Shown: in pieces, positions 1-64,000 of the stretch
Position numbering within the stretch: position 1 is the stretch's first letter
How the letters are laid out: every line of letters starts with the position of its first letter
NCBI RefSeq assembly: GCF_013376415.1
Contig: NZ_WYET01000013.1
Coordinates: 1-64,000 of the forward strand
Length of the DNA stretch: 64,000 nt
Source: Flagellimonas chongwuensis
Lineage (GTDB): Bacteria; Bacteroidota; Bacteroidia; Flavobacteriales; Flavobacteriaceae
Direction: 5' to 3'
Notes under the pieces: model-generated
Told to the model about the DNA's origin: nothing
The model's database searches: none
What the model saw: only the letters and a program-made list of their open reading frames with translations
Made by a program: the position numbers and the translations under genes

Positions 1-87
1 GTATCGAACAAACTGTTGAAACAGGCATTTGCCATTGCAAAATCCGGAATACCTTACGATGAGAACCATATATCGAGATTGGCTTAA
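1..87 (+). mobile_element. C-terminal end of a probable IS110-type transposase (partial)
   Basis: Frame 1 is open from the window edge to a TAA at 85-87 and encodes 28 residues ending NKLLKQAFAIAKSG-IPYDENHISRLA. The 'NKLLKQ.FAI.KSG.PYD' ending resembles the C-terminus of IS110/IS1111-type (DEDD) transposases as I know them from Bacteroidota. The rest of the element lies outside the window. A hairpin directly over and after the stop (84-91 pairing with 97-104, loop 92-96) could terminate it. The assignment rests on a short stretch and could be wrong. Confidence 0.45.
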
Positions 88-104
88 AAAGACTTGCTTT
101 TTAA
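84..104 (+). terminator. Small hairpin after the transposase stop
   Basis: TTAAAAAG at 84-91 pairs perfectly with CTTTTTAA at 97-104 around a 5-nt loop. It is AT-rich and has no long T tract, so it is a weak terminator candidate; it may instead be part of the insertion-sequence end. Confidence 0.3.
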
Positions 105-115
105 CTCAGTTCTTT

Positions 116-125
116 GTTGTGCCAC
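116..125 (-). repeat. Left half-site of an integron-like cassette boundary
   Basis: GTTGTGCCAC here is an exact inverted match to GTGGCACAAC at 819-828, so the pair brackets the gene at 131-796. In an integron, each cassette begins with bases complementary to the start of its own attC site, and this pair shows that arrangement on the minus strand. The rest of an attC site, which should lie at lower coordinates, is replaced by the transposase fragment. The core departs from the GTTRRRY consensus at one position. Confidence 0.5.
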
Positions 126-130
126 GTTTA

Positions 131-796
131 TTATTTAAATCTATTCATCAATTTAGACCAAAACCCTTGTGCATTATTTTCATTCTCTATATCAAGATTA
201 ATAATTTCAATTTCTCCTTGCTTTTTTTCTTGCTCTGTTCTAAAATCATCATACTCATAATTCCCCAACTCATCAACGGTATTTTTTATTATAATTTTCC
301 TTTTTTCAAACCATTTGAGTGCATTTTTTGCATCAATAATAATATTGGGGTAGAGTTTATCTAATAGTTCCTTTTGTTCTTTATCTGAAATTTCATTCCA
401 ATTTTTTTGATAATTTCCTGCTGGTGGACAAGAAACCAACAAACCATAATTCAGTCCAAGCTTTTGCAAAAAAATATATCCTTTACAATATAAATCATAC
501 GTCATTTCTATCGATTCAGCACATTTTTCATCCCTCTGAATTATTGATTCTAAGATTTCTTGTATTTTTTTAATTTCAAATTTCCCATAGTCAACATATT
601 GTTCAATTAATTTAGTTAAATCATTGAGTGCATACTTTGATTTATAGTTTAGTGAAATTAAATCAAGATATAAATCTTCAGGTAGGTTTTGTTCAAGTTC
701 TTTAGAATTATACACCCAAGTTTCAAAATCTTGAATGCTCATTTGATGTTTTAAAACTTGATAAAATCTTAATTCTATTTTATCATCAATATTCAT
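131..796 (-). CDS. Hypothetical protein, cassette-borne, 221 aa
   Basis: I do not recognise the family. The product is a soluble, strongly charged, mostly helical protein with no signal peptide or membrane segment. It has a conserved-looking centre around residues 100-125 (YDLYCKGYIFLQKLG, then a CPPAGNYQKNW segment) and an acidic/Lys-rich tail. The DNA is markedly more AT-rich than the housekeeping genes of the window. The gene fills a unit bounded by a 10-bp inverted match (116-125 and 819-828), with its start 24 nt inside the attC-like site and its stop close to the opposite end. That is the normal compact packing of an integron cassette gene. Start ATG at 796. The overall look recalls small immunity or stress proteins, but nothing specific supports that. 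Confidence 0.7.
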   Translation of the reverse strand: MNIDDKIELRFYQVLKHQMSIQDFETWVYNSKELEQNLPEDLYLDLISLNYKSKYALNDLTKLIEQYVDYGKFEIKKIQEILESIIQRDEKCAESIEMTYDLYCKGYIFLQKLGLNYGLLVSCPPAGNYQKNWNEISDKEQKELLDKLYPNIIIDAKNALKWFEKRKIIIKNTVDELGNYEYDDFRTEQEKKQGEIEIINLDIENENNAQGFWSKLMNRFK

Positions 797-818
797 TTAT
801 GCATTTCGATTTTCAAAT

Positions 819-955
819 GTGGCACAACGTGTTTGTATAAGAATAGTTGCGGGTTTGCGAGCGAGTTTTTCCGCAGGAAAATCAGATGAAGCAAACCCGC
901 AACTACCTTTGTTTTAGCCTAAAACCGCAATTATTTTTATACTGTGTTGTACGCA
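819..955 (-). other. attC-like recombination site between two cassettes
   Basis: A 137-nt imperfect dyad. Its outer arms are GTGGCACAAC (819-828) and GTTGTACGCA (946-955). Next come TGTATAA-like stretches on both sides, and then a perfect 15-bp inner stem, 844-858 with 891-905 (TAGTTGCGGGTTTGC and its complement), around a 32-nt spacer. The outer ends differ from each other, and each matches the far end of its own flanking cassette: 116-125 for one and 1377-1386 for the other. That is the layout of attC sites in arrays. It lies in the 300-nt gene-free gap 797-1095. No integrase gene is in the window. Confidence 0.6.
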
Positions 956-963
956 GGCTTTTT

Positions 964-1335
964 TTATAATTGCTCCACTAGTTTCCTAGAAGTAACCGTA
1001 TCATATATAATTTTTAGTTTACTAATCTTGTTTTGATTATCGAATTCAATAATGTCTACTACATCAAATTCCACTTTTTGATTATTCTTTAAAGTTCATT
1101 TATAGGTGAAGTAAATAGCTAAATCATTTGATTCATTATCTTCAAAAATTCCTTTTAAATGAAGTTCAGAATTTGAAGTATCGTTATTTAATTCACGATA
1201 AAATTCATCTGCTTTTTTTATTCCGTATAGTGGTGAATCAACCATTCCATTTTGATTGAATAAAGCAACTACTTGTCCAACATTTCCATTTTCAAGGTGG
1301 CTTATATATTGCCTTGCTATTTCCTTTTTATTCAT
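964..1335 (-). pseudogene. SnoaL/NTF2-like protein interrupted by an in-frame TGA
   Basis: From ATG 1335 the frame encodes 79 residues (MNKKEIARQYISHLENG start, ASP-rich middle, ending AIYFTYK), then a TGA at 1096-1098. The same frame stays open for 43 more codons (TLKNNQKVEFDVVDI..., ending RKLVEQL) to TAA at 964-966. Read through, this gives a normal 123-residue NTF2-like fold protein. In family members the stop position often holds Trp ('TW.L..G..V.FDVVDIF'), so a TGG to TGA change is the simplest explanation. The unit is bounded by the inverted match 946-955/1377-1386, so this is a second cassette. A sequencing error is the alternative. Confidence 0.65.
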
Positions 1336-1376
1336 TATTTTATCAATTTTTAAATTTCAGAGTTCGTTTCTCGGCT

Positions 1377-1412
1377 TGCGTACAACTTACTTATATACGG
1401 AACTTTGTTGAA
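1377..1412 (-). repeat. Right half-site of the cassette array
   Basis: TGCGTACAAC at 1377-1386 is an exact inverted match to 946-955; extended to 13 positions, 12 match. Read on the minus strand it is followed upstream by TATATAAGTAAGTTGT, which resembles the TTATACAAACACGTTGT half of the 819-955 site. A complementary GTTGAAC lies at 1407-1413. The full site is not obvious, so it may be a degenerate attC or the junction with the original insertion point. Confidence 0.4.
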
Positions 1413-1652
1413 CATATACCCTTAATTTGGGTTGCTATGCCCAAGTTTTATAAATTATTGCTCAGTATATTTTAGTGTTTTTTTTGTGTAACATGCAATA
1501 TAAACATTATTCTTGTTTACAAATGGATTGCCGATACTATTGATTTTGATTCATTTAGTTGTAGGCGTAATTAAGCTACAAACGTTTTTGATATATTGTT
1601 GTTTATCAGTTTCACTTTTCAATAAAAGGGGTTTAAAACATTGAACTAAAGA

Positions 1653-1681
1653 TTGATTTTGAGGATTAATTAATAACTTTT
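1653..1681 (+). promoter_or_regulatory. Candidate flavobacterial promoter for a small RNA
   Basis: TTG at 1653-1655, an 18-nt spacer, then TAACTTTT at 1674-1681, one mismatch from the flavobacterial TAnnTTTG -7 box. It points towards the structured stretch and terminator at 1720-1915, with no protein gene between. Confidence 0.35.
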
Positions 1682-1687
1682 AAAGTT

Positions 1688-1915
1688 GAAAACTATTAGC
1701 TTAAATATTATTACTATTTTTATTGATAGCTCAGCACATGAAAATTGTGTTCAAAAGTTGTTTTTTGCTTTCCGTGTTCTTAACGGGAATGCCCTTAAGA
1801 TTAAGGTGTCAAAGCATTGATATTTAAATATTTATAAATAGGAGGTGGTTTCTGCCACCCCGACTTTATTATCAAAGAGTTACATGTGAATTCATGTAAC
1901 TCTTTTTTGTTTTTG
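1688..1915 (+). ncRNA. Candidate structured small RNA, about 225 nt
   Basis: No gene is readable in 1413-1937, but the plus strand carries a run of hairpins. CACA/TGTG lies around 1736-1748. TGCTTT (1766-1771) pairs with AAAGCA (1811-1816), closing over CCGT...ACGG and CCTTA-AGAT-TAAGG. GGTGG...CCACC follows near 1844-1859. A strong terminator ends the stretch at 1874-1915. A promoter-like element lies at 1653-1681. The size and terminator suggest an independent non-coding RNA, perhaps of the 6S type, but I cannot assign a family. Confidence 0.35.
1874..1915 (+). terminator. Strong intrinsic terminator of an orphan transcript
   Basis: AAAGAGTTACATG (1874-1886) pairs perfectly with CATGTAACTCTTT (1893-1905), loop 6 nt, followed on the plus strand by TTTGTTTTT. 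The minus-strand side has no T tract, so it does not serve the minus-strand remnants at 1938-2440. Confidence 0.7.
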
Positions 1916-1937
1916 TATAAAAAAAGATTTAAAGAAG

Positions 1938-2440
1938 TTAATCAGACTTAAATTTTAATGAGTTTGATTGTATTTGAATCTTTCTAAGTTCTGAAGCTTT
2001 TTTGAGTTTGCCCTTCCTTACAAATGGCTGATACATTACGTCTTTTATCAATTCCAGTAGAATTTCTGCCCTATCCGGACCAAGATTTGGCAAATGAGGA
2101 TGCGAACCATCATGGCCATCAATAATTATCTGTTTAAGCACATCAAAGGTTTCATCATCAATATCAGCCATTTCTTTCAAATCATTAATTTGATGTTGAA
2201 CTTTACTTTTGGCCTTTCTATTAGTTCGTAATCGTCATTTATATTTACTGAACTCGATTCAATACCTAGGATTATAAACTTTAAAAAAATTGGCTCATCA
2301 CAACCAGCGCACAAAAAAAGACATTCCTGTTTTTTTGGTCGAAATCTCTTCAAAGTTGGATAATGCACCAGGGAAGCGAGAATCAAATTGGTAGAACATA
2401 CGCAATGTGGGCAAACGGTGTTTATTGGCTCATTGAACAA
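1938..2440 (-). pseudogene. Remnant of a DUF4145-type protein (two frame-shifted pieces)
   Basis: Two short frames overlap by 4 nt. The upstream piece (2440-2177, TTG start) has a zinc-ribbon-like CPHC...CAGC pattern, as at the N-terminus of DUF4145 proteins. The downstream piece (2180-1938) has 'IDGHDGSHPHLPNLGPDRAEILLELIKDV', which looks like the C-terminal end of the same family. The helical middle of about 60-80 residues usually found between them is missing and the frame shifts at the join, so this reads as a deleted gene. The frame also stays open upstream of 2440 to about 2510 without a start codon, consistent with decay. Confidence 0.5.
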
Positions 2441-2791
2441 TTCAATATCGGTGGTGTTAGATAGTTTGATCTTGTCTTTGACTTTGGTAGAGCTAAATTT
2501 ATCAAAAAGATTAAGTTAAAACCATCTATGAAGAAGTTAGATCAAAAAAGTACCACCTTAAATAATTGTGCCTTGCTTATTTTTAGCGTTAATTAAATAC
2601 AGTCATAAGGCTTTCCACCCCTGATATCAATTTTATTGAACCAAAGCTTCCTCTTCAATCTATAATCACCTCGGGCAATCCAAGTTCTTTAATTCCCATT
2701 CAACTACCCTTGGGAAAATGATGTGGATATATCTCTTGCTGGTATGAGGTATTGTTCCACCGGCCTCTTATCCGTTTGCATTTAAATTTAG
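2441..2791. other. Gene-free stretch
   Basis: About 350 nt without a convincing reading frame, hairpin or repeat on either strand. The part next to 2440 is probably decayed coding sequence of the DUF4145 remnant; the part near 2760-2800 is the promoter region of the thiolase gene. Confidence 0.5.
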
Positions 2792-2799
2792 TATTTTCG
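2792..2799 (+). promoter_or_regulatory. -7 box of the thiolase gene
   Basis: TATTTTCG fits the flavobacterial TAnnTTTG box with one mismatch and follows an AAATTTAG run common before this box. It lies 20 nt before the start codon. No TTG sits at the usual distance. Confidence 0.4.
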
Positions 2800-2818
2800 C
2801 AGGAGTAAAAATGCACAT

Positions 2819-3994
2819 ATGAAGAAAGTAGTAATCGTTTCAGCCGCAAGAACGCCAATAGGTAGTTTTATGGGAGCTTTATCCTCGGTGCCAGCACCCA
2901 AATTAGGTGCCGTTGCCATAAAGGGAGCATTGGACAAGATAGGCCTTAAGCCCGAACTTGTGGAAGAGGTTTTAATGGGCAACGTGGTACAAGCAGGCAC
3001 CGGGCAAGCACCGGCCAGACAGGCTGCAATATTTGCCGGAATACCCAATACCGTTCCTTGCACCACAGTAAACAAGGTTTGTTCTTCTGGAATGAAAACG
3101 ATTATGCAAGGAGCACAATCCATCGCTTTGGGCGAAAATTCGATTGTTGTTGCCGGAGGTATGGAAAACATGAGCCTTATTCCTCATTATGCATACATGA
3201 GAAGCGGAACCAAGTTCGGTCCCGCCACTTTGGTGGATGGTATGCAGAAAGATGGTCTTGTGGATGCATATGACCAAAATGCCATGGGAGTTTGCGCCGA
3301 TGCATGTGCAACCGAATATAAATTTAGCAGGGAAGACCAGGATGCCTACGCAATCCAATCTTACAAAAGATCTGCAGAGGCATGGAAAAGTGGAAAATTT
3401 GATAATGAAGTTGTTCTTGTAGAAGTACCTCAGCGAAGAGGTGAACCCATAATCGTTAGCGAAGACGAAGAGTATAAAAATGTTAAGCTGGAAAAGGTAG
3501 CGTCATTGCGTCCCGCATTTTCAAAAGATGGCACGGTAACCGCTGCAAATGCCTCAACCATTAATGATGGTGCTGCCGCAGTTATCTTAATGAGCGAGGA
3601 GAAAGCCAAAGAACTTGGTTTAACACCATTGGCGACCATTAGAGGTTATGCCGATGCAGCCCATGAGCCAGAATGGTTCACGACCGCTCCGGCAAAAGCA
3701 CTTCCAAAAGCATTGGACCGCGCAGGAGTATCCATCGAGGATATTGATTATTTTGAGTTCAACGAAGCGTTTTCGGTAGTGGGTCTGGCCAATATGAAAA
3801 TCCTTGGCCTCAACGATTCAAATGTAAATGTGAATGGTGGTGCGGTATCTTTGGGACACCCATTGGGCTGTTCTGGAGCCAGGATTACCATCACCCTATT
3901 GAATATATTGGAGCAAAACAATGCCAAATTAGGAGCCGCGGCCATTTGTAATGGCGGTGGTGGAGCATCATCCATTGTTTTGGAAAGAAATTAG
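2819..3994 (+). CDS. Acetyl-CoA C-acetyltransferase (thiolase)
   Basis: This 391-aa degradative/biosynthetic-type thiolase condenses two acetyl-CoA or cleaves 3-ketoacyl-CoA in the cytoplasm. The usual signatures are present. The N-terminus is VIVSAARTPIGSF. The acyl-accepting Cys88 is in NKVCSSGMK. NEAF follows, then GHPLGCSGAR with the catalytic His347, and Cys377 in AAICNGGGGA. Length is normal for the family. A nearby ATG at 2811 runs into a stop after two codons, so 2819 is the start. The next gene follows 20 nt after the stop, suggesting cotranscription. The substrate range (acetoacetyl-CoA or longer chains) cannot be told from sequence alone. Confidence 0.93.
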   Translation: MKKVVIVSAARTPIGSFMGALSSVPAPKLGAVAIKGALDKIGLKPELVEEVLMGNVVQAGTGQAPARQAAIFAGIPNTVPCTTVNKVCSSGMKTIMQGAQSIALGENSIVVAGGMENMSLIPHYAYMRSGTKFGPATLVDGMQKDGLVDAYDQNAMGVCADACATEYKFSREDQDAYAIQSYKRSAEAWKSGKFDNEVVLVEVPQRRGEPIIVSEDEEYKNVKLEKVASLRPAFSKDGTVTAANASTINDGAAAVILMSEEKAKELGLTPLATIRGYADAAHEPEWFTTAPAKALPKALDRAGVSIEDIDYFEFNEAFSVVGLANMKILGLNDSNVNVNGGAVSLGHPLGCSGARITITLLNILEQNNAKLGAAAICNGGGGASSIVLERN

Positions 3995-4014
3995 TGATTC
4001 AATCTGTACAGTAA

Positions 4015-4767
4015 ATGCAATATGGAATTTGTCCTCTAAGTATTGTTCCCATTAGAACAAATCCGGACGATTGTGCCGAAATGTCTTCCCAGTTATTATA
4101 CGGGGAGCATTTTAAAGTTTTGGAGAGTAGGAAAAAATGGAGCAAGATCAGGTCCGCTTATGACAAGTTTGAAGGTTGGATTCCCAATAATCAATTTCGA
4201 TTTATCTCCGAGGAGGTCTACAACGAAATTGATAATAAGGTTCCACAAAAGATATCTTCCGACATCATTTCTCACATTTGCACCAAGGATGGTATGCTGT
4301 TGCCCATCCTTTTGGGCTCTATGATAAATTCTTCTGCCCTGCTCAACCACACGTTTGAGGGTAATGTTTACATGGACAAAAATCCAAAGGAAAGCCTGGT
4401 GGATATTGCTATCATGTATTTAAAGGCACCTTACTTGGCCGGTGGAAAAACGCCGTTCGGTATCGACTGTTCCGGTTTTACACAGATGGTATACAAAATA
4501 AATGGCTACTCGTTGGAACGTACAGCTGCCGGTCAGTCAAAGCAGGGGGAAGCTTTGAGTTTTATTGAAGAAAGCGAACCGGGCGACTTGGCATTTTTTG
4601 ATGATAACGAGGGTATTATAGACCATGTCGGCATTATTTTGAAGGACAATTACATTATCCACGTAAACGGACACGTTAGAATTGACCGGATAGACCATAC
4701 GGGCATATTCAACTCCGAAGAAAAATTGTACACCCATCAATTACGGGTCATCAAAAAAGTGATATAA
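4015..4767 (+). CDS. C40 (NlpC/P60) family peptidase with SH3-like domain
   Basis: A 250-aa probable cell-wall endopeptidase. Residues 1-65 look like a bacterial SH3 domain (WSKIRSAYDKFEGWIPNNQF). The C-terminal part is an NlpC/P60 domain with catalytic Cys152 (GIDCSGF), His204 (IDHVGI) and a third polar residue, His216 (YIIHVNG). The family cleaves peptide stems of peptidoglycan (gamma-D-Glu-diaminopimelate bonds). No signal peptide is visible, so either export is by another route or the enzyme works on recycled muropeptides inside the cell. It probably shares a transcript with the thiolase and ends at a terminator at 4765-4800. Confidence 0.85.
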   Translation: MQYGICPLSIVPIRTNPDDCAEMSSQLLYGEHFKVLESRKKWSKIRSAYDKFEGWIPNNQFRFISEEVYNEIDNKVPQKISSDIISHICTKDGMLLPILLGSMINSSALLNHTFEGNVYMDKNPKESLVDIAIMYLKAPYLAGGKTPFGIDCSGFTQMVYKINGYSLERTAAGQSKQGEALSFIEESEPGDLAFFDDNEGIIDHVGIILKDNYIIHVNGHVRIDRIDHTGIFNSEEKLYTHQLRVIKKVI

Positions 4768-4800
4768 AAAAAGCCCCGAATTATCGAGGCTCATTTTTTA
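4765..4800. terminator. Bidirectional terminator
   Basis: AGCCCCGA (4772-4779) pairs with TCGAGGCT (4784-4791) with one mismatch; an A run lies on the left and a T run on the right. It can serve the NlpC/P60 gene on plus and the TPR gene on minus. Confidence 0.7.
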
Positions 4801-4824
4801 CAGGAAGTTAATACATATATATAA

Positions 4825-6087
4825 TTACTCTCCCAAAAGCTTTTTGATTCTCATGAAGTTCTCATTGTCACCCAAAGCCCCATAAATGTTTTTCAACTGG
4901 GTCAAGATACTTTCGTTATCCGGGTTTGACTGTAATGCATCTTCCAATACAGCAGCTCCTTCTTTGAACAAGCTGTCCTTTTTCTCCTTAAGCTCATCGT
5001 ACTTGGCGATATCGGCTTTGGAGGTTCCCAGTGCGTTCATTTCATCAATAAGACCATTACCTTCGTTCACATAGGTGGTGGAAAGGTTCAATAGCGCATT
5101 GATATAACCTGGATCAATGGCCAAGGCTTTTTTGTAGGCATCCCTTGCGTCTTGCAAGTTTCCTTGCTCCATATTGATTACACCGATATTGTATAGCAAA
5201 TCGGCATTGTCAGGAGCCATAGCAGATGCTTGTCCCATCAATTCCTTGAACTTCTCTTTATCCCCAATGGCATAGTATAGGTTGGCTTCACCCAATACCA
5301 AGTTTACATCTTCTGGATTTTCAGCTCGTGCATCCGCGTAAGCTTCAATAGCTTTTTCGTTCTCACCCATTTGTTGATAAATCAACGCAATGTTCTTAAC
5401 GATCTCAGGTTTTTTGGAAGGGCTTATCTCCTCTTTGGGATCTTTGTGGGTTCCCGCTTTTACATAAAGGTCACGAGTTGCCTTGTCCATGCTTTCGGTT
5501 TCACCGGATTCGACGTTTACGGCAGTATAAGTTGTAGATTCACCATTGTAACCCAAGTCCTTAAGTTCCTTGTAATATTTCAAGGCATCTTCGTAATCCT
5601 GACCGTTTACCGCACTGCTGGCGGCATAATAAAGATATACGGTATCCTTAGGGCTTAATTTGTAGCCCATATATAATTTCTCCGCTGCATCACCGAACTT
5701 TTTGTTATTGTTGTCCTCAACGGCAGAGTTTACCAAATCAGCAGTCATTTGGCCCATTTTTTCTTGGGCCACTGAAGTATATTTGGATTTACCATCCGCT
5801 TCTTCTATCTCGATGACTTTGTTATAGGCGTCAACAGCTTCTTGAAATGCAGAAACCTCACCCTTTTTGGCCAACTCGTAGTTTGCATTTCCCAATAGGG
5901 CATAATACTCGGCCTGATCTTTCTCCTTGGCCGAACCGATTGTAGAGGAAGCGCTTACCAAAGCAGCTTTTGCAGCGGCAGCATCACCATCCTTAAGAGC
6001 TTTTTCTGCCGTCTTCATCTCATCCTTCTGGGCAAATCCTATTGCAGATACCCCTACGGCCAATAGCATTAATATTCTTGTTCTCAT
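4825..6087 (-). CDS. Exported tetratricopeptide repeat protein
   Basis: A 420-aa protein with a cleavable signal peptide (MRTRILMLLAVGVSAIGFAQ, cut near residue 20) and tandem TPR units. The clearest units are around residues 240-360 (IALIYQQMGENEKAIEAYADAR, LLYNIGVINMEQGNLQDARDAYKKALAID). It is probably a periplasmic scaffold; no enzyme domain is seen. It starts 39 nt after the gyrA stop on the same strand, so the two are probably cotranscribed. I believe this gyrA-TPR pairing occurs in other Flavobacteriaceae, but the reason is not evident. Function unknown. Confidence 0.88.
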   Translation of the reverse strand: MRTRILMLLAVGVSAIGFAQKDEMKTAEKALKDGDAAAAKAALVSASSTIGSAKEKDQAEYYALLGNANYELAKKGEVSAFQEAVDAYNKVIEIEEADGKSKYTSVAQEKMGQMTADLVNSAVEDNNNKKFGDAAEKLYMGYKLSPKDTVYLYYAASSAVNGQDYEDALKYYKELKDLGYNGESTTYTAVNVESGETESMDKATRDLYVKAGTHKDPKEEISPSKKPEIVKNIALIYQQMGENEKAIEAYADARAENPEDVNLVLGEANLYYAIGDKEKFKELMGQASAMAPDNADLLYNIGVINMEQGNLQDARDAYKKALAIDPGYINALLNLSTTYVNEGNGLIDEMNALGTSKADIAKYDELKEKKDSLFKEGAAVLEDALQSNPDNESILTQLKNIYGALGDNENFMRIKKLLGE

Positions 6088-6126
6088 GTTTAAAATTGAA
6101 ATTATTTAGTGTTTATCGATTATTAA

Positions 6127-8655
6127 TTATTCTTTTTCGTCCGTATTATCATCAATAGCCGTGCCATCTTCCCCTTTGACTTCGATATCCAAGATATCAT
6201 CTTCGTCGACTGGGTCATCCTCTTTCATCACTTTGGCAACAGCTGCAATAGAATCATTGTCCTTAAGATTGATCAGGCGAACCCCTTGCGTGGCTCTTCC
6301 CATAACCCTAAGATTTTCCACACCCATTCGGATGGCGATACCCGATTTATTGATAATCATCAGGTCATCCGTATCGGTAACGTTCTTGATGGCCACAAGA
6401 CCTCCTGTTTTCTCGGTGATGGAAATGGTCTTCACACCTTTCCCTCCCCTGTTGGTAATCCTGTAGTCTTCAATATTGGAACGCTTACCATAACCTCTTT
6501 CAGACACCACAAGAATATCATCCTCGAAATTATGGACAGAAACCATTCCTACCACTTCATCGTTATCATCAGCCAAAGTCACTCCTCTAACACCAGATGC
6601 ATTTCTTCCCATCGGTCTGGTTTTGGATTCTTCAAAACGAATAGCTTTCCCTGATTTAAGACCAAGGAATATTTGACTGGTTCCCGTAGTCAATTTTGCT
6701 TCTAACAGCTCATCCTCATCACGTATGGTTATCGCGTTGATACCGTTTTGACGTGGTCGGGAATATTGCTCCAAAGAAGTTTTCTTGACTGTTCCCTTTT
6801 TGGTTGCCATAATGACATAGTGACTGTTCACATAATCCTCATCTTTGAGATCTTGCGTACAGATAAATGCCTTGACCTTGTCATCCTGCTCTATATTGAT
6901 CAAGTTTTGAATGGCTCTACCTTTGGATGTTCTACTTCCTTCGGGTATTTCAAAAACACGCATCCAAAAACATTTTCCTTTTTGGGTAAAGAACAGCATG
7001 TATTGGTGGTTGGTACCCACGAACAGGTGCTCCAAGAAATCCTCATTTCGGGTAGAGGATGCTTTTTGACCAACACCTCCCCTATTTTGGGTCTTATATT
7101 CGGTAAGCGATGTCCTTTTGATATAGCCGGCATGCGAAATCGTGATGACCACTTGTTCATCCGGAATCATATCCTCGATACTCAAATCACCTCCCGCGTA
7201 GTTGATTTCGGACCTTCTGTCATCACCATACTTCTCCTTTACTTCAAGAAGCTCATCTTTGATGATCTGCATTCTACGTTCTTTCTTTTCAAGAATATCC
7301 TTCAAATCTTCGATAGTCTTCAAAAGTTCGGCATGCTCTTCGCGCAACTTGTCCTGCTCCAGTCCGGTAAGCTGTCGCAAACGCATTTCTACGATGGCCT
7401 TGGCTTGGACCTCCGTCAATTTGAAACGCTCCATCAATTTGGTACGCGCCTCCTCTACATTGGAAGAACCTCTGATGATTGCGATTACCTCATCGATATT
7501 GTCGGAAGCTATGATAAGTCCTTCCAAGATATGGGCACGATCTTCCGCTTTTTTGAGCTCGAACTTGGTTCTGCGAACCACGACTTCGTGCCTGTGCTCC
7601 ACAAAATGGTGGATAATATCCTTAAGGTTCAACAATTCCGGCCTGCCATTGACCAGCGCAATATTGTTGACACTAAAAGAGGATTGAAGTGCGGTGTACT
7701 TGTACAACATGTTAAGCACAATGTTCGGAATGGCGTCACGCTTCAAAATATATACGATACGCATTCCGTTTCTATCAGACTCATCCCTAATAGTGGATAT
7801 GCCTTCTATTTTCTTTTCGTTCACAAGGTCGGCGGTCTTCTTGATCATGTCCGCCTTGTTCACTTGATAAGGGATTTCGGTAACAACGATACTTTCCTTC
7901 CCCTGAACTTCCTCTATGGTTGCCTTGGCACGCATCACAACACGGCCTCGTCCTGTATGAAAAGCTTCTTTTACGCCATCATATCCATAAATGATTCCCC
8001 CGGTAGGAAAATCAGGAGCTTTAATGTGCGTAATGAGCTCATCTATTTCTATATCATTGTTATCGATATAAGCTACGGTACCATCTACCACCTCACGAAG
8101 GTTGTGCGGAGGCATATTGGTTGCCATACCCACAGCAATACCCGAGGCTCCGTTCACCAATAAATTGGGAATACGGGTCGGCAATACGGTAGGTTCTTGT
8201 ATGGTATCGTCAAAATTGAGTTGATGGTCCACCGTATCCTTATCGATATCGGCCAACATCTCCTCTGCGATCTTGCGCATTTTGGCCTCGGTATAACGCA
8301 TGGCCGCCGGGCTGTCGCCATCCACGGAACCAAAGTTACCTTGACCATCCACCAACATATACCTAAGGCTCCATTCTTGGGCCATACGCACCATGGTATC
8401 ATATACGGAAGAATCACCATGTGGATGATACTTACCTAAAACCTCACCCACAATACGGGCGGACTTTTTATGCGAACTATTGGACCTAACACCCAAATCA
8501 TGCATTCCGTAGAGCACTCTTCGGTGAACAGGTTTTAAACCATCACGAACATCTGGCAGGGCACGTGACACAATGACCGACATTGAATAATCAATGTAGG
8601 CAGATTTCATCTCATCCTCAATATTAATGGGAATTAACTTTTCTCCTTCCGCCAT
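6127..8655 (-). CDS. gyrA: DNA gyrase subunit A
   Basis: An 842-aa GyrA that breaks and rejoins DNA in the A2B2 gyrase to add negative supercoils. The winged-helix/tower region carries the catalytic Tyr121 (AAMRYTEAK). The quinolone pocket reads [10 protein letters not shown], with Ser82 and Asp86 at the positions of E. coli Ser83 and Asp87, i.e. the sensitive-type residues. The C-terminal pinwheel has a GyrA-box-like NRGGKG near residue 735 and ends in an acidic tail. It starts at ATG 8655 in a divergent gap shared with clpC. gyrB is not in the window. Confidence 0.97.
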
Positions 8656-8916
8656 GCTTATTTATTATAGATTTTTTGTGGTTAAATTATCATGGCAATA
8701 TACAGAAAATAGCAGCCTTTATAACCCTTTGCGAATACTTTATTAAAAAAATTATCAACATTACAGGTATTATCAACAATGCGATAATAAAGCTTTGTTA
8801 AATACCTCGAAAACATGAATTATTCCGACATTTACCACTACTTTATCGAATTAGGGTACGGTATTTGACCACCATAACAATACTTTTATTAATTTTAATT
8901 GCTGAAAAAGAAACGT

Positions 8917-11475
8917 ATGGACGACAATTTTTCCCCCCGCGTAAAGGACGTTATAGCATACAGCAAGGAAGAAGCCCTTAGACTGGGCCATGATTTTATT
9001 GGCACGGAGCACCTTATGCTAGGTCTTTTAAGAGACGGAAATGGCAAAGCCATAAATATATTGGATGCACTCGATGTGGATTTGGACCACCTGCGCAGAA
9101 AGGTGGAAATCCTTAGCCCAGCGAATCCAAATACAGGAACGATGCAGAAGGACAAGAAGAATCTTCACTTGACCCGCCAAGCGGAAAGAGCGTTGAAGAC
9201 AACCTTTTTGGAAGCGAAACTATTCCAGAGTTCTTCTATAAACACCGCACACCTGTTGCTTTGCATCCTAAGAAACGAGAATGATCCAACAACCAAGTTG
9301 TTGCACAAACTGAAAGTGGACTACGACAATGTCAAGGAACAGTTCAAATCCATGATCACCAGTGACGATGACTACATAGACACCCCACAAGCGGAATCTT
9401 TTCCAGGGGACACAGATGATATGGGAGATAGTAAAGAAGGTTCTTTCGGTTCCGGAAGCGCTGCACAAAAAGGAAACAAAAAATCCAAGACCCCTGTTCT
9501 AGACAATTTTGGACGCGACCTTACCCGTTTGGCCGAAGAGAACAAATTGGACCCCGTTGTGGGAAGAGAAAAGGAAATTGAGCGCGTTTCCCAAATATTG
9601 AGCAGACGTAAAAAGAACAATCCACTGCTTATTGGTGAGCCAGGAGTTGGTAAAAGCGCCATTGCCGAAGGTCTGGCATTGCGTATTATCAACAAAAAGG
9701 TTTCCCGAATACTTTACAATAAACGAGTGGTGACTCTGGATCTTGCCTCTTTGGTGGCCGGCACAAAATATCGTGGCCAGTTCGAGGAGCGCATGAAAGC
9801 TGTAATGAACGAGCTGGAAAAGAACGATGATATCATCTTGTTCATTGATGAGATACACACTATTGTTGGCGCAGGTGGAGCAACCGGAAGCTTGGATGCA
9901 TCCAATATGTTCAAACCCGCATTGGCAAGAGGTGAAATTCAGTGTATAGGAGCCACCACGCTGGATGAGTACAGACAATACATAGAAAAAGACGGTGCTT
10001 TGGAACGTCGTTTTCAAAAGGTAATGGTAGAGCCCACATCCGTGGAGGAAACCATCGAAATTTTGATGAACATCAAAGGCAAGTACGAAGAACACCACAA
10101 TGTAAATTATACGGACGAAGCCATTATGGCGTGTGTAAAATTGACCAACCGTTATATGACGGACCGCTTTTTACCGGACAAAGCAATCGATGCGCTGGAC
10201 GAAGCAGGGTCAAGGGTACACATCGTAAACATGGACGTTCCCAAACAAATCTTGGAACTGGAAAGCCAGCTCGAAGATGTTCGTGAACTCAAAAATAGCG
10301 TTGTTAAAAAACAGAAATACGAGGAGGCTGCCAAGCTAAGGGACGATGAAAAACGTTTGGAAAAAGATTTGGCAACCGCTCAAGAACGCTGGGAAGAAGA
10401 AAGCAAACTTCATAGGGAAACCGTATCCGAGGACAATGTTGCCGATGTGGTTTCTATGATGAGTGGCATCCCCGTTAACAGGATAGCACAGACCGAAAGC
10501 AACAAATTGGCCGAACTGCCCAATCTTATCAAAGGATTTGTAATCGGTCAAGATGAAGCTGTATCCAAGGTAGCAAGGGCAATCCAACGGAACCGTGCCG
10601 GGCTTAAAGACCCGAACAAACCTATTGGCTCGTTCATTTTCTTGGGACAGACAGGTGTTGGTAAAACTCAATTGGCCAAAATTTTGGCCAAGGAGCTATT
10701 CGATTCCGAAGATGCCTTGATACGAATTGATATGAGCGAATACATGGAAAAATTCGCCATTTCAAGATTGGTAGGAGCACCTCCGGGATATGTCGGTTAC
10801 GAAGAAGGCGGACAGTTGACCGAAAAAGTTCGACGTAAGCCTTACTCAGTGATTTTATTGGATGAAGTGGAGAAAGCCCACCCCGATGTATTCAATATGT
10901 TGCTGCAAGTGTTGGATGATGGTTTCCTAACCGATAGTCTTGGACGCAAAATTGATTTTAGGAACACTATTATAATCATGACTTCCAATATCGGCGCAAG
11001 ACAATTGAAGGATTTTGGACAGGGAGTTGGTTTTGGTACCGCTGCAAAAAAGGCGCAGGCCGACGACCACCAGAAAAGCGTTATCGAAAATGCTTTGAAA
11101 AAAGCATTTGCTCCTGAATTCTTGAACAGGATAGACGATGTAGTCGTTTTCAATGCCTTGGAAAGAGAGGATATCCACAAAATCATTGATATAGAACTGA
11201 ACAAGCTCTATAAAAGAATCAAGGAAATCGGTTATGATTTGACGCTTTCCGACAAAGCCAAGGATTACATTGCCGATAAAGGTTTTGATAAGCAATATGG
11301 CGCGAGACCTCTTAAAAGAGCCATCCAAAAATATATTGAGGATACCTTGGCCGAGGAAATCGTAAACTCCAAGTTGGAGGAAGGAGACAGTATTTTTATG
11401 GACTTGGATGAGAAAAAAGAAGAGCTCACCATCAAAATAGAAAAAGCTGAAAAATCCCCTGAAGCTGAAAAGTAA
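8917..11475 (+). CDS. clpC: ATP-dependent Clp protease ATP-binding subunit ClpC
   Basis: An 852-aa Hsp100 unfoldase that feeds substrates to ClpP. In order it has a double Clp-N repeat (residues 1-145), a linker rich in Gly/Ser/Asp, AAA+ domain 1 with Walker A GEPGVGKS, a short UVR-like middle segment (KQKYEEAAKLRDDEKRL) typical of ClpC rather than ClpB, AAA+ domain 2 with Walker A GQTGVGKT, and the C-terminal D2-small domain. ATG at 8917 is preferred to an in-frame TTG at 8899, because Clp-N domains begin 'MDDNFSPRV'. It is divergent from gyrA and ends at a clear terminator. Confidence 0.95.
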   Translation: MDDNFSPRVKDVIAYSKEEALRLGHDFIGTEHLMLGLLRDGNGKAINILDALDVDLDHLRRKVEILSPANPNTGTMQKDKKNLHLTRQAERALKTTFLEAKLFQSSSINTAHLLLCILRNENDPTTKLLHKLKVDYDNVKEQFKSMITSDDDYIDTPQAESFPGDTDDMGDSKEGSFGSGSAAQKGNKKSKTPVLDNFGRDLTRLAEENKLDPVVGREKEIERVSQILSRRKKNNPLLIGEPGVGKSAIAEGLALRIINKKVSRILYNKRVVTLDLASLVAGTKYRGQFEERMKAVMNELEKNDDIILFIDEIHTIVGAGGATGSLDASNMFKPALARGEIQCIGATTLDEYRQYIEKDGALERRFQKVMVEPTSVEETIEILMNIKGKYEEHHNVNYTDEAIMACVKLTNRYMTDRFLPDKAIDALDEAGSRVHIVNMDVPKQILELESQLEDVRELKNSVVKKQKYEEAAKLRDDEKRLEKDLATAQERWEEESKLHRETVSEDNVADVVSMMSGIPVNRIAQTESNKLAELPNLIKGFVIGQDEAVSKVARAIQRNRAGLKDPNKPIGSFIFLGQTGVGKTQLAKILAKELFDSEDALIRIDMSEYMEKFAISRLVGAPPGYVGYEEGGQLTEKVRRKPYSVILLDEVEKAHPDVFNMLLQVLDDGFLTDSLGRKIDFRNTIIIMTSNIGARQLKDFGQGVGFGTAAKKAQADDHQKSVIENALKKAFAPEFLNRIDDVVVFNALEREDIHKIIDIELNKLYKRIKEIGYDLTLSDKAKDYIADKGFDKQYGARPLKRAIQKYIEDTLAEEIVNSKLEEGDSIFMDLDEKKEELTIKIEKAEKSPEAEK

Positions 11476-11496
11476 TTGCACAGATAATGCAAAATG

Positions 11497-11524
11497 AAAA
11501 GCTGGCGATTGCCAGCTTTTTTTT
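11497..11524 (+). terminator. clpC terminator
   Basis: AAAAGCTGGC (11497-11506) pairs perfectly with GCCAGCTTTT (11511-11520) around GATT, then continues in a T run. Confidence 0.85.
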
Positions 11525-11674
11525 GTTCCAGAAATCCACTATCTCTTAATTTGATTTGATATGAGACCTAACATAAAGGACCGGACCACTTAGCCAAAAA
11601 AATCACAATTTAATCAAACAGCTTGTCCATTGCCCTTTAAAAAATTAAGTTTGAGGTTTATTTAACCACAACCG

Positions 11675-12115
11675 ATGACCTATACACTAACCTACGAATC
11701 GGAAATCGTAGAACCAATGGACAGCCATGAAATGGGTCTCTTATTGGAACAATCCAGAAGCAACAATAAACGCGACAATATAACAGGTTGCCTTATTTAT
11801 TATATGGGTGGATTTATCCAAGTTCTGGAAGGTGACAAGGCAAAAGTCCTTGACCTTTACGAGAAAATTAAGTTGGACGAACGCCACAAGAACGTACATA
11901 TGTTTTCTGAAGATGACAATGTAGAAAGAAGCTTTCCTAATTGGGGTATGGCGTACTACCCTATTGATGCCAACACAACGAACAAAAGTGAGTTTGAACA
12001 GTTCAAGAGAAACTTATTGCTTTTAGCTGATTTTACCGTACCAAAGCATCTTACCGCAAAATTATTCTGGGAAAGGACAAAATTCTTGATCACAAATCCT
12101 CCCAACAATCTTTAG
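11675..12115 (+). CDS. Short BLUF-domain blue-light photoreceptor
   Basis: A 146-aa protein that is essentially one BLUF domain, which binds FAD and changes its hydrogen bonds in blue light. The key residues are visible: Tyr7 (LTYES), Asn35 (DNITG), Gln49 in FIQVLEG, and Trp90/Met92 in PNWGMAY. About 40 residues follow the domain, enough for the capping helices but not for an output enzyme, so signalling must go through a protein partner. The following STAS-like gene (12315) is the nearest candidate, but the 199-nt gap makes a shared transcript uncertain. Confidence 0.88.
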   Translation: MTYTLTYESEIVEPMDSHEMGLLLEQSRSNNKRDNITGCLIYYMGGFIQVLEGDKAKVLDLYEKIKLDERHKNVHMFSEDDNVERSFPNWGMAYYPIDANTTNKSEFEQFKRNLLLLADFTVPKHLTAKLFWERTKFLITNPPNNL

Positions 12116-12314
12116 GGTGGATATATCTCCTTGTCCAGATGTAAAATCAGGTAAAGGATAGTATCGTTTTAAAACACCTAGGAGTTATACTTAATCCTGT
12201 TTTACGACTCGGGATTACCATACATAAGATATTTTAGCGTTTAATCTATTATTTTTCCACCAGCCTTCCTTCCCCTCTAATTTCGTAGACGAGACACTAT
12301 AATTACATTTGGGG

Positions 12315-12734
12315 ATGAAAATAACTTCTAAAAAGAAGACCGTGGTGGTACGCGAGTACCAGCTGGAAGTAGGAACCGTACAGGTTTATCAAAACTACAT
12401 GGTTGCTTCCTTCAACGAGGGCGCCACAATTACATTGGAAAGAACATATCAAATCATCGGAATATCTGAAATCCATTTTAGAGACCGTGATTTTGGCTAT
12501 ATCAGCTTAAGAAAAAACTCCTACGCAATCGACCCCACCGTATACAACTACCTAAGAGGACTGGACAATTTGAAGGCGTTCGCTATTGTTTCCAAAAAGG
12601 AAATAGACATGCACAATTTCAATATTGAAAAAATGTTCTATAAAAAGCCCATGGAATTCTTTATCGAGTTTGACAATGCCTTGACATGGATACAAAAAAG
12701 ACTTAAGACCTTTACTGGAGAAAAGAAATCTTAA
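12315..12734 (+). CDS. STAS/SpoIIAA-like hypothetical protein
   Basis: A 139-aa cytoplasmic protein. The pattern (VVREYQLEVGTVQVYQNYMVASFNEGATIT..., then LRGLDNLKAFAIVSKKEIDMHNFNIEK) resembles the small STAS-like proteins of Bacteroidota, with alternating beta-alpha units. No enzyme motif is seen. ATG 12315 is preferred over an in-frame TTG at 12309. The stop overlaps the stop of nnr by 3 nt on the opposite strand, so the two genes converge without room for a terminator. Function unknown. Confidence 0.65.
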   Translation: MKITSKKKTVVVREYQLEVGTVQVYQNYMVASFNEGATITLERTYQIIGISEIHFRDRDFGYISLRKNSYAIDPTVYNYLRGLDNLKAFAIVSKKEIDMHNFNIEKMFYKKPMEFFIEFDNALTWIQKRLKTFTGEKKS

Positions 12735-14269
12735 TTACTATTCTCTTTCTGTTCCATTTCCGGTTGTCGGAGGAGGTCGGCATATGCATTCCCAATATTA
12801 TCCACTAAAATTGAAGCCTTCAGGGCTTCATACCCTTTGGTTGAAGCTCCCAAATCGCCAGCCAACCCGTGTAAGTACACACCGAATATAGCAGCTTCAA
12901 CGGACGGATACCCTTGAGCCATAAGCCCCGTTATCATACCAGTTAAGACATCTCCGCTTCCCGCCGTCGCCATTCCTGGGTTTCCGGTTGTGTTCACATA
13001 ACCTTTATCATTATATATGGTAATCGTATGCGCCCCTTTGATTACGACAACAAAATTATGCTGCTTTGCAAATGACTTGGTCTTTTCCAACTTTTCAAAA
13101 TCGGATTCCCAATGGCCAATCAACCGTTCCAGCTCCTTTGGGTGGGGCGTCAGCACAGATAATTGAGGAACATCTTTCAACAGTTCTGGGTTCTTCGATA
13201 AAATATTCAACCCGTCCGCATCGATGACCATAGGTGATTTAATGTTTCTCAAAAATGAGGAAAAAGCATCAACCGTATCATCATCCTGTCCAATACCAAC
13301 TCCTATTCCGACCACGGTAGGCTCAAAAGGAATCTCTATTCTCGAAATATTTTTGTCCCGTGAACCTGTCAGCACCATCACTTCGGGTACTGCAGTTTGC
13401 AAAGGGTCATATCCGCATTTGGGAACAAAAGCTGTGACCAAACCACTTCCCACACTCAAACAGGAATTGCTCGCCAATTGTACGGCACCAATCTTACCAT
13501 AGCTTCCTCCAACTATTACCGAATGTCCGTAGGTTCCCTTGTGGGAGAACTTTAGCCTGGGGCGATACATGGGCAATACCTCGGGTCGCCCGATTAGTTC
13601 AAAATCCGCTTCAGTATTGGCAATAAATTCGGGGTTCAACCCAATATCAAGTACTTCCCATTGGTTAACGTAAACCCCTGTCTCCGGCAAAAAGAAAATC
13701 AGTTTGGGCAATTGAAAACTCAAAACATAACTCGCTTGTATCACATAGGATGCATTCCAAGGTGCCTTATCTACCGGCAGACCAGAAGGAACATCCACAG
13801 AAAGTGCAAATGCACGAGAGTCATTGATATGTCCAATCAATTTTCCCACCCAATCATCGGGAGCACGGTTGAGTCCAATACCAAAAATGGCATCTACCAC
13901 AATATCGTTGGGGGAAAGCTCCGGCAAATCGCTCTCCTCATTTATAAAGTCAGGCCACACCTTAAGATCCTTCAACCGTTCCAAGTTCAACAGAAAATCT
14001 TCCGAACGTTTATCGCTATAATTTACTACGTATACCTTGATGGAATAACCATGTTCGTGCAACATTCTGGCCAATGCCATGCCATCTCCACCATTATTCC
14101 CGATGCCGCAGAACAATTGAATATTGACTTGGGTACCCCTTAAACGTGAATGAAGCCATTCGAACAACTGGGCTGCCGCCCTTTCCATGAGTTCTTCACT
14201 CTTTATCTGTTCTTTTTGTATTGTGGATTTATCAGCTTGATAGATTTGATGGGCAGAAAATATTTTCAT
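12731..14269 (-). CDS. nnr: Bifunctional NAD(P)H-hydrate epimerase / ADP-dependent dehydratase
   Basis: A 512-aa fusion that repairs damaged NADH/NADPH hydrates. The N-terminal YjeF epimerase domain (1-215) shows GIGNNGGDGMALAR at residues 55-68. The C-terminal ribokinase-like dehydratase domain (230-500) shows LTPHPKELERLIG and the anion-hole/substrate loop NPGMATAGSGDVLTGM, followed by GVYLHGLAGDLGA. Both domains have the expected length, so the enzyme looks intact. It is divergent from the threonine operon. Confidence 0.93.
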   Translation of the reverse strand: MKIFSAHQIYQADKSTIQKEQIKSEELMERAAAQLFEWLHSRLRGTQVNIQLFCGIGNNGGDGMALARMLHEHGYSIKVYVVNYSDKRSEDFLLNLERLKDLKVWPDFINEESDLPELSPNDIVVDAIFGIGLNRAPDDWVGKLIGHINDSRAFALSVDVPSGLPVDKAPWNASYVIQASYVLSFQLPKLIFFLPETGVYVNQWEVLDIGLNPEFIANTEADFELIGRPEVLPMYRPRLKFSHKGTYGHSVIVGGSYGKIGAVQLASNSCLSVGSGLVTAFVPKCGYDPLQTAVPEVMVLTGSRDKNISRIEIPFEPTVVGIGVGIGQDDDTVDAFSSFLRNIKSPMVIDADGLNILSKNPELLKDVPQLSVLTPHPKELERLIGHWESDFEKLEKTKSFAKQHNFVVVIKGAHTITIYNDKGYVNTTGNPGMATAGSGDVLTGMITGLMAQGYPSVEAAIFGVYLHGLAGDLGASTKGYEALKASILVDNIGNAYADLLRQPEMEQKENSN

Positions 14270-14324
14270 TCAATAAAAAAAATTGTTTATTCTTAAGGAT
14301 TTCGCAAAAAACAACACCGATGAT

Positions 14325-14355
14325 TTGATGAAGCACACAAAAGTACTACTTTTAT
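14325..14355 (+). promoter_or_regulatory. Candidate promoter of the thr operon
   Basis: TTG at 14325-14327, then 20 nt, then TACTTTTA at 14348-14355 (one mismatch to TAnnTTTG). A start site near 14362 would give a leader RNA of about 165 nt containing the leader peptide and the attenuator stem. Confidence 0.4.
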
Positions 14356-14379
14356 CATCTCATTACAGAGCAATGCAGT

Positions 14380-14494
14380 TAAAACAAACGGATATTAACT
14401 TTAATTTGATGAATCCTTTTTCATCTACCTTCACTATTACTACTACCACCCCTTTGGGGTAATCTGCTATATATAATTTCGTCCGTTTTTTTAA
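14380..14494 (+). promoter_or_regulatory. Threonine attenuator: long-range stem enclosing the leader peptide
   Basis: TTAAAACAAACGGA (14380-14393) is complementary to TCCGTTTTTTTAA (14482-14494): 13 pairs with one bulged C. The right arm contains a run of seven T, so the stem could act as a terminator or its competitor. Between the arms lie the Thr-rich leader peptide and a short stem, CCCC/GGGG, overlapping its last codons (14449-14459). Ribosomes pausing at the Thr codons would be expected to change which stem forms. The exact alternative structures are inferred. Confidence 0.5.
14409..14462 (+). CDS. thrL: thr operon leader peptide
   Basis: A 17-codon frame reading MNPFSSTFTITTTTPLG, with six Thr codons (four of them consecutive) and one Ile, ending at TAA 14460-14462, 65 nt before thrA. 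Leader peptides that use Thr and Ile codons control thrABC by ribosome-mediated attenuation in enterobacteria. The composition and position match that role closely, although the sequence is otherwise unlike E. coli ThrL. Too short to be recognised by similarity; the call rests on codon content and context. Confidence 0.75.
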   Translation: MNPFSSTFTITTTTPLG

Positions 14495-14527
14495 TCTATT
14501 TTCAATTTTTCACAACAATATTTCATT

Positions 14528-16972
14528 ATGAAAGTCTTAAAATTTGGAGGCACTTCCGTTGCCAATCCAGAGAATATAAATAAGGTCAAATCCATCCTAA
14601 GCAATCAAAGTGAAGGTCAAATCGCCGTTGTGGTTTCAGCATTTGGAGGCATAACCGACCTACTGCTCAAAGCTTCACGTTCCGCATCCCAACAAGATAT
14701 CAGCTATACAGAAAGTCTTAAGGAAATCGAGGACAGGCATATTTCAGCCATACGTGAATTGATTCCCGTAAAGTCGCAAAGTGCAGCCTTGAGCAAAGTA
14801 AAGAGTGAACTCAATATTCTGGAAACCCTGTTGGAAGGAGCCTTTTTAATCGGCGAGCTTACACCAAAGCTATCCGACAAAATTGTGAGTTACGGCGAAT
14901 TGCTTTCTTCCTTTATCATAAGCGAATTCCTTAAATCGGAAGGCTTGGACGTTGCGTTCAAGGATAGCCGGGAACTCATTAAAACAGACAGCAATTTTGG
15001 TAGAGCCAATGTGGACTTTACATTGACCAACACACTATGCCAAGATTTTTTTGCCGCTAACAAGAACCAAATTACCATACTACCGGGCTTTGTGGCCTCC
15101 AGTAAAAGTGGTGACCTGACCACTCTTGGTAGAGGAGGTTCCGACTATACCGCAGCTATTATCGCTGCTGCAGTGCATGCTGATATTCTGGAAATTTGGA
15201 CCGATGTGAGCGGTATGTACACTGCAAACCCAAAACTAGTAAAACAGGCCAAATGCGTAGCCAATATTAGCTATCAAGAAGCCATGGAGTTATCCCATTT
15301 TGGCGCCAAGGTGCTTTATCCGCCAACTATCCAACCCGTGCTGGGCAAGGAGATTCCCATTGCCATAAAAAATACGTTCGCACCTGAAGAACCAGGTACA
15401 TTAATTGCCAAAAACAATAATGGAAACGGAAAAACAGTGCGTGGCATAAGCCATGTGGGCAACATTAGCTTGCTTTCTTTGGAAGGCCCCGGGATGATAG
15501 GCATCCCCGGCATATCCAAACGGTTTTTTGAAACGCTTTCGGTAAAGAACATCAGTATCGTACTTATCACCCAAGCATCTTCCGAACACTCGATTTGCGT
15601 TGGTATTGCGGATGAAGATGTGGATTTGGCTGCAGAAGCGGTGAACGAAACCTTTGAATTCGAGATATCAACCAAAAAAATTAAGCCTGTCATCGTTGAA
15701 AAGGATTTGACCATCATTGCCCTGGTCGGTGACAATATGAAAAGTCATCAAGGTTTGAGCGGTAAAATGTTCAGCACTTTGGGCAAAAACAACGTAAATA
15801 TCCGCGCCATTGCACAGGGGGCGTCGGAGCGGAACATTTCAGCAGTCATCAAAAAAGAAGACGTAAAAAAAGCCCTCAACTCCCTGCACGAGACATTTTT
15901 CGAAGAAAACATCAAACAGCTCAACCTGTTCGTGATGGGTGTCGGAAACGTTGGTTCTAAATTTTTACAACAAATTCGTCAACAAAAAAAGTATTTAAAG
16001 GAAGAACTAAAACTCAACGTTCGTGTCATCGGTATCAGCAATTCCAGAAAGATGGCCTTTGATGAAAGTGGCATTTCCTTGAAAGACTGGGAAAATATTC
16101 TGGACCAAGGAGAAGCTGCGAACAAAGAAGCATTTTTTGACCGCATAATAGCTCTGAACTACCGTAATAGCATTTTTGTGGACAATACGGCCAATGCCGA
16201 GGTTTCCAAAAGCTATTCCAGCTATCTAAAAAACAGTATATCAGTGGTCACTTGTAATAAAATTGCATCCTCTTCGGATTATGCCTATTACAAGGAACTA
16301 AAGCAATTGGCCAAACAATACAACGCACCCTATCTATTTGAAACGAATGTCGGCGCTGGTTTGCCCATATTGGACACCTTAAAACACCTGATTGCCTCCG
16401 GAGACAAAATCAGGAAGATTCAGGCTGTGCTTTCGGGAAGCTTGAACTTTGTATTCAATACATTTAATGACGGTACTACCTTCCACGACGTGGTAAAGCA
16501 GGCCCAAGAACAAGGCTATACCGAGCCCGACCCGACCATCGACCTAAGTGGTGTTGACGTGATGCGCAAAATATTGATTTTAGCCAGAGAAAGCGGCCAT
16601 CAATTGAATATTGATGATATTGAAAATGAAGCCTTTTTACCCAAGGAAAGTTTAGAGACCAGCTCCAACGAAGCATTTTTTGAAAGTTTGAAGAAATATG
16701 AAGCCGATTTTCAAAAATTGTACAAGGATGCTGCCGCTTCGGATAGCAAGCTAAAATATGTGGCCCAGTTTGAAGATGGAAAGGCCAAGGTAGGACTGCA
16801 ACAAATACCAAAAGGACATGATTTTTATAATCTGGAAGGAAGCGACAACATTGTGCTGTTCTTCACCGATAGATATGTGAATCAGCCGTTAATTATAAAA
16901 GGAGCCGGAGCAGGTGCGGATGTAACCGCATCGGGTATCTTTGCTGATATAGTTCGAATTGGAAATTTCTAA
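14528..16972 (+). CDS. thrA: Bifunctional aspartate kinase / homoserine dehydrogenase I
   Basis: An 814-aa fusion that catalyses the first and third steps from aspartate to threonine. The kinase domain (1-300) begins KVLKFGGTSVANP and has TLGRGGSDYTAA. Two ACT-type regulatory segments follow (about 310-460). The homoserine dehydrogenase part starts at LFVMGVGNVGSKF (about 470), with NAD(P)-binding GxGxxG and the substrate region ETNVGAGLPILDTL. It is the first gene of thrA-thrB-thrC, with thrB 3 nt after its stop. Feedback control by threonine is usual for the family. Confidence 0.96.
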   Translation: MKVLKFGGTSVANPENINKVKSILSNQSEGQIAVVVSAFGGITDLLLKASRSASQQDISYTESLKEIEDRHISAIRELIPVKSQSAALSKVKSELNILETLLEGAFLIGELTPKLSDKIVSYGELLSSFIISEFLKSEGLDVAFKDSRELIKTDSNFGRANVDFTLTNTLCQDFFAANKNQITILPGFVASSKSGDLTTLGRGGSDYTAAIIAAAVHADILEIWTDVSGMYTANPKLVKQAKCVANISYQEAMELSHFGAKVLYPPTIQPVLGKEIPIAIKNTFAPEEPGTLIAKNNNGNGKTVRGISHVGNISLLSLEGPGMIGIPGISKRFFETLSVKNISIVLITQASSEHSICVGIADEDVDLAAEAVNETFEFEISTKKIKPVIVEKDLTIIALVGDNMKSHQGLSGKMFSTLGKNNVNIRAIAQGASERNISAVIKKEDVKKALNSLHETFFEENIKQLNLFVMGVGNVGSKFLQQIRQQKKYLKEELKLNVRVIGISNSRKMAFDESGISLKDWENILDQGEAANKEAFFDRIIALNYRNSIFVDNTANAEVSKSYSSYLKNSISVVTCNKIASSSDYAYYKELKQLAKQYNAPYLFETNVGAGLPILDTLKHLIASGDKIRKIQAVLSGSLNFVFNTFNDGTTFHDVVKQAQEQGYTEPDPTIDLSGVDVMRKILILARESGHQLNIDDIENEAFLPKESLETSSNEAFFESLKKYEADFQKLYKDAAASDSKLKYVAQFEDGKAKVGLQQIPKGHDFYNLEGSDNIVLFFTDRYVNQPLIIKGAGAGADVTASGIFADIVRIGNF

Positions 16973-16975
16973 AGA

Positions 16976-17899
16976 ATGGAAGAAATAAAAGTATTTTGCC
17001 CAGCGACCATTGCCAATGTGTCCTGTGGGTTCGATGTTTTAGGCCTGGCCCTTGATTCCGTAGGTGACGAAATGACCATTAGAAAAACTGCCGAAAAAGG
17101 TATTCGCATCACAAAAATATTAGGACAGAACCTACCTCTTGAAACCGAAAACAATGTGGCAGGAGTGGCAGGCATGGCCTTATTGGCCAAAAGCAACTAC
17201 GATGGTGGTTTTGAAATAGAAATCGATAAGCGCATCAAACCGGGAAGTGGCATCGGCAGCAGCGCTGCAAGTTCCACAGGGGCCGTTTGGGCCATGAACG
17301 AATTGTTGGGCAGACCTTTTTCCAATTTGGAATTGGTACAGTTTGCCATGAAAGGGGAAAAATTGGCCAGCGATGTGGCCCATGCCGACAATGTTGCCCC
17401 AGCCATTTATGGGGGCTTTACTTTGGTTAGGAGTTACGAACCGCTGGACATTATCCCGATACCAACGCCATCGGAACTGTACGCTACCGTAATCCATCCA
17501 CAGATAGAGGTTAAAACCTCCGATTCCCGAAAGATTTTAAAGACCACCATTTCCATGCAACAAGGTATCCGGCAGTGGGGAAATTTGGGCGGTCTGGTCG
17601 CAGGGTTATTTCAAAACGACTACGATTTGATTGGACGTTCGCTGCACGACCATATCGTCGAGCCCATCCGTTCCATGTTGATTCCTTCTTTTGATGACAT
17701 CAAAACAAATGCTGTAAAAGCAGGAGCTCTGGGAAGTGGAATCTCTGGGTCGGGCCCATCTATTTTTGCCTTAAGCAAAGGTGAAGAAATTGCCCAAAAA
17801 GTAGCCGATTCCATGAAAATAACGTATCAAAACATTGGTGTGGATTTTGACATCCACGTTTCCAAAGTAAATAGCCAAGGTGTAAAGAAAATTGCCTAA
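16976..17899 (+). CDS. thrB: Homoserine kinase
   Basis: A 307-aa GHMP-family kinase that phosphorylates homoserine with ATP, the fourth step towards threonine. The glycine/serine-rich ATP loop PGSGIGSSAASSTGAV lies around residues 88-103. The N-terminal 'CPATIANVSCGFDVLGLAL' and the C-terminal GSGISGSGPSIFAL motifs are standard. It lies between thrA (3-nt gap) and thrC (4-nt gap), so the three are translated from one message. Confidence 0.96.
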   Translation: MEEIKVFCPATIANVSCGFDVLGLALDSVGDEMTIRKTAEKGIRITKILGQNLPLETENNVAGVAGMALLAKSNYDGGFEIEIDKRIKPGSGIGSSAASSTGAVWAMNELLGRPFSNLELVQFAMKGEKLASDVAHADNVAPAIYGGFTLVRSYEPLDIIPIPTPSELYATVIHPQIEVKTSDSRKILKTTISMQQGIRQWGNLGGLVAGLFQNDYDLIGRSLHDHIVEPIRSMLIPSFDDIKTNAVKAGALGSGISGSGPSIFALSKGEEIAQKVADSMKITYQNIGVDFDIHVSKVNSQGVKKIA

Positions 17900-17903
17900 A
17901 TCC

Positions 17904-19199
17904 ATGAAATTCTACAGTCTAAACAACCATAACATCCAAGCTTCGTTCAAAGAGGCAGTCATTGCAGGAATAGCTCCCGATAAAGGACTTTATTTTCCAG
18001 AAAGTATCACGCCGCTTCCTGCTGATTTTTTCGAGAATATTGAGAAACTATCCAACCACGAAATAGCTTTCAAGGCAATTCATCAATTTGTGAACGAGGA
18101 CATTCCGGATGAAGCTCTAAAAGATATTATAGCAAACACCTTGGATTTTGATTTTCCCGTAGTCGAAATCGAAGAAAACATAGCGACATTGGAACTTTTT
18201 CATGGTCCTACCATGGCTTTTAAAGATGTCGGAGCTCGTTTTATGGCAAACTGTCTCGGCTACTTCTCCCAAGGGGAAAAACAGGATGTAACGGTTCTCG
18301 TCGCCACCTCCGGAGACACGGGCGGCGCTGTTGCCAATGGCTTTTTAGGGGTCGATGGTGTAAAAGTTGTTATCCTCTACCCTAGCGGAAAAGTAAGCGA
18401 AATCCAAGAAAAGCAATTAACTACATTAGGTCAGAACATCGAAGCCATGGAAGTGAAAGGCGTTTTTGATGATTGCCAGCGTATGGTGAAAACAGCTTTC
18501 TTGGACAACGAAATAACAGACCATAAAAAATTGACTTCTGCGAACAGTATCAATGTGGCCCGATGGCTGCCCCAACTGTTCTACTTCCTATTTGCATACA
18601 AACAGGCAAAATCAAAAGGTAAAGAAATTGTTTTTTCTGTGCCATCAGGGAATTTTGGAAACATTTGTGCCGGAATGGTAGCCCAAAAACTGGGAATGCC
18701 CGCAAAGCATTTTGTGGCCTCAACCAATGTCAACGATGTGGTACCTAAATTTATGGCAAACGGGGTTTACGAGCCCATGTCATCCGTTGCCACCATTTCC
18801 AATGCCATGGACGTGGGCGACCCGAGTAATTTTGTCCGAATCCGTCATTTGCACCAAGATGATTTAAAGACGTTGCAGCAGCATTTATCTTCTTATTCCT
18901 TCACGGATAACGACACCAAAAAGATTATGAAGGAGGTTTATTCCCAAACAGGCTATATGCTGGACCCACACGGTGCCGTTGGTTATTTGGGTGTTAGGGA
19001 ATACCAAAAATCACATCCAAATACCTATGGTATTTTCTTGGAAACCGCGCATCCGGTTAAATTTTTAGATGTTGTTGAAGAAACTCTGGGCTTAAGCCCA
19101 GAAATTCCATCGCAAATCATAAAAGTGATGGACAAAGAGAAAAAATCCCATAAAATATCATCCTACGAAGAACTGAAGCAGTATCTAATCACTACCTAA
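17904..19199 (+). CDS. thrC: Threonine synthase
   Basis: A 431-aa PLP enzyme that converts O-phosphohomoserine to threonine. The PLP lysine is Lys107 in HGPTMAFKDVGARF; the phosphate-binding loop is TSGDTGGAVA. ATG 17904 is chosen because the frame could also open at a TTG (17892) inside the end of thrB, which would add four residues not typical of the family N-terminus 'MKFYSLN'. It ends the operon and meets the aminopeptidase gene tail-to-tail with 5 nt between stops. Confidence 0.96.
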   Translation: MKFYSLNNHNIQASFKEAVIAGIAPDKGLYFPESITPLPADFFENIEKLSNHEIAFKAIHQFVNEDIPDEALKDIIANTLDFDFPVVEIEENIATLELFHGPTMAFKDVGARFMANCLGYFSQGEKQDVTVLVATSGDTGGAVANGFLGVDGVKVVILYPSGKVSEIQEKQLTTLGQNIEAMEVKGVFDDCQRMVKTAFLDNEITDHKKLTSANSINVARWLPQLFYFLFAYKQAKSKGKEIVFSVPSGNFGNICAGMVAQKLGMPAKHFVASTNVNDVVPKFMANGVYEPMSSVATISNAMDVGDPSNFVRIRHLHQDDLKTLQQHLSSYSFTDNDTKKIMKEVYSQTGYMLDPHGAVGYLGVREYQKSHPNTYGIFLETAHPVKFLDVVEETLGLSPEIPSQIIKVMDKEKKSHKISSYEELKQYLITT

Positions 19200-19204
19200 T
19201 CCGA

Positions 19205-20821
19205 TCAATCCAACTTGGGCAGTTGAAAACTGTCCAAGGGACTGGGTTGTTTCATTACTTCTTCAATTTCCTCTGCTTTTCTCGGTGCCATGCCCGATAA
19301 GTTGACAGGTCCATTTTCGGTAATTAAAATATCGTCTTCGATTCGAACGGCAATGCCCCACCATTTTTCATCGCAATCACTGTTTTCTGGAATATAGATT
19401 CCAGGCTCAACGGTAATCACTTGATTGGCTTTAAGGGCTTGATAGGTACCTGCATCGTGCACGTCCAACCCTAAATAATGGGAGGTTCCATGCGGAAAGT
19501 AAACCCTTGCTTCCTTGGCATCTTTAATAATGCCGAGGTCCATCAATCCCTTGGTCACCACTTCCAAAGAAGCTTGATGCGGGTCCCGGAAAGAAGCACC
19601 TACCACACTAGCGGCAATGCCCGCTTCCTGCGCATTATAAACAATATCGTAAATGGCCTTTTGCTCTGGAGAGAATTTGCCATTGGCCGGGATGGTACGG
19701 GTCACATCCGCGGTATAACCATGGTATTCGGCCCCCAAATCCATCAATACCAAATCGTCCCCGACCTTGGTCTTGTTGTTCTCGATATAGTGAAGTATAC
19801 AACCATTATGACCCCCACCAACAATTGAGGGATAGCCTTCGTACTCGGCTCCATATCTTTTATATACATATTCGTGTACACCCTGAATCTCGGTCTCGGA
19901 CATATTGGGATGCATGGCCTTCATCACCTCAATCTGACCCACAGCTGAAATTTCGATTGCCTTTTTAAGCAGCTTCATTTCTTCCGGGGTTTTATCCTGA
20001 CGCAGTTCGGCCATTACCTTCGGTAAAATACTGGAATCCAAATTGGATGAACGTTGCACCACCAAAATTTTATTTTTGATCTCGTCCCTAATTTCTTGGT
20101 TATTGGCCTCCACAAAATCGTTCAGGAGTTCATCATCCTGAAGTTCTGGATAGCGTTCCATAGCGCGTTCCACCATCTCGGATAATTCATCGGCCTTATC
20201 CGGGGTGGTAGTGGCCATCCTCTGATACAAATCATTGCGTACAGGGTTATAGTCTGCAGGATAGTTTGCCTTAACCTTGAAGGTCTTTACCAAATCGAAC
20301 AAATCTGCCGAACCTGGCTTATCTCGATAGTCATTTTGAAAGTCGACAAATGAAACATGGTCGAAGGAAGTAAAATCCAATGGAAACTTTTCAAACTCGC
20401 TTCCATTGTACACCATAGTAAACCCAAGTTGATTTTTCACTCCTTCTACTCCCAAGCGTTTACCTGTCCATTGCTCCGCTCTGGCATTTCTTTCCTGCAC
20501 GTAAAAAATCTCGTCAAAGGAATTTCCAGAAGCATCGGTCTGCTCTTCGGAAAAAATGACCAAGACCGCATTGGGCTCTTTGTATCCTGTCAAGTAATAA
20601 AAATTGGGATCCTGATGATATATGTAATCAACATCGTTGGCCCGATTACGTTCTGCATTGGCAAAAAGGACCACAGCCGTGTTGGGCGGTAATTTCTCCC
20701 TAACGGCGTCCCTTCTTTCCTTATGGAAATCGGCCGGCAAATAATCAGTTGGTAAATCCTGTGAAAAGGTAGTGGCAGCAACTAGCATTACAGACAAAAG
20801 GCTCAAAGTTAATTTTGACAT
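19205..20821 (-). CDS. Exported Xaa-Pro aminopeptidase (M24B)
   Basis: A 538-aa metallopeptidase that removes an N-terminal residue preceding proline. The pita-bread fold carries the metal ligands in DLGAEYHGYTADVTRTIP (two Asp), HGTSHYLGLDVHD (His), EPGIYIPE (Glu) and RIEDDILIT (Glu). An N-terminal creatinase-like domain precedes it. The frame is open from 20896, but ATG 20821 gives a clear signal peptide (MSKLTLSLLSVMLVAATTFS), so it is taken as the start. The product is probably periplasmic and digests peptides. Confidence 0.92.
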   Translation of the reverse strand: MSKLTLSLLSVMLVAATTFSQDLPTDYLPADFHKERRDAVREKLPPNTAVVLFANAERNRANDVDYIYHQDPNFYYLTGYKEPNAVLVIFSEEQTDASGNSFDEIFYVQERNARAEQWTGKRLGVEGVKNQLGFTMVYNGSEFEKFPLDFTSFDHVSFVDFQNDYRDKPGSADLFDLVKTFKVKANYPADYNPVRNDLYQRMATTTPDKADELSEMVERAMERYPELQDDELLNDFVEANNQEIRDEIKNKILVVQRSSNLDSSILPKVMAELRQDKTPEEMKLLKKAIEISAVGQIEVMKAMHPNMSETEIQGVHEYVYKRYGAEYEGYPSIVGGGHNGCILHYIENNKTKVGDDLVLMDLGAEYHGYTADVTRTIPANGKFSPEQKAIYDIVYNAQEAGIAASVVGASFRDPHQASLEVVTKGLMDLGIIKDAKEARVYFPHGTSHYLGLDVHDAGTYQALKANQVITVEPGIYIPENSDCDEKWWGIAVRIEDDILITENGPVNLSGMAPRKAEEIEEVMKQPSPLDSFQLPKLD

Positions 20822-20932
20822 GCTTCTATTTTTGTTCAAAATACAAATTTTGGACATATAATTCCGTGTGGGTTGATTCAGTTTTAGCAAAATCATAATA
20901 CCTCAACACAATGGTATCCTTAATTAATTCCA

Positions 20933-20940
20933 TAAATTTG
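20933..20940 (+). promoter_or_regulatory. -7 box of gcvT
   Basis: TAAATTTG, a perfect match to TAnnTTTG, 22 nt before the chosen start of gcvT. The implied 5' leader is short, which favours ATG 20962 over ATG 20953. Confidence 0.55.
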
Positions 20941-20961
20941 CAAATCTTAAAAATGGAGTCA

Positions 20962-22050
20962 ATGAAAAATACTGCACTTACAAAAACGCATGAGGCCTTG
21001 GGAGCCAAAATGGTACCTTTTGCAGGTTATAATATGCCTGTTTCCTATGAGGGTGTTAATATTGAGCACGAGACGGTTCGCAAGGCCGTGGGTGTGTTCG
21101 ATGTGTCCCACATGGGGGAGTTTTTGATCGAGGGACCAAAGGCTTTGGAACTGATTCAAAAAGTATCTACCAATGATGCCTCCAAATTGGCGATAGGCAA
21201 AGCGCAGTATAGTTGTATGACCAATGAAACGGGGGGTATCGTAGACGATTTGATTATTTATATGATCAAGGACGAAACCTATCTTTTGGTGGTAAATGCA
21301 TCCAACATCGACAAGGACTGGGAACACATTTCCAAGTACAACGAGAGTATAGGGGCCGATATGCGCAACCTCTCCGATGATTATTCACTACTTGCCATCC
21401 AAGGACCAAAAGCAGTCGAGGCCATGCAATCTTTGACTTCTGTGGATTTGTCATCCATCAAATTCTACAACTTTGTAGTAGGGGATTTTGCAGGGATAGA
21501 TTACGTTATTATTTCTGCCACTGGATACACAGGTTCTGGGGGTTTTGAAATCTACTGTAAGAACCCAGAAGTACAACAGGTGTGGGACAAGGTTTTGGAA
21601 GCTGGTGCCGAATTTGGCATTAAACCTATTGGTTTGGCCGCTCGTGACACCTTGCGTCTGGAAATGGGCTATTGCCTTTACGGAAACGATATTGACGATA
21701 CCACCTCACCTTTTGAGGCAGGTCTGGGCTGGATTACCAAGTTCACCAAGGATTTTGTGAACAGCGAGAACCTTTCCAAGGAAAAAGCGACAGGTTCAAA
21801 AAGAAAATTGGTCGCCTTCCAAATGGAGGAACGTGGAATTCCCAGAGCGGGCTACCCTATCCTCAATGCCGAAGGCAAGGAAATCGGAAAAGTGACCTCG
21901 GGCACGATGTCGCCCTCGCTTTCAAAAGGAATTGGTTTGGGATATGTGACTACAGCTCACTCCAAAGTGGATACTCCCATTTTTATTCAAATCCGTATCA
22001 ACAAAGTTCCAGCAACCGTTGTAAAATTGCCATTCTATAAAAATACCTAG
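20962..22050 (+). CDS. gcvT: Aminomethyltransferase (glycine cleavage system T protein)
   Basis: A 362-aa T protein that transfers the methylene group from aminomethylated lipoyl-H protein to tetrahydrofolate. It begins [20 protein letters not shown] and has FDVSHMGEF, the folate-binding Asp region ([13 protein letters not shown]) and the C-terminal barrel (GIPRAGYPI...[19 protein letters not shown]). The frame extends to 20911, but the promoter position and family N-terminus favour 20962. The other glycine cleavage genes are not nearby. The next gene starts 7 nt after its stop. Confidence 0.95.
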
Positions 22051-22057
22051 GTAGCCT

Positions 22058-22876
22058 TTGGATAAAAAAAAGATATTGATATTAGGTGCGAGTGGATTTG
22101 TGGGCAATGCCATATACAAAGAACTCTGCTCCTATTTTGATACCTACGGCACATATTACTCCAATCGCTCTTTCGCCAAGAACAAACAATTTATAAGGTA
22201 CGACTTGGAGGAGGATGATATTTTCCAAGTACTCGAACAGGTCAGGCCAGACGTGATTATTTCCTCGCTTCGAGGGAATTTTCCAGCGCAGATACAAGCG
22301 CATCAGCACTTAATGGAGTACCTGATGAGAAATGAAACTCGACTATACTTTATCTCATCGGCCAATGTATTCGATGCCTACAGCAAGTTTCCATCGTATG
22401 AGCAGGACAAAACATTGTCGTTAAGCGTTTATGGTCGTCTAAAAATCAAAATTGAGAACATGATGATGCGGTTGCCCAAGGAAAAGACCGCAATCCTTAG
22501 AATTCCCATGGTTTTTGGCAACTCGTCGCCCAGAATCAAGGAAATCAAGGAAAGTATCGAGAACAAAGAACCCATCGAAGTGTTTCCGAACCTGATTATT
22601 AACGTCACCAATGATGACAGGCTTACCCAACAGATTCATTACCTCATCAACCGGAACAAAACCGGTATTTTTCATTTGGGCAGCAGCGACCTTATCCAAC
22701 ATGAGGAATTCATCAAGGAGGTCATCGAACATCTTGGAAATTATCATCCCATTTACAAACGCGTATACACCACCAATGAGGACCGATATTTAGCTGCTCT
22801 GCCCAAGGACAATCTACTTCCGAAGAATCTTCGCATCAGCTGTCAAGAGATTATCGACCATCATTTGCCCGTGTAG
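22058..22876 (+). CDS. RmlD-like NAD(P)-dependent sugar reductase/epimerase
   Basis: A 272-aa extended short-chain dehydrogenase. Residues 6-14 form the Rossmann loop (LILGASGFVG). The catalytic Tyr/Lys appear as YGRLK near residue 128 and a Ser-rich strand (FISSANVFDA) precedes them. The overall shape is closest to dTDP-4-dehydrorhamnose reductases. There is no ATG; the start is TTG 22058, 7 nt after gcvT, which fits the glycine loop spacing. No other nucleotide-sugar genes flank it, so the substrate is unknown. Confidence 0.75.
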   Translation: MDKKKILILGASGFVGNAIYKELCSYFDTYGTYYSNRSFAKNKQFIRYDLEEDDIFQVLEQVRPDVIISSLRGNFPAQIQAHQHLMEYLMRNETRLYFISSANVFDAYSKFPSYEQDKTLSLSVYGRLKIKIENMMMRLPKEKTAILRIPMVFGNSSPRIKEIKESIENKEPIEVFPNLIINVTNDDRLTQQIHYLINRNKTGIFHLGSSDLIQHEEFIKEVIEHLGNYHPIYKRVYTTNEDRYLAALPKDNLLPKNLRISCQEIIDHHLPV

Positions 22877-22922
22877 TTTTCTTTTCAATGTTTAATTGGC
22901 TATCTTCTGAAAAAACATACTT

Positions 22923-23204
22923 ATGAAGAAGATGAACACCACAGAAATTGAAAAAGCGCTTGAATCAATATCCGGCTGGTCCCTAAAAGATGACATGATC
23001 GTTAAGTCTTTCACTTTTAAGGATTTTAAGGAGGCGTTTTCCAAAATGACTCATATTGCCTTTGAGTGTGAAAAACAAAACCACCATCCAGAATGGGAAA
23101 ATGTGTACAACAATCTCACCATAAAACTGAGTACGCACGATGCTGACGGAGTTACCCAAAAAGACATTGACCTTGCTACCTCCATCGAAAAAATTATTGG
23201 CTAG
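22923..23204 (+). CDS. 4a-hydroxytetrahydrobiopterin dehydratase
   Basis: A 93-aa pterin-4a-carbinolamine dehydratase (PCD/DCoH fold). It regenerates the pterin cofactor after aromatic amino acid hydroxylation. The family signature is clear: Glu50, then His54-His55-Pro56, Trp58, Tyr62, His72 in LSTHDADG, and Asp81. An ATG at 22935 is an alternative start. The partner phenylalanine hydroxylase is not in the window. Confidence 0.92.
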   Translation: MKKMNTTEIEKALESISGWSLKDDMIVKSFTFKDFKEAFSKMTHIAFECEKQNHHPEWENVYNNLTIKLSTHDADGVTQKDIDLATSIEKIIG

Positions 23205-23274
23205 CTTGAAAATAATCAACTTGACAACGGGGCATTTTTTGCTAAATTTGCCAGCATCCAGAATTTAAGAATAT

Positions 23275-23985
23275 ATGGGAAGAGCGTTCGAATTTAGAAA
23301 AGCACGGAAAATGAAACGTTGGGCCGCGATGTCCAAAGCGTTTACTAGAATTGGAAAGGATATTGTTATGGCCGTTAAGGAAGGTGGGGCGGACCCAGAC
23401 GCCAATTCCAAGCTACGTGCCGTAATCCAGAATGCCAAGGCAGTAAACATGCCCAAGGATAATATTGAACGTGCCATTAAACGGGCTTCCGATAAAAATC
23501 AAGGAGATTACAAAGAAGTGTTGTTTGAAGGTTATGCTCCTCATGGCATCGCTATTTTGATCGAGACCGCCACCGACAACAATACGCGTACCGTGGCCAA
23601 CATCCGTAGTTATTTTAATAAATGTAATGGTAGTTTGGGAACATCGGGCTCGGTTGAGTTTATGTTCGACCACACCTGTAGTTTTACCATAAATGGCGAA
23701 GGATTGGACCCTGAAGAACTGGAACTGGAACTTATCGACTTTGGTGCCGAAGAGGTTTTTGTTGATGAAGACGGCATACATATTTATGCGCCTTTTGAAA
23801 ACTTTGGGGCCATTCAAAAAAAGTTGGAGTCCAGAGAGATTGAAATCATTTCTTCAGGCTTTGACAGAATTCCACAAGTGACCAAAGAATTGAACGAGGA
23901 AGAGGTTGCCGATGTAGAGAAATTGCTGGAAAAAATAGAGGAAGACGACGATGTTCAGAACGTATTTCACAGCATGAAAGAGTAA
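23275..23985 (+). CDS. YebC/PmpR family protein
   Basis: A 236-aa member of the TACO1/YebC family, a cytoplasmic protein linked in different bacteria to transcription control or to relief of ribosome stalling at proline stretches. The N-terminus MGRAFEFRKARKMKRWAAMSK has the branch-typical form (most families read 'MAGHSKWANI'). It then has DNIERAIKRA and a GxxxxIxxxTDNxxRT segment. Length is normal. It stands alone with its own 70-nt upstream gap. Confidence 0.9.
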   Translation: MGRAFEFRKARKMKRWAAMSKAFTRIGKDIVMAVKEGGADPDANSKLRAVIQNAKAVNMPKDNIERAIKRASDKNQGDYKEVLFEGYAPHGIAILIETATDNNTRTVANIRSYFNKCNGSLGTSGSVEFMFDHTCSFTINGEGLDPEELELELIDFGAEEVFVDEDGIHIYAPFENFGAIQKKLESREIEIISSGFDRIPQVTKELNEEEVADVEKLLEKIEEDDDVQNVFHSMKE

Positions 23986-24086
23986 GGTTGTACCTACATC
24001 TCAAAAAGTAATCACTTCATCTACTTTAGTTGCATTTTGGACCAAAAGTTAAGTACTTTTATTCTAAACTTTAATTTGTTCCCCCA

Positions 24087-24563
24087 ATGAAGAACTCCAT
24101 AAAGGCATTTGGTTTATTCGCATTATTCCTTATTCTATTTTCCTGTAGTAGTTCTGATGGAGAAAACTCACCTGATGTCATCCCAACAGGTGAACCTATT
24201 GAGTTTACCGGAGAATGGTCGGCAGAAAAAGCGGTATTTGATATTGAATTTGAAGATTTGACCGAAACAGCCGATTTTATAGCTGAAGGGGGTTCCATAA
24301 ATCTTAATGTTGAAGAAAATGGAAGCTTCTCCATTCAATTTGTACTAGGGCAAAACTCAGAGAGCATAACAGGTCAAATGAGTATAAATGACGACTTGCT
24401 CACCATTGTTTTTGATTACTCCCCTTCCGATAGATCTTATTTTGAAGTCCATCATACGGATAATATTCTTGAAATTGATGGAGGTCCATTGGAATATGAT
24501 TTTGACGACGATGGAACTCCTGAGCCCGCCTTGGTAAGTTTTAGGTTCATTTCCAATCAATAG
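24087..24563 (+). CDS. Small lipoprotein, hypothetical
   Basis: A 158-aa protein with a lipoprotein signal (lipobox LFSC, Cys20) followed by a Ser/Asp/Glu-rich linker and a beta-rich domain (FTGEWSAEKAVFDIE..., SITGQMSINDDLLTIVFDY). The pattern suits the lipocalin-like lipoproteins common in Flavobacteriaceae, but I cannot name a family. An acidic DFDDDGTPEP segment near the end might bind calcium. Probably surface- or periplasm-exposed. Function unknown. Confidence 0.75.
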   Translation: MKNSIKAFGLFALFLILFSCSSSDGENSPDVIPTGEPIEFTGEWSAEKAVFDIEFEDLTETADFIAEGGSINLNVEENGSFSIQFVLGQNSESITGQMSINDDLLTIVFDYSPSDRSYFEVHHTDNILEIDGGPLEYDFDDDGTPEPALVSFRFISNQ

Positions 24564-24630
24564 AACAGTACAATTTCCCCGAACTTTATTAGAGGTCAAT
24601 ATCTAAGGAAAATTTAAAGAACATAACATA

Positions 24631-24663
24631 AAAAAGGGCTTGCCGAACGGCAAGCCCTTTTTA
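24631..24663. terminator. Bidirectional terminator
   Basis: AAAAAGGGCTTGCCG pairs with CGGCAAGCCCTTTTT across AA; perfect, with A and T runs on either side. It separates the lipoprotein gene from the convergent amidohydrolase gene. Confidence 0.85.
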
Positions 24664-24679
24664 TTCTTCCCAATAGGCC

Positions 24680-25684
24680 CTATTCAAATTTAGATGCATC
24701 CAAATTGAAAAAACGTACAGCATTATTGAAGAAGATATCCCGTTTTTGCTCTTCGGACAGATAATTGGCGCTCTCAATAACCTGAATAGAAGTTTCAAAT
24801 AGTTCTGGCCACATCATAAAATCGGTTCCATATAAAATCCGTTTTCCAAAACCGGCCTGCACCAATCGTTTTAGGTAATCATGAATCTCTTCTAAGGGAT
24901 ATGACCAGATAAATCCGGCCAAATCTACATACACATAGGCATTGGCGCCCATCAGTGCAATCATTTGGTCGGCCATGGGATATCCCGCATGCATTACCCA
25001 AATTTTCAACTTTGGGTGTCTGGCCAACATATCTTCCAATAAAAATGGTTGTCCCAATGAGGCTCTATATGCCGGTCTGGTAATATTAATGGTACCGTTG
25101 CCCCCCGTTCCCATGTGGATTCCAACAGGAATCCCTAATTCTTCAGCTACGCCGAAGTACTCATCCAAGGACATATCGCTAGGGGACATTCCTTGATATT
25201 GAGGGGCCACCTCCCCCATAACTTTGTAAAATCCTGTGGACAACGAATCACGAAATGCCTCCACCGTCATTTGGTCAGCATTACTGATAGCCAACGATGG
25301 AATGATTTTATCAGGAGCGGCCTTATGCCATCTATGAATCACTTTAGCATCTCCACTTACCACCATTGTAATGTTTAACTCCTCATTGGCCCTAAGAATT
25401 GCAGCGTCCATTTCGGCGTCACTTCTGGCGGGTTGCAATGGATTGATGCAATCAGTGTCCATAAAAACGGGTGGGTCTTGATTTGGGTCGCCCCCTGGCA
25501 TATCCTTTAAAAACCATGGACACATGGGAGAGCCATTCGGGTTCCCTCCCATGGCATGCACATGCACATCGATTATTGACAATCTTTTTTTGGATTCTTG
25601 GGCAGTTGAAATAAAAGCAAAACAAAAAGATAAAAAGCAAGAAAAAAGAAGTTTCTCCATTAATAGTTTGGTTGAAGGTTTCAT
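24680..25684 (-). CDS. Exported amidohydrolase (amidohydrolase_2 / TIM-barrel metal hydrolase)
   Basis: A 334-aa metal-dependent hydrolase. After a signal peptide (cut near residue 28, STAQ), the metal motif HxH is at His41/His43 (DVHVHAMGG). Further ligands are His in GIHMGTGG, His in WVMHAGYP and Asp in LYGTDFMMW, the standard order of the amidohydrolase_2 family. A Pro/Cys-rich insert (MCPWFLKDMPGGDPNQDPPVF) is specific to this branch. ATG 25684 is used; ATG 25660 would also give a signal peptide. It shares a 42-bp upstream element with the lipoprotein gene at 25994. Substrate unknown. Confidence 0.82.
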   Translation of the reverse strand: MKPSTKLLMEKLLFSCFLSFCFAFISTAQESKKRLSIIDVHVHAMGGNPNGSPMCPWFLKDMPGGDPNQDPPVFMDTDCINPLQPARSDAEMDAAILRANEELNITMVVSGDAKVIHRWHKAAPDKIIPSLAISNADQMTVEAFRDSLSTGFYKVMGEVAPQYQGMSPSDMSLDEYFGVAEELGIPVGIHMGTGGNGTINITRPAYRASLGQPFLLEDMLARHPKLKIWVMHAGYPMADQMIALMGANAYVYVDLAGFIWSYPLEEIHDYLKRLVQAGFGKRILYGTDFMMWPELFETSIQVIESANYLSEEQKRDIFFNNAVRFFNLDASKFE

Positions 25685-25750
25685 ATGTTGTTTGTTAATT
25701 AATAATATTTCAATTTAACGCTTTTGCATAAATTATAAATACTCAGCTAA

Positions 25751-25792
25751 CTTTTAAAAAAGCCAAGGGGCCTACAAGAATGCAGACCCCTC
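25751..25792 (-). terminator. Terminator-like hairpin inside the amidohydrolase leader
   Basis: On the minus strand AGGGGTCTGCA pairs with TGTAGGCCCCT (25791-25781 with 25776-25766; 9 of 11 pairs), loop 4 nt, then TTGGCTTTTTT. It lies between the 42-bp element (25858-25899) and the amidohydrolase start, so it could be an attenuator or the relic of a lost transcription unit. Confidence 0.45.
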
Positions 25793-25857
25793 AGTCACCA
25801 AAATAACCCAACCTAAAACTTTATCTTAATTTATCAAACCACTCTTTTTGTACGTAA

Positions 25858-25899
25858 TTTCCTATACTTACGAAGAAAGTTTAGGGGTGGTTTGGTTTT
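25858..25899 (-). repeat. 42-bp shared upstream element, copy A
   Basis: Aligns without gaps to 27971-28012, with roughly 29 of 42 identities. The two best-kept blocks are ATACTTACG and TTTGGTTTT (plus-strand spelling). It lies 174 nt before the amidohydrolase start. Confidence 0.55.
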
Positions 25900-25920
25900 T
25901 TAATTTTTTTTTTGAAATAA

Positions 25921-25948
25921 AAAAAAGGGTCCACAAAATGTGGACCCC
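25921..25948 (-). terminator. Terminator of the duplicated lipoprotein gene
   Basis: GGGTCCACA (25927-25935) pairs perfectly with TGTGGACCC (25939-25947); on the minus strand it is followed by a run of T (plus-strand A run 25918-25926). Confidence 0.8.
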
Positions 25949-25993
25949 CATAACATCTAATTCACTTTCCCTAGCTTAATATTTTAATAGTTT

Positions 25994-27949
25994 TTAGTTG
26001 TTATACAAATACATAGAGGAAGACCCTGCTAAATCCATACTCCATGATGGATATACATTACCTTCCGATTCCAAGCTGTTCTCAAAACCAAGGACTTTTC
26101 CATTTCCTATTTCGGATATGTAAACGGTCTTTGTTTTGGCATCGTAGGCTACATCGATTGGGTTGCCCAACTCTGTGTAAGATCCTGCAATTCGCTTTTG
26201 ACTGGAGAGCGCAATAGTTCCTCCATTCTCCGTATTACTTATTAGCCCACTAAAGTTTACCATAGTATGGATGCCTCCATCGTCTGTTGTATTTGCAGCA
26301 TCCCCTATATCCGTCATCACCAATACATCATCAGAAACGCTATACGTAATACCGTGGGTTCTTACTATACCTTCAATGGTCACTCTTTTTGAGGCTGACA
26401 ACATGGAATCTTCGGTATTTGCAAAAAAGTCAGCGAATATCGCCAAGTCACTGGAATTATCCACCACGGCCAAAAGATCGTCCCCCATAAAGGTGATTCC
26501 CCAGACATCAAAATCAATATCAAAAGTATTCATCAAAGTAAATGAGGAACCATTGTGGGCATACACATAAAATGTATGGTTCATGTTATCGGAAACCACT
26601 ACTTTGTTTCCGTAGACGGCTATTTCCCTTGGACTCATTAAATCAGTTGAACTGGAAAAATCAATATCCAACGTTACACCGTCACTACTAAATCCAAAGC
26701 CTCCGTAATATTCCAAGGCAAGATTAGATCTTGAGGCTTGAATCAGGTAATCGTTTAAGCCAGAGTAGTATATTCCTTCGGAAGTAGCCGAACCTGTGAT
26801 TATTGTTTTTGAGGTGCCATTCATCAGGTCGTATACAACTACATTGCCATTGGCCGTACTTGTTGTGTAAAGTTGGGTCATCCCCATTTCACTGGAATCG
26901 CCCATATCGCCATCGGTCTCGTCACTGGAAAAATAAATGGAGGAGGCCGCGGTCAAATCCACATTGAACGTTGGCGCAATATTACCGCCGCTACCTATGG
27001 ATGAAAAACCAAGTACTTTGCTGGTTCCGATATCCGAAACATAGACAATATCAGTTTCCGAGTCATAGGCCACATCAATGGGATTGCCCATTAAAGTCGA
27101 CGCCCCAGCTACCCTGATTTGATTATCGGTAGTAAGCACATCACCATCGGAAAGGGCATCAAACTTTAGAGAAAAATCATTGATGATGTGAAAACCTCCA
27201 TCATCATCGGTATTAGCGGCATCGCCAATATCCGTCATGACCATTACATCATCGGAACCACTATACGTTAGTCCGTGGGTTCTAACTATTCCCTCGATAG
27301 TAACTCGTTTGTCCGGGTACATAGTACCGTCCATAGCTTTGTCCAAAAAGTTGTAATAAACGGCCAAATCACTGGAAATATCAACCACGGCGTACAAGTC
27401 GCCTCCTTTAAAGGTTATTCCCCAAACTGGAAACGGAACATCCACTGTAGTTTGTAAGGAAAACATTGTTCCTGTTTTTTGATATACAAAAAACTTATTG
27501 GAACCGTTATCCGCAACCACATAATAATCACCGTAGACGGCCAATTCACGGGGGCTTTCCAAATCCGCATCACCGTTGAAGGAAATATCCAAGCTTAGGT
27601 CTACGTCCAAAAGGTCGGTTACATCAAAAGATTCCAGCCAATTGCTCGATCTTAATGCCTGTATTACCAAATCCTCGGATGCATCGTAATAAATACCTTC
27701 GGCAGCCGTGGACGAAGTTCCAATAGTAAGTTGAGTGTCATTGGTGATATCAAATTTAGTGATATCTCCATTGTCGTTGTTTGTCACGTACAGCTCTGCA
27801 CGTCTGCCTTCCACCATTTCATCATCATCATCGTTGCCACCCATATCATCGGGCATCATAGAGTTGTCGTCTTCATTACAGGATACCATAACCATAAGCA
27901 TGGAGAGTAATCCCACTTTAAAAATTGAGGTTGTTAATGCGTGTTTCAT
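25994..27949 (-). CDS. Lipoprotein with two tandem propeller-like halves
   Basis: A 651-aa lipoprotein (lipobox MVSC, Cys24) with a Met/Asp-rich linker (residues 25-47) and two homologous halves of about 290 residues each. Each half runs through LYVTNNDNG / LYTTSTANG, the EGIYY segment, SPRELAVYG / SPREIAVYG, VWGITFKGGDL / VWGITFMGDDL, KRVTIEGIVRTHG in both, VMTDIGDAANT in both, and GNPIDVAYD in both. Repeated short WD/NHL-like strands suggest a beta-propeller per half. No catalytic motif is seen. Probably a surface-exposed binding protein, possibly working with the secreted amidohydrolase next door. Confidence 0.8.
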   Translation of the reverse strand: MKHALTTSIFKVGLLSMLMVMVSCNEDDNSMMPDDMGGNDDDDEMVEGRRAELYVTNNDNGDITKFDITNDTQLTIGTSSTAAEGIYYDASEDLVIQALRSSNWLESFDVTDLLDVDLSLDISFNGDADLESPRELAVYGDYYVVADNGSNKFFVYQKTGTMFSLQTTVDVPFPVWGITFKGGDLYAVVDISSDLAVYYNFLDKAMDGTMYPDKRVTIEGIVRTHGLTYSGSDDVMVMTDIGDAANTDDDGGFHIINDFSLKFDALSDGDVLTTDNQIRVAGASTLMGNPIDVAYDSETDIVYVSDIGTSKVLGFSSIGSGGNIAPTFNVDLTAASSIYFSSDETDGDMGDSSEMGMTQLYTTSTANGNVVVYDLMNGTSKTIITGSATSEGIYYSGLNDYLIQASRSNLALEYYGGFGFSSDGVTLDIDFSSSTDLMSPREIAVYGNKVVVSDNMNHTFYVYAHNGSSFTLMNTFDIDFDVWGITFMGDDLLAVVDNSSDLAIFADFFANTEDSMLSASKRVTIEGIVRTHGITYSVSDDVLVMTDIGDAANTTDDGGIHTMVNFSGLISNTENGGTIALSSQKRIAGSYTELGNPIDVAYDAKTKTVYISEIGNGKVLGFENSLESEGNVYPSWSMDLAGSSSMYLYNN

Positions 27950-27970
27950 ATGACAATTTTTGATTAGTAC

Positions 27971-28012
27971 TTTGCCATACTTACGGAAACATGTGTGGGA
28001 GGGTTTGGTTTT
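27971..28012 (-). repeat. 42-bp shared upstream element, copy B
   Basis: Ungapped match to 25858-25899. Its near edge is 22 nt before the lipoprotein start codon, placing it over or just beside the promoter, so it is likely a regulatory site or a leader segment. Confidence 0.55.
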
Positions 28013-28022
28013 ACTGAAAAAA

Positions 28023-28568
28023 CTATGCTTTAAAACTATATTCGGGTATTCTTCCTTTTACCCCGCTGTAAAATTTATTGATTTTCTTAAAGTCGTCTTC
28101 TATACTACCTATAGCATAAAAAGGCTCTGCTATCTTGATTTCCTTTTTATCAAAATCAAAAGCGACCATCACAATGGGCACGTTGGCTTTTTGGGCAATA
28201 TGATAAAATCCTGTACGAAGCTGTTCCACTTTTTTTCGGGTACCTTCCGGGGCCAAAGCCAAGCGGAATATTTTTCTGGAATTGAAAATCTGAACAATAT
28301 TGTCCACGGTGTTGGACGTCTTGAAACGATCCACGGGAGCACCACCTGTCCATCTAAAAAACCAACCAAATGGAGGTTTGAAAAGACTCTTCTTTCCAAT
28401 ATAATTGATTTCCTCGTTGAGGACTTTTCGAATTAAAAGTCCTAAAAAAAAGTCGAGCCAGTGCGTATGGGGAACCACAATCAATACACATTTGTCCAAA
28501 TCAGGAAAGTCCCCCTTGAGCTTCCATCCCATTATTTTGTAGTAGAGAAATTTGGACAGCGATTGCAT
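28023..28568 (-). CDS. 1-acyl-sn-glycerol-3-phosphate acyltransferase-like protein
   Basis: A 181-aa PlsC-family acyltransferase. The catalytic HX4D motif is His34...Asp39 (HTHWLDF). The substrate-binding EGTRKK segment follows (around residue 108) and a GFYHIA helix completes the site. It is shorter than full PlsC (about 240 aa) and lacks an obvious N-terminal membrane helix, as in small glycerophosphate acyltransferases of Bacteroidota. It is the last gene of the helicase-kdsB-kdnB strand run, 31 nt after kdnB, so a role in lipid A or phospholipid acylation is plausible. Confidence 0.82.
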   Translation of the reverse strand: MQSLSKFLYYKIMGWKLKGDFPDLDKCVLIVVPHTHWLDFFLGLLIRKVLNEEINYIGKKSLFKPPFGWFFRWTGGAPVDRFKTSNTVDNIVQIFNSRKIFRLALAPEGTRKKVEQLRTGFYHIAQKANVPIVMVAFDFDKKEIKIAEPFYAIGSIEDDFKKINKFYSGVKGRIPEYSFKA

Positions 28569-28599
28569 TATGTTGTGTCTGTTCTATAAAGAACACATC

Positions 28600-29730
28600 T
28601 TATATTTTCTGGTATAATGCTTGAAGACGTTCAGGTGTCATGATACTTTTCCAATCCTTGCCCAAGGCATTCTCCCAAAGCGGCTCCAATCCCAAGGAAA
28701 TACTCACCATAACGTCAAAATCGTTTTGGGTAAGGTCGGCACAGATGCCTTTTGGCAAAACAATATCATTCTTTTTCAGCATTTTATTAAAGAGTGAAAC
28801 TCCTTCAGGATAAAACTCTTCCAAATGTTGGAACACCAAGCAGTTCCCAATACCGTGCTTGACTCCCAATAGATAAGAAAGGCCATAGCTCATCGCATGT
28901 GCCACCCCAACTTGGGAATAGGCAATGCTCATACCCCCATGCCAAGAAGCCATCATCAATTTATCACGAGACTCCTCGTCAGGGATATCCTCAAGAAATA
29001 CTTCCTTGCACAGTTCCATGGATTTTTCGCCATAACTCTGACTGAACGCATTCAAATATGTACCCGTTAGCGATTCCACACAATGAATAAAACAATCCAT
29101 TCCCGTGTAGAACCATTGCTCTTTAGGAACAGTTTTGCTGAAATCCGGGTCCAAAAGAACTTGGTCAAAAGGAGTAAAGTCTGAGTTGATACCCAACTTC
29201 TTTTCCGGACCGAGCAGTACTGTGGTCCGGGATACTTCGGCACCAGTTCCGCTGATGGTGGGCACACCAACATGATAAAGTGCTGGCTTGTGCACCAAAT
29301 CCCATCCCTGATAGTCCTTGGCCAACCCTTTGTTGTTCAATAATATGGAAACAGCCTTCGCCAAATCGAGCAAGGTGCCCCCTCCTATTCCGATAATTCC
29401 GGAGGGAAGTTCGGCATACTTTTCCCTTATTTGGGCCACTAAGGCATCCACTTGGGCCGTTTTAGGCTCCTCATCTGCAGAAATAAATATAATTTCATCA
29501 TTGAACATGAGAGGAACTTTTGCCATGAACTCTTCATTTTCAAAGAAATCGTCCACCAAAAAGATAAAGGGTGCCTCAGAACTTTTACGTTGGGGCAATA
29601 AAATATCTCCCAACTGAGAAAAACATCCCGACCCAAATATTACCCTTGGTACCATGGGAAAGTTCTTGTAAGCGGTTTTATGCGTTGAGGCTGCTACTTC
29701 TTGTTTCTTCAAATTATTGTCTGTCTTCAT
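28600..29730 (-). CDS. kdnB: 3-deoxy-D-manno-octulosonate 8-oxidase KdnB (iron-containing ADH family)
   Basis: A 376-aa iron-dependent alcohol dehydrogenase-type protein. It has the GIGGGTLLDLAKA dinucleotide loop (113-125) and metal ligands Asp212, His216 (MDCFIHCVES), His278 and His292 (VKHGIGN). It recalls Shewanella KdnB throughout (opening VPR-IFG-GCFSQL, YQGWDL, QWFYTGMDC, GMSIAYSQVGV). That enzyme oxidises C8 of Kdo before transamination to 8-amino-Kdo. It sits with kdsB as in Shewanella; the aminotransferase KdnA is not in the window. The start overlaps the HAD stop by one base (TAATG). Confidence 0.82.
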   Translation of the reverse strand: MKTDNNLKKQEVAASTHKTAYKNFPMVPRVIFGSGCFSQLGDILLPQRKSSEAPFIFLVDDFFENEEFMAKVPLMFNDEIIFISADEEPKTAQVDALVAQIREKYAELPSGIIGIGGGTLLDLAKAVSILLNNKGLAKDYQGWDLVHKPALYHVGVPTISGTGAEVSRTTVLLGPEKKLGINSDFTPFDQVLLDPDFSKTVPKEQWFYTGMDCFIHCVESLTGTYLNAFSQSYGEKSMELCKEVFLEDIPDEESRDKLMMASWHGGMSIAYSQVGVAHAMSYGLSYLLGVKHGIGNCLVFQHLEEFYPEGVSLFNKMLKKNDIVLPKGICADLTQNDFDVMVSISLGLEPLWENALGKDWKSIMTPERLQALYQKI

Positions 29731-30434
29731 TAGTTGTCCAAATACTTCAAAATATCTTTTAGGCCGTTCAATTTAAGGTGATTGTTCTGCATTTCATCTT
29801 CCGACACCATCTCGTGGGCCCATGTGGTATGAAACGGTACATGTACCGCTTGCGCACCAATATTCAAGATAGGCAATACATCCGACTTTAAGGAATTTCC
29901 TATCATCAAAAATTCGCTGACATCTATATTTAAATGTTCCAGCAAATTCTTGTAATTGCTTTCTTTTTTATCGCTCAATACTTCCACATGATGAAAATAT
30001 TGGGACAATCCCGATTTTTCCAATTTCCTTTCTTGGTCCAAAAGGTCACCCTTGGTGAGCACGATCAATCTATACTTGCCCATCAACTTCGAAAGTACTT
30101 CCTCCACACCATCGAGTAACTCTACGGGATGTGAGATCATATCCTTGCCCAGTTCCAATATTTGTGCGATAGTTTCTTGGGATACTTTATTATTGGATAG
30201 GTCCAAGGCAGATTCTATCATGGAAAGCATAAATCCTTTTATGCCATACCCATAAATGTCCAAATTGGCCATTTCCATTTTAAAAAGCTCTTGGTCTATT
30301 TTGTTCTTGGTCTCGTAACCTTCCAATAGCTCAGCAAACTTTTCCTCGGTATCCCTAAAATAAGTTTCGTTTATCCAAAGGGTATCGTCCGCATCAAAGC
30401 CAATGGTTTTTATGTTGGAAAAATCTACTTCCAT
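29730..30434 (-). CDS. HAD-family hydrolase (YjjG-like)
   Basis: A 234-aa haloacid dehalogenase-type phosphatase. Motif I is GFDADDTLW (nucleophile Asp near residue 14), motif II is VLTKGD, and motif III/IV are in KKESNY and [13 protein letters not shown] helical cap (residues 20-90) places it in class I, unlike the cap-less KdsC phosphatase, so it is not the normal Kdo-8-phosphate phosphatase. It overlaps kdsB by 10 nt upstream and kdnB by 1 nt downstream, so it is tightly coupled to both and may act on a pathway intermediate or clean up nucleotides. Confidence 0.82.
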
Positions 30435-31153
30435 ACTTTTCTTGCACGTTCTAGGTCTTCCGGCGTATCGATTTCGATACCGGTGACATGGGTTTCGACC
30501 ATTTTTATTTTTTTGCCATATTCCAAAAATCGGATGGCTTCAATTTTCTCCTTTGCCTCCAAGGGCAGCATGGGCAATTTTTGAAAATCCATCAATGCCC
30601 GCTTTCTAAACACATATACTCCCTTGTGCTTGTAATATGTTACATCTACTTTCTCGTCTCTGGGGTAAGGAATCGGTGACCTTGAAAAATAAAGGGCAAA
30701 ATCCTGATTGTCGACAATTACTTTTACGGTATTGGGATTGGCTATTTCTCCCCAATCGGTAATCGGGGTCATTAAGGAGCCTAGGTCAATTTCTTTCTCC
30801 GTATCGTTCTTAAAGACCTTGATTATTTTTTCCAAACTTTCGGAATCGATAAAAGGCTCATCTCCCTGAACATTGATCACCACATCCACATCCATATCTT
30901 CGACAGCTTCGGCAATTCTATCGCTTCCGCTTTCGTGTGTTTTTTTGCTCATGATCACCTTGCCGCCAATGCCCTCAATTACATCGGCAATTACTGGGCT
31001 ATCGGTAACCACATAGACCTCATTAAAAAGTCCGGTTTTTACAGCCGCTTCGTAGGTTCTTACGATTACGGGTTTCCCGCCAAGGTCCTGCATTAGTTTG
31101 GCAGGGAACCGTGAGGCTTGGTAGCGAGCGGGAATCATGGAAATTATATTCAC
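30425..31153 (-). CDS. kdsB: 3-deoxy-manno-octulosonate cytidylyltransferase
   Basis: A 242-aa enzyme that activates Kdo (or 8-amino-Kdo) with CTP for lipopolysaccharide inner-core assembly. It has the N-terminal [13 protein letters not shown] nucleotide loop, [21 protein letters not shown] and the C-terminal [11 protein letters not shown]. Length is normal. Its neighbours KdnB and the HAD hydrolase make it likely that the natural substrate is Kdo8N; the sequence itself cannot prove that. Confidence 0.94.
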
Positions 31154-31178
31154 TTTATTCTTTTTGGTTGAATGATTT

Positions 31179-31751
31179 CTATTTTGACTTAGGTCTTATT
31201 TTTCTATATATCCTGAAGATGACCACCAATATGATGATGACCAGAATTGCCGCAATGGGCGGCACCAATATGGATGCCGTGCTCACCGCTACGGCCGCAC
31301 CGGTTTCCACGGTCGATACCAGTGGATTGGCAAGACCTCCGGTGGTTCCCGTAGATGCCAATCTACCGGTTGCATTGGCGCCTTTAATTGCCGTTGCGGT
31401 CCCCCCTCCTGCAATTATAGCCAATGACCAGGTTACCACTGGATCTAAATTGGCCGCTGTGGATACCACCACTGCGGTACCTGCAATTCCCGCCAAGGGT
31501 ATGGCAATACTGTCCAAAACATTGTCCACCCATGGGATAAAATAGGCGAAAATCTCAACAATTGTTGCCACCCCCAACGTTATGAGTGCGGTAAGACTTC
31601 CTATCCATTGCCAGCTATCGTTCAATTCCCAGACCCCCATGTATGCCGCAAAACTAAGCGCAAAAAGAGGAAGAAAAACCCGAAAACCTACGGAGGCCGC
31701 CAATCCGATTCCGAGGAACAAACTTATTATAGTATCTGGTTCAATATTCAT
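31179..31751 (-). CDS. DUF4126 integral membrane protein
   Basis: A 190-aa, Gly/Ala/Val-rich membrane protein with about five hydrophobic segments ([58 protein letters not shown]; a [10 protein letters not shown] loop; [20 protein letters not shown]) and a basic C-terminal end. It matches the DUF4126 family. The function is unknown, possibly transport. It lies 24 nt after the helicase and 25 nt before kdsB, in the same strand run. Confidence 0.8.
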
Positions 31752-31775
31752 GTTGTAGTCTAAAATAGGTTTTTC

Positions 31776-33209
31776 CTAGTCAAGAAAAAAATCATCCTTA
31801 AAACCTATCAGATAGAGTTGCCGCTCCGCCCTTGTCACGGCAGTATACAACCATCTCAGATAATCTTTATCAACACCATTGGGCAAATACGGCTGTTCCA
31901 CAAAAACGGTGTTCCACTGTCCCCCTTGGGATTTATGACATGTAATGGCATAGGAAAATTTTACTTGGAGTGCATTAAAGAACTTATTGTTTTTTACGCC
32001 CAAGAACTTTCTGTATTTGGATTTCTCGTGGGCATAATCTTTCATCACCTCTTGGTATAATCTGTTTCCATCATCATAAGAAAGTGAAGGGGTCTCCGCC
32101 GATATGGTATCCAAGAGAAGAACGGTTTCAAAAGGTTTCTGGTTGGGATAATCCACCATTTTTACCTTTACCTCCGCAAATTTGAAACCGTATAATTCTT
32201 TAATGGCAAAAAGCTCCAGCACCTCTATAATATCACCATTGGCAATAAAGCCGGCTTCTGAATTGGGTTTTAGCCAGAAATAATTGTTCTTCACTACCAT
32301 CATAAAATCGCCCACCGAAATTTCATTATCCAAGAACAGAATGCGCTCCCTTATATTTTGATTGTAGAGATTGGCCCTTTTATTGGAGCGAACGATAATG
32401 GCCGTCTGCTCCTTTCCGTTTTGACTGTATGAGGAATCAATGGCTTCCTGTATTTCGTTCCCATCAATCAAACGGACAATATCCTTATAATGATGGAGCT
32501 CAAATTTAAAATCCTCAAAGAATTCGGACTGTAACTGTTCGCGGAGATTGGTAGCGTTATGCAGTATTCCAGAATCGTCCGATTGTCGCATTACCTCGTC
32601 CAATTCCAAACATTCCACCTCTTTATCATAATTTAAGGACAGTCTTCCTTCATCCAAAGCAGGGCTCAATTCCAGCTTTACGGGAGGCAACTGTGCGGTA
32701 TCCCCGATCAATATCAATTTACAGTTATGGCCAGAGTGCACATAAAACATTAAATCGTCCAACAAGGAACCGTTTTCAAATAACTTGGAATCGGCAGGTG
32801 TATCCGGGATCATGGAGGCTTCGTCCACGATAAAAACAGTGTTGCGATGTTTGTTAGGGGCCAAAACAAACTGTATGCCCCCACCGGATTGTTTCTTTGG
32901 AAAATAGATCTTTTTGTGGATGGTAAATGCCTTGTTACCGGAATAAACTGACATAACTTTGGCTGCCCTACCCGTGGGTGCCATTAAAACAGAACTCATT
33001 TTTACTTTCCAGAGACTGCTCACCAAAGTGGCCACCAAGGTAGTTTTTCCAGTTCCAGCAAACCCCTTTAACAGGAACACATCGTCCTTTTTCCCTTCTA
33101 AAACAAAGTTAGCCAGTCTATTAAGTGCTTCTCCCTGTTTTAAGGTAGGTGTATGGGGAAATTTTTCGGTTAAAATCTTTAAAAATCCAGGTGCGTTAAA
33201 ATCCTTCAT
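31776..33209 (-). CDS. RecD-like ATP-dependent DNA helicase
   Basis: A 477-aa superfamily 1B helicase. The Walker A motif is GFAGTGKTT at residues 49-57; Walker B is VFIVDEASM, followed by the motif III-like LILIGDTAQLPP. The C-terminal UvrD-like end has SYAITCHKSQGGQWNTVFVE and YTAVTRA. It lacks the N-terminal domain of full RecD, as in the small RecD-like helicases of Bacteroidota. No RecB/RecC partner is nearby. Probable role: DNA repair or processing of stalled forks. Confidence 0.88.
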   Translation of the reverse strand: MKDFNAPGFLKILTEKFPHTPTLKQGEALNRLANFVLEGKKDDVFLLKGFAGTGKTTLVATLVSSLWKVKMSSVLMAPTGRAAKVMSVYSGNKAFTIHKKIYFPKKQSGGGIQFVLAPNKHRNTVFIVDEASMIPDTPADSKLFENGSLLDDLMFYVHSGHNCKLILIGDTAQLPPVKLELSPALDEGRLSLNYDKEVECLELDEVMRQSDDSGILHNATNLREQLQSEFFEDFKFELHHYKDIVRLIDGNEIQEAIDSSYSQNGKEQTAIIVRSNKRANLYNQNIRERILFLDNEISVGDFMMVVKNNYFWLKPNSEAGFIANGDIIEVLELFAIKELYGFKFAEVKVKMVDYPNQKPFETVLLLDTISAETPSLSYDDGNRLYQEVMKDYAHEKSKYRKFLGVKNNKFFNALQVKFSYAITCHKSQGGQWNTVFVEQPYLPNGVDKDYLRWLYTAVTRAERQLYLIGFKDDFFLD

Positions 33210-33268
33210 GAGCGCTAAATATAGTGGTCTTTTTTAAAGCAAAAAGTTTCGCAATAAAAAAAATATTG

Positions 33269-33276
33269 TAGATTTG
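33269..33276 (+). promoter_or_regulatory. -7 box before the two-helix membrane protein gene
   Basis: TAGATTTG, a perfect TAnnTTTG match, 41 nt before ATG 33317, in the divergent gap with the helicase gene. No TTG is at the usual distance. Confidence 0.5.
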
Positions 33277-33316
33277 TCTGTAACCACTAAATTAACTTTG
33301 AAAGACAGTATCAGAT

Positions 33317-34054
33317 ATGTTAAATTTAATTCTTATTGTTGTTTTAATATGCCTTGTGACCGTAGGGCTAGTTTTCTTGATCGATAGATTTTTACCTCAA
33401 AAAGTAAAGCCGGTTTTAGTAATTCTATTTGGAATTCTGAGCATTTACCTTGGATACAAAATCTATGATTCGATCAACGCCCCCATAGAGTTCAACAAGG
33501 TAAGAAATGAAAGATTTACCCAGGTCATCAATAAACTTAAGGACATCAGGGATTCACAAGAAGCTTATAAGACCGTTAACGGGAAATACGCTGGTAATTT
33601 TGAAAGCCTGATTCAATTTATTGATACTGGAAGCTACACCATTACAACTCAGCGTGATTCCTCTTTCATGAGATATGACAGAGCCTATCAGATTGATATG
33701 CAACAGGATACAATCATCATCGATACGTTAGGTACTGTAAAGGTTAAAGATTCACTTTTTGGTGCAGATGATCGTTACAAAACCATGATGAATGTGCCTT
33801 TCGCCCAAAACAACGAGAAGTTTGAAATGAAGGCCGATATCATCGACAAGAGCGGATATAAAGCACCTGTTTTCGAAGCTAAAGTTAAGAAAGAGGTTGT
33901 GCTATATGACCAGCCACAAGACCTTCTTGAAAAAGAAAAGTCTTATCAAAGTGTTGAAGAGGTAAACGGTACTGAAATAAAAGTTGGTTCATTGACCGAT
34001 GTTAGCACCAACGGTAACTGGCCACCTATCTACGATAGAAAAAAGAAAAACTAG
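33317..34054 (+). CDS. Membrane-anchored hypothetical protein
   Basis: A 245-aa protein with two N-terminal membrane helices (about residues 2-23 and 31-49) and a soluble region. The soluble part has a pseudopilin-like helix (NERFTQVINKLKDIRDSQEAYKTVNGKYA) but no prepilin cleavage motif. It then has a strand-rich section ending DVSTNGNWPPIYDRKK. Similar proteins appear before DUF3822 and rsmD in related genomes as far as I know. The function is unknown. The DUF3822 frame begins almost immediately after its stop. Confidence 0.7.
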   Translation: MLNLILIVVLICLVTVGLVFLIDRFLPQKVKPVLVILFGILSIYLGYKIYDSINAPIEFNKVRNERFTQVINKLKDIRDSQEAYKTVNGKYAGNFESLIQFIDTGSYTITTQRDSSFMRYDRAYQIDMQQDTIIIDTLGTVKVKDSLFGADDRYKTMMNVPFAQNNEKFEMKADIIDKSGYKAPVFEAKVKKEVVLYDQPQDLLEKEKSYQSVEEVNGTEIKVGSLTDVSTNGNWPPIYDRKKKN

Positions 34055-34056
34055 CT

Positions 34057-34869
34057 ATAGCACAGAACGTACAAAATAGCACGTATAGAAAACTGTCCAT
34101 TCAAGCTGGCTTGAATGGACTTTCTTTTTGTGTAGTGGACACCATTACCAACAAAATCGTTGCTTTTGAGAGGGTAAGTTTTAAAACACAGCTCACTCCA
34201 TATCTGATGCTCAAAGAGCTAAAGGAAAAGCTGGGCAATCAAAATCAAATCGGAAAAGACTTTTCCGAGGTGCTGGTCATCCACAAGAACAATATGTTTG
34301 GTTTAGTTCCAAAGCCACTTTTTAACAAAGAAGAGTTACCAAACTATCTTAAGTTCAACGCCAAAATTATGGCTAATGACCTTATAGCTTACGATGAAAT
34401 CCCTAATCAGGATATCGTAAATGTTTATATTCCCTATACCAATATCAACAACTACATTTTTGAGCTATTTGGTGAGTTTGAGTTCAAGCATAGCGGCACT
34501 GTTCTCATAAACACTTTATTGAACCAAAACCGAACTACACTGGAACCTATGTGCTATGTTCAGGTATCAGAAAGGGAGATGGAGATGGTAGTGGTATCCG
34601 AAAAAAAATTGCTCTTTTACAATCAGTTTGAATTTAAGAACAAGGAAGACTTTCTTTACTATCTATTGTTCAGTTTAGAACAATTGGACATGGATCTTGA
34701 AAAAATACAGTTAAAATTGTTCGGCGCCATTGAAGAGGACGACCCAATTTATGAGCTGTGCTACCAGTATGTTAAGAATATTTCCGTCTTTATTCCAAGC
34801 AACCCCTCCTTCACCTTAGAACAGTTGGAAAACGAAAGCATTGACTTTTCCATATTAAGCGCACTTTAA
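34057..34869 (+). CDS. DUF3822 family protein, start codon uncertain
   Basis: The product is about 252 aa from TTG 34111, or about 270 aa with the conserved N-terminus. The reading frame is open from 34039 and codes for 'STYRKLSIQAGLNGLSFCVVD', which looks like the true family start, but it contains no ATG, GTG or TTG before 34111. The only plausible initiators are ATA at 34057 (giving MAQNVQNSTYRK...) or CTG at 34093. The body resembles an actin-like ATPase fold (strand-rich, FSEVLVIHKN...GLVPKPLF). The stop is directly followed by the rsmD start, so the two are translationally coupled. Function unknown. Confidence 0.7.
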   Translation: MAQNVQNSTYRKLSIQAGLNGLSFCVVDTITNKIVAFERVSFKTQLTPYLMLKELKEKLGNQNQIGKDFSEVLVIHKNNMFGLVPKPLFNKEELPNYLKFNAKIMANDLIAYDEIPNQDIVNVYIPYTNINNYIFELFGEFEFKHSGTVLINTLLNQNRTTLEPMCYVQVSEREMEMVVVSEKKLLFYNQFEFKNKEDFLYYLLFSLEQLDMDLEKIQLKLFGAIEEDDPIYELCYQYVKNISVFIPSNPSFTLEQLENESIDFSILSAL

Positions 34870-35409
34870 ATGCGAATCATTTCAGGAAAATATAAAGGCA
34901 AAAGACTAACGGCGCCTAAAAAGTTGCCCGTGCGCCCCACTACCGATATGGCCAAAGAAGCCCTGTTCAACATTTTGAACAACCGCTTCTATTTTGACGA
35001 ACTAAAAGTGTTGGACCTGTTTTCCGGTACCGGCAACATAAGCTATGAATTTGCATCACGTGGAGCCGAAAACATTACCGCCGTTGATGGCTTTCCCGGA
35101 TGTATCCGATACATTTCCAAGACAGCGCAGGAACTTGAATTTTCCATTGACCCCGTTAAATCGGATGTATTTAAATTTTTGGAGGGCTCATCCCAAAAGT
35201 TTGACCTAATTTTTGCCGACCCACCTTACGATTTTAGCACAGAGCAGTTTTTAAAAATTGCCGACTTGGTTTTTGATAAAGAGCTTTTATTGGAAGATGG
35301 CGTACTTATTATTGAGCATTCGGACCAAACCAATCTTTCCGAGCATCATCAATTTTCGGAACAACGCAAATACGGCGGAAGTATATTCAGTTTTTTTGAA
35401 ATAGAATAA
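34870..35409 (+). CDS. rsmD: 16S rRNA (guanine966-N2)-methyltransferase
   Basis: A 179-aa SAM-dependent methyltransferase that modifies G966 of 16S rRNA. The N-terminus is MRIISGKYKGKRL with RPTTDMAKEALFNIL. The SAM motif is LDLFSGTGNISYEF and the catalytic motif is DPPYDF (near residue 119). It starts at the base after the stop of the DUF3822 gene. Its stop lies 1 nt from the 3' end of the RNase P RNA encoded on the other strand. Confidence 0.94.
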   Translation: MRIISGKYKGKRLTAPKKLPVRPTTDMAKEALFNILNNRFYFDELKVLDLFSGTGNISYEFASRGAENITAVDGFPGCIRYISKTAQELEFSIDPVKSDVFKFLEGSSQKFDLIFADPPYDFSTEQFLKIADLVFDKELLLEDGVLIIEHSDQTNLSEHHQFSEQRKYGGSIFSFFEIE

Positions 35410-35708
35410 AAGCAGGCCATAAGCCGGATTCTGTATACCCTTATCATTTATCTAGACAAATGGTTGCCCAAGTGTTCTAACCGCCTACCCTCCAACTCGA
35501 GCGTGCAGCCCTCGAACATTGGTTTACATGACGTTTCACCGCATAGAGTTTACCTGATTTCACTACAGCCGAACTGTACTTGCTTTCTGTTGCACTTGTC
35601 CTCGCCTTTCGGCGGACGGGCGTTACCCGCTATGCCGCACTATGGTGTCCGGACTTTCCTCTTCAAGTTTTGTTACCCAAACTTGCAGCGATAAGGTGGC
35701 CTGCTGAG
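35408..35708 (-). ncRNA. rnpB: RNase P RNA, bacterial type A
   Basis: The minus strand carries the conserved GAGGAAAGTCCGGAC core near the 5' end (about 35645-35660), the ACAGAAA segment, the GGTAAACTC and GGTGAAACG stretches, and the 3' GAATCCGGCTTAT segment. The terminal helix P1 is AGCAGGCC (35705-35698) with GGCCTGCT (35418-35411). The product is the catalytic RNA that matures tRNA 5' ends. The ends are set by P1 and may be off by a few nucleotides. It accounts for the whole gap between rsmD and dnaX. Confidence 0.95.
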
Positions 35709-35815
35709 CGCAAAGGTAATCCAATTGTTAATAAAAAAAGTGGTAACTCCCATATTGGGTTCAACTTTGGCCAATGCTATTTTTATATTTGTATGAAATC
35801 TATTTTTTCAGCGTA

Positions 35816-37603
35816 TTGGAACCCTTTATTGTATCAGCAAGAAAATATAGGCCCCAAACATTTAAGGATGTCGTGGGACAATCCTCCATTACCAATACGT
35901 TGCTGAACGCCATCGAGAACAATCATCTCGCACAGGCTTTATTATTCTGCGGACCACGAGGTGTCGGGAAAACTACCTGCGCACGTATTTTGGCCAAAAA
36001 GATAAATCAAGATGGTACGGAACGGGAAGATGAGGATTTTGCCTTCAATATTTTTGAACTTGATGCAGCTTCCAATAACTCTGTTGATGATATCCGTAGT
36101 TTGATTGACCAAGTACGTATTCCTCCACAAACAGGAAAGTATAAGGTTTACATCATCGACGAGGTTCATATGCTCTCTCAATCAGCCTTCAATGCTTTTT
36201 TGAAGACCCTGGAAGAGCCGCCAAAACACGCCATTTTTATTTTGGCGACCACTGAAAAGCATAAAATTATTCCGACCATACTCTCCAGATGTCAAATATT
36301 CGACTTTAAGAGAATAACGGTAAAGGATGCCTCGGAATACCTAAAGTACATAGCCGAACAGCAAGGCATACAGGCCGAGGAAAGTGCATTGCACATTATA
36401 GCCCAAAAGGCGGATGGCGCTATGCGGGATGCCCTGTCCATTTTTGATCGCGTAGTGAGCTTCTCGGGAAAAGAATTGACCAGAAAGGCCGTAACGGAAA
36501 ACCTCAACGTTCTTGATTACGACATTTATTTCTCGGCAACCGATTTGATTCTTGAGAACAACATTCCCGAACTTTTGATCCTGTTCAACAAAACCTTATC
36601 ACTTGGTTTTGATGGCCATCACTTTATCACTGGACTTGCCACGCATTTCAGGGATTTGATGGTATGCCAGCATCCCGATACCTTAAACTTGCTAGAGGTA
36701 GGGGAAGATGTGGCAAAACACTATCAAGAGCAGGCCAAAAAGACTTCGAAACAGTTCTTGTTGAAAGCTATTGACATGGCCAATGATTGTGACCTGCAAT
36801 ACAAAAGCAGTAAAAACCAACGACTGCTCGTTGAGCTCTCCCTTATGAAATTAGCGTCCATCACTTATGATGGAGAAAAAAAAAACTCTAGTTTCATAAT
36901 ACCGGCATCCTTTTTTAAAGGAAAAACCATCAATACGAACGGAACCAAAACCCCAGAGAACAAGGCTGTAGAAACCGTGCAAACTATATCTCCGATTGAG
37001 GAAAAGAAGGGAACAATACCCTTGGCAACGAAACCAACGCCAACTGAAGAGATTTCAATTCCTCAAGAAGAAATGGAAAAAGAACTGGTCAGTGAACCTA
37101 AGGAACCTTATCAACCTAAAAAAATACAAATCAAGGGATCCGAAAAAAGGGTTTCAGGGCTATCGTTGTCCAGTATCAAGGTGAAAAGGGCGCATGAGAA
37201 TACCAAGTCCCCGAATATCGACGAAAAAGACCTTCCCAAAGATGCTTTTGAAGAAAAAGAAATGCAGCAACATTGGGATGATTTTGTACATGAACTGGAA
37301 AGACAGGGAAGGAAAATATTGGCCAGTAACCTTCAAACAGATGTTCCAAAGCTTAAAAATGACCATGTAATTTGGATTGAGTTGCCGAACGGCACCATGA
37401 AAAAAGAGATTGAACGGGAACAAAGTCTAATGCTGGACTACCTTAAACAAAAACTGAACAACTATTCCATTTCACTTTACATAACCGTAAATGAGGAGGT
37501 TGCCAAAAAGTTTGCCTTTACTCCAGAGGAGAAGTATGAGAAATTGAAAGAAAAGAACCCAAATATCGAACTCTTGCGCAAGGAGTTCGACCTAGATTTT
37601 TAA
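35816..37603 (+). CDS. dnaX: DNA polymerase III subunit gamma/tau
   Basis: A 595-aa clamp-loader ATPase. From the TTG at 35816 it begins MEPFIVSARKYRPQTF, the family start; an ATG at 35774 would add 14 hydrophobic residues not seen in the family. Walker A is GPRGVGKTT, Walker B is YIIDEVHMLS, and sensor 1 is LATTE. The four-Cys zinc module that normally follows Walker A is replaced by NQDGTEREDEDFAF with no Cys. The C-terminal third is a Lys/Glu/Pro-rich tau-like linker and a folded end. Confidence 0.94.
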   Translation: MEPFIVSARKYRPQTFKDVVGQSSITNTLLNAIENNHLAQALLFCGPRGVGKTTCARILAKKINQDGTEREDEDFAFNIFELDAASNNSVDDIRSLIDQVRIPPQTGKYKVYIIDEVHMLSQSAFNAFLKTLEEPPKHAIFILATTEKHKIIPTILSRCQIFDFKRITVKDASEYLKYIAEQQGIQAEESALHIIAQKADGAMRDALSIFDRVVSFSGKELTRKAVTENLNVLDYDIYFSATDLILENNIPELLILFNKTLSLGFDGHHFITGLATHFRDLMVCQHPDTLNLLEVGEDVAKHYQEQAKKTSKQFLLKAIDMANDCDLQYKSSKNQRLLVELSLMKLASITYDGEKKNSSFIIPASFFKGKTINTNGTKTPENKAVETVQTISPIEEKKGTIPLATKPTPTEEISIPQEEMEKELVSEPKEPYQPKKIQIKGSEKRVSGLSLSSIKVKRAHENTKSPNIDEKDLPKDAFEEKEMQQHWDDFVHELERQGRKILASNLQTDVPKLKNDHVIWIELPNGTMKKEIEREQSLMLDYLKQKLNNYSISLYITVNEEVAKKFAFTPEEKYEKLKEKNPNIELLRKEFDLDF

Positions 37604-37621
37604 CAAACCGTACTTTCCCGT

Positions 37622-37629
37622 TATCTTTG
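37622..37629 (+). promoter_or_regulatory. -7 box of miaE
   Basis: TATCTTTG, a perfect TAnnTTTG match, 27 nt before ATG 37657. Confidence 0.55.
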
Positions 37630-37656
37630 CTCCCATAATATCAAAAAAACATATTC

Positions 37657-38238
37657 ATGCTAGGCCTAAAGCTTCCAACGGACCCAAGATGGGTAAACAT
37701 TGTAGAAAAGAATATTCAGGAAATTTTGACCGATCATGCCTATTGCGAGCAGAAGGCTGCCAGCACTGCTATTTCATTGATAATCGGTTTTCCTGAAAAA
37801 TCAGAGTTGGTCAAAGAAATGACTGCCCTGGCCCGTGAAGAAATGGGTCACTTTAACATGGTCCATGATAAAATTTTGAAGCGTGGATGGGTCTTGGGCC
37901 GCGAACGCAAGGATGAATATGTAATACAGTTGATGAAGTTTTTCCCTAAAGGTGGAAGCCGGGACACACACTTGGTGCACAAACTTTTATATGCCGCCTT
38001 GATTGAGGCCCGAAGCTGCGAACGCTTTAGGTTGCTTTCCGAAGAAATAGACGATGAAGAACTGTCCGAGTTTTACCGAAACCTAATGGTAAGTGAAGCC
38101 AACCACTATACCATGTTCCTAAAATTTGCACGGAAATACGGAAATAAGACCGAAGTGGACAAAAAGTGGGATGACCTTTTGGAATATGAGGCCCAACTTA
38201 TGAGGGATCTTGGCAAAAAGGAAACCATGCACGGTTAA
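37657..38238 (+). CDS. miaE: tRNA-(ms2io6A37) hydroxylase
   Basis: A 193-aa ferritin-like di-iron monooxygenase that hydroxylates the isopentenyl group on A37 of tRNAs. Two EXXH-type halves supply the iron ligands: Glu31 with REEMGHF (Glu62, His65), and EARSCERF with SEANHYTMF. It has its own promoter and converges on ppk with 17 nt between stops. Confidence 0.92.
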   Translation: MLGLKLPTDPRWVNIVEKNIQEILTDHAYCEQKAASTAISLIIGFPEKSELVKEMTALAREEMGHFNMVHDKILKRGWVLGRERKDEYVIQLMKFFPKGGSRDTHLVHKLLYAALIEARSCERFRLLSEEIDDEELSEFYRNLMVSEANHYTMFLKFARKYGNKTEVDKKWDDLLEYEAQLMRDLGKKETMHG

Positions 38239-38255
38239 GCCGAGTCATAGTCCAT

Positions 38256-40331
38256 CTAATTTTCCAATTTCTTCTTATAATAATCATACATTTCAAATTG
38301 AGATCGTAATTCAGGTTGTACTTTCAACCTTTTCCTATAAGCGTTGTCTTGCTTTTCGGAAAATATCCTTGCTTTGGAATTATCTTTCCACGATATCTCA
38401 AACGTATCTAGCAGTTCTTGCCTAATATCTGGGTCGTAAATGGGACAGCCTACCTCTACCCTAAAATCGAGATTACGCGTCATCCAATCCGCTGATGAAA
38501 TATAGATTTTTGGGTCACCATCATTACCAAAAATGAACAGTCTTGGGTGTTCCAGAAACTTATCTACTATACTAATGGCCTCAATATTTTCGCTCATGCC
38601 CTCAACTCCGGGAATCAAACAGCAAATACCCCGTACAATCATTTTTATTTTTACTCCTGCCCTACTGGCCTCATACAACTTATCCACCATTTTGTAGGAG
38701 GTAAGGCTGTTCATCTTTATTTTGATATAAGCCTCTTTCCCGGCCTTCGCCAATGCGATTTCTTTATCGATCAACTTGGTAAAGGTCGACTTTGTATAAT
38801 GCGGGGAAACAATCAGATGCTTATACTTGTTGATTTTATAGTTGGTCTCAAAAAATCCAAACACCTTGCTCATGTCCTTAAGAATGCCTTGATGTGCGGT
38901 AAACAAGGTATAGTCGGTATAGATTTTCGCCGTTGACTCGTTAAAGTTACCGGTACTGATAAATCCATAACGCTTGATACCTTCATCTTCTTCCCGTTCC
39001 ACCAAACAAATTTTACTATGCACTTTGAGACCGGGCACGCCAAAAATTAGGTTTACGCCTTCATCTTGCAGGTAATTGGCATACTCAATGTTGTTCTGTT
39101 CATCAAAGCGAGCTTGCAACTCAATCTGTACGGTAACCTGCTTACCATTCTTTACGGCATTTACCAAAGCGGACGCAATCTGGCTGTCGCTTGCCAATCG
39201 ATAAATTGTAATCTGTATTCTACGAACTTTTGGGTCCAAAGCAGCTTCACGTAAAAACTTGGTCACATAACTAAACGTATGATAAGGCGCATAGATCATA
39301 TAATCTTTGTGGGCAATCATATCCAACAAACTACCTTTCATGCTGAGTCCTTTCACTGGAAGTGGCTCAATTTTATCATACATTAGGTCATGTCTCCCCA
39401 AGCTAGGGAAACCCATGTAATCTCTTCTGTTATGGTAACGGCCGCCGGGAATCACACTATCCGTGCCCATGATATCCATTTTTTCCTTTAGGAACTGCAA
39501 CGTGTCCTTATCAATGCTTTTATCGTAGACAAAACGTACGGGATCACTTATTTTTCTGTGCTCTACACTGGAAGAGATTTTCTCGATAAAACTCTTGCTC
39601 AAATCGTTATCGATATCCAACTCAGCATCCCTTGTTATTTTGATCATGTGGGCGGAAATGGATTCAAAATCGAACATGGTAAACACACTGTCTAAACAAA
39701 AACGAATCAAATCATCCAACATGATCACATAGTCCTTATCCCCTTCTTTGGGCAATACAACAAAACGGTCGATTCCCTTAGGAATCTCGATCAACGCATA
39801 TCGGTTGTGCTTTTTTCTCGCAGTTCCGTTTTTCATCACCACTTTAACGGCCAAATAGGCTGCTGTGTCCTTTAGAAGAGGAAACTCCGTAAGGTCGTTC
39901 AGTATGATGGTCATCAATTCCTGGTTCACCTTTTTGAAAAAGTAGTCCCGAATAAACTCGGCCTGACTTTCATTTACCTCGGTTTCCCTAATGATAAAAA
40001 TATTTTTTTCCCGTAATTCCTTATCTATCTGTTTAAAAATCTCAAGGCTACGTGTCTGCTGGTTGATTACAATTTTGGTGATTTCCTCTAAAAGATCTTT
40101 TGCTCTTTCACCACCCAAAACGCTTTTACCTGTTTTTCCGGCGTCCACGATTCGCTTTACCGTTGCGTACCTTACTTTGAAAAACTCGTCCAGGTTATTA
40201 CTGAAAATCCCTAAAAAGCGAAGTCGGTCAATCAGTGGGACCCGAGGGTCCTTGCTCTCTTGCAACACCCTAGCATTAAAATGTAACCAACTGATTTCCC
40301 TATTTATATACTCGTTCTTTGTTTTAATCAT
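38256..40331 (-). CDS. ppk: Polyphosphate kinase 1
   Basis: A 691-aa enzyme that makes long-chain polyphosphate from ATP through a phosphohistidine. The N-terminal INREISWLHFNARVLQE helix domain, the catalytic VHSKICLV His motif, the second HxK-like motif KIYISSADWMTRN and the conserved STGNFNE segment are all present. Full length. The sixA gene ends at the base before its start codon, so sixA and ppk are probably one transcript. Confidence 0.96.
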   Translation of the reverse strand: MIKTKNEYINREISWLHFNARVLQESKDPRVPLIDRLRFLGIFSNNLDEFFKVRYATVKRIVDAGKTGKSVLGGERAKDLLEEITKIVINQQTRSLEIFKQIDKELREKNIFIIRETEVNESQAEFIRDYFFKKVNQELMTIILNDLTEFPLLKDTAAYLAVKVVMKNGTARKKHNRYALIEIPKGIDRFVVLPKEGDKDYVIMLDDLIRFCLDSVFTMFDFESISAHMIKITRDAELDIDNDLSKSFIEKISSSVEHRKISDPVRFVYDKSIDKDTLQFLKEKMDIMGTDSVIPGGRYHNRRDYMGFPSLGRHDLMYDKIEPLPVKGLSMKGSLLDMIAHKDYMIYAPYHTFSYVTKFLREAALDPKVRRIQITIYRLASDSQIASALVNAVKNGKQVTVQIELQARFDEQNNIEYANYLQDEGVNLIFGVPGLKVHSKICLVEREEDEGIKRYGFISTGNFNESTAKIYTDYTLFTAHQGILKDMSKVFGFFETNYKINKYKHLIVSPHYTKSTFTKLIDKEIALAKAGKEAYIKIKMNSLTSYKMVDKLYEASRAGVKIKMIVRGICCLIPGVEGMSENIEAISIVDKFLEHPRLFIFGNDGDPKIYISSADWMTRNLDFRVEVGCPIYDPDIRQELLDTFEISWKDNSKARIFSEKQDNAYRKRLKVQPELRSQFEMYDYYKKKLEN

Positions 40332-40820
40332 TTATTTCTTCAAGTGTTTTGGAAAGACCATTTGTTTAGTGGTCCCTTTTGATATTTTTGACCAATCGTC
40401 CACACCAAATGTAATATGGACAAGTCCTGCAGTGGGAACGTTCTCAATATACTGATCTCCCCAAGTATTTGCAAGTGAGGTAAAGGCATAATTGTGTCCG
40501 AATATAGCAACGGTGGCCAAACTATTGTCAAGCTTTTTCACAAACTGCTCTACGCTGTTACCCGAAAAATCGTAAAGCTTGTTTGTGACGTTGAATTTTG
40601 ATAGATCAAACTCCAAGTTTCTAACAAAAATCATGCTGGTGTGCAAGGCCCTGTTGGCGGGACTCGAATATATAAAATCAATCGAAGGTGCATGTAATCC
40701 AAAGGTCTTGGCTACCATGTGGGCGTCATTAATGCCTCTTTCCTTCAAAGGACGGTCCTTATCGGAGACATCGTAATCCCAGGAGGACTTTCCGTGCCTC
40801 ATCAATATAATTTGTTTCAT
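40332..40820 (-). CDS. SixA-type phosphohistidine phosphatase
   Basis: A 162-aa histidine phosphatase. The RHG motif is MRHGKSSWDY (catalytic His9), with Arg at DRPLKERG, and the second His is in FGHNYAF. Length and sequence match the short SixA branch that removes phosphate from histidine in phosphorelay or PTS proteins. It ends directly at the ppk start, which also works through a phosphohistidine, and lies 12 nt after pdxH. Confidence 0.88.
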   Translation of the reverse strand: MKQIILMRHGKSSWDYDVSDKDRPLKERGINDAHMVAKTFGLHAPSIDFIYSSPANRALHTSMIFVRNLEFDLSKFNVTNKLYDFSGNSVEQFVKKLDNSLATVAIFGHNYAFTSLANTWGDQYIENVPTAGLVHITFGVDDWSKISKGTTKQMVFPKHLKK

Positions 40821-40832
40821 CGTAGTGGGTTT

Positions 40833-41480
40833 TTATGGTGCCAATCGTTCTATTTTCCAATCAAAATCTTCTTGTAGAGAATATCTAATTCTATCATGCA
40901 ACCTATTGGGGCGACCCTGCCAAAACTCGATGGAAATGGGTCTTACGAGATACCCTCCCCAATATTCAGGTCTAGGTACTTCTTTGCCATCGTATTTTTT
41001 TTCAAGTTTATTCAACTTACCCTCTAAATATTCGCGGGACGGGACCACCTCGCTTTGATCTGAAACCACCGCACCCAATTGGCTGCCATGCGGTCGAGAT
41101 TCAAAATAACCGTCCGAAAGGTTTGGTGCAATTTTTTCGGCCTTGCCCTTTATGATGACTTGCCGTTCCATATTGGGCCAAAAAAAGGATAGGCAAACAG
41201 ATGGGTTTGCTTCAATGGCCCTACCTTTTTCACTATGGTAATTGGTATAAAAGATAAAACCTTCAAAAGTGAACTTTTTCATCAAAACCACCCTGCTTTT
41301 TGGGAAGCCATCCAGACCAATGGTGGAAACTGTCATGGCATTTGGCTCATCCACTCCATCGGAAGCTTCTGTCTCATAGAACCATTTTTGAAATTGTTCC
41401 ATGGGGTTTTCCTTCACCGATGCTTCTGTGAGTTCACTTTTTTCATAAGATTTCCTGTAATCTCCAAGGTCTTTTTGCAT
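40833..41480 (-). CDS. pdxH: Pyridoxamine/pyridoxine 5'-phosphate oxidase
   Basis: A 215-aa FMN enzyme that makes pyridoxal 5'-phosphate. It has the FMN/substrate segments RVVLMKKF, FYTNYHSEKGRAIEANP and the C-terminal signature FWQGRPNRLHDRI with the catalytic Arg/His. Complete length. It is the first gene of pdxH-sixA-ppk. Confidence 0.95.
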   Translation of the reverse strand: MQKDLGDYRKSYEKSELTEASVKENPMEQFQKWFYETEASDGVDEPNAMTVSTIGLDGFPKSRVVLMKKFTFEGFIFYTNYHSEKGRAIEANPSVCLSFFWPNMERQVIIKGKAEKIAPNLSDGYFESRPHGSQLGAVVSDQSEVVPSREYLEGKLNKLEKKYDGKEVPRPEYWGGYLVRPISIEFWQGRPNRLHDRIRYSLQEDFDWKIERLAP

Positions 41481-41494
41481 AATGTGAAGTTCGG

Positions 41495-41502
41495 CAAAAA
41501 TA
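41495..41502 (-). promoter_or_regulatory. -7 box of pdxH
   Basis: On the minus strand TATTTTTG, a perfect TAnnTTTG match, 14 nt before ATG 41480; the implied 5' leader is very short. Confidence 0.45.
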
Positions 41503-41546
41503 GGGTCACCTCAAAGTAACGGATTTGTAAAAGTTTCGGAATTTTT

Positions 41547-42458
41547 TCAGACATCAAAATCGAACACCTTACCATCATCTGCCAATTCCACAACTGGAAA
41601 TATTTCTTGGGCCTCTTTTTTGAACAGTTCAATGGATTTGTAGCGTGTTGAATAGTGCCCGAGTATCAAAAGTTTTGCATTCGCCTTTTGTGCAATCAGC
41701 GCGGCCTGTTTGGCTGTAGAGTGCTTTGTTTTCTGGCACAGATGTTCCTCTGAATCCAAAAAAGTTGATTCATGGTACAGTACGGTGACATCCCGTATAA
41801 TAGGTAAGATATTTTCGTTGTACATGGTATCGCTACAAAACGCATAGCTTTTTGGTGCTGGCGGAGCCAATGTGAGTTTTTTATTGGGAATGGTTCTTCC
41901 TACATCGTCAACACCATCCACACCTTTTTTAATATTGTTGAACTGGCTCCTATCCACACCAAATTTTCGGGCCGCCTCAATATCCAATGTTCGTGGAGCT
42001 TCCTTTTCCTCAAAAAAGTAGCCATTGGTATATACTCTATGAATCAAAGGAACGGTTCGAACGGTAACCTTATCATCTTCAAAAACGAGCTCTGATTCGC
42101 TTGATTCCAGTTCGTGGAATATCAAAGGGTAATTGGTCCAAGAATCGCCTAATTTTAAAAATAATGTGATGGCCTGTTTAATTCCTTTTGGTCCATAAAT
42201 ATGAAGTTCCTTATCTCTACCCAGCAGCCTAAAAGTTGAAATCAGTCCAGGCAAACCAAAAAAGTGGTCTCCATGTAGATGCGATATAAATATATGGTTG
42301 ATTCTGGAAAACTTGACCTTGTACTTTCTGAGCTGCACTTGCGTACCCTCACCACAATCAATTAAAAAAAGGTGGTTTTTTATCTCGAGTACCTGCGAAG
42401 TCGGATTGGTAAATGTGCGTGGTGTAGCGGCATAGCAACCTAGTACGGTAAGTTTCAT
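41547..42458 (-). CDS. rnz: Ribonuclease Z
   Basis: A 303-aa metallo-beta-lactamase-fold tRNA 3' endonuclease. The zinc motif HxHxDH is at residues 60-65 (SHLHGDHFFGL). Further ligands are the Asp in FCSDTMY and the His in ILGHYSTRY near the end, and the exosite region around residues 160-200 is present. The start overlaps the stop of the STAS-like gene by 4 nt (ATGA). Confidence 0.94.
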   Translation of the reverse strand: MKLTVLGCYAATPRTFTNPTSQVLEIKNHLFLIDCGEGTQVQLRKYKVKFSRINHIFISHLHGDHFFGLPGLISTFRLLGRDKELHIYGPKGIKQAITLFLKLGDSWTNYPLIFHELESSESELVFEDDKVTVRTVPLIHRVYTNGYFFEEKEAPRTLDIEAARKFGVDRSQFNNIKKGVDGVDDVGRTIPNKKLTLAPPAPKSYAFCSDTMYNENILPIIRDVTVLYHESTFLDSEEHLCQKTKHSTAKQAALIAQKANAKLLILGHYSTRYKSIELFKKEAQEIFPVVELADDGKVFDFDV

Positions 42459-42787
42459 ATACCAAGGTCGCGTTCTATTTCCTCCATTTCGATAAGGTCC
42501 TTGGCTTCTTGAAGGGTAGGTACAACGCTGATTTCTTCAGGAACTTCGTCATAACTCAGTTTATCGGTCACCAAAACAAAGGATTGACCACCAGCTTTAT
42601 GGACATTGGAAAGATCCAAAAATTCCAAAATATTGTCGACGCTCAATTTATCAAAAGAAAAAAGATTGATGACGATATTGTCGTGTTTAAGTTTGGGGTA
42701 TGCTTTATTGAGATTTTCCAAAAAACCGCTCAAAGTGGTCTTTTCTTGGAAAACAATGGTCGTTGTTCCGTCCTTGTCGATAATCAT
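42455..42787 (-). CDS. Small STAS-like protein preceding rnz
   Basis: A 110-aa soluble protein. The pattern NIVINLFSFDKLSVDNILEFL...FVLVTDKLSYDEVPEEISVVPTLQEAKDLI has the strand-helix order of STAS (anti-sigma antagonist) domains, but the usual phospho-acceptor Ser-Ser of SpoIIAA is not clear, so a regulatory role is unproven. It starts 2 nt after pyrB and overlaps rnz by 4 nt, so it is made with both. I cannot say what it does. Confidence 0.75.
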   Translation of the reverse strand: MIIDKDGTTTIVFQEKTTLSGFLENLNKAYPKLKHDNIVINLFSFDKLSVDNILEFLDLSNVHKAGGQSFVLVTDKLSYDEVPEEISVVPTLQEAKDLIEMEEIERDLGI

Positions 42788-42789
42788 CT

Positions 42790-43716
42790 TTACTTAATTT
42801 TTGATGCCAGAAGATACAGTACGGCCATTCTGACCGCCACTCCATTTTCTACCTGATGCAATATAATGGATTGGTCCGAATCGGCCACATCACTGGTAAT
42901 TTCTACACCTCGATTTATAGGGCCCGGGTGCATGATTACGATTTGCTTGTCCAAACTGTTCAGCATTTCCTTATTGACCCCAAATTGCTGAGTGTACTCA
43001 CGTGTGGAAGGAAAATAACTGATATCCATTCTTTCGTTCTGTACGCGTAACATATTGGCCACGTCGCACCATTCCAAAGCTTTTCTCAAATTGGTCTCCA
43101 CTTCTACTCCAAGCGATTCGATATGTTTAGGAATTAGGGTCTTTGGGCCACAAACCTTCACATTGGCTCCCTGTAATTTCAGTGCGAAAATATTGGACAG
43201 TGCTACTCGGGAATGTAGAATATCCCCAACAATCACCACGTTCTTTCCGCCTACATCACCTAACTTCTCCCTAATGGAAAAAGAGTCCAGCAATGCCTGT
43301 GTTGGGTGCTCGTGGGCACCGTCTCCTGCATTTACAATAGATGCCTTTACGTGCTGTGACAAAAAAATCCCCGCACCTGGATTGGGGTGGCGCATCACCA
43401 CCATGTCCACTTTCATGGACAGGATATTGTTTACGGTATCGATAAGGGTCTCCCCTTTTTTTACAGAGGATTGCCCTGCCGAAAAGTTCACCACATCCGC
43501 AGAAAGTCGTTTTTCCGCAAGTTCAAAAGAGAGCTTGGTACGGGTGCTGTTCTCAAAAAAGATATTGGCTATGGTAATATCCCGAAGGGTGGGCACTTTT
43601 TTAATGGAACGATTGATGACCTCCTTAAAATGGTCTGCCGTTTCAAAAATGAGCGATATATCCTTTTTGTTCAGATACTTGATTCCCAACAAGTGGTTTA
43701 CACTTAACTCGCTCAT
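42790..43716 (-). CDS. pyrB: Aspartate carbamoyltransferase catalytic subunit
   Basis: A 308-aa enzyme that makes N-carbamoyl-aspartate in pyrimidine synthesis. The carbamoyl-phosphate loop is FFENSTRTKLSFE, followed by the HPNPGAG, GAHEHPTQALLD and MHPGPINRG segments. No pyrI regulatory subunit follows. It starts 6 nt after pyrR, so control of the operon through PyrR is likely. Confidence 0.96.
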   Translation of the reverse strand: MSELSVNHLLGIKYLNKKDISLIFETADHFKEVINRSIKKVPTLRDITIANIFFENSTRTKLSFELAEKRLSADVVNFSAGQSSVKKGETLIDTVNNILSMKVDMVVMRHPNPGAGIFLSQHVKASIVNAGDGAHEHPTQALLDSFSIREKLGDVGGKNVVIVGDILHSRVALSNIFALKLQGANVKVCGPKTLIPKHIESLGVEVETNLRKALEWCDVANMLRVQNERMDISYFPSTREYTQQFGVNKEMLNSLDKQIVIMHPGPINRGVEITSDVADSDQSIILHQVENGVAVRMAVLYLLASKIK

Positions 43717-43722
43717 TCCCTT

Positions 43723-44259
43723 TTATTTGCTTACTAAATATACTTTATCTTCACCGTCGTTCTCTTCCCACATCACCTTTACTTTTTCTTCGTTTATGGC
43801 ATCAACTTGCCTACCACGATAAGTAGGCTGTATAGGCAGGTGCCTGCTAAAACGTCTATCGATCAATGTCAAGAGTTCAATGTTGCTCGGTCTTCCAAAG
43901 GATTGGATAGCCGTAAGGGCGGACCTGATACTTCTTCCTGTATAAAGAACATCATCAATAAACACCACTTTTTTATCTTCCACCAAAAAGTTCATTTGTG
44001 TGGAATTGGCCTTGAGGATTTCCCCCCTTCCAAAATCGTCCCTAAAAAATGTGATGTCCAAGAAACCAAGATCAATATGTTTGATCTTGTATTCCTTTTT
44101 GAGAATCTTCACCAATCTTTCTGCCAAAAAAACACCTCTAGGTTGAATACCAATCAAAGCGGTGTCCTTGAAATCCAAATGATTTTCCATAAGCTGACAG
44201 GCCAACCGGTGCAGTATGATGTTGATTTCCTTTGAAGTAAGCAGAACTTTTTGACTCAT
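43723..44259 (-). CDS. pyrR: Bifunctional PyrR: pyr RNA-binding regulator / uracil phosphoribosyltransferase
   Basis: A 178-aa PRTase-fold protein. The PRPP loop is VVFIDDVLYTGRSIRSAL; the N-terminal IILHRLACQLMENH helix and the C-terminal DRRFSRHLPIQPTYRGRQVD are typical. In Bacillus, PyrR binds pyr leader RNA and attenuates transcription with UMP. Here it leads pyrR-pyrB, but I saw no clear anti-terminator in the short upstream gap. Confidence 0.93.
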   Translation of the reverse strand: MSQKVLLTSKEINIILHRLACQLMENHLDFKDTALIGIQPRGVFLAERLVKILKKEYKIKHIDLGFLDITFFRDDFGRGEILKANSTQMNFLVEDKKVVFIDDVLYTGRSIRSALTAIQSFGRPSNIELLTLIDRRFSRHLPIQPTYRGRQVDAINEEKVKVMWEENDGEDKVYLVSK

Positions 44260-44288
44260 ATGCTATGTGCGACCAACTCGGTTGAATA

Positions 44289-44296
44289 CAAAAGTA
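44289..44296 (-). promoter_or_regulatory. -7 box of pyrR-pyrB
   Basis: On the minus strand TACTTTTG, a perfect TAnnTTTG match, 29 nt before ATG 44259. Confidence 0.45.
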
Positions 44297-44322
44297 AGCA
44301 ATTCTTTAAAATTTTCGGGACA

Positions 44323-44354
44323 TAAAAAAGCCCCGACTGTTTCCAGCGGGGCTT
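44323..44354 (-). terminator. rpsA terminator
   Basis: AAGCCCCG (44328-44335) pairs with CGGGGCTT (44347-44354), with an inner CTG/CAG-like extension; on the minus strand it is followed by a T run. Confidence 0.85.
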
Positions 44355-44374
44355 CGTATCATTGAAAAGTCTGA

Positions 44375-46210
44375 TTATTTTTTCTTGGAATCAGCTTCCA
44401 TTTTATCTTTCAATGCTTGCAACTGTGAGTTGGCATCTCCAAGTGTAGGCGCAGCTTCGTCGCTAGACGTGGCTCTTTTCTTGGCAGCAGCCTTCACATT
44501 TCTGTCCTCTTGCTCTCTAAAGATTGCAGTGTGGCTGGCCACAACTCTCTTGAAATCTTTGTTGAACTCGATGATCTTGAATTCAGCTTCCTCTCCTTTT
44601 TGAAGTTTCTTGCCGTCTTCTTTTTCCATGTGACGTTGTGGAACAAACCCAACGATGTCCTCGTTGAAGTTGATAGTTGCTCCTTTATCAACAACCTCTG
44701 CGATTGCAGCTTTGTGAATTGTACCTTCAGCAAACTCATCGGAATATTTGTCCCATGGATTTTCTGTGGTCTGCTTGTGACCAAGGCTCAATTTGCGTCC
44801 TTCCACATCCAATTCCAATACCTCTACTTCCAAAGTATCACCTACGGTAACAAACTCGGATGGGTGCTTGATTTTCTTGGTCCAAGAAAGATCGGAGATA
44901 TAGATCAAACCATCGATTCCTTCTTCCAACTCTACGAATACACCAAAGTTGGTAAAGTTTCTAACGATTCCTTTGTGACGTGATCCAACAGGATATTTAG
45001 AAGTAATATCAGTCCATGGGTCAGGAGTCAATTGCTTGATACCCAGTGACATTTTACGATCTTCTCTATCCAAGGTCAATACAACTGCTTCAACCTCGTC
45101 ACCAACGTTTACGAAATCCTGAGCAGATCTAAGGTGCGTGCTCCAAGACATTTCTGAAACGTGAATCAAACCTTCAACGCCTTCGGCAACTTCGATAAAC
45201 GCACCGTAATCAGCGATTACAACTACCTTACCTTTTACTTTGTCACCAACTTTGATCTCATCACCTAGGGCATCCCATGGGTGTTTCTCCAATTGCTTAA
45301 GACCTAACTGGATTCTTGACTTGTTATCATCGAAATCAAGGATAACAACGTTCAATTTCTGATCTAGGTCCACAACCTCGTTCGGGTGGTTGATACGGCT
45401 CCAGGAAAGGTCGGTAATGTGTACCAATCCATCCACACCTCCAAGGTCGATAAATACCCCGTAAGATGTAATGTTCTTGACAACACCTTCCAATACTTGA
45501 CCTTTTTCCAACTGGCCGATGATTTCTTTTTTCTGCTCTTCGATGTCCGCTTCGATCAAAGCTTTGTGCGATACCACTACGTTCTTGAACTCGTGGTTGA
45601 TCTTCACTACTTTGAACTCCATGGTCTTACCTACGTACTGATCGTAATCACGGATAGGCTTCACATCGATTTGAGAACCTGGTAAGAACGCCTCGATACC
45701 GAATACGTCAACGATCATACCACCTTTGGTACGACATTTAACGAAACCTGTAACGATTTCTTCCTTATCGTGCGCATTGTTGACACGCTCCCAGGCTTTA
45801 ATAGTTCTTGCTTTTCTGTGGGACAATACCAATTGACCGGTCTTGTCTTCACGGATATCGATAAGTACCTCAACTTTATCTCCAACTTTTAGGTCTGGAT
45901 TGTATCGGAACTCATTCAAGGAAATTACACCTTCGGACTTGGCATTGATGTCAATGATGGCCTCACGGTCTGTCATGTGAACAACTTCTCCTTCCACTAC
46001 TTCCTCATCGGCAGTGTCCACAAAGTTTTCCTCTACAAGTGTTTCAAATTCCTTAAGCTTGTTGTCGTCAACACGCTCGATTCCTTCTTCGTACTTGTCC
46101 CAATCAAAATTTTCAAGAAATTCCTTTGGATCTTGTTGGGGTTGTGTTTCTTCTTTTACTGGTGCTGCGGCAGTTTCTTCTACCTCAACGTTTTGTTTTT
46201 CTTCAGCCAT
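44375..46210 (-). CDS. rpsA: 30S ribosomal protein S1
   Basis: A 611-aa S1 with six OB-fold S1 repeats. Repeats start near KVGDKVEVLIDI, then GFVKCRTKGGMIVDVFG, LEGVVKNITSYGVFIDLGG, VKGKVVVIADYGAFIEVAEG, HKGIVRNFTNFGVFVELEEG and HKAAIAEVVDKGATINF. It brings mRNA to the ribosome, which matters in a phylum with few Shine-Dalgarno sites. ATG 46210 gives the family start MAEEKQN; the frame is open to 46258 with unlikely residues. A strong promoter lies upstream, giving a leader of about 115 nt. Confidence 0.96.
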   Translation of the reverse strand: MAEEKQNVEVEETAAAPVKEETQPQQDPKEFLENFDWDKYEEGIERVDDNKLKEFETLVEENFVDTADEEVVEGEVVHMTDREAIIDINAKSEGVISLNEFRYNPDLKVGDKVEVLIDIREDKTGQLVLSHRKARTIKAWERVNNAHDKEEIVTGFVKCRTKGGMIVDVFGIEAFLPGSQIDVKPIRDYDQYVGKTMEFKVVKINHEFKNVVVSHKALIEADIEEQKKEIIGQLEKGQVLEGVVKNITSYGVFIDLGGVDGLVHITDLSWSRINHPNEVVDLDQKLNVVILDFDDNKSRIQLGLKQLEKHPWDALGDEIKVGDKVKGKVVVIADYGAFIEVAEGVEGLIHVSEMSWSTHLRSAQDFVNVGDEVEAVVLTLDREDRKMSLGIKQLTPDPWTDITSKYPVGSRHKGIVRNFTNFGVFVELEEGIDGLIYISDLSWTKKIKHPSEFVTVGDTLEVEVLELDVEGRKLSLGHKQTTENPWDKYSDEFAEGTIHKAAIAEVVDKGATINFNEDIVGFVPQRHMEKEDGKKLQKGEEAEFKIIEFNKDFKRVVASHTAIFREQEDRNVKAAAKKRATSSDEAAPTLGDANSQLQALKDKMEADSKKK

Positions 46211-46330
46211 GCTTTGCTGATTAAAATTTGTATTCCACGTTTTACAAGAGTTGAACAATTACCGCGGAAGTGGTTTTAAAATGATTTTCTAGATTCCCTT
46301 TTTTCTCTTGCCTCCTTGCCAAAAGGGGTG

Positions 46331-46360
46331 CAAAAATACAATTAAATTCTTGATATACAA
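46331..46360 (-). promoter_or_regulatory. Promoter of rpsA with full flavobacterial consensus
   Basis: On the minus strand TTG (46360-46358), 19-nt spacer, TATTTTTG (46338-46331): a perfect match to the TTG-N17-23-TAnnTTTG pattern of flavobacterial sigma-A promoters. Confidence 0.7.
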
Positions 46361-46471
46361 AGCATACTAGCAAGGTTTCCGCAAAAAAAGTATTACAATT
46401 ATTTAATGGCAAAATAAAGACAGATTGACTATCTTGAAAGTTCTAATTATTAACTGTAAAAAAGTACCCTT

Positions 46472-46852
46472 ATGAGTGTAAAAGCAAAGTACCAGCCTGT
46501 ATTGGACCTAGGTGAGAAATTGGAAGTGAAAAACGGTGATGTAAATGTTGAAGGCAACGTTTTAAAAATAAAGGGAATGACCAAGACTCAGTATGAGAAA
46601 AACTTGCTGTGGGACAAAATCAAAGAAATTGGTGGAGAAAGTCCATCGGATATTAAGGCAAACATTACGGTAGAGGATGAATCCGTATATGCTTACCACA
46701 CGGTTAAAAGTGGTGAATCTTTGAGCAAGATTTCCAAACATTACTACGGAGACCCGATGAAATACAATAAAATATTCGAATCGAACACCGATCAATTAAA
46801 GAATCCTGATGTTATACATCCGGACCAAGTGCTGAAGATTCCGAATTTGTAA
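46472..46852 (+). CDS. BON-LysM domain protein (Kbp-like)
   Basis: A 126-aa soluble protein. Residues 20-70 resemble a BON domain ([21 protein letters not shown]) and 75-124 form one LysM ([20 protein letters not shown], ending DQVLKIPNL). The layout and length match E. coli Kbp/YgaU, a potassium-binding cytoplasmic protein. There is no signal peptide, so peptidoglycan binding is unlikely despite the LysM. It stands alone and is followed by the inverted repeat at 46859. Confidence 0.88.
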
Positions 46853-46858
46853 GTAACT

Positions 46859-46914
46859 GTCACATCGAGCGCAGTCGAGATGTAATTAGGTTCTCGACTG
46901 CGCTCGAACTGACA
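46859..46914. repeat. Palindromic intergenic repeat (TGTCA...TCGA type), copy 1
   Basis: The inner arms TCGAGCGCAGTCGAGA (46865-46880) and its exact complement (46892-46907) enclose an 11-nt loop; the outer ends TGTCA and TGACA also pair. The same outer motif recurs at 60610-60683. Palindromes of this type (TGTCA-TTCGAG...CTCGAA-TGACA) are scattered between genes in many Flavobacteriaceae as far as I know. Confidence 0.75.
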
Positions 46915-46918
46915 ATAC

Positions 46919-46946
46919 ACAAGGCGTCCTTTTGGGCGCCTTTTTG
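46919..46946 (+). terminator. Terminator after the BON-LysM gene
   Basis: AAGGCGTCC pairs with GGGCGCCTT around TTTT, then continues in a T run. Confidence 0.75.
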
Positions 46947-47115
46947 GTTTTAGGTATTTAACAGGTCAATTGGGAAAGGCGTTCTGTCAACCCAAAACCT
47001 AGATCCATCAATTACCCCTAGATTATTATTAATAATCTGCTTTCTTCATATTTAAAATTAACCATATCCTGCTAGTTATAAATTATAAATCTGGGTTCCT
47101 TCTCTATTGAAATCA

Positions 47116-48765
47116 ATGAAACATCTAACCACAAATCAGTTACTAAACAAAAAAGAGAACGCCATAAAGGCCATCTCTCAATGTTATCCGTTATCAGAAG
47201 AGTTATTGAAAAAATACCAATCGATATGGGATTGGGAAGGAATCAGTGACAACCACTTGATAGACTGGAACATCACCTTACTTGAAAAGTATCAAAACCG
47301 ATTGTTATGGAAAGAGGGGCGGTTCTTGAATTTTAATACTTCACTGCCATGGTCTCCCGAATTAATCCGGAAATTTATACACAGTAAAAAATGGACTTGG
47401 GATGATTTTATTGGTCAGGAACAAATCTTTCAGGAACCCGAATTACTAGCGCTGTGTTTACCTGAATGGAATAAGAATGCCAGACAATATTTGAAAACAA
47501 GTCTAAGTCCAGATACAGATTTAGGAATGTACAAATATTTTGAACACGTTAAATGGGCTGATGATGCCGAAACCTGGGCCCCTGAAACTATTGAGAAAAT
47601 CGAAAACATGCATTGGGACCTCTTTAGTGGAGTGGAAGGGTTTCCTTGGACCGTTGAATTTATTGAAAAACATAAAAATAGGTTAGACTGGAAGCGACTT
47701 AGTTGGAATGGAGGTTTGCCCTGGAATTTGGAATTCATAAAACAGTTTAAAGACAAATGGGATTGGAACTGGATGAGCTATGATATTCCTTGGACGATTG
47801 AAATAATTGATGCCTTTAAAGATCACATTAACTGGAACTCCATTTCAAATGAAGACAAAATTGATTTTTTACCTGAACTGGCAACAAAATATCCTGATAA
47901 GGTTCAATGGGCATATCCAAACATAGATTTTGGTAGTTGGGAGGGTACTTTTAGTGGGGCAATCAATAGTGAACAATTGCTCTGGACCCCTGAATTTTAT
48001 CAAAAAATGAAATTGTCAGTAGAAGCATTCTTTTTAAAAATGGAAGAAGAATGGAATCGAGATCTGGAATACGACACCATTGATTTGGTGGGTGAGGAAG
48101 GCGAACGGGTCTACTGGACCTATTTTGCAAAAGGCAACAATTGGTCTGTGGACTTTTTTTCTTTACTGCTTCAGAAAGAAAAAGAGGACAACATTGCGAC
48201 CATTGACTGGAACCTTATTTGTGAGTATTCGAAAAACCTTTGGACAGACGATTTCATAGAAAAACATCAGGAAAAACTAAAAAATAACCTAGGAAGCCTT
48301 GTAGAAAACATGAACTTTCCATGGGATAAATACAAGGGTCTGTTTCTTCCTTATTGCTCCAAATACGAAATTTCCAGGTTGGCAGGCAACGTAGCTTTTA
48401 CTGTATCCATAGCGTTTTTGAAAAAATATAAAGATGATATTGACTGGTGGTCATTCTCCCGCCGGACAGATTTAGAGTTTGACATTCTCGAAGCATTTGC
48501 AGATTCAATCGATTGGACTGTTTTGACTCAATCCAAAGAGATAAGTATTGAATTGTTACAAAAATTCCCTAAATATGTTTCCTGGAATTTGCTATCAAGT
48601 AGAAACGACTTGGATTTTAGCAAAATGGATTTGGATTTACCCTGGTATTGGGATCGAGTCTTTGCATGCAATAAGCACCTAAAACTATCCCACTATCTAG
48701 ATGAACACACGCTGCTAGCTTTTTTGAACGAGCAAAGTTCCTTACCTCTGCCTAATCGTTTTTAA
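47116..48765 (+). CDS. Tryptophan-repeat hypothetical protein
   Basis: A 549-aa protein made of irregular tandem units of about 25-30 residues. Each unit follows a theme like 'W..LS.N..LPWT.EFIEKFKD..DW', seen clearly at FPWTVEFIEKHKNRLDWKRLSWNGG, LPWNLEFIKQFKDKWDWNWMS and IPWTIEIIDAFKDHINWNSIS. The protein is very rich in Trp. There is no signal peptide, membrane helix or catalytic motif. A helical solenoid for protein binding is plausible. ATG 47116 is preferred over TTG 47107. The DNA is AT-rich and the flanking genes are accessory-like. I do not recognise a named family. Confidence 0.7.
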   Translation: MKHLTTNQLLNKKENAIKAISQCYPLSEELLKKYQSIWDWEGISDNHLIDWNITLLEKYQNRLLWKEGRFLNFNTSLPWSPELIRKFIHSKKWTWDDFIGQEQIFQEPELLALCLPEWNKNARQYLKTSLSPDTDLGMYKYFEHVKWADDAETWAPETIEKIENMHWDLFSGVEGFPWTVEFIEKHKNRLDWKRLSWNGGLPWNLEFIKQFKDKWDWNWMSYDIPWTIEIIDAFKDHINWNSISNEDKIDFLPELATKYPDKVQWAYPNIDFGSWEGTFSGAINSEQLLWTPEFYQKMKLSVEAFFLKMEEEWNRDLEYDTIDLVGEEGERVYWTYFAKGNNWSVDFFSLLLQKEKEDNIATIDWNLICEYSKNLWTDDFIEKHQEKLKNNLGSLVENMNFPWDKYKGLFLPYCSKYEISRLAGNVAFTVSIAFLKKYKDDIDWWSFSRRTDLEFDILEAFADSIDWTVLTQSKEISIELLQKFPKYVSWNLLSSRNDLDFSKMDLDLPWYWDRVFACNKHLKLSHYLDEHTLLAFLNEQSSLPLPNRF

Positions 48766-48870
48766 ATTGTTGGATATCGCTTTATCTATCGGTTTCCATT
48801 AGAGTTTGCAACACTCAAGAAAAAATGCCGTCTTTGAATCAATCAATCAATCTCTTAAAACCTTCAGATA

Positions 48871-50076
48871 ATGCGTAGAATTAATTTTGGCTTCATTGTA
48901 ATTTCCCTTTTGACATTAGCGTGCAATTCCAATAAGAAAAATAAAATTGTCGATTCCACAATAGGGAAAGAACTCTCGATACAATCAAGGATTGAAAACA
49001 ACATTTACAAAATAGACGAAAATGGCAAAAATGATTCCATAGCCACTACCCTTGAATCAAGAATGGAAGCCTTAAATGTACCTGGGGTCAGTATTACAGT
49101 TTTTGACAACAATGAAATCCTTTGGTCAAAAGGCTATGGTAAAAAAAATAAGGAAACAGGGGAAAATGTAAACAAAAGCACGCTCTTTCAAGCAGCTTCG
49201 ATTTCTAAACCAGTTGCCAGTGTTGCAGCATTTAAATTGATCGAAAAAAACAGGTTTTCCCTCAATGAAAATGTAAACTCAAAATTAGATAGGTGGCAAG
49301 TACCCGACAATCAATTTACTAGAATAGAAAAAGTGACACCCCGTAGAATTATGAGCCATACTTCTGGTTTAAGCACATCCGGGTTTCAAGGCTACAACAA
49401 AAAAGATTCGATTCCTACACTATTGGAAATAGTACAAGGAAGTGACATAACCAATTCAGAACCCGTGCGTGTTGTCCAAAAACCCGGGGAGTCCGAATTA
49501 TATTCGGGCGGTGGAATGGAAGTATTGCAAATGTTGATGGAGGATGTAACCGGAGAAGCATTTCCCCAACTGCTAAACACTTTGATTCTTGATCCAACTG
49601 GAATGGAGAACAGTTCCTTTGCTTATCCACTTCCTGAAAGGTTGGATAGTTTAACCGCAAATGGTTACGATGAAAATGGAAAAGTCGTGGAGGGTGGTTA
49701 TCATATCTATCCCGAAAAAGCAGCAGCTGGTCTTTGGACCAATCCAACCGATTTAGCCCTGTTTATGATAGCACTAGGAAAATCATATCGTGGAGAAGAC
49801 AATAGTTTATTAAGTCAAGAATCAGCAAGGACAATGATGACCAGGGTACCCGGTGCAGGTGGTATTGGAATAGGAATAGATGGTGAAGGGGAAGCTTTTC
49901 GTTTTAGACACACAGGTGGAAATGCAGGATTTGTTTGCTATGCAGTATCCTTCGCCAATAAGGGTCGTGGTTTGGTAATTATGACAAACTCAGACAATGC
50001 TTTCCCTTTGGTCCATGAAATAGTACGAACCATTTCCAAGGAATATAATTGGCCCGCCATGTGGATGCGTGAATGA
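48871..50076 (+). CDS. Serine hydrolase lipoprotein (class C beta-lactamase / esterase fold)
   Basis: A 401-aa lipoprotein (lipobox LACN, Cys18). The active-site SxxK is Ser110-Ile-Ser-Lys113 (FQAASISKPVAS). The Tyr motif appears as LYSGGG, and HTGGNAGF takes the place of KTG. This pattern is typical of the broad serine-hydrolase (beta-lactamase/DD-peptidase/esterase) family, not of a proven beta-lactamase. The region 60-110 also has 'VPGVSITVFDNNEILWSKGYGKKN', standard for the group. Probable site: periplasm. Substrate unknown. Confidence 0.85.
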   Translation: MRRINFGFIVISLLTLACNSNKKNKIVDSTIGKELSIQSRIENNIYKIDENGKNDSIATTLESRMEALNVPGVSITVFDNNEILWSKGYGKKNKETGENVNKSTLFQAASISKPVASVAAFKLIEKNRFSLNENVNSKLDRWQVPDNQFTRIEKVTPRRIMSHTSGLSTSGFQGYNKKDSIPTLLEIVQGSDITNSEPVRVVQKPGESELYSGGGMEVLQMLMEDVTGEAFPQLLNTLILDPTGMENSSFAYPLPERLDSLTANGYDENGKVVEGGYHIYPEKAAAGLWTNPTDLALFMIALGKSYRGEDNSLLSQESARTMMTRVPGAGGIGIGIDGEGEAFRFRHTGGNAGFVCYAVSFANKGRGLVIMTNSDNAFPLVHEIVRTISKEYNWPAMWMRE

Positions 50077-50163
50077 AAAAGATTTCATGGAAATATCTTT
50101 TTGTTGGATTAACGGCTAAAAAGCACGATCTTTTCTTAGTTGTCCATCACAAAACAATAGCCC

Positions 50164-50523
50164 ATGCTCACCCACATTAATCCAAAACTTCCCATGCGCA
50201 ATAAAAAAAAGACACGTGATTTCTATTGCGGTCAACTAGGCTTCAACATATTTGGAAACGCCGATTATGATGGTTATCTAATGTTGGAGAAAGATCAGGT
50301 CCAAATCCATTTTTTTGAATTTCGGGACCTTGACCCGAAGGAAAACTACGGCCAAGTTTATATACGTACAAACAATATTGATGAGCTTTATCAATCCTTG
50401 CTGGCAAACAATACCAAAATACACCCGAACGGAAAATTAGAAGTAAAACCGTGGGGGCAGAAAGAGTTTTCACTTTCGGATCCGGACAACAATTTGTTGA
50501 CTTTTGGACAACACCATCAGTAA
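50164..50523 (+). CDS. Glyoxalase / bleomycin-resistance fold protein
   Basis: A 119-aa vicinal oxygen chelate-fold protein. 'NPKLPMRNKKKTRDFYCGQLGFNIFG' and the C-terminal 'WGQKEFSLSDPDNNLLTFGQ' are typical of the bleomycin-resistance-like branch, which binds compounds in a dimer cleft. Metal ligands are incomplete, so sequestration is more likely than catalysis. It lies between the serine hydrolase and the ArsR pair without close spacing. Confidence 0.83.
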   Translation: MLTHINPKLPMRNKKKTRDFYCGQLGFNIFGNADYDGYLMLEKDQVQIHFFEFRDLDPKENYGQVYIRTNNIDELYQSLLANNTKIHPNGKLEVKPWGQKEFSLSDPDNNLLTFGQHHQ

Positions 50524-50614
50524 GGGGCCGCACACTAATACATTACCTCAAGAACAAACCAAAAATTCACTTTTATAAAGAATAAGTTGTATAATAATTT
50601 TACGAAACCAAATA

Positions 50615-50632
50615 GTTGCATATATTTGCAAC
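50615..50632 (+). promoter_or_regulatory. Promoter and operator of the arsR-type gene
   Basis: GTTGCA (50615-50620) and TGCAAC (50627-50632) form a palindrome with a 6-nt spacer. The -7 box TATATTTG at 50621-50628, a perfect TAnnTTTG match, lies inside it. A repressor bound here would cover the promoter. It lies 22-40 nt before the ArsR-family start, so autoregulation is likely. Confidence 0.6.
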
Positions 50633-50654
50633 CAATCAGTTTCGTTTTAAGATT

Positions 50655-50975
50655 ATGAGAAGAGATGTATTTCAGGCCATTGCAGACCCCAAACGAAGAG
50701 CAATTATCGCACTTATTGCGGTACAGGCCATGACACCCAATGCCATTGCGGAAAATTTCAATACCTCACGCCAATCTATTTCCAAGCATTTGAAAATACT
50801 ATCAGAATGCGACCTGGTAAAACAAGAACAGCAAGGAAGGGAGATTCATTATTCGCTCAAAATAGAGAAACTGAAGGAGGTAGATGCATGGATTGAACAA
50901 TATCGACAAATATGGGAATCCCGATTCGATCAACTTGACAATGTATTATCAAATCTAAAAAAGGATAAAAAATGA
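50655..50975 (+). CDS. ArsR-family transcriptional regulator
   Basis: A 106-aa winged-helix repressor. The N-terminus '[20 protein letters not shown]' and recognition helix '[19 protein letters not shown]' with a 'GREIHYSL' wing are standard. No Cys metal site is seen, so it belongs to the non-metal branch often paired with SRPBCC/AHSA1 proteins. ATG 50655 is preferred to ATG 50616, which lies inside the operator. The stop overlaps the next start by 4 nt (ATGA). Confidence 0.9.
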
Positions 50976-51454
50976 AAAATAATTTGCTCTTTGATTTTAA
51001 GGTAGACAAGAAAACCAAAACAGTATTTGTGGACAAAGAATTTGCAGCAGACCTATCGTTGGTCTGGGATGCTTTTACCAAAAAAGAACTACTTGACCAA
51101 TGGTGGGCCCCAAAACCATTCAAGTCTAAAACTAAACAGATGGATTTTCGCGAAGGCGGTATGCGGTTCTATGCCATGGTGGGACCCGAAGGTCAAGAAC
51201 ATTGGGCCATTCAAAAGTACAAATCCATAACCCCTAAATCCAATTTCACCTATCTGAACGCTTTTGCAGATAAAGACGCAAATCCTGACCTGCCCGGCTC
51301 AGATTGGGATTTGAGCTTTAGCGAACAGAATGGCAAAACAACCGTGAATATTGTTATCGTGAACGATTCGTTGGAACGTATGGAACAAATGATTGAAATG
51401 GGTTTCAAAGAAGGTTTTACCGCTGCGCTACAGCAATTGGAAGCCGTCCTCTAA
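50972..51454 (+). CDS. SRPBCC (AHSA1-like) domain protein
   Basis: A 160-aa START/Bet v1-fold protein. '[31 protein letters not shown]' and '[17 protein letters not shown]' are the AHSA1 signature; the end '[21 protein letters not shown]' is the usual closing helix. It binds a hydrophobic ligand in a deep cavity; the ligand is unknown. Translationally coupled to the ArsR gene, so it is probably its regulated partner. Confidence 0.9.
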
Positions 51455-51538
51455 TCCAACCCATATTACTTTGGAAGTGCCATAACCACTTTCCCGACCG
51501 TATGGGTCAATCCTATTTTTATTTCTCTTGACATTAAA

Positions 51539-51561
51539 GAACGCCTTTGGGCGTTTTTTTG
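51539..51561 (+). terminator. Terminator after the SRPBCC gene
   Basis: AACGCC (51540-51545) pairs with GGCGTT around a short T-rich loop, followed by a T run. Confidence 0.75.
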
Positions 51562-51791
51562 TTTGAAGGGGTATCCATATCAATTGAAAACAGGCATCCA
51601 TAAACCCAGAAGGTGGATTCGTCAATTTTGGATGAATTTTTTACATGTAAATTCTATATTCACTTACAGGTCGATATAAGTCACTACGTATGAGCGTAGC
51701 GGAAGTATTAAAACGAAGCACATCTTAATTTTTGAATATTGCAAATCTATACGTTTAAAAAACCATTACAATAATAAATACAAAACACATT
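51562..51791. other. Gene-free stretch before the AT-rich orphan gene
   Basis: No reading frame or repeat is convincing. A small hairpin CTACG/CGTAG lies near 51691-51706 and the sequence becomes strongly AT-rich towards 51791. With the terminator at 51539-51561 it makes up a gene gap of about 340 nt. Confidence 0.5.
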
Positions 51792-52724
51792 ATGGATTAT
51801 CCCTTTTCTTACTTCGGCCATGGTTTAGGCTCACCCACCGGAAATTTTTATGCTTATATCTGGTTTGAAAAAATATTTGACACATCCGAAAAAGAAAATT
51901 TTAGGGAGTTTATAAAAGATAGTACTTTGTACTATTTGTTTCATCCGCACAAGGACTGGCATGGCCCACATCTTATGTTTTTTTTAGGTAGTATTGATTT
52001 TAAAAAATTCATACGGTACAATCCTGAATTTGATGAAAAGGAGTTTCCTGATATTCTTCCTGATGATCTATACAAGTTTTATGATATTGAAAAGGAAGGT
52101 TTATCAGATATAAAGAAGAGGCTTTTAGCGTTCAACCACGAATTAGATGAAACTTTAGAAAAAATACACCAAGTTTACCCCATTCGTTTTTTTCTCAACT
52201 GTCAAAGTAATCGAACCCAATTTAGTCCATGGCACAAATGGAGCTTAGGTCAGTTTAAAAATAACATACTTCCATATATATTAGATTACTTCAAAACGTA
52301 TAAACCTACTGTTTTTGATGCAACCAATCGATTTAATCTTGAAGAAAGTCCTATTGTTTTAGCTAAACTATTAGATTTTTATTTGAAAGCTCCAATTTTA
52401 AAAAAAATGAGTCATCAAGAAAAAGAAGAACTTTTTCAGACCATAATTCATTCGACTCCCGAAAATTATTTTAATACTTTTTCTGAAACCTTTTTAAAGC
52501 TAAAAGATAATTCTTGGAAAAATATATTGGGCGCAACTAACAAAAGTTACAAGGAAAGGATGTTCATAGTGAATTTCCAATTTCGAAATAATATACCGAG
52601 CTACATTCATAATTATAAAGGGATCAAATTAAGTGATGAAGATTTCAAATGGTTAGAAAACGAGTTAAGGGAAGACGTTGTTCAATTAAAAGAAAAAATT
52701 CTAAGGGAATATAGGGGTAATTAA
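51792..52724 (+). CDS. AT-rich orphan hypothetical protein
   Basis: A 310-aa soluble protein I do not recognise. It opens MDYPFSYFGHGLGSPTGNFYAY and has aromatic-rich segments (FHPHKDWHGPHLMFFLGS; PWHKWSLGQFKNNILPYI). The second half is helical and charged. There is no signal peptide, membrane helix or catalytic motif. Codon use is more AT-rich than the adjacent cmk and lon, which suggests recent acquisition. It may belong to a contact-system or immunity-like pool, but no neighbour supports that. Confidence 0.65.
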   Translation: MDYPFSYFGHGLGSPTGNFYAYIWFEKIFDTSEKENFREFIKDSTLYYLFHPHKDWHGPHLMFFLGSIDFKKFIRYNPEFDEKEFPDILPDDLYKFYDIEKEGLSDIKKRLLAFNHELDETLEKIHQVYPIRFFLNCQSNRTQFSPWHKWSLGQFKNNILPYILDYFKTYKPTVFDATNRFNLEESPIVLAKLLDFYLKAPILKKMSHQEKEELFQTIIHSTPENYFNTFSETFLKLKDNSWKNILGATNKSYKERMFIVNFQFRNNIPSYIHNYKGIKLSDEDFKWLENELREDVVQLKEKILREYRGN

Positions 52725-52820
52725 AATCGTATTGTAGTGAGATAAGATATATTGATTATAAGATTATTACAAGCCAACTACTCAACAGGATAAGTACAAC
52801 TCTAAAATTACTCCCAATTC

Positions 52821-53519
52821 TCAAGCATGCTTCGCAATCACCCGTTTGGCAAACTCATGGATACGCTCAAACTGTTCTTCCAGTCCCATATCGCTATTAT
52901 CAAACTCAATGGCATCCTTGGACTTGGTGAGCGGTGAAATAGTTCGGGTAGAATCGATTCGGTCGCGCTCCTCAACATTTTTCAATACTTCGGCATAGGT
53001 AACCTCCTCCCCTTTTTCCAATAGTTCTTTGTAGCGTCGGGCGGCGCGAGTTTCGGGTGAAGCTGTCATAAACAGTTTTAATTCGGCATCGGGGAAGACT
53101 ACGGTACCAATATCACGGCCATCCATGACAATGCCCTTATCCTTGCCCATCTCCTGTTGAATCTTCACCAATTTTTCCCGGACTTCCTTAATGGCAGCCA
53201 CCGGGCTTACAAAACCGGACACTCGCATGGAACGGATTTCCTGCTCCACATTCTCATCATTCAAAAACATATCGGAACGACCGGTTTCGGTATTGGGCAC
53301 AAATTTAAGATTGACCTCAGGAAGTTTATCTATCAAAGCAGCGGAATCGAGTTCACCCTTCTCGTTCACGAACCCATGGTTCAATGCAAAAAGAGTAACG
53401 GCACGGTACATGGCACCTGTATCCACATAAATATAGCCCAAGGCAGCGGCCAATCGTTTGGCGATGGTACTCTTTCCAGTAGAAGAATAGCCATCAATTG
53501 CTATCGTAATTTTTCCCAT
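52821..53519 (-). CDS. cmk: Cytidylate kinase
   Basis: A 232-aa (d)CMP kinase. The P-loop is IDGYSSTGKSTIAKRL, followed by YVDTGAMYRAVT, the CMP-binding segment MDGRDIGTVVFP and the lid region ASPETRAARRYKEL. ATG 53519 (MGKITIAIDG) is the family start; the frame is open to 53561 with unlikely residues. It follows lon by 49 nt on the same strand. Confidence 0.95.
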   Translation of the reverse strand: MGKITIAIDGYSSTGKSTIAKRLAAALGYIYVDTGAMYRAVTLFALNHGFVNEKGELDSAALIDKLPEVNLKFVPNTETGRSDMFLNDENVEQEIRSMRVSGFVSPVAAIKEVREKLVKIQQEMGKDKGIVMDGRDIGTVVFPDAELKLFMTASPETRAARRYKELLEKGEEVTYAEVLKNVEERDRIDSTRTISPLTKSKDAIEFDNSDMGLEEQFERIHEFAKRVIAKHA

Positions 53520-53568
53520 ACGCCAAAAATAGGCAGAAATATCATGATGATTATATGACAAGTATCAT

Positions 53569-56019
53569 CTAAAGTTCCTTGGCGTTCTTGACTTTTTGTT
53601 TGGTAATGGCGATATCTATCACTTCGCTCATATCGGTCACGTAATGAAACGTCAGCCCCTTTAGGTACTCATCTTTAATTTCCTCGATATCCCTTTTATT
53701 ATCGGCACACAAAATAATCTCTTTGATTTTTGCCCTTTTTGCCGCCAAGATTTTCTCTTTGATACCGCCTACGGGCAACACCTTGCCACGAAGGGTAATC
53801 TCGCCGGTCATGGCCAAGCTCTTCTTCACCTTGCGTTGCGTAAAGAGTGAAATTAAAGAGGTCAACATGGTAATACCAGCACTTGGGCCATCTTTTGGCG
53901 TAGCGCCTTCGGGAACGTGGATATGTACATTGTACTTATCAAAAACACCCGAATCGATACCATACGCATCAGCATTGGATTTGATGTATTCCATGGCAAT
54001 GGTGGCAGACTCTTTCATCACTTTACCCAAGTTACCCGTAATGTTCATGGCTCCCTTTCCTTTGGAAAGAATGGATTCTATGAACAGGATATCACCGCCA
54101 ACACTGGTCCAGGCCAATCCCGTTACAACACCGGCAACATCATTGTTCTCGTACTTGTCGCGCTCCAAACGGGCAGGACCCAAGATGTCCTCAATATTCT
54201 CGTTCGTCAACGTAACGTTGTATTCCTCCTCCATCGCAATGGATTTGGCTGCATAACGCACCACTTTGGCGATCTGTTTTTCCAAGCTACGCACTCCAGA
54301 TTCACGGGTATAGCCCTCAACGATTTTCTCCAATTGGCGCTTGCCGATTTTTAAATCTTTTTTGGACAATCCATGCTCCTCCAATTGTTTGGGCAATAGG
54401 TGACGCTTGGCAATCTCCACCTTCTCCTCGATGGTGTAGCCTGTTACGTTGATGATTTCCATACGGTCGCGCAATGCAGGTTGAATGGTTGATAGGTTGT
54501 TCGCTGTGGCAATGAACATGACTTTTGACAGGTCGTAGCCCATTTCCAAGAAATTATCATGGAACTCGCTGTTCTGCTCGGGGTCCAATACCTCCAACAT
54601 CGCAGAAGACGGGTCTCCTTGATGGCTGTTTGACAATTTATCAATTTCGTCCAGAATAAATACAGGGTTGGATGTTCCCGCTTTCTTCAAGCTCTGTATA
54701 ATCCTGCCCGGCATGGCACCGATATAGGTTTTTCGGTGACCACGGATTTCAGCCTCGTCACGAAGCCCTCCCAACGACATACGCACGTATTCCCTTCCAA
54801 GTGCTTCAGCTACGGATTTACCCAAAGAGGTTTTACCCACCCCTGGAGGTCCGTACAAGCAAAGTATAGGCGATTTCATATCGTTACGCAATTTCAACAC
54901 TGCTAAATATTCAATAATCCGGCGCTTTACATCTTCCAGTCCGTAATGGTCTCTGTCCAAAATCTTTTGGGCTCTTTTCAGGTCGAACTTGTCCTTAGAG
55001 AATTCGTTCCATGGCAAATCCAATAAAAGGTCCAGATAGTTACGCTGAATGGAATACTCGGCCACTTGAGGATTCATGCGTTGCATTTTGGAGAGTTCTT
55101 TCTCAAAATGCTCCTTTACTTTTTTGCTCCATTTTTTCTTTTTGGCCTTTTCCGCCATTTCATCCACCTCTTCCTCGTACGACAATCCACCAAGTTCCTC
55201 TTGGATGGTCTTCATTTGTTGGTGAAGGAAATATTCGCGCTGCTGTTGGTCCATATCGCTGCGGACCTTGCTCTGGATATCGTTGCGAAGCTCCAATTTT
55301 TGAAGCTCCATGTTCATATATTTCAATGTAGCCAATGCTCTTTCCTGTAGATTGGCAATTTCCAAAAGCTGCTGCTTGTCCTTCACATCCAGATTAAGAT
55401 TGGAAGAGACAAAATTGATCAAGAACGAATTGCTCTGAATATTCTTGATGGCAAAAGTGGCCTCACTGGGAATATTTGGATTGTCCTTGATGATCTTGAA
55501 GGCCAATTCTTTTATCGAATCGATTATGGCCTCAAACTCACTTCCTTTTTCATCGGGACGCTCTTCAGCTGCTTCGCTCACTTGGGCCGTTAAATACGGC
55601 TTCTCGGTAAGTACCGCATCGATCTTGAACCTCTTTTTACCTTGAATGATCACCGTAGTGTTGCCGTCCGGCATTTGGAGTACCCGTAAAATACGCGCTA
55701 CGGTACCCACGGTATTGATATCCTCCGGTCCGGGATTCTCTACAGATTCATCTTTTTGGGACACGACTCCGATGGTCTTGGAACCATTATTGGCGTCCTT
55801 GATCAAATTGATGGACTTATCCCTGCCCGCCGTAATCGGGATTACTACACCAGGGAACAACACTGTATTCCTAAGAGGCAATACCGGTAAGGTTTCCGGT
55901 AAGCTCTCTTTGTTCATCTGCTCTTCATCTTCGGGCGTCAACAACGGTATCAATTCCGCATCTTCATCAAGCCCTTGCAGATCTATATTGTCAAATTTGG
56001 TTATTTTCATCTCTCCCAT
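53569..56019 (-). CDS. lon: ATP-dependent protease Lon
   Basis: An 816-aa LonA. The N-terminal substrate domain (about 35-240) starts at [15 protein letters not shown]. The AAA+ domain has Walker [14 protein letters not shown] and Walker [12 protein letters not shown]. The C-terminal protease domain has the catalytic Ser in [11 protein letters not shown] and the Lys in [13 protein letters not shown]. It degrades unfolded and regulatory proteins. An internal ATG at 56010 (MKITKFDN) is an alternative start. Confidence 0.96.
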
Positions 56020-56236
56020 ATCAACTTTTCGGTCATTTTGTCATAAAAAACAATCAACCCACATTTTTATTCTACATTGAAGCTTTCGCAAACCCCTAAA
56101 AATCAATGTTCATAGCGACCCTTGAGCTTCTTATCACCCATTAATTGGCAATTCCTGTGCCATTAAAAATCAAATTTTAAGAAAAAAGTGTAACAAATGG
56201 TAAATTGGCTCATCTATAAGACAAACCAATCATTTT

Positions 56237-56794
56237 TTGAGCCAACAAAATGAACATATTGACACACTGCTCCAGTTGTGCATGCAGGGCAAACAAAGCG
56301 CGCAGCTAGAAATTTACAATCGGTACTACAAGGCGATGTACAACACCGCTTTTAGGATTGTAAAGCATACTGCGGAGGCCGAGGATGTAATGCAGGAATC
56401 GTTCCTGAGTGCATTCACCAAACTACATACCTTTAAAGGAGACGTCGCCTTTGGAGCTTGGTTAAAGCGGATCGTGATCAATAACAGCATCTATCATTAC
56501 AAAAAGCAGCAGAAAAAACGTGCTGACGATTTGGATGATGTAATGTACAAGGTCGAAGATAATGATGGAGTTGCTTCGGATCAAAATGGTTACACAGAAC
56601 TGAAGGCTCAAAAAGTGATGGAAACCATGAAAAGTTTGAAAGACAATTACAGAGTTTCTTTGACCTTACATTTAATTGAAGGGTACGATTACGAAGAAAT
56701 AAGCGAAATAATGAATATAAGCTACGCTAATTGTAGAACCATGATTTCGAGGGCCAAAGATAGCCTTAGAAAAAAGTTGACCGTAAATGTTTAG
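56237..56794 (+). CDS. ECF-type RNA polymerase sigma factor
   Basis: A 185-aa sigma-70 family factor. Region 2 spans about residues 20-90 (YNTAFRIVKHTAEAEDVMQESFLSAFTKL). Region 4 (YRVSLTLHLIEGYDYEEISEIMNISYANCRTMISRAKDSLRKKL) ends the protein. The start is TTG 56237 (MSQQNEHID); there is no ATG until residue 17. It is followed by a membrane protein and two adhesin-like exported proteins with gaps of 2 nt, a 23-nt overlap and 35 nt, so it probably heads an envelope operon. Confidence 0.92.
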   Translation: MSQQNEHIDTLLQLCMQGKQSAQLEIYNRYYKAMYNTAFRIVKHTAEAEDVMQESFLSAFTKLHTFKGDVAFGAWLKRIVINNSIYHYKKQQKKRADDLDDVMYKVEDNDGVASDQNGYTELKAQKVMETMKSLKDNYRVSLTLHLIEGYDYEEISEIMNISYANCRTMISRAKDSLRKKLTVNV

Positions 56795-56796
56795 TT

Positions 56797-57357
56797 ATGA
56801 AGAAGGATAATTTAGATCATCTGTTCGAGAGACTCCACGGCGAGTTTGATGTAGAGGAGCCCCAAGGCGGGCACCAAGAGCGGTTTTTGGAAAAATTGAA
56901 CCAGGGCCAAGGCACCATTGCCCTACATAAAAAGAAAACATCGTGGTGGAAACCGTTGTCCATTGCAGCTTCCATTGCCTTGGTCGCACTAATTGGTTAC
57001 CAAGCCTTTGGGCCTCAGCCAAGCATTAAACAACAGGTAGTGGAAATAGCACCGGAGGTATCCCAAACCGAGTTCTATTTTGCGAATTTGATAGAGGAAC
57101 AGGTAGAGGAAATGAAGGAGGAGAAAACACCGGAAACAGCTCAATTGGTGGATGACACCTTGGCACAATTGGCCAAGCTGGACAAAGACTACCAAAGCCT
57201 TGAGCAGGATTTGGTCGATGGTGGTGACAGCAAGATCATCTTGAGCGCAATGATCACCAATTTCCAAACACGCATCGACCTTTTAAAAGAAGTTTTGAGC
57301 CAAATAGAAAATATTAAGAATTTAAAAACACAAAATGATGAAAGCTTTACAATTTAA
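56797..57357 (+). CDS. Single-pass membrane protein, probable anti-sigma factor
   Basis: A 186-aa protein with a charged N-terminal cytoplasmic part (residues 1-50), one membrane helix (about 52-70, PLSIAASIALVALIGYQAF) and a helical, Glu-rich periplasmic part (100-186). It starts 2 nt after the sigma gene. This layout is typical of anti-sigma factors that hold an ECF factor at the membrane, although the zinc-binding HxxxCxxC motif is absent. The call rests on topology and position. Confidence 0.7.
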   Translation: MKKDNLDHLFERLHGEFDVEEPQGGHQERFLEKLNQGQGTIALHKKKTSWWKPLSIAASIALVALIGYQAFGPQPSIKQQVVEIAPEVSQTEFYFANLIEEQVEEMKEEKTPETAQLVDDTLAQLAKLDKDYQSLEQDLVDGGDSKIILSAMITNFQTRIDLLKEVLSQIENIKNLKTQNDESFTI

Positions 57358-58435
57358 ATCCATCTTTTTCGCCTTGGCTTTTGTTCCCCTATTCGTTAGT
57401 GCCAATATGGACAACGACAAATTGAACGGAAAGTACACCAAGGAAAAAACCATTAAGAAGGAGTTTAACGTTAATTCGGATGCCCTTTTGAAGGTCAGCA
57501 ATAGCTATGGAAACCTGAACATCACCTCCTGGAACCAAAACAAAGTGATGATTGAGGTACACATTAAAACCAATGGGAATGATGAAGACCGCGTACGGGA
57601 ACGCTTGGAGGAAATCAATGTAGATTTTGACAATAGCGCCAGCATGGTATCCGCCATCACGGATTTTGGCAACAGGAACAGTGGTTGGAATTGGAACTGG
57701 GGCAAAAGAAAAAGTGTGAGTGTACAAGTCAACTACACCATAAAGCTTCCTGTAAAAAACAGCGTCAACCTTAGTAACGACTATGGCAATATCATGTTGG
57801 ATAGGATTGATGGTCATGCCAAAATTAGTTGTGACTATGGCAAAATGGACATTGGTGAGCTACACGGCCGCAATAATGAGCTACGGTTCGATTACACCTC
57901 ACGTTCTACTTTTGGGTACATAAACAGTGCTGAAATCATTGCTGACTATTCCGGTTTCACCATCGATAAAGCAGGAAACCTTACTATTAAGGCCGATTAT
58001 ACCAACGGTGTTGTGGAAGAAATGGATAACCTCCAATATTCCAGCGACTATGGCTCCATTGATGTTAGAAACGTGAAGAATGTGGATGGTAACGGAGATT
58101 ATATCGGAGTTAAACTGGGGAACGTACACGGCAATGTGTCCATTACAAGCGATTACGGCTCCATTAAAATTGATAGATTGGCCCCTGATGCCGGAAATGT
58201 ACAAATACGTACCGATTACACAGGCATTAAAATAGGTTACGATTCCGGCTATCACTTTGACTTCGAAATTGCTACCGAGTACGCTGGAGTAAGCGGTAAA
58301 GATGATTTCGAAATCAATATCAGTAAAGAAAAATCCACCGAAAAATATTATAGTGGTTACTACGGAAGTCCAAACTCTGGAAATAAGGTGAGCATTACCA
58401 GTGACTACGGAGGCATATCATTTTACAGAAATTAA
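57335..58435 (+). CDS. Exported DUF4097-type beta-strand protein
   Basis: A 366-aa secreted protein. After a signal peptide (residues 1-23, ending FVSA), the rest is a series of short strands with repeated DYG/DYS/DYT steps (LSNDYGNIMLD, SCDYGKMDIG, RFDYTSRS, IADYSGFTI, KADYTNGV, SSDYGSID, TSDYGSIKI, RTDYTGIKI, TSDYGGIS). This looks like a right-handed beta-solenoid, as in DUF4097 putative adhesins. It overlaps the previous gene by 23 nt. Confidence 0.82.
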   Translation: MMKALQFKSIFFALAFVPLFVSANMDNDKLNGKYTKEKTIKKEFNVNSDALLKVSNSYGNLNITSWNQNKVMIEVHIKTNGNDEDRVRERLEEINVDFDNSASMVSAITDFGNRNSGWNWNWGKRKSVSVQVNYTIKLPVKNSVNLSNDYGNIMLDRIDGHAKISCDYGKMDIGELHGRNNELRFDYTSRSTFGYINSAEIIADYSGFTIDKAGNLTIKADYTNGVVEEMDNLQYSSDYGSIDVRNVKNVDGNGDYIGVKLGNVHGNVSITSDYGSIKIDRLAPDAGNVQIRTDYTGIKIGYDSGYHFDFEIATEYAGVSGKDDFEINISKEKSTEKYYSGYYGSPNSGNKVSITSDYGGISFYRN

Positions 58436-58470
58436 CATCAATTCAAAAACTTTAAATTAAACACAAGATC

Positions 58471-59196
58471 ATGAAAAAATTTATCACGCTTACGCTTGCA
58501 ATGGGAATGATTACAGTTTCTTGCGCGCAATGGGGAAGAAAAATACAAGGGAACGGTGATGTAGTTACCATTGAACGTTCCGTTGGGGACTATGACGAAG
58601 TGGCCATGGCCGGTTGGTTCGATGTAGAGCTGGTATCTGGTAGCGAGGGAGAACTAACGTTAAAAGGAGAGTCCAATTTATTGGAACATATTGTTACCGA
58701 GGTAAAAAATGGCAAACTGACCATTAAGGTAGAGAAAGGCATGAACCTTAGACCATCTAACTGGAAAAGTGGCATTTATGTTACTGTGCCCATAGAGTCA
58801 ATTAATGCCGTGAGCCTGTCGGGTTCAGGAGATTTGGTTGGCAAAACCACGATTAAGGCAAGACAGTTCAGTACCGCAATGTCCGGTTCTGGTGATGTTA
58901 CCCTTACTGTGGATGCGGAAGAAATGGACGCCGCTCTCTCGGGCTCTGGGGATATCAATCTTTCTGGAAGGGCAACGGATTTCACGGTTTCGGTTTCCGG
59001 TTCGGGCGATATCAAGGCTTTCGATTTGGAAGCTGATTTTGTAAAAGCTACGGTCTCCGGGTCGGCCGATATTAAGGTTACCGCGAACCAATCGCTTGAA
59101 GCTAGGGTTTCAGGCTCCGGTGACATTCAATACAGAGGAAATCCCAAGAAAGTAAATTCAAAATCTTCAGGTTCTGGAGATATCACCAAGGTATAA
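58471..59196 (+). CDS. Head GIN domain lipoprotein (DUF2807)
   Basis: A 241-aa lipoprotein (lipobox TVSC, Cys18). The N-terminal 'head GIN' pattern is 'GNGDVVTIERSVGDYDEVAMAGWFDVELVSG'. The second half repeats SGSGDI/SGSGDV/SGSADI about every 20 residues, a beta-solenoid signature. Such proteins are thought to act as surface adhesins or envelope stress proteins. It follows the DUF4097 gene by 35 nt and closes the sigma-factor cluster before a terminator. Confidence 0.85.
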   Translation: MKKFITLTLAMGMITVSCAQWGRKIQGNGDVVTIERSVGDYDEVAMAGWFDVELVSGSEGELTLKGESNLLEHIVTEVKNGKLTIKVEKGMNLRPSNWKSGIYVTVPIESINAVSLSGSGDLVGKTTIKARQFSTAMSGSGDVTLTVDAEEMDAALSGSGDINLSGRATDFTVSVSGSGDIKAFDLEADFVKATVSGSADIKVTANQSLEARVSGSGDIQYRGNPKKVNSKSSGSGDITKV

Positions 59197-59224
59197 ACTC
59201 GAGTTTATCATCAATCAAAAACTG

Positions 59225-59254
59225 AAAAAGCCCTGAAACCCTCGGGGCTTTTTT
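59225..59254. terminator. Bidirectional terminator
   Basis: AAAAAGCCCTGA pairs with CTCGGGGCTTTTT (small mismatches); A and T runs on both sides. It separates the GIN lipoprotein from the convergent MFS gene. Confidence 0.75.
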
Positions 59255-59260
59255 ATGCCT

Positions 59261-60592
59261 TTAATTCGGTGTTTTGACCTTGTTCACCCTGAGGAGAAGA
59301 AAAATGCCTATCAAGAAGAAGATTCCCAAAAAGATGGTACTGTTACGCATGCTACCCGTAAGTTGGGCCACTATGCCGTACATAAGCGTACCTATGATGA
59401 TGCCTATTTTTTCGGCGACATCATAAAAACTGAAAAACGAAGTGGTATCTGTAGTCTCGGGCAAAAACTTGGAATATGTGCTTCGAGAAAGTGCCTGAAT
59501 GCCTCCCATAACAATTCCTACCAAACCGGCTGCAATGTAAAAATCCATTGGGGTCTGTAAAAAATAGGCGTACACACATAGCAATCCCCAAATTACATTG
59601 ATAACGATAAGTGTATGTATATTTCCATAAGCTTTGGATGCCCTTGCGGTAACAGTTGCCCCTAAAATGGCAACAATTTGTATCAAGAGAATACTTACGA
59701 TCAATCCCATGGTACGCTCATCGTCCGAGCCCCAAACAATTTCCTCTTCGCCAAAATAGGTTGCAATAAGCATAATGGTCTGTACGGCCATACTGTAAGT
59801 GAAAAATGCCCCTAGATATCGCTTCAATTTTCTGTTCTCGCCAAGCTGGTGCCATACCTGTCTTAATTCCTTAAAACCATTTAAAATGACATGCTTCCGC
59901 TCCCCTTCCCTTTTGTATCCCTTGGGCAGATGTGCAAAGGTATACTGGCTAAAAAGAATCCACCAGATTCCTACTGAGATGAATGAATACTTCATGGCCT
60001 TGATTTCGGCAACTTCTCCACCACTGTCCGTTATGCCAAAGAAATCGGGCTCCATCACCATAAATAGATTAAAAACCAATAAAATGACGCTTCCTACATA
60101 TCCCAAAGAAAATCCCTTGGCACTGATGCTATCCTGTTGCTCTGGAAAAGCGATGTCGGGCAAATAAGAATTGTTGATGGCAAAGCTCACCCAAAAACCT
60201 ACAAGTCCGAAGAAATAACAGATCAATCCAAAATAAATATGCTCCAAAGAGAACCAATACAGGCCAATACATGAAGCCGCCCCCAAATAACAGAAGAACT
60301 TTAGAAAAATCTTTTTGTTCCCTAAATAATCGGCTACGCCAGATATCAAGGGGGTTACTATGGCAATAAACACGAAGGCCAAGGATGTCACATAACTGAT
60401 CAAAGGGGCCCTTGCTATTTCGCCACCAAAAATTGTGACTTGCTCAATACCGGCAGTTCTGAACAACAGTCCATAAAAAAGTGGAAAAATGGCCGAGGAA
60501 ATCACCAAGCTGTAAACCGAATTGGCCCAATCATAAAATGCCCACGCATTCAACAGTTTTTTACTTCCCTTTAATGCCAATGTCTGTACCAT
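59261..60592 (-). CDS. MFS transporter, UMF1 family
   Basis: A 443-aa membrane protein with about 12 helices. It opens 'NAWAFYDWANSVYSLVISSAIFPLFY' and has 'VTPLISGVADYLGNKK', the classic UMF1/Atg22-like start. The second half ends with 'ALSRSTYSKFLPETTDTTSFFSFYDV', also typical. The substrate is unknown (amino acids for the yeast relatives). Complete length; single gene. Confidence 0.9.
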   Translation of the reverse strand: MVQTLALKGSKKLLNAWAFYDWANSVYSLVISSAIFPLFYGLLFRTAGIEQVTIFGGEIARAPLISYVTSLAFVFIAIVTPLISGVADYLGNKKIFLKFFCYLGAASCIGLYWFSLEHIYFGLICYFFGLVGFWVSFAINNSYLPDIAFPEQQDSISAKGFSLGYVGSVILLVFNLFMVMEPDFFGITDSGGEVAEIKAMKYSFISVGIWWILFSQYTFAHLPKGYKREGERKHVILNGFKELRQVWHQLGENRKLKRYLGAFFTYSMAVQTIMLIATYFGEEEIVWGSDDERTMGLIVSILLIQIVAILGATVTARASKAYGNIHTLIVINVIWGLLCVYAYFLQTPMDFYIAAGLVGIVMGGIQALSRSTYSKFLPETTDTTSFFSFYDVAEKIGIIIGTLMYGIVAQLTGSMRNSTIFLGIFFLIGIFLLLRVNKVKTPN

Positions 60593-60609
60593 AACTTTAT
60601 TGCAAAAAA

Positions 60610-60683
60610 AATGTCACTTCGAATCCCTGTGAAAAACCCTTTTTGATGTCGGTTGGATCTTTCGTCTGTTTCGAAGTGACATT
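60610..60683. repeat. Palindromic intergenic repeat (TGTCA...TCGA type), copy 2
   Basis: AATGTCACTTCGAA (60610-60623) and its exact complement (60670-60683) enclose 46 nt. The outer TGTCA-TTCGA motif matches copy 1 at 46859-46914, but the interior differs. It lies between the MFS and M48 genes. Confidence 0.7.
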
Positions 60684-60704
60684 TACAGTTCCTTGTTTAT
60701 AGAT

Positions 60705-61514
60705 CTATTCGAAGGAGGTTACCCCAAATTTTCGCGCCTCTTGTTTTGCGGCCGGGGCCCAAGCAGTCAAATTGTTAATTCTTGTATCGTTGGACGGGTG
60801 TGTGCTCAAAAACTCCGGTGGCGCCTGTCCTCCCGAGTTAGCTTTCATTCGCTTCCAAAGTTCTGCCGCCTCACTGGGATCGTACCCCGCAATCGCCATA
60901 ATTTGAAGCCCGATTCTATCCGCTTCGGTTTCGTGGCCACGGCTAAAGGGAAGCATTACCCCTATTTGGGAACCAACTCCGTAGGCTTGATTGAACAACC
61001 CGAGTGTCTTCTCGTCTTGAATAGCTACATTCCCTGCAACAGCTCCGAGCTGCTGTAAGGTACTTGCACTCATACGCTGAGCACCGTGATCGGCCAAAGC
61101 GTGTGCCACTTCGTGGCCCATAACAACGGCAACACCGGTTTCATCTTGGGTAATAGGCAATATTCCTGTATAGAAAACAATCTTTCCACCTGGCATACAC
61201 CAAGCGTTTACAGTTTCGTCCTGTACCAGATTATATTCCCATTTATAATCTTTCAGATAACCTGGATATCCATTGGCATTCAGCCATCGCTCCGCGGCGG
61301 AGGCTATACGCTGTCCTACCTTGGTTATCATTTGTGCATCGGATGTGCCCTTGACCACTTTATTGGATTCTAAAAATTGGTCGTACTGCGCAAACGCAGT
61401 AGGGAAAACTTGACTGTTCGGATAAAAGTTTAATGTGCTTTTTCCTGTAAAAGGATTGGTCTTGCAAGCGGTAACCGCCAAAAGAACCAATCCAGTTAAT
61501 ATTATCTTTTTCAT
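60705..61514 (-). CDS. M48-family metallopeptidase lipoprotein
   Basis: A 269-aa lipoprotein (lipobox VTAC, Cys17). The zinc motif is HEVAH in GHEVAHALADH, and the third ligand Glu is in GHETEADRIG. The order and length match periplasmic LoiP/BepA-core type peptidases, which clear misfolded outer-membrane proteins. It starts 39 nt after the GH31 stop, so cotranscription is possible. Confidence 0.9.
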   Translation of the reverse strand: MKKIILTGLVLLAVTACKTNPFTGKSTLNFYPNSQVFPTAFAQYDQFLESNKVVKGTSDAQMITKVGQRIASAAERWLNANGYPGYLKDYKWEYNLVQDETVNAWCMPGGKIVFYTGILPITQDETGVAVVMGHEVAHALADHGAQRMSASTLQQLGAVAGNVAIQDEKTLGLFNQAYGVGSQIGVMLPFSRGHETEADRIGLQIMAIAGYDPSEAAELWKRMKANSGGQAPPEFLSTHPSNDTRINNLTAWAPAAKQEARKFGVTSFE

Positions 61515-61553
61515 ATGGTAATACGTGTTTTGTGCAATTGAATTTACGAAATT

Positions 61554-63953
61554 TTATTTTCCAAAAATATGGAGTTCCGTGAAATCCTTGCCAACCTCTA
61601 TGGAATTGTTACCATTTAATTTGATTGAGTCCAAATCCACTTCCTCGTTGTCGACTTCAACCGTATCTATGGTAAAGGGCAATCCATGGAACGACATTTT
61701 AAAATTATCATACGAAGTGATAAAGTTCCCATCCTTGAATTGCTGAATGATCAATTCGTTCTCCTTTCCCGTCAACTTGAAGCGTCTTAGACTATACCTA
61801 CCTTTTTTATAGTCATATCCATCTTGCTGGTCTTCGTATACTTGGGATCTTTCCGTACCCGCTTTGTAATACACATCGATGTTCAATTTTTCAATTTCCT
61901 TTTCTCCGATGTATTGTTGAACAGGATATTTGGGGATCATGGCGCCTTCCTTCACAAAGAGGGGAATTCGGTGAATCTCCGCCGATACCCATCTTTCAAT
62001 CCCTCCTTCCGTCAATTCATCGGTCCAGTAGTTGTACCAGTTTCCCTTTGGGAAGTACATTCTCCTTCCCTGGGAATTCGGTTCCTGCACGGGACACACC
62101 AACATTTGTTGACCAAAGATGAACTCGTCCGTACGGAAATGTGTTTGATGGTCCTCTTGGTCATAAAACACCAAGGATTGAAGCATAGGAAACCCTTCTT
62201 TAATGTAATTATAGAACATGGTATACAAGTAAGGGAGTAATTGATACCTCAAATTGATGAATTCCCTTACTATGTCGGTAATTTCATCCCCAAAAGACCA
62301 CGGTTCTTGGTCGCCATGATCTCCACTGGAGTGTACCCTGCAGAATGGATGGAAAACGGCCAACTGCATCCAACGGGCAAAAAGTTCGCCATTGGGTTGT
62401 TCGGCAAATCCACCAATATCGGAACCAACAAAAGAGTATCCGCTCATGCACATACGCTGCATTTGCACGTTGGCGATCCACAAGTGTTCCCAAGTGGCCA
62501 CATTATCACCGGTCCAAGTAGCACAATAACGTTGCGTACCGGAATAGGCTGCCCTTGTCAACACAAAAGGTCTGTTGGGGAACATAAATTTTTTAACGCC
62601 CTCGTAGGTGGCACGGACCATCTGCATTCCGTAGACGTTATGCGCTTTTCGGTGACTGCAGGGATGGCCATCATAGTCGTGGCGCACATCCAGATTGGCG
62701 GTTTTGGTAGGAACTTCCATCACGGCCGGTTCGTTCATATCGTTCCAAACACCACTGACCCCCATTTCGGCTATCATTTCCTTGTAGAGTCCAGCCCACC
62801 ATTCCCGTACTTCGGGATTCGTAAAGTCCGGAAACTTACATTCTCCCGGCCATACTTTTCCTTTAAAATGTGGTCCATCGGCCCTACGGCAGAAAAAGCC
62901 ATTGTCCATGGCTTGTTGGTATACCCAATAATCACGGTCAATTTTAATACCGGGATCTATCATAGTAATCACCTTGAAGCCATCTTCCTCCATTTCCTCG
63001 ATCATCTTTTTGGGATTTGGGAAGTACTGGTTATTCCAAGTAAAACAACGGAACCCTTCCATATAATCGATATCCAGATAAATGGCATCGCAGGGAATGT
63101 TCAATTCCCTGAACTTAGAGGCGATATCCCTCACCTTTTGTTCTGGGAAATAACTCCATTTGGATTGATGGAAACCTAGCGCCCAAAGTGGTGGAAGTTC
63201 GGGAACACCGGTTAGGTCGGTGTAGGACTCCACGACCTCCTTCATTTGAGGACCGTAGAAAAAATAGTAGTTCATTTCCCCTCCATCGGCCCAAAAACTG
63301 GTTACGTTCCTTTTTTCTGCGGCAAAATCAAAATAAGTACTGAAGGAATTATCGAAAAACACACCATAGGCCTTGCTTTCCTTAAGTCCTATGTAAAATG
63401 GTATGGACTTGTACAAGGGTTCTTGGTCCTTGCCGTAGGCATAGGAATCGGTAACCCAATTATTGATACGCTTTCCTTTAAGGTTGGTATGCGATGCTTT
63501 GTCGCCCATGCCATAATAGCTTTCGCCCGAATGGCAGACCTTGCTCATTTTTACCACATTTCCACCGTAATCAAAGTTCTCTTCCCAGTGGAAGCCGAGC
63601 TCATCCTCGGCCAGGATCACATTGTCCAAATCGGTAATCTGCACCTTTAGATTGGCCTTGTTGATGTAAACCCTGATTTTTGAAGTGGTTATGACATATT
63701 CCGGTATCTCGTCCTTGACAGTCAACTCATTGTACCCAAGGTTGACATCTTCACTAATGGCATAAGAAAAGTCGGGTTCAAAAACATACTCGGTAGCATA
63801 CCTGAATCGGACCACACTATCCCTTAGAATAGTAACTTGAAGAATTACACCGTTTTGGGTAGTAAAATATATTTTATCGTTTTCTTGTTTAAAGTCTACG
63901 ATATGATTGGGGAACTGATTCCCTCTAGTTGCAATTTCCGTGTTGGTTATCAT
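61554..63953 (-). CDS. Glycoside hydrolase family 31 (alpha-glucosidase type)
   Basis: A 799-aa enzyme that releases glucose (or xylose) from alpha-linked ends. The order is an N-terminal beta-sandwich (about 1-230), a TIM barrel with the nucleophile Asp in VWNDMNEPAV and the acid/base Asp in WTGDNVATWEHL, then GSDIGGF and HPFCRVHS, and a C-terminal sandwich. No signal peptide is present, so it probably acts in the cytoplasm on imported malto-oligosaccharides. Aromatic residues at the catalytic pocket favour alpha-glucosidase, but the linkage cannot be fixed from sequence. Confidence 0.92.
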   Translation of the reverse strand: MITNTEIATRGNQFPNHIVDFKQENDKIYFTTQNGVILQVTILRDSVVRFRYATEYVFEPDFSYAISEDVNLGYNELTVKDEIPEYVITTSKIRVYINKANLKVQITDLDNVILAEDELGFHWEENFDYGGNVVKMSKVCHSGESYYGMGDKASHTNLKGKRINNWVTDSYAYGKDQEPLYKSIPFYIGLKESKAYGVFFDNSFSTYFDFAAEKRNVTSFWADGGEMNYYFFYGPQMKEVVESYTDLTGVPELPPLWALGFHQSKWSYFPEQKVRDIASKFRELNIPCDAIYLDIDYMEGFRCFTWNNQYFPNPKKMIEEMEEDGFKVITMIDPGIKIDRDYWVYQQAMDNGFFCRRADGPHFKGKVWPGECKFPDFTNPEVREWWAGLYKEMIAEMGVSGVWNDMNEPAVMEVPTKTANLDVRHDYDGHPCSHRKAHNVYGMQMVRATYEGVKKFMFPNRPFVLTRAAYSGTQRYCATWTGDNVATWEHLWIANVQMQRMCMSGYSFVGSDIGGFAEQPNGELFARWMQLAVFHPFCRVHSSGDHGDQEPWSFGDEITDIVREFINLRYQLLPYLYTMFYNYIKEGFPMLQSLVFYDQEDHQTHFRTDEFIFGQQMLVCPVQEPNSQGRRMYFPKGNWYNYWTDELTEGGIERWVSAEIHRIPLFVKEGAMIPKYPVQQYIGEKEIEKLNIDVYYKAGTERSQVYEDQQDGYDYKKGRYSLRRFKLTGKENELIIQQFKDGNFITSYDNFKMSFHGLPFTIDTVEVDNEEVDLDSIKLNGNNSIEVGKDFTELHIFGK

Positions 63954-64000
63954 CTGTAATCAGTTGAGGCTCACAAAAGAAATACAAAAGCCTGAATAAT

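Follow-up and report, generated by a model that had tools for sequence, protein, structure and literature searches.

The described systems closest to the locus reported here are the IntI integrons, such as the class 1 and class 3 integrons and the Vibrio superintegron. The locus and its relatives share with them an integrase gene beside an attI site at which cassettes join (decayed in the locus itself), long one-way arrays, cassette starts complementary to the end of their own attC, a preference for the folded bottom strand of that site, and an integrase that has IntI4 among its nearest solved relatives. The insert in the IntI protein is held to be essential for integrons. In classical attC sites recombination is confined to the bottom strand, and strand choice is governed by the first extrahelical base (PMC2727003). 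Integron surveys pick out integrases by the IntI-specific domain (PMC2426708, PMC9668308). For the Bacteroidetes, the IntegronFinder 2.0 paper mentions only In0 elements (integrases without cassettes), from its authors' previous survey, and a single complete integron, in Salinibacter (PMC9024848). The platforms described here differ from IntI integrons in lacking the I2/patch III insert, in having a core of the form GTTR.... with an A at position 11 instead of GTTRRRY, and, in the layout seen at our locus, in an integrase that reads toward attI. The last arrangement, with the integrase transcribed in the same direction as the cassettes, is shared with Treponema chromosomal integrons; these differ in being, according to PMC3607928, intI integrons. 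A catalytic domain without the insert is likewise found in Xer recombinases (XerA, XerC, XerD and XerH), XerA being the best fold match, but the array-type enzymes carry about 95 additional residues as an N-terminal domain and are located at cassette arrays. We did not find a description of such a system in the open-access literature, with subscription papers and preprints lying outside the scope of the search.

The stretch analysed here (the window) comprises the first 64,000 nucleotides of a contig (C8) of the 3.77-Mb genome of Flagellimonas chongwuensis, which is assembled in 13 contigs; window position 1 is the first base of C8. Judged by its sequence, the segment 116-1386 holds, on the minus strand, an integron-type array of two cassettes. 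An integron-cassette-like array of a flavobacterial type had been proposed in the initial annotation, and this proposal is supported by further copies, by an adjacent integrase and attI, and by turnover of cassettes in relatives. The two core pairs on which it was founded are exact: GTTGTGCCAC (116-125) is inverted at 819-828, within an extended repeat (116-129/815-828) complementary at 13 of 14 positions, and GTTGTACGCA (946-955) is inverted at 1377-1386. Equally real is the 137-nt dyad between the genes (819-955), whose perfect 15-bp stem is formed by 844-858 and 891-905; folded as single-stranded DNA it has a z-score of -3.58, with 1 of 200 shuffles folding equally well. On the minus strand this attC-like dyad is bounded by the R'' of cassette 2 (946-955) and by an R' that is the start of cassette 1 (819-828). 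The R'' end of cassette 1's own attC, GTGGCACAAC read on the minus strand, lies at 115-125 and is exactly complementary to the start of that cassette (819-828); comparison of the junction indicates that the remainder of that attC, beyond 115-125, was displaced by an insertion sequence (IS). The gene of cassette 1 (131-796, minus strand) is an open reading frame for a 221-residue protein of unknown function with only sub-threshold Pfam matches. It has a homologue in one other of 249 family genomes, in a different genus (36% identical), with an attC-model match 84 nt downstream; a pairing scan around that homologue recovered no core pair, only the model match. The gene of cassette 2 (964-1335, minus strand) is interrupted at codon 80 by an in-frame stop and is weakly SnoaL-like (SnoaL_2 at an E-value of 0.28, below the Pfam cut-off). 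The start core of this cassette, GTTGTACGCA read on the minus strand (1377-1386), is the exact complement of 946-955 and is joined to a remnant of attI.

Alignment with the attI regions of contig C1 of the same genome and of a relative (L067) delineates a decayed attI region at 1377-1510 (minus strand), whose end is GTATATAAGTAAGTT on that strand, and, at about 1515-1552 (minus strand), a remnant of the last codons of an integrase gene (..IGNPF..). The whole stretch 1377-1552 attains a local score of 113 against the C1/L067 attI and integrase tail, the maximum in 500 shuffles being 44, and we therefore interpret the window array as a platform that has been deprived of nearly all its integrase gene. 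Contig C1, in turn, carries the genome's intact platform: from its start it displays an IS end, GTTGTGCACT, a pair of genes, AGTGCACAAC, a sizeable dyad, GTTGTAGCAC, more genes, GTGCTACAAC, an attI-like stretch and an intact tyrosine recombinase of 371 residues (C1:1833-2948, minus strand) beside this second array. The remark that no integrase is in view thus holds for the window, save for the tail remnant at about 1515-1552, but not for the genome. Nor is the locus simply a lone attC cluster, as had been suggested, given the decayed attI and integrase tail adjoining it and the intact platform on C1.

The left side of the window array is interrupted by an IS110-family element, of which the 3' end, consisting of the transposase C-terminus and then the non-coding end, occupies positions 1-114 (plus strand), with the contig beginning inside the IS. 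The same IS end of about 120 nt starts contig C1, and contigs C3 and C10 begin with the other end of the element followed by the remainder of an attC. The relative L060 has the element in full, inserted in an attC between ...ACAACA and ATGGCTAT..., and its transposase is assigned to the IS110 family by matches to PF01548 (DEDD_Tnp_IS110, 73.4 bits) and PF02371 (Transposase_20, 76.9 bits). In all, at least five places (window 1-114, L008 1-114, the starts of L156 and L157, and L060) have the element at an identical position within attC. Such insertions account for the four contig breaks at attC sites: the element has jumped into the sites and thereby broken the assembly there. IS1111-attC elements are IS110-family elements, and those seen here resemble them in being inserted in attC sites and differ in that the host attC is of a new type, no sequence comparison with IS1111 having been made. 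Short repeated dyads (GTTTAGCGG.. and GTTGGGACGG..) also occur in or next to attC sites of L058, L059 and L066, and are perhaps a small element that targets such sites.

Among 71 genomes of the genus (Muricauda/Allomuricauda/Flagellimonas), 34 have a match to the recombinase at E<=1e-40, and 13 of the matches are full length with 64-77% identity. In these genus relatives the stretch 3' of the recombinase stop codon is conserved up to an end in ..ATATAAACAAGTT, beyond which the sequence varies by genome. Across the integrase gene and attI up to the core, L073, L074 and L053 agree at 1240/1240 or 1238/1240 nt, and their sequences part 4-6 nt inside the core. A wider list of relatives (the best 80 of at least 552 named ones) includes 67 of the co-directional type, of which 45 have at least 1000 nt of downstream sequence. 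The attI motif was detected in 39 of these 45, and in 33 of the 45 the adjoining core recurs in inverted orientation at a distance of 150-3500 nt downstream, the remaining 12 lacking such a match; reversed or complemented cores used as a control gave an inverted match in 2/82. It should be noted that the attI pattern was fixed after the data had been seen, a tighter version having recovered 14/58 before it was widened. There is no more than a hint of a Flavobacterium-type promoter following the integrase gene: TAnnTTTG occurs there in 14/55 cases, compared with 4.9 (at most 12) in shuffled sequence, and variants of it picked afterwards in 32/55, compared with 6.4. In the nearest relative, Allomuricauda abyssi (L060/L095), a loss of some 12 nt from attI leaves a cassette joined at GTTCAG, and the integrase frame is in two pieces.

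Much longer arrays are seen in two one-contig genomes (G183 and G138), which together have 178 matches to our attC model in 160 kb, about 89 each, 177 of them on the expected strand. Each array packs its roughly 89 sites within 65-70 kb and is headed by an array-type recombinase (39% and 44% identity), which lies some 100 nt ahead of the initial cassette. Forward chains on the plus strand take in 140 cassettes (69 in G183 and 71 in G138), versus 0-2 in Markov-shuffled copies. For the pairing of cassette ends, sites of these two arrays were chosen by motif, ignoring pairing. The principle invoked in the initial annotation, that a cassette start is complementary to its own end and not to its neighbour's, was borne out in 45 of 90 cases over 9 nt, the counts within the same site and against the next but one being 2 and 1 of 90, respectively. 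At positions 10-12, on which there was no selection, pairing with the cassette's own end reaches only 1.46 of 3 versus 1.03. The core does depart from GTTRRRY, as had been observed for the window: this form is met in 7 of 63 distinct starts of the two arrays and in 2 of 36 attI-proximal starts, and the core can be written GTTR...., with position 11 an A in all 63 distinct starts. The longest reading frame runs along the integrase direction in 96 of 117 cassettes and opposite to it in 6, while 15 have none of 60 residues. For 115 of 117 sites in excised form, the bottom strand is predicted to fold the better, by a mean of 3.5 kcal/mol; with the cores removed it remains the better strand in 93 sites versus 2, the corresponding figures for random stretches being 34 versus 61. 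Since sites of the same array are related, these strand counts are not independent. Single-base bulges are seen in 31 of the 117 predicted bottom-strand folds, without a canonical attC as yardstick.

Our attC alignment was built from 16 of 25 sites and contains 18 consensus stem pairs, 12 of which show two-sided changes. The stem-loop layout R''-L''...L'-R' with an unpaired central spacer is present, and an asymmetric spacer bulge is common in the predicted folds. The covariance model derived from it (R1) matches the window dyad at 822-952 (minus strand) with 102.8 bits, the site itself being in the training set, and hits five places in the genome at E<=1e-4, among which the window and training sites match by construction. 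The model matches at least 70 of the 71 genus genomes, and at least 221 of 249 family genomes in at least 208 of 235 genera. Its E-values are rough, and its only negatives are 28 family genomes (mostly small among the 20 listed), 13 kb of E. coli and other stretches. As the recombinase was recovered at E<=1e-40 in only 34 of the 71 genus genomes, many sites are without a known integrase. Simpler searches were less telling: a loose ACAAC..GTTGT pattern has 6 matches in the window versus 1.9 expected and, because of its gap limits, missed the window site itself, and the core pair alone, used as a search pattern on the genome, gave 3 forward and 1 reverse matches against 4 and 1 in the control, that is, no excess. 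An Rfam search of the window at gathering thresholds returned only RNase P, a bacterial class A RNA at 35405-35707 on the minus strand. A single decayed attC-like site (73 bits) lies near position 204,256 of contig C1 (L158 5257-5376), distant from any array seen.

A tyrosine integrase with the integron insert, which the initial annotation had recommended looking for, was not found; in its place is an array-type enzyme without the insert. The catalytic R, H, R, H and Y are retained in all 36 array-type enzymes compared, and the IntI-specific additional domain (I2) is absent from every one of them. Between two compared positions of the catalytic core they have 59-60 residues, as against 101 in IntI1 and IntI3, and E. 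coli XerC and XerD have 63 and 67 in that interval. With the integron integrase model TIGR02249 (cut-off 265 bits), the enzyme of our genome scores 199.6 bits and four others 194.9-210.6, versus 508.6 for IntI1 and 444.8 for IntI3; with XerA_Arch it scores 212.2 bits (cut-off 220). Its predicted structure (mean pLDDT 84.3, pTM 0.53) is nearest XerA (Z 23.8 and 20.7), with the integron integrase IntI4 (2A3V) at Z 20.1, and these fold matches span only model residues 94-354, leaving the N-terminal domain out. This domain, an alpha/beta unit in the co-directional enzymes (L067 residues 1-82 and relatives), has no known role; DUF5710 was matched in 2 of 31 members at loose Pfam E-values, the best being 0.014. 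A quick tree, subject to long-branch warnings, places the array-type enzymes in one group apart from IntI1 and IntI3 (support 84 with 59 rows, 97 with 56 rows). However, three relatives of 579-593 residues (L143, L145 and L146) fall near IntI in the tree (support 82), so that a single origin is not settled; they too are without the insert, and one has the array signature.

We consider it highly probable that these arrays are cassette platforms run by an insert-less recombinase and integron-like in their working, although no recombination, excised circle or transcript has been observed, and we are just as confident that the window locus is the remnant of an integron-type gene-capture platform. 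In the proposed mechanism, a tyrosine recombinase without the IntI insert would insert circular gene cassettes at attI beside its own gene and shuffle them through the attC-like dyads, recombination being inferred to occur at the GTT core. That the folded single strand, specifically the bottom strand of attC, is the substrate is likewise an inference, which we favour with some reservation. Strand choice would then come from the asymmetric central spacer and the pattern of wobbles and mismatches in place of extrahelical bases read by I2, and a promoter after the integrase gene might drive the first cassettes. The insert that defines IntI integrons was tested for and is absent, and we have therefore not filed the system among them: with 36 of 36 enzymes lacking the insert and the core rarely GTTRRRY, it appears integron-like in working and yet fails the IntI definition. 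In its broadest form, to which we incline without regarding it as secure, the interpretation is of a Bacteroidota integron lineage in which a folded single-stranded attC undergoes recombination although the I2 helix is absent, as are, for the most part, the extrahelical bases which that helix reads; both halves of what is thought to be the defining lock would thus be missing at once. This lineage would comprise a co-directional and a divergent layout, super-arrays with some 89 sites, platforms that are plasmid-borne or mobile across families, and at least one antibiotic-resistance cassette. If the arrays do work, the accepted definition has caused a major gene-capture system of a whole phylum to be missed, and the need for I2 in cassette recombination becomes directly testable.

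The most serious competitor to the single-strand mechanism is that the cassettes are real but that their sites recombine as double strands in the manner of Xer, the dyad merely representing inverted binding arms. The absence of I2, a fold closer to XerA than to IntI4 and the scarcity of single-base bulges in the bottom-strand folds are all compatible with this; against it, a double-strand reaction needs neither long stems with two-sided covariation nor a strand bias of 115 to 2. We regard this alternative as unlikely, though well worth keeping in mind. That the sites are ordinary attC moved by a canonical IntI encoded elsewhere, that is, a CALIN of classical integrons, would account for the general architecture and the bottom-strand bias. 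It is contradicted by the rarity of GTTRRRY starts, by an attI that adjoins an insert-less recombinase, by the gap between the 195-211 bits of the tested array-type enzymes and the scores of IntI1 and IntI3, and by the lack of any TIGR02249 match above cut-off in the 249 family genomes (for which search the control genomes were uninformative), and we consider it very improbable. The notion that the dyads are REP- or MITE-like repeats or terminators between ordinary genes, with core matches arising by chance, draws on the many dispersed model matches, some in genomes without a detected recombinase, but own-end pairing, anchoring at attI, exchange of cassettes at the core and regular arrays of cassette-sized units leave it barely credible.

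Besides the co-directional enzymes, the best 80 relatives include 13 shorter, XerC-like proteins of 275-283 residues, none of which (0/13) has an array downstream. Their use as an array-free outgroup on this basis was ruled out by attC-model matches lying upstream in 8 of the 13; all 13 of these matches read away from the gene, as in classical integrons. Three such divergent platforms, from Sphingobacterium (L136), Empedobacter (L137) and Parapedobacter (L138), agree at 278-279 of 279 integrase residues and at 162/163 to 169/169 bases before the core, and then continue into different cassettes; L133 and L139 behave likewise (274/279 residues and 171/171 bases identical). From sequence comparison alone, the platform of L136, L137 and L138 has moved between families. 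In Sphingobacterium sp. CZ-2 its first cassette is aadS (L136 4919-5782, minus strand; AadS at 518.6 bits, cut-off 450), which is bracketed by its own core pair and followed by a clear dyad, indicating that resistance genes can also sit in such arrays. A co-directional integrase with its array is found on a plasmid of a trout Chryseobacterium (L147, NZ_CP041688.1), where the cassettes are interspersed with an IS110 and a group II intron.
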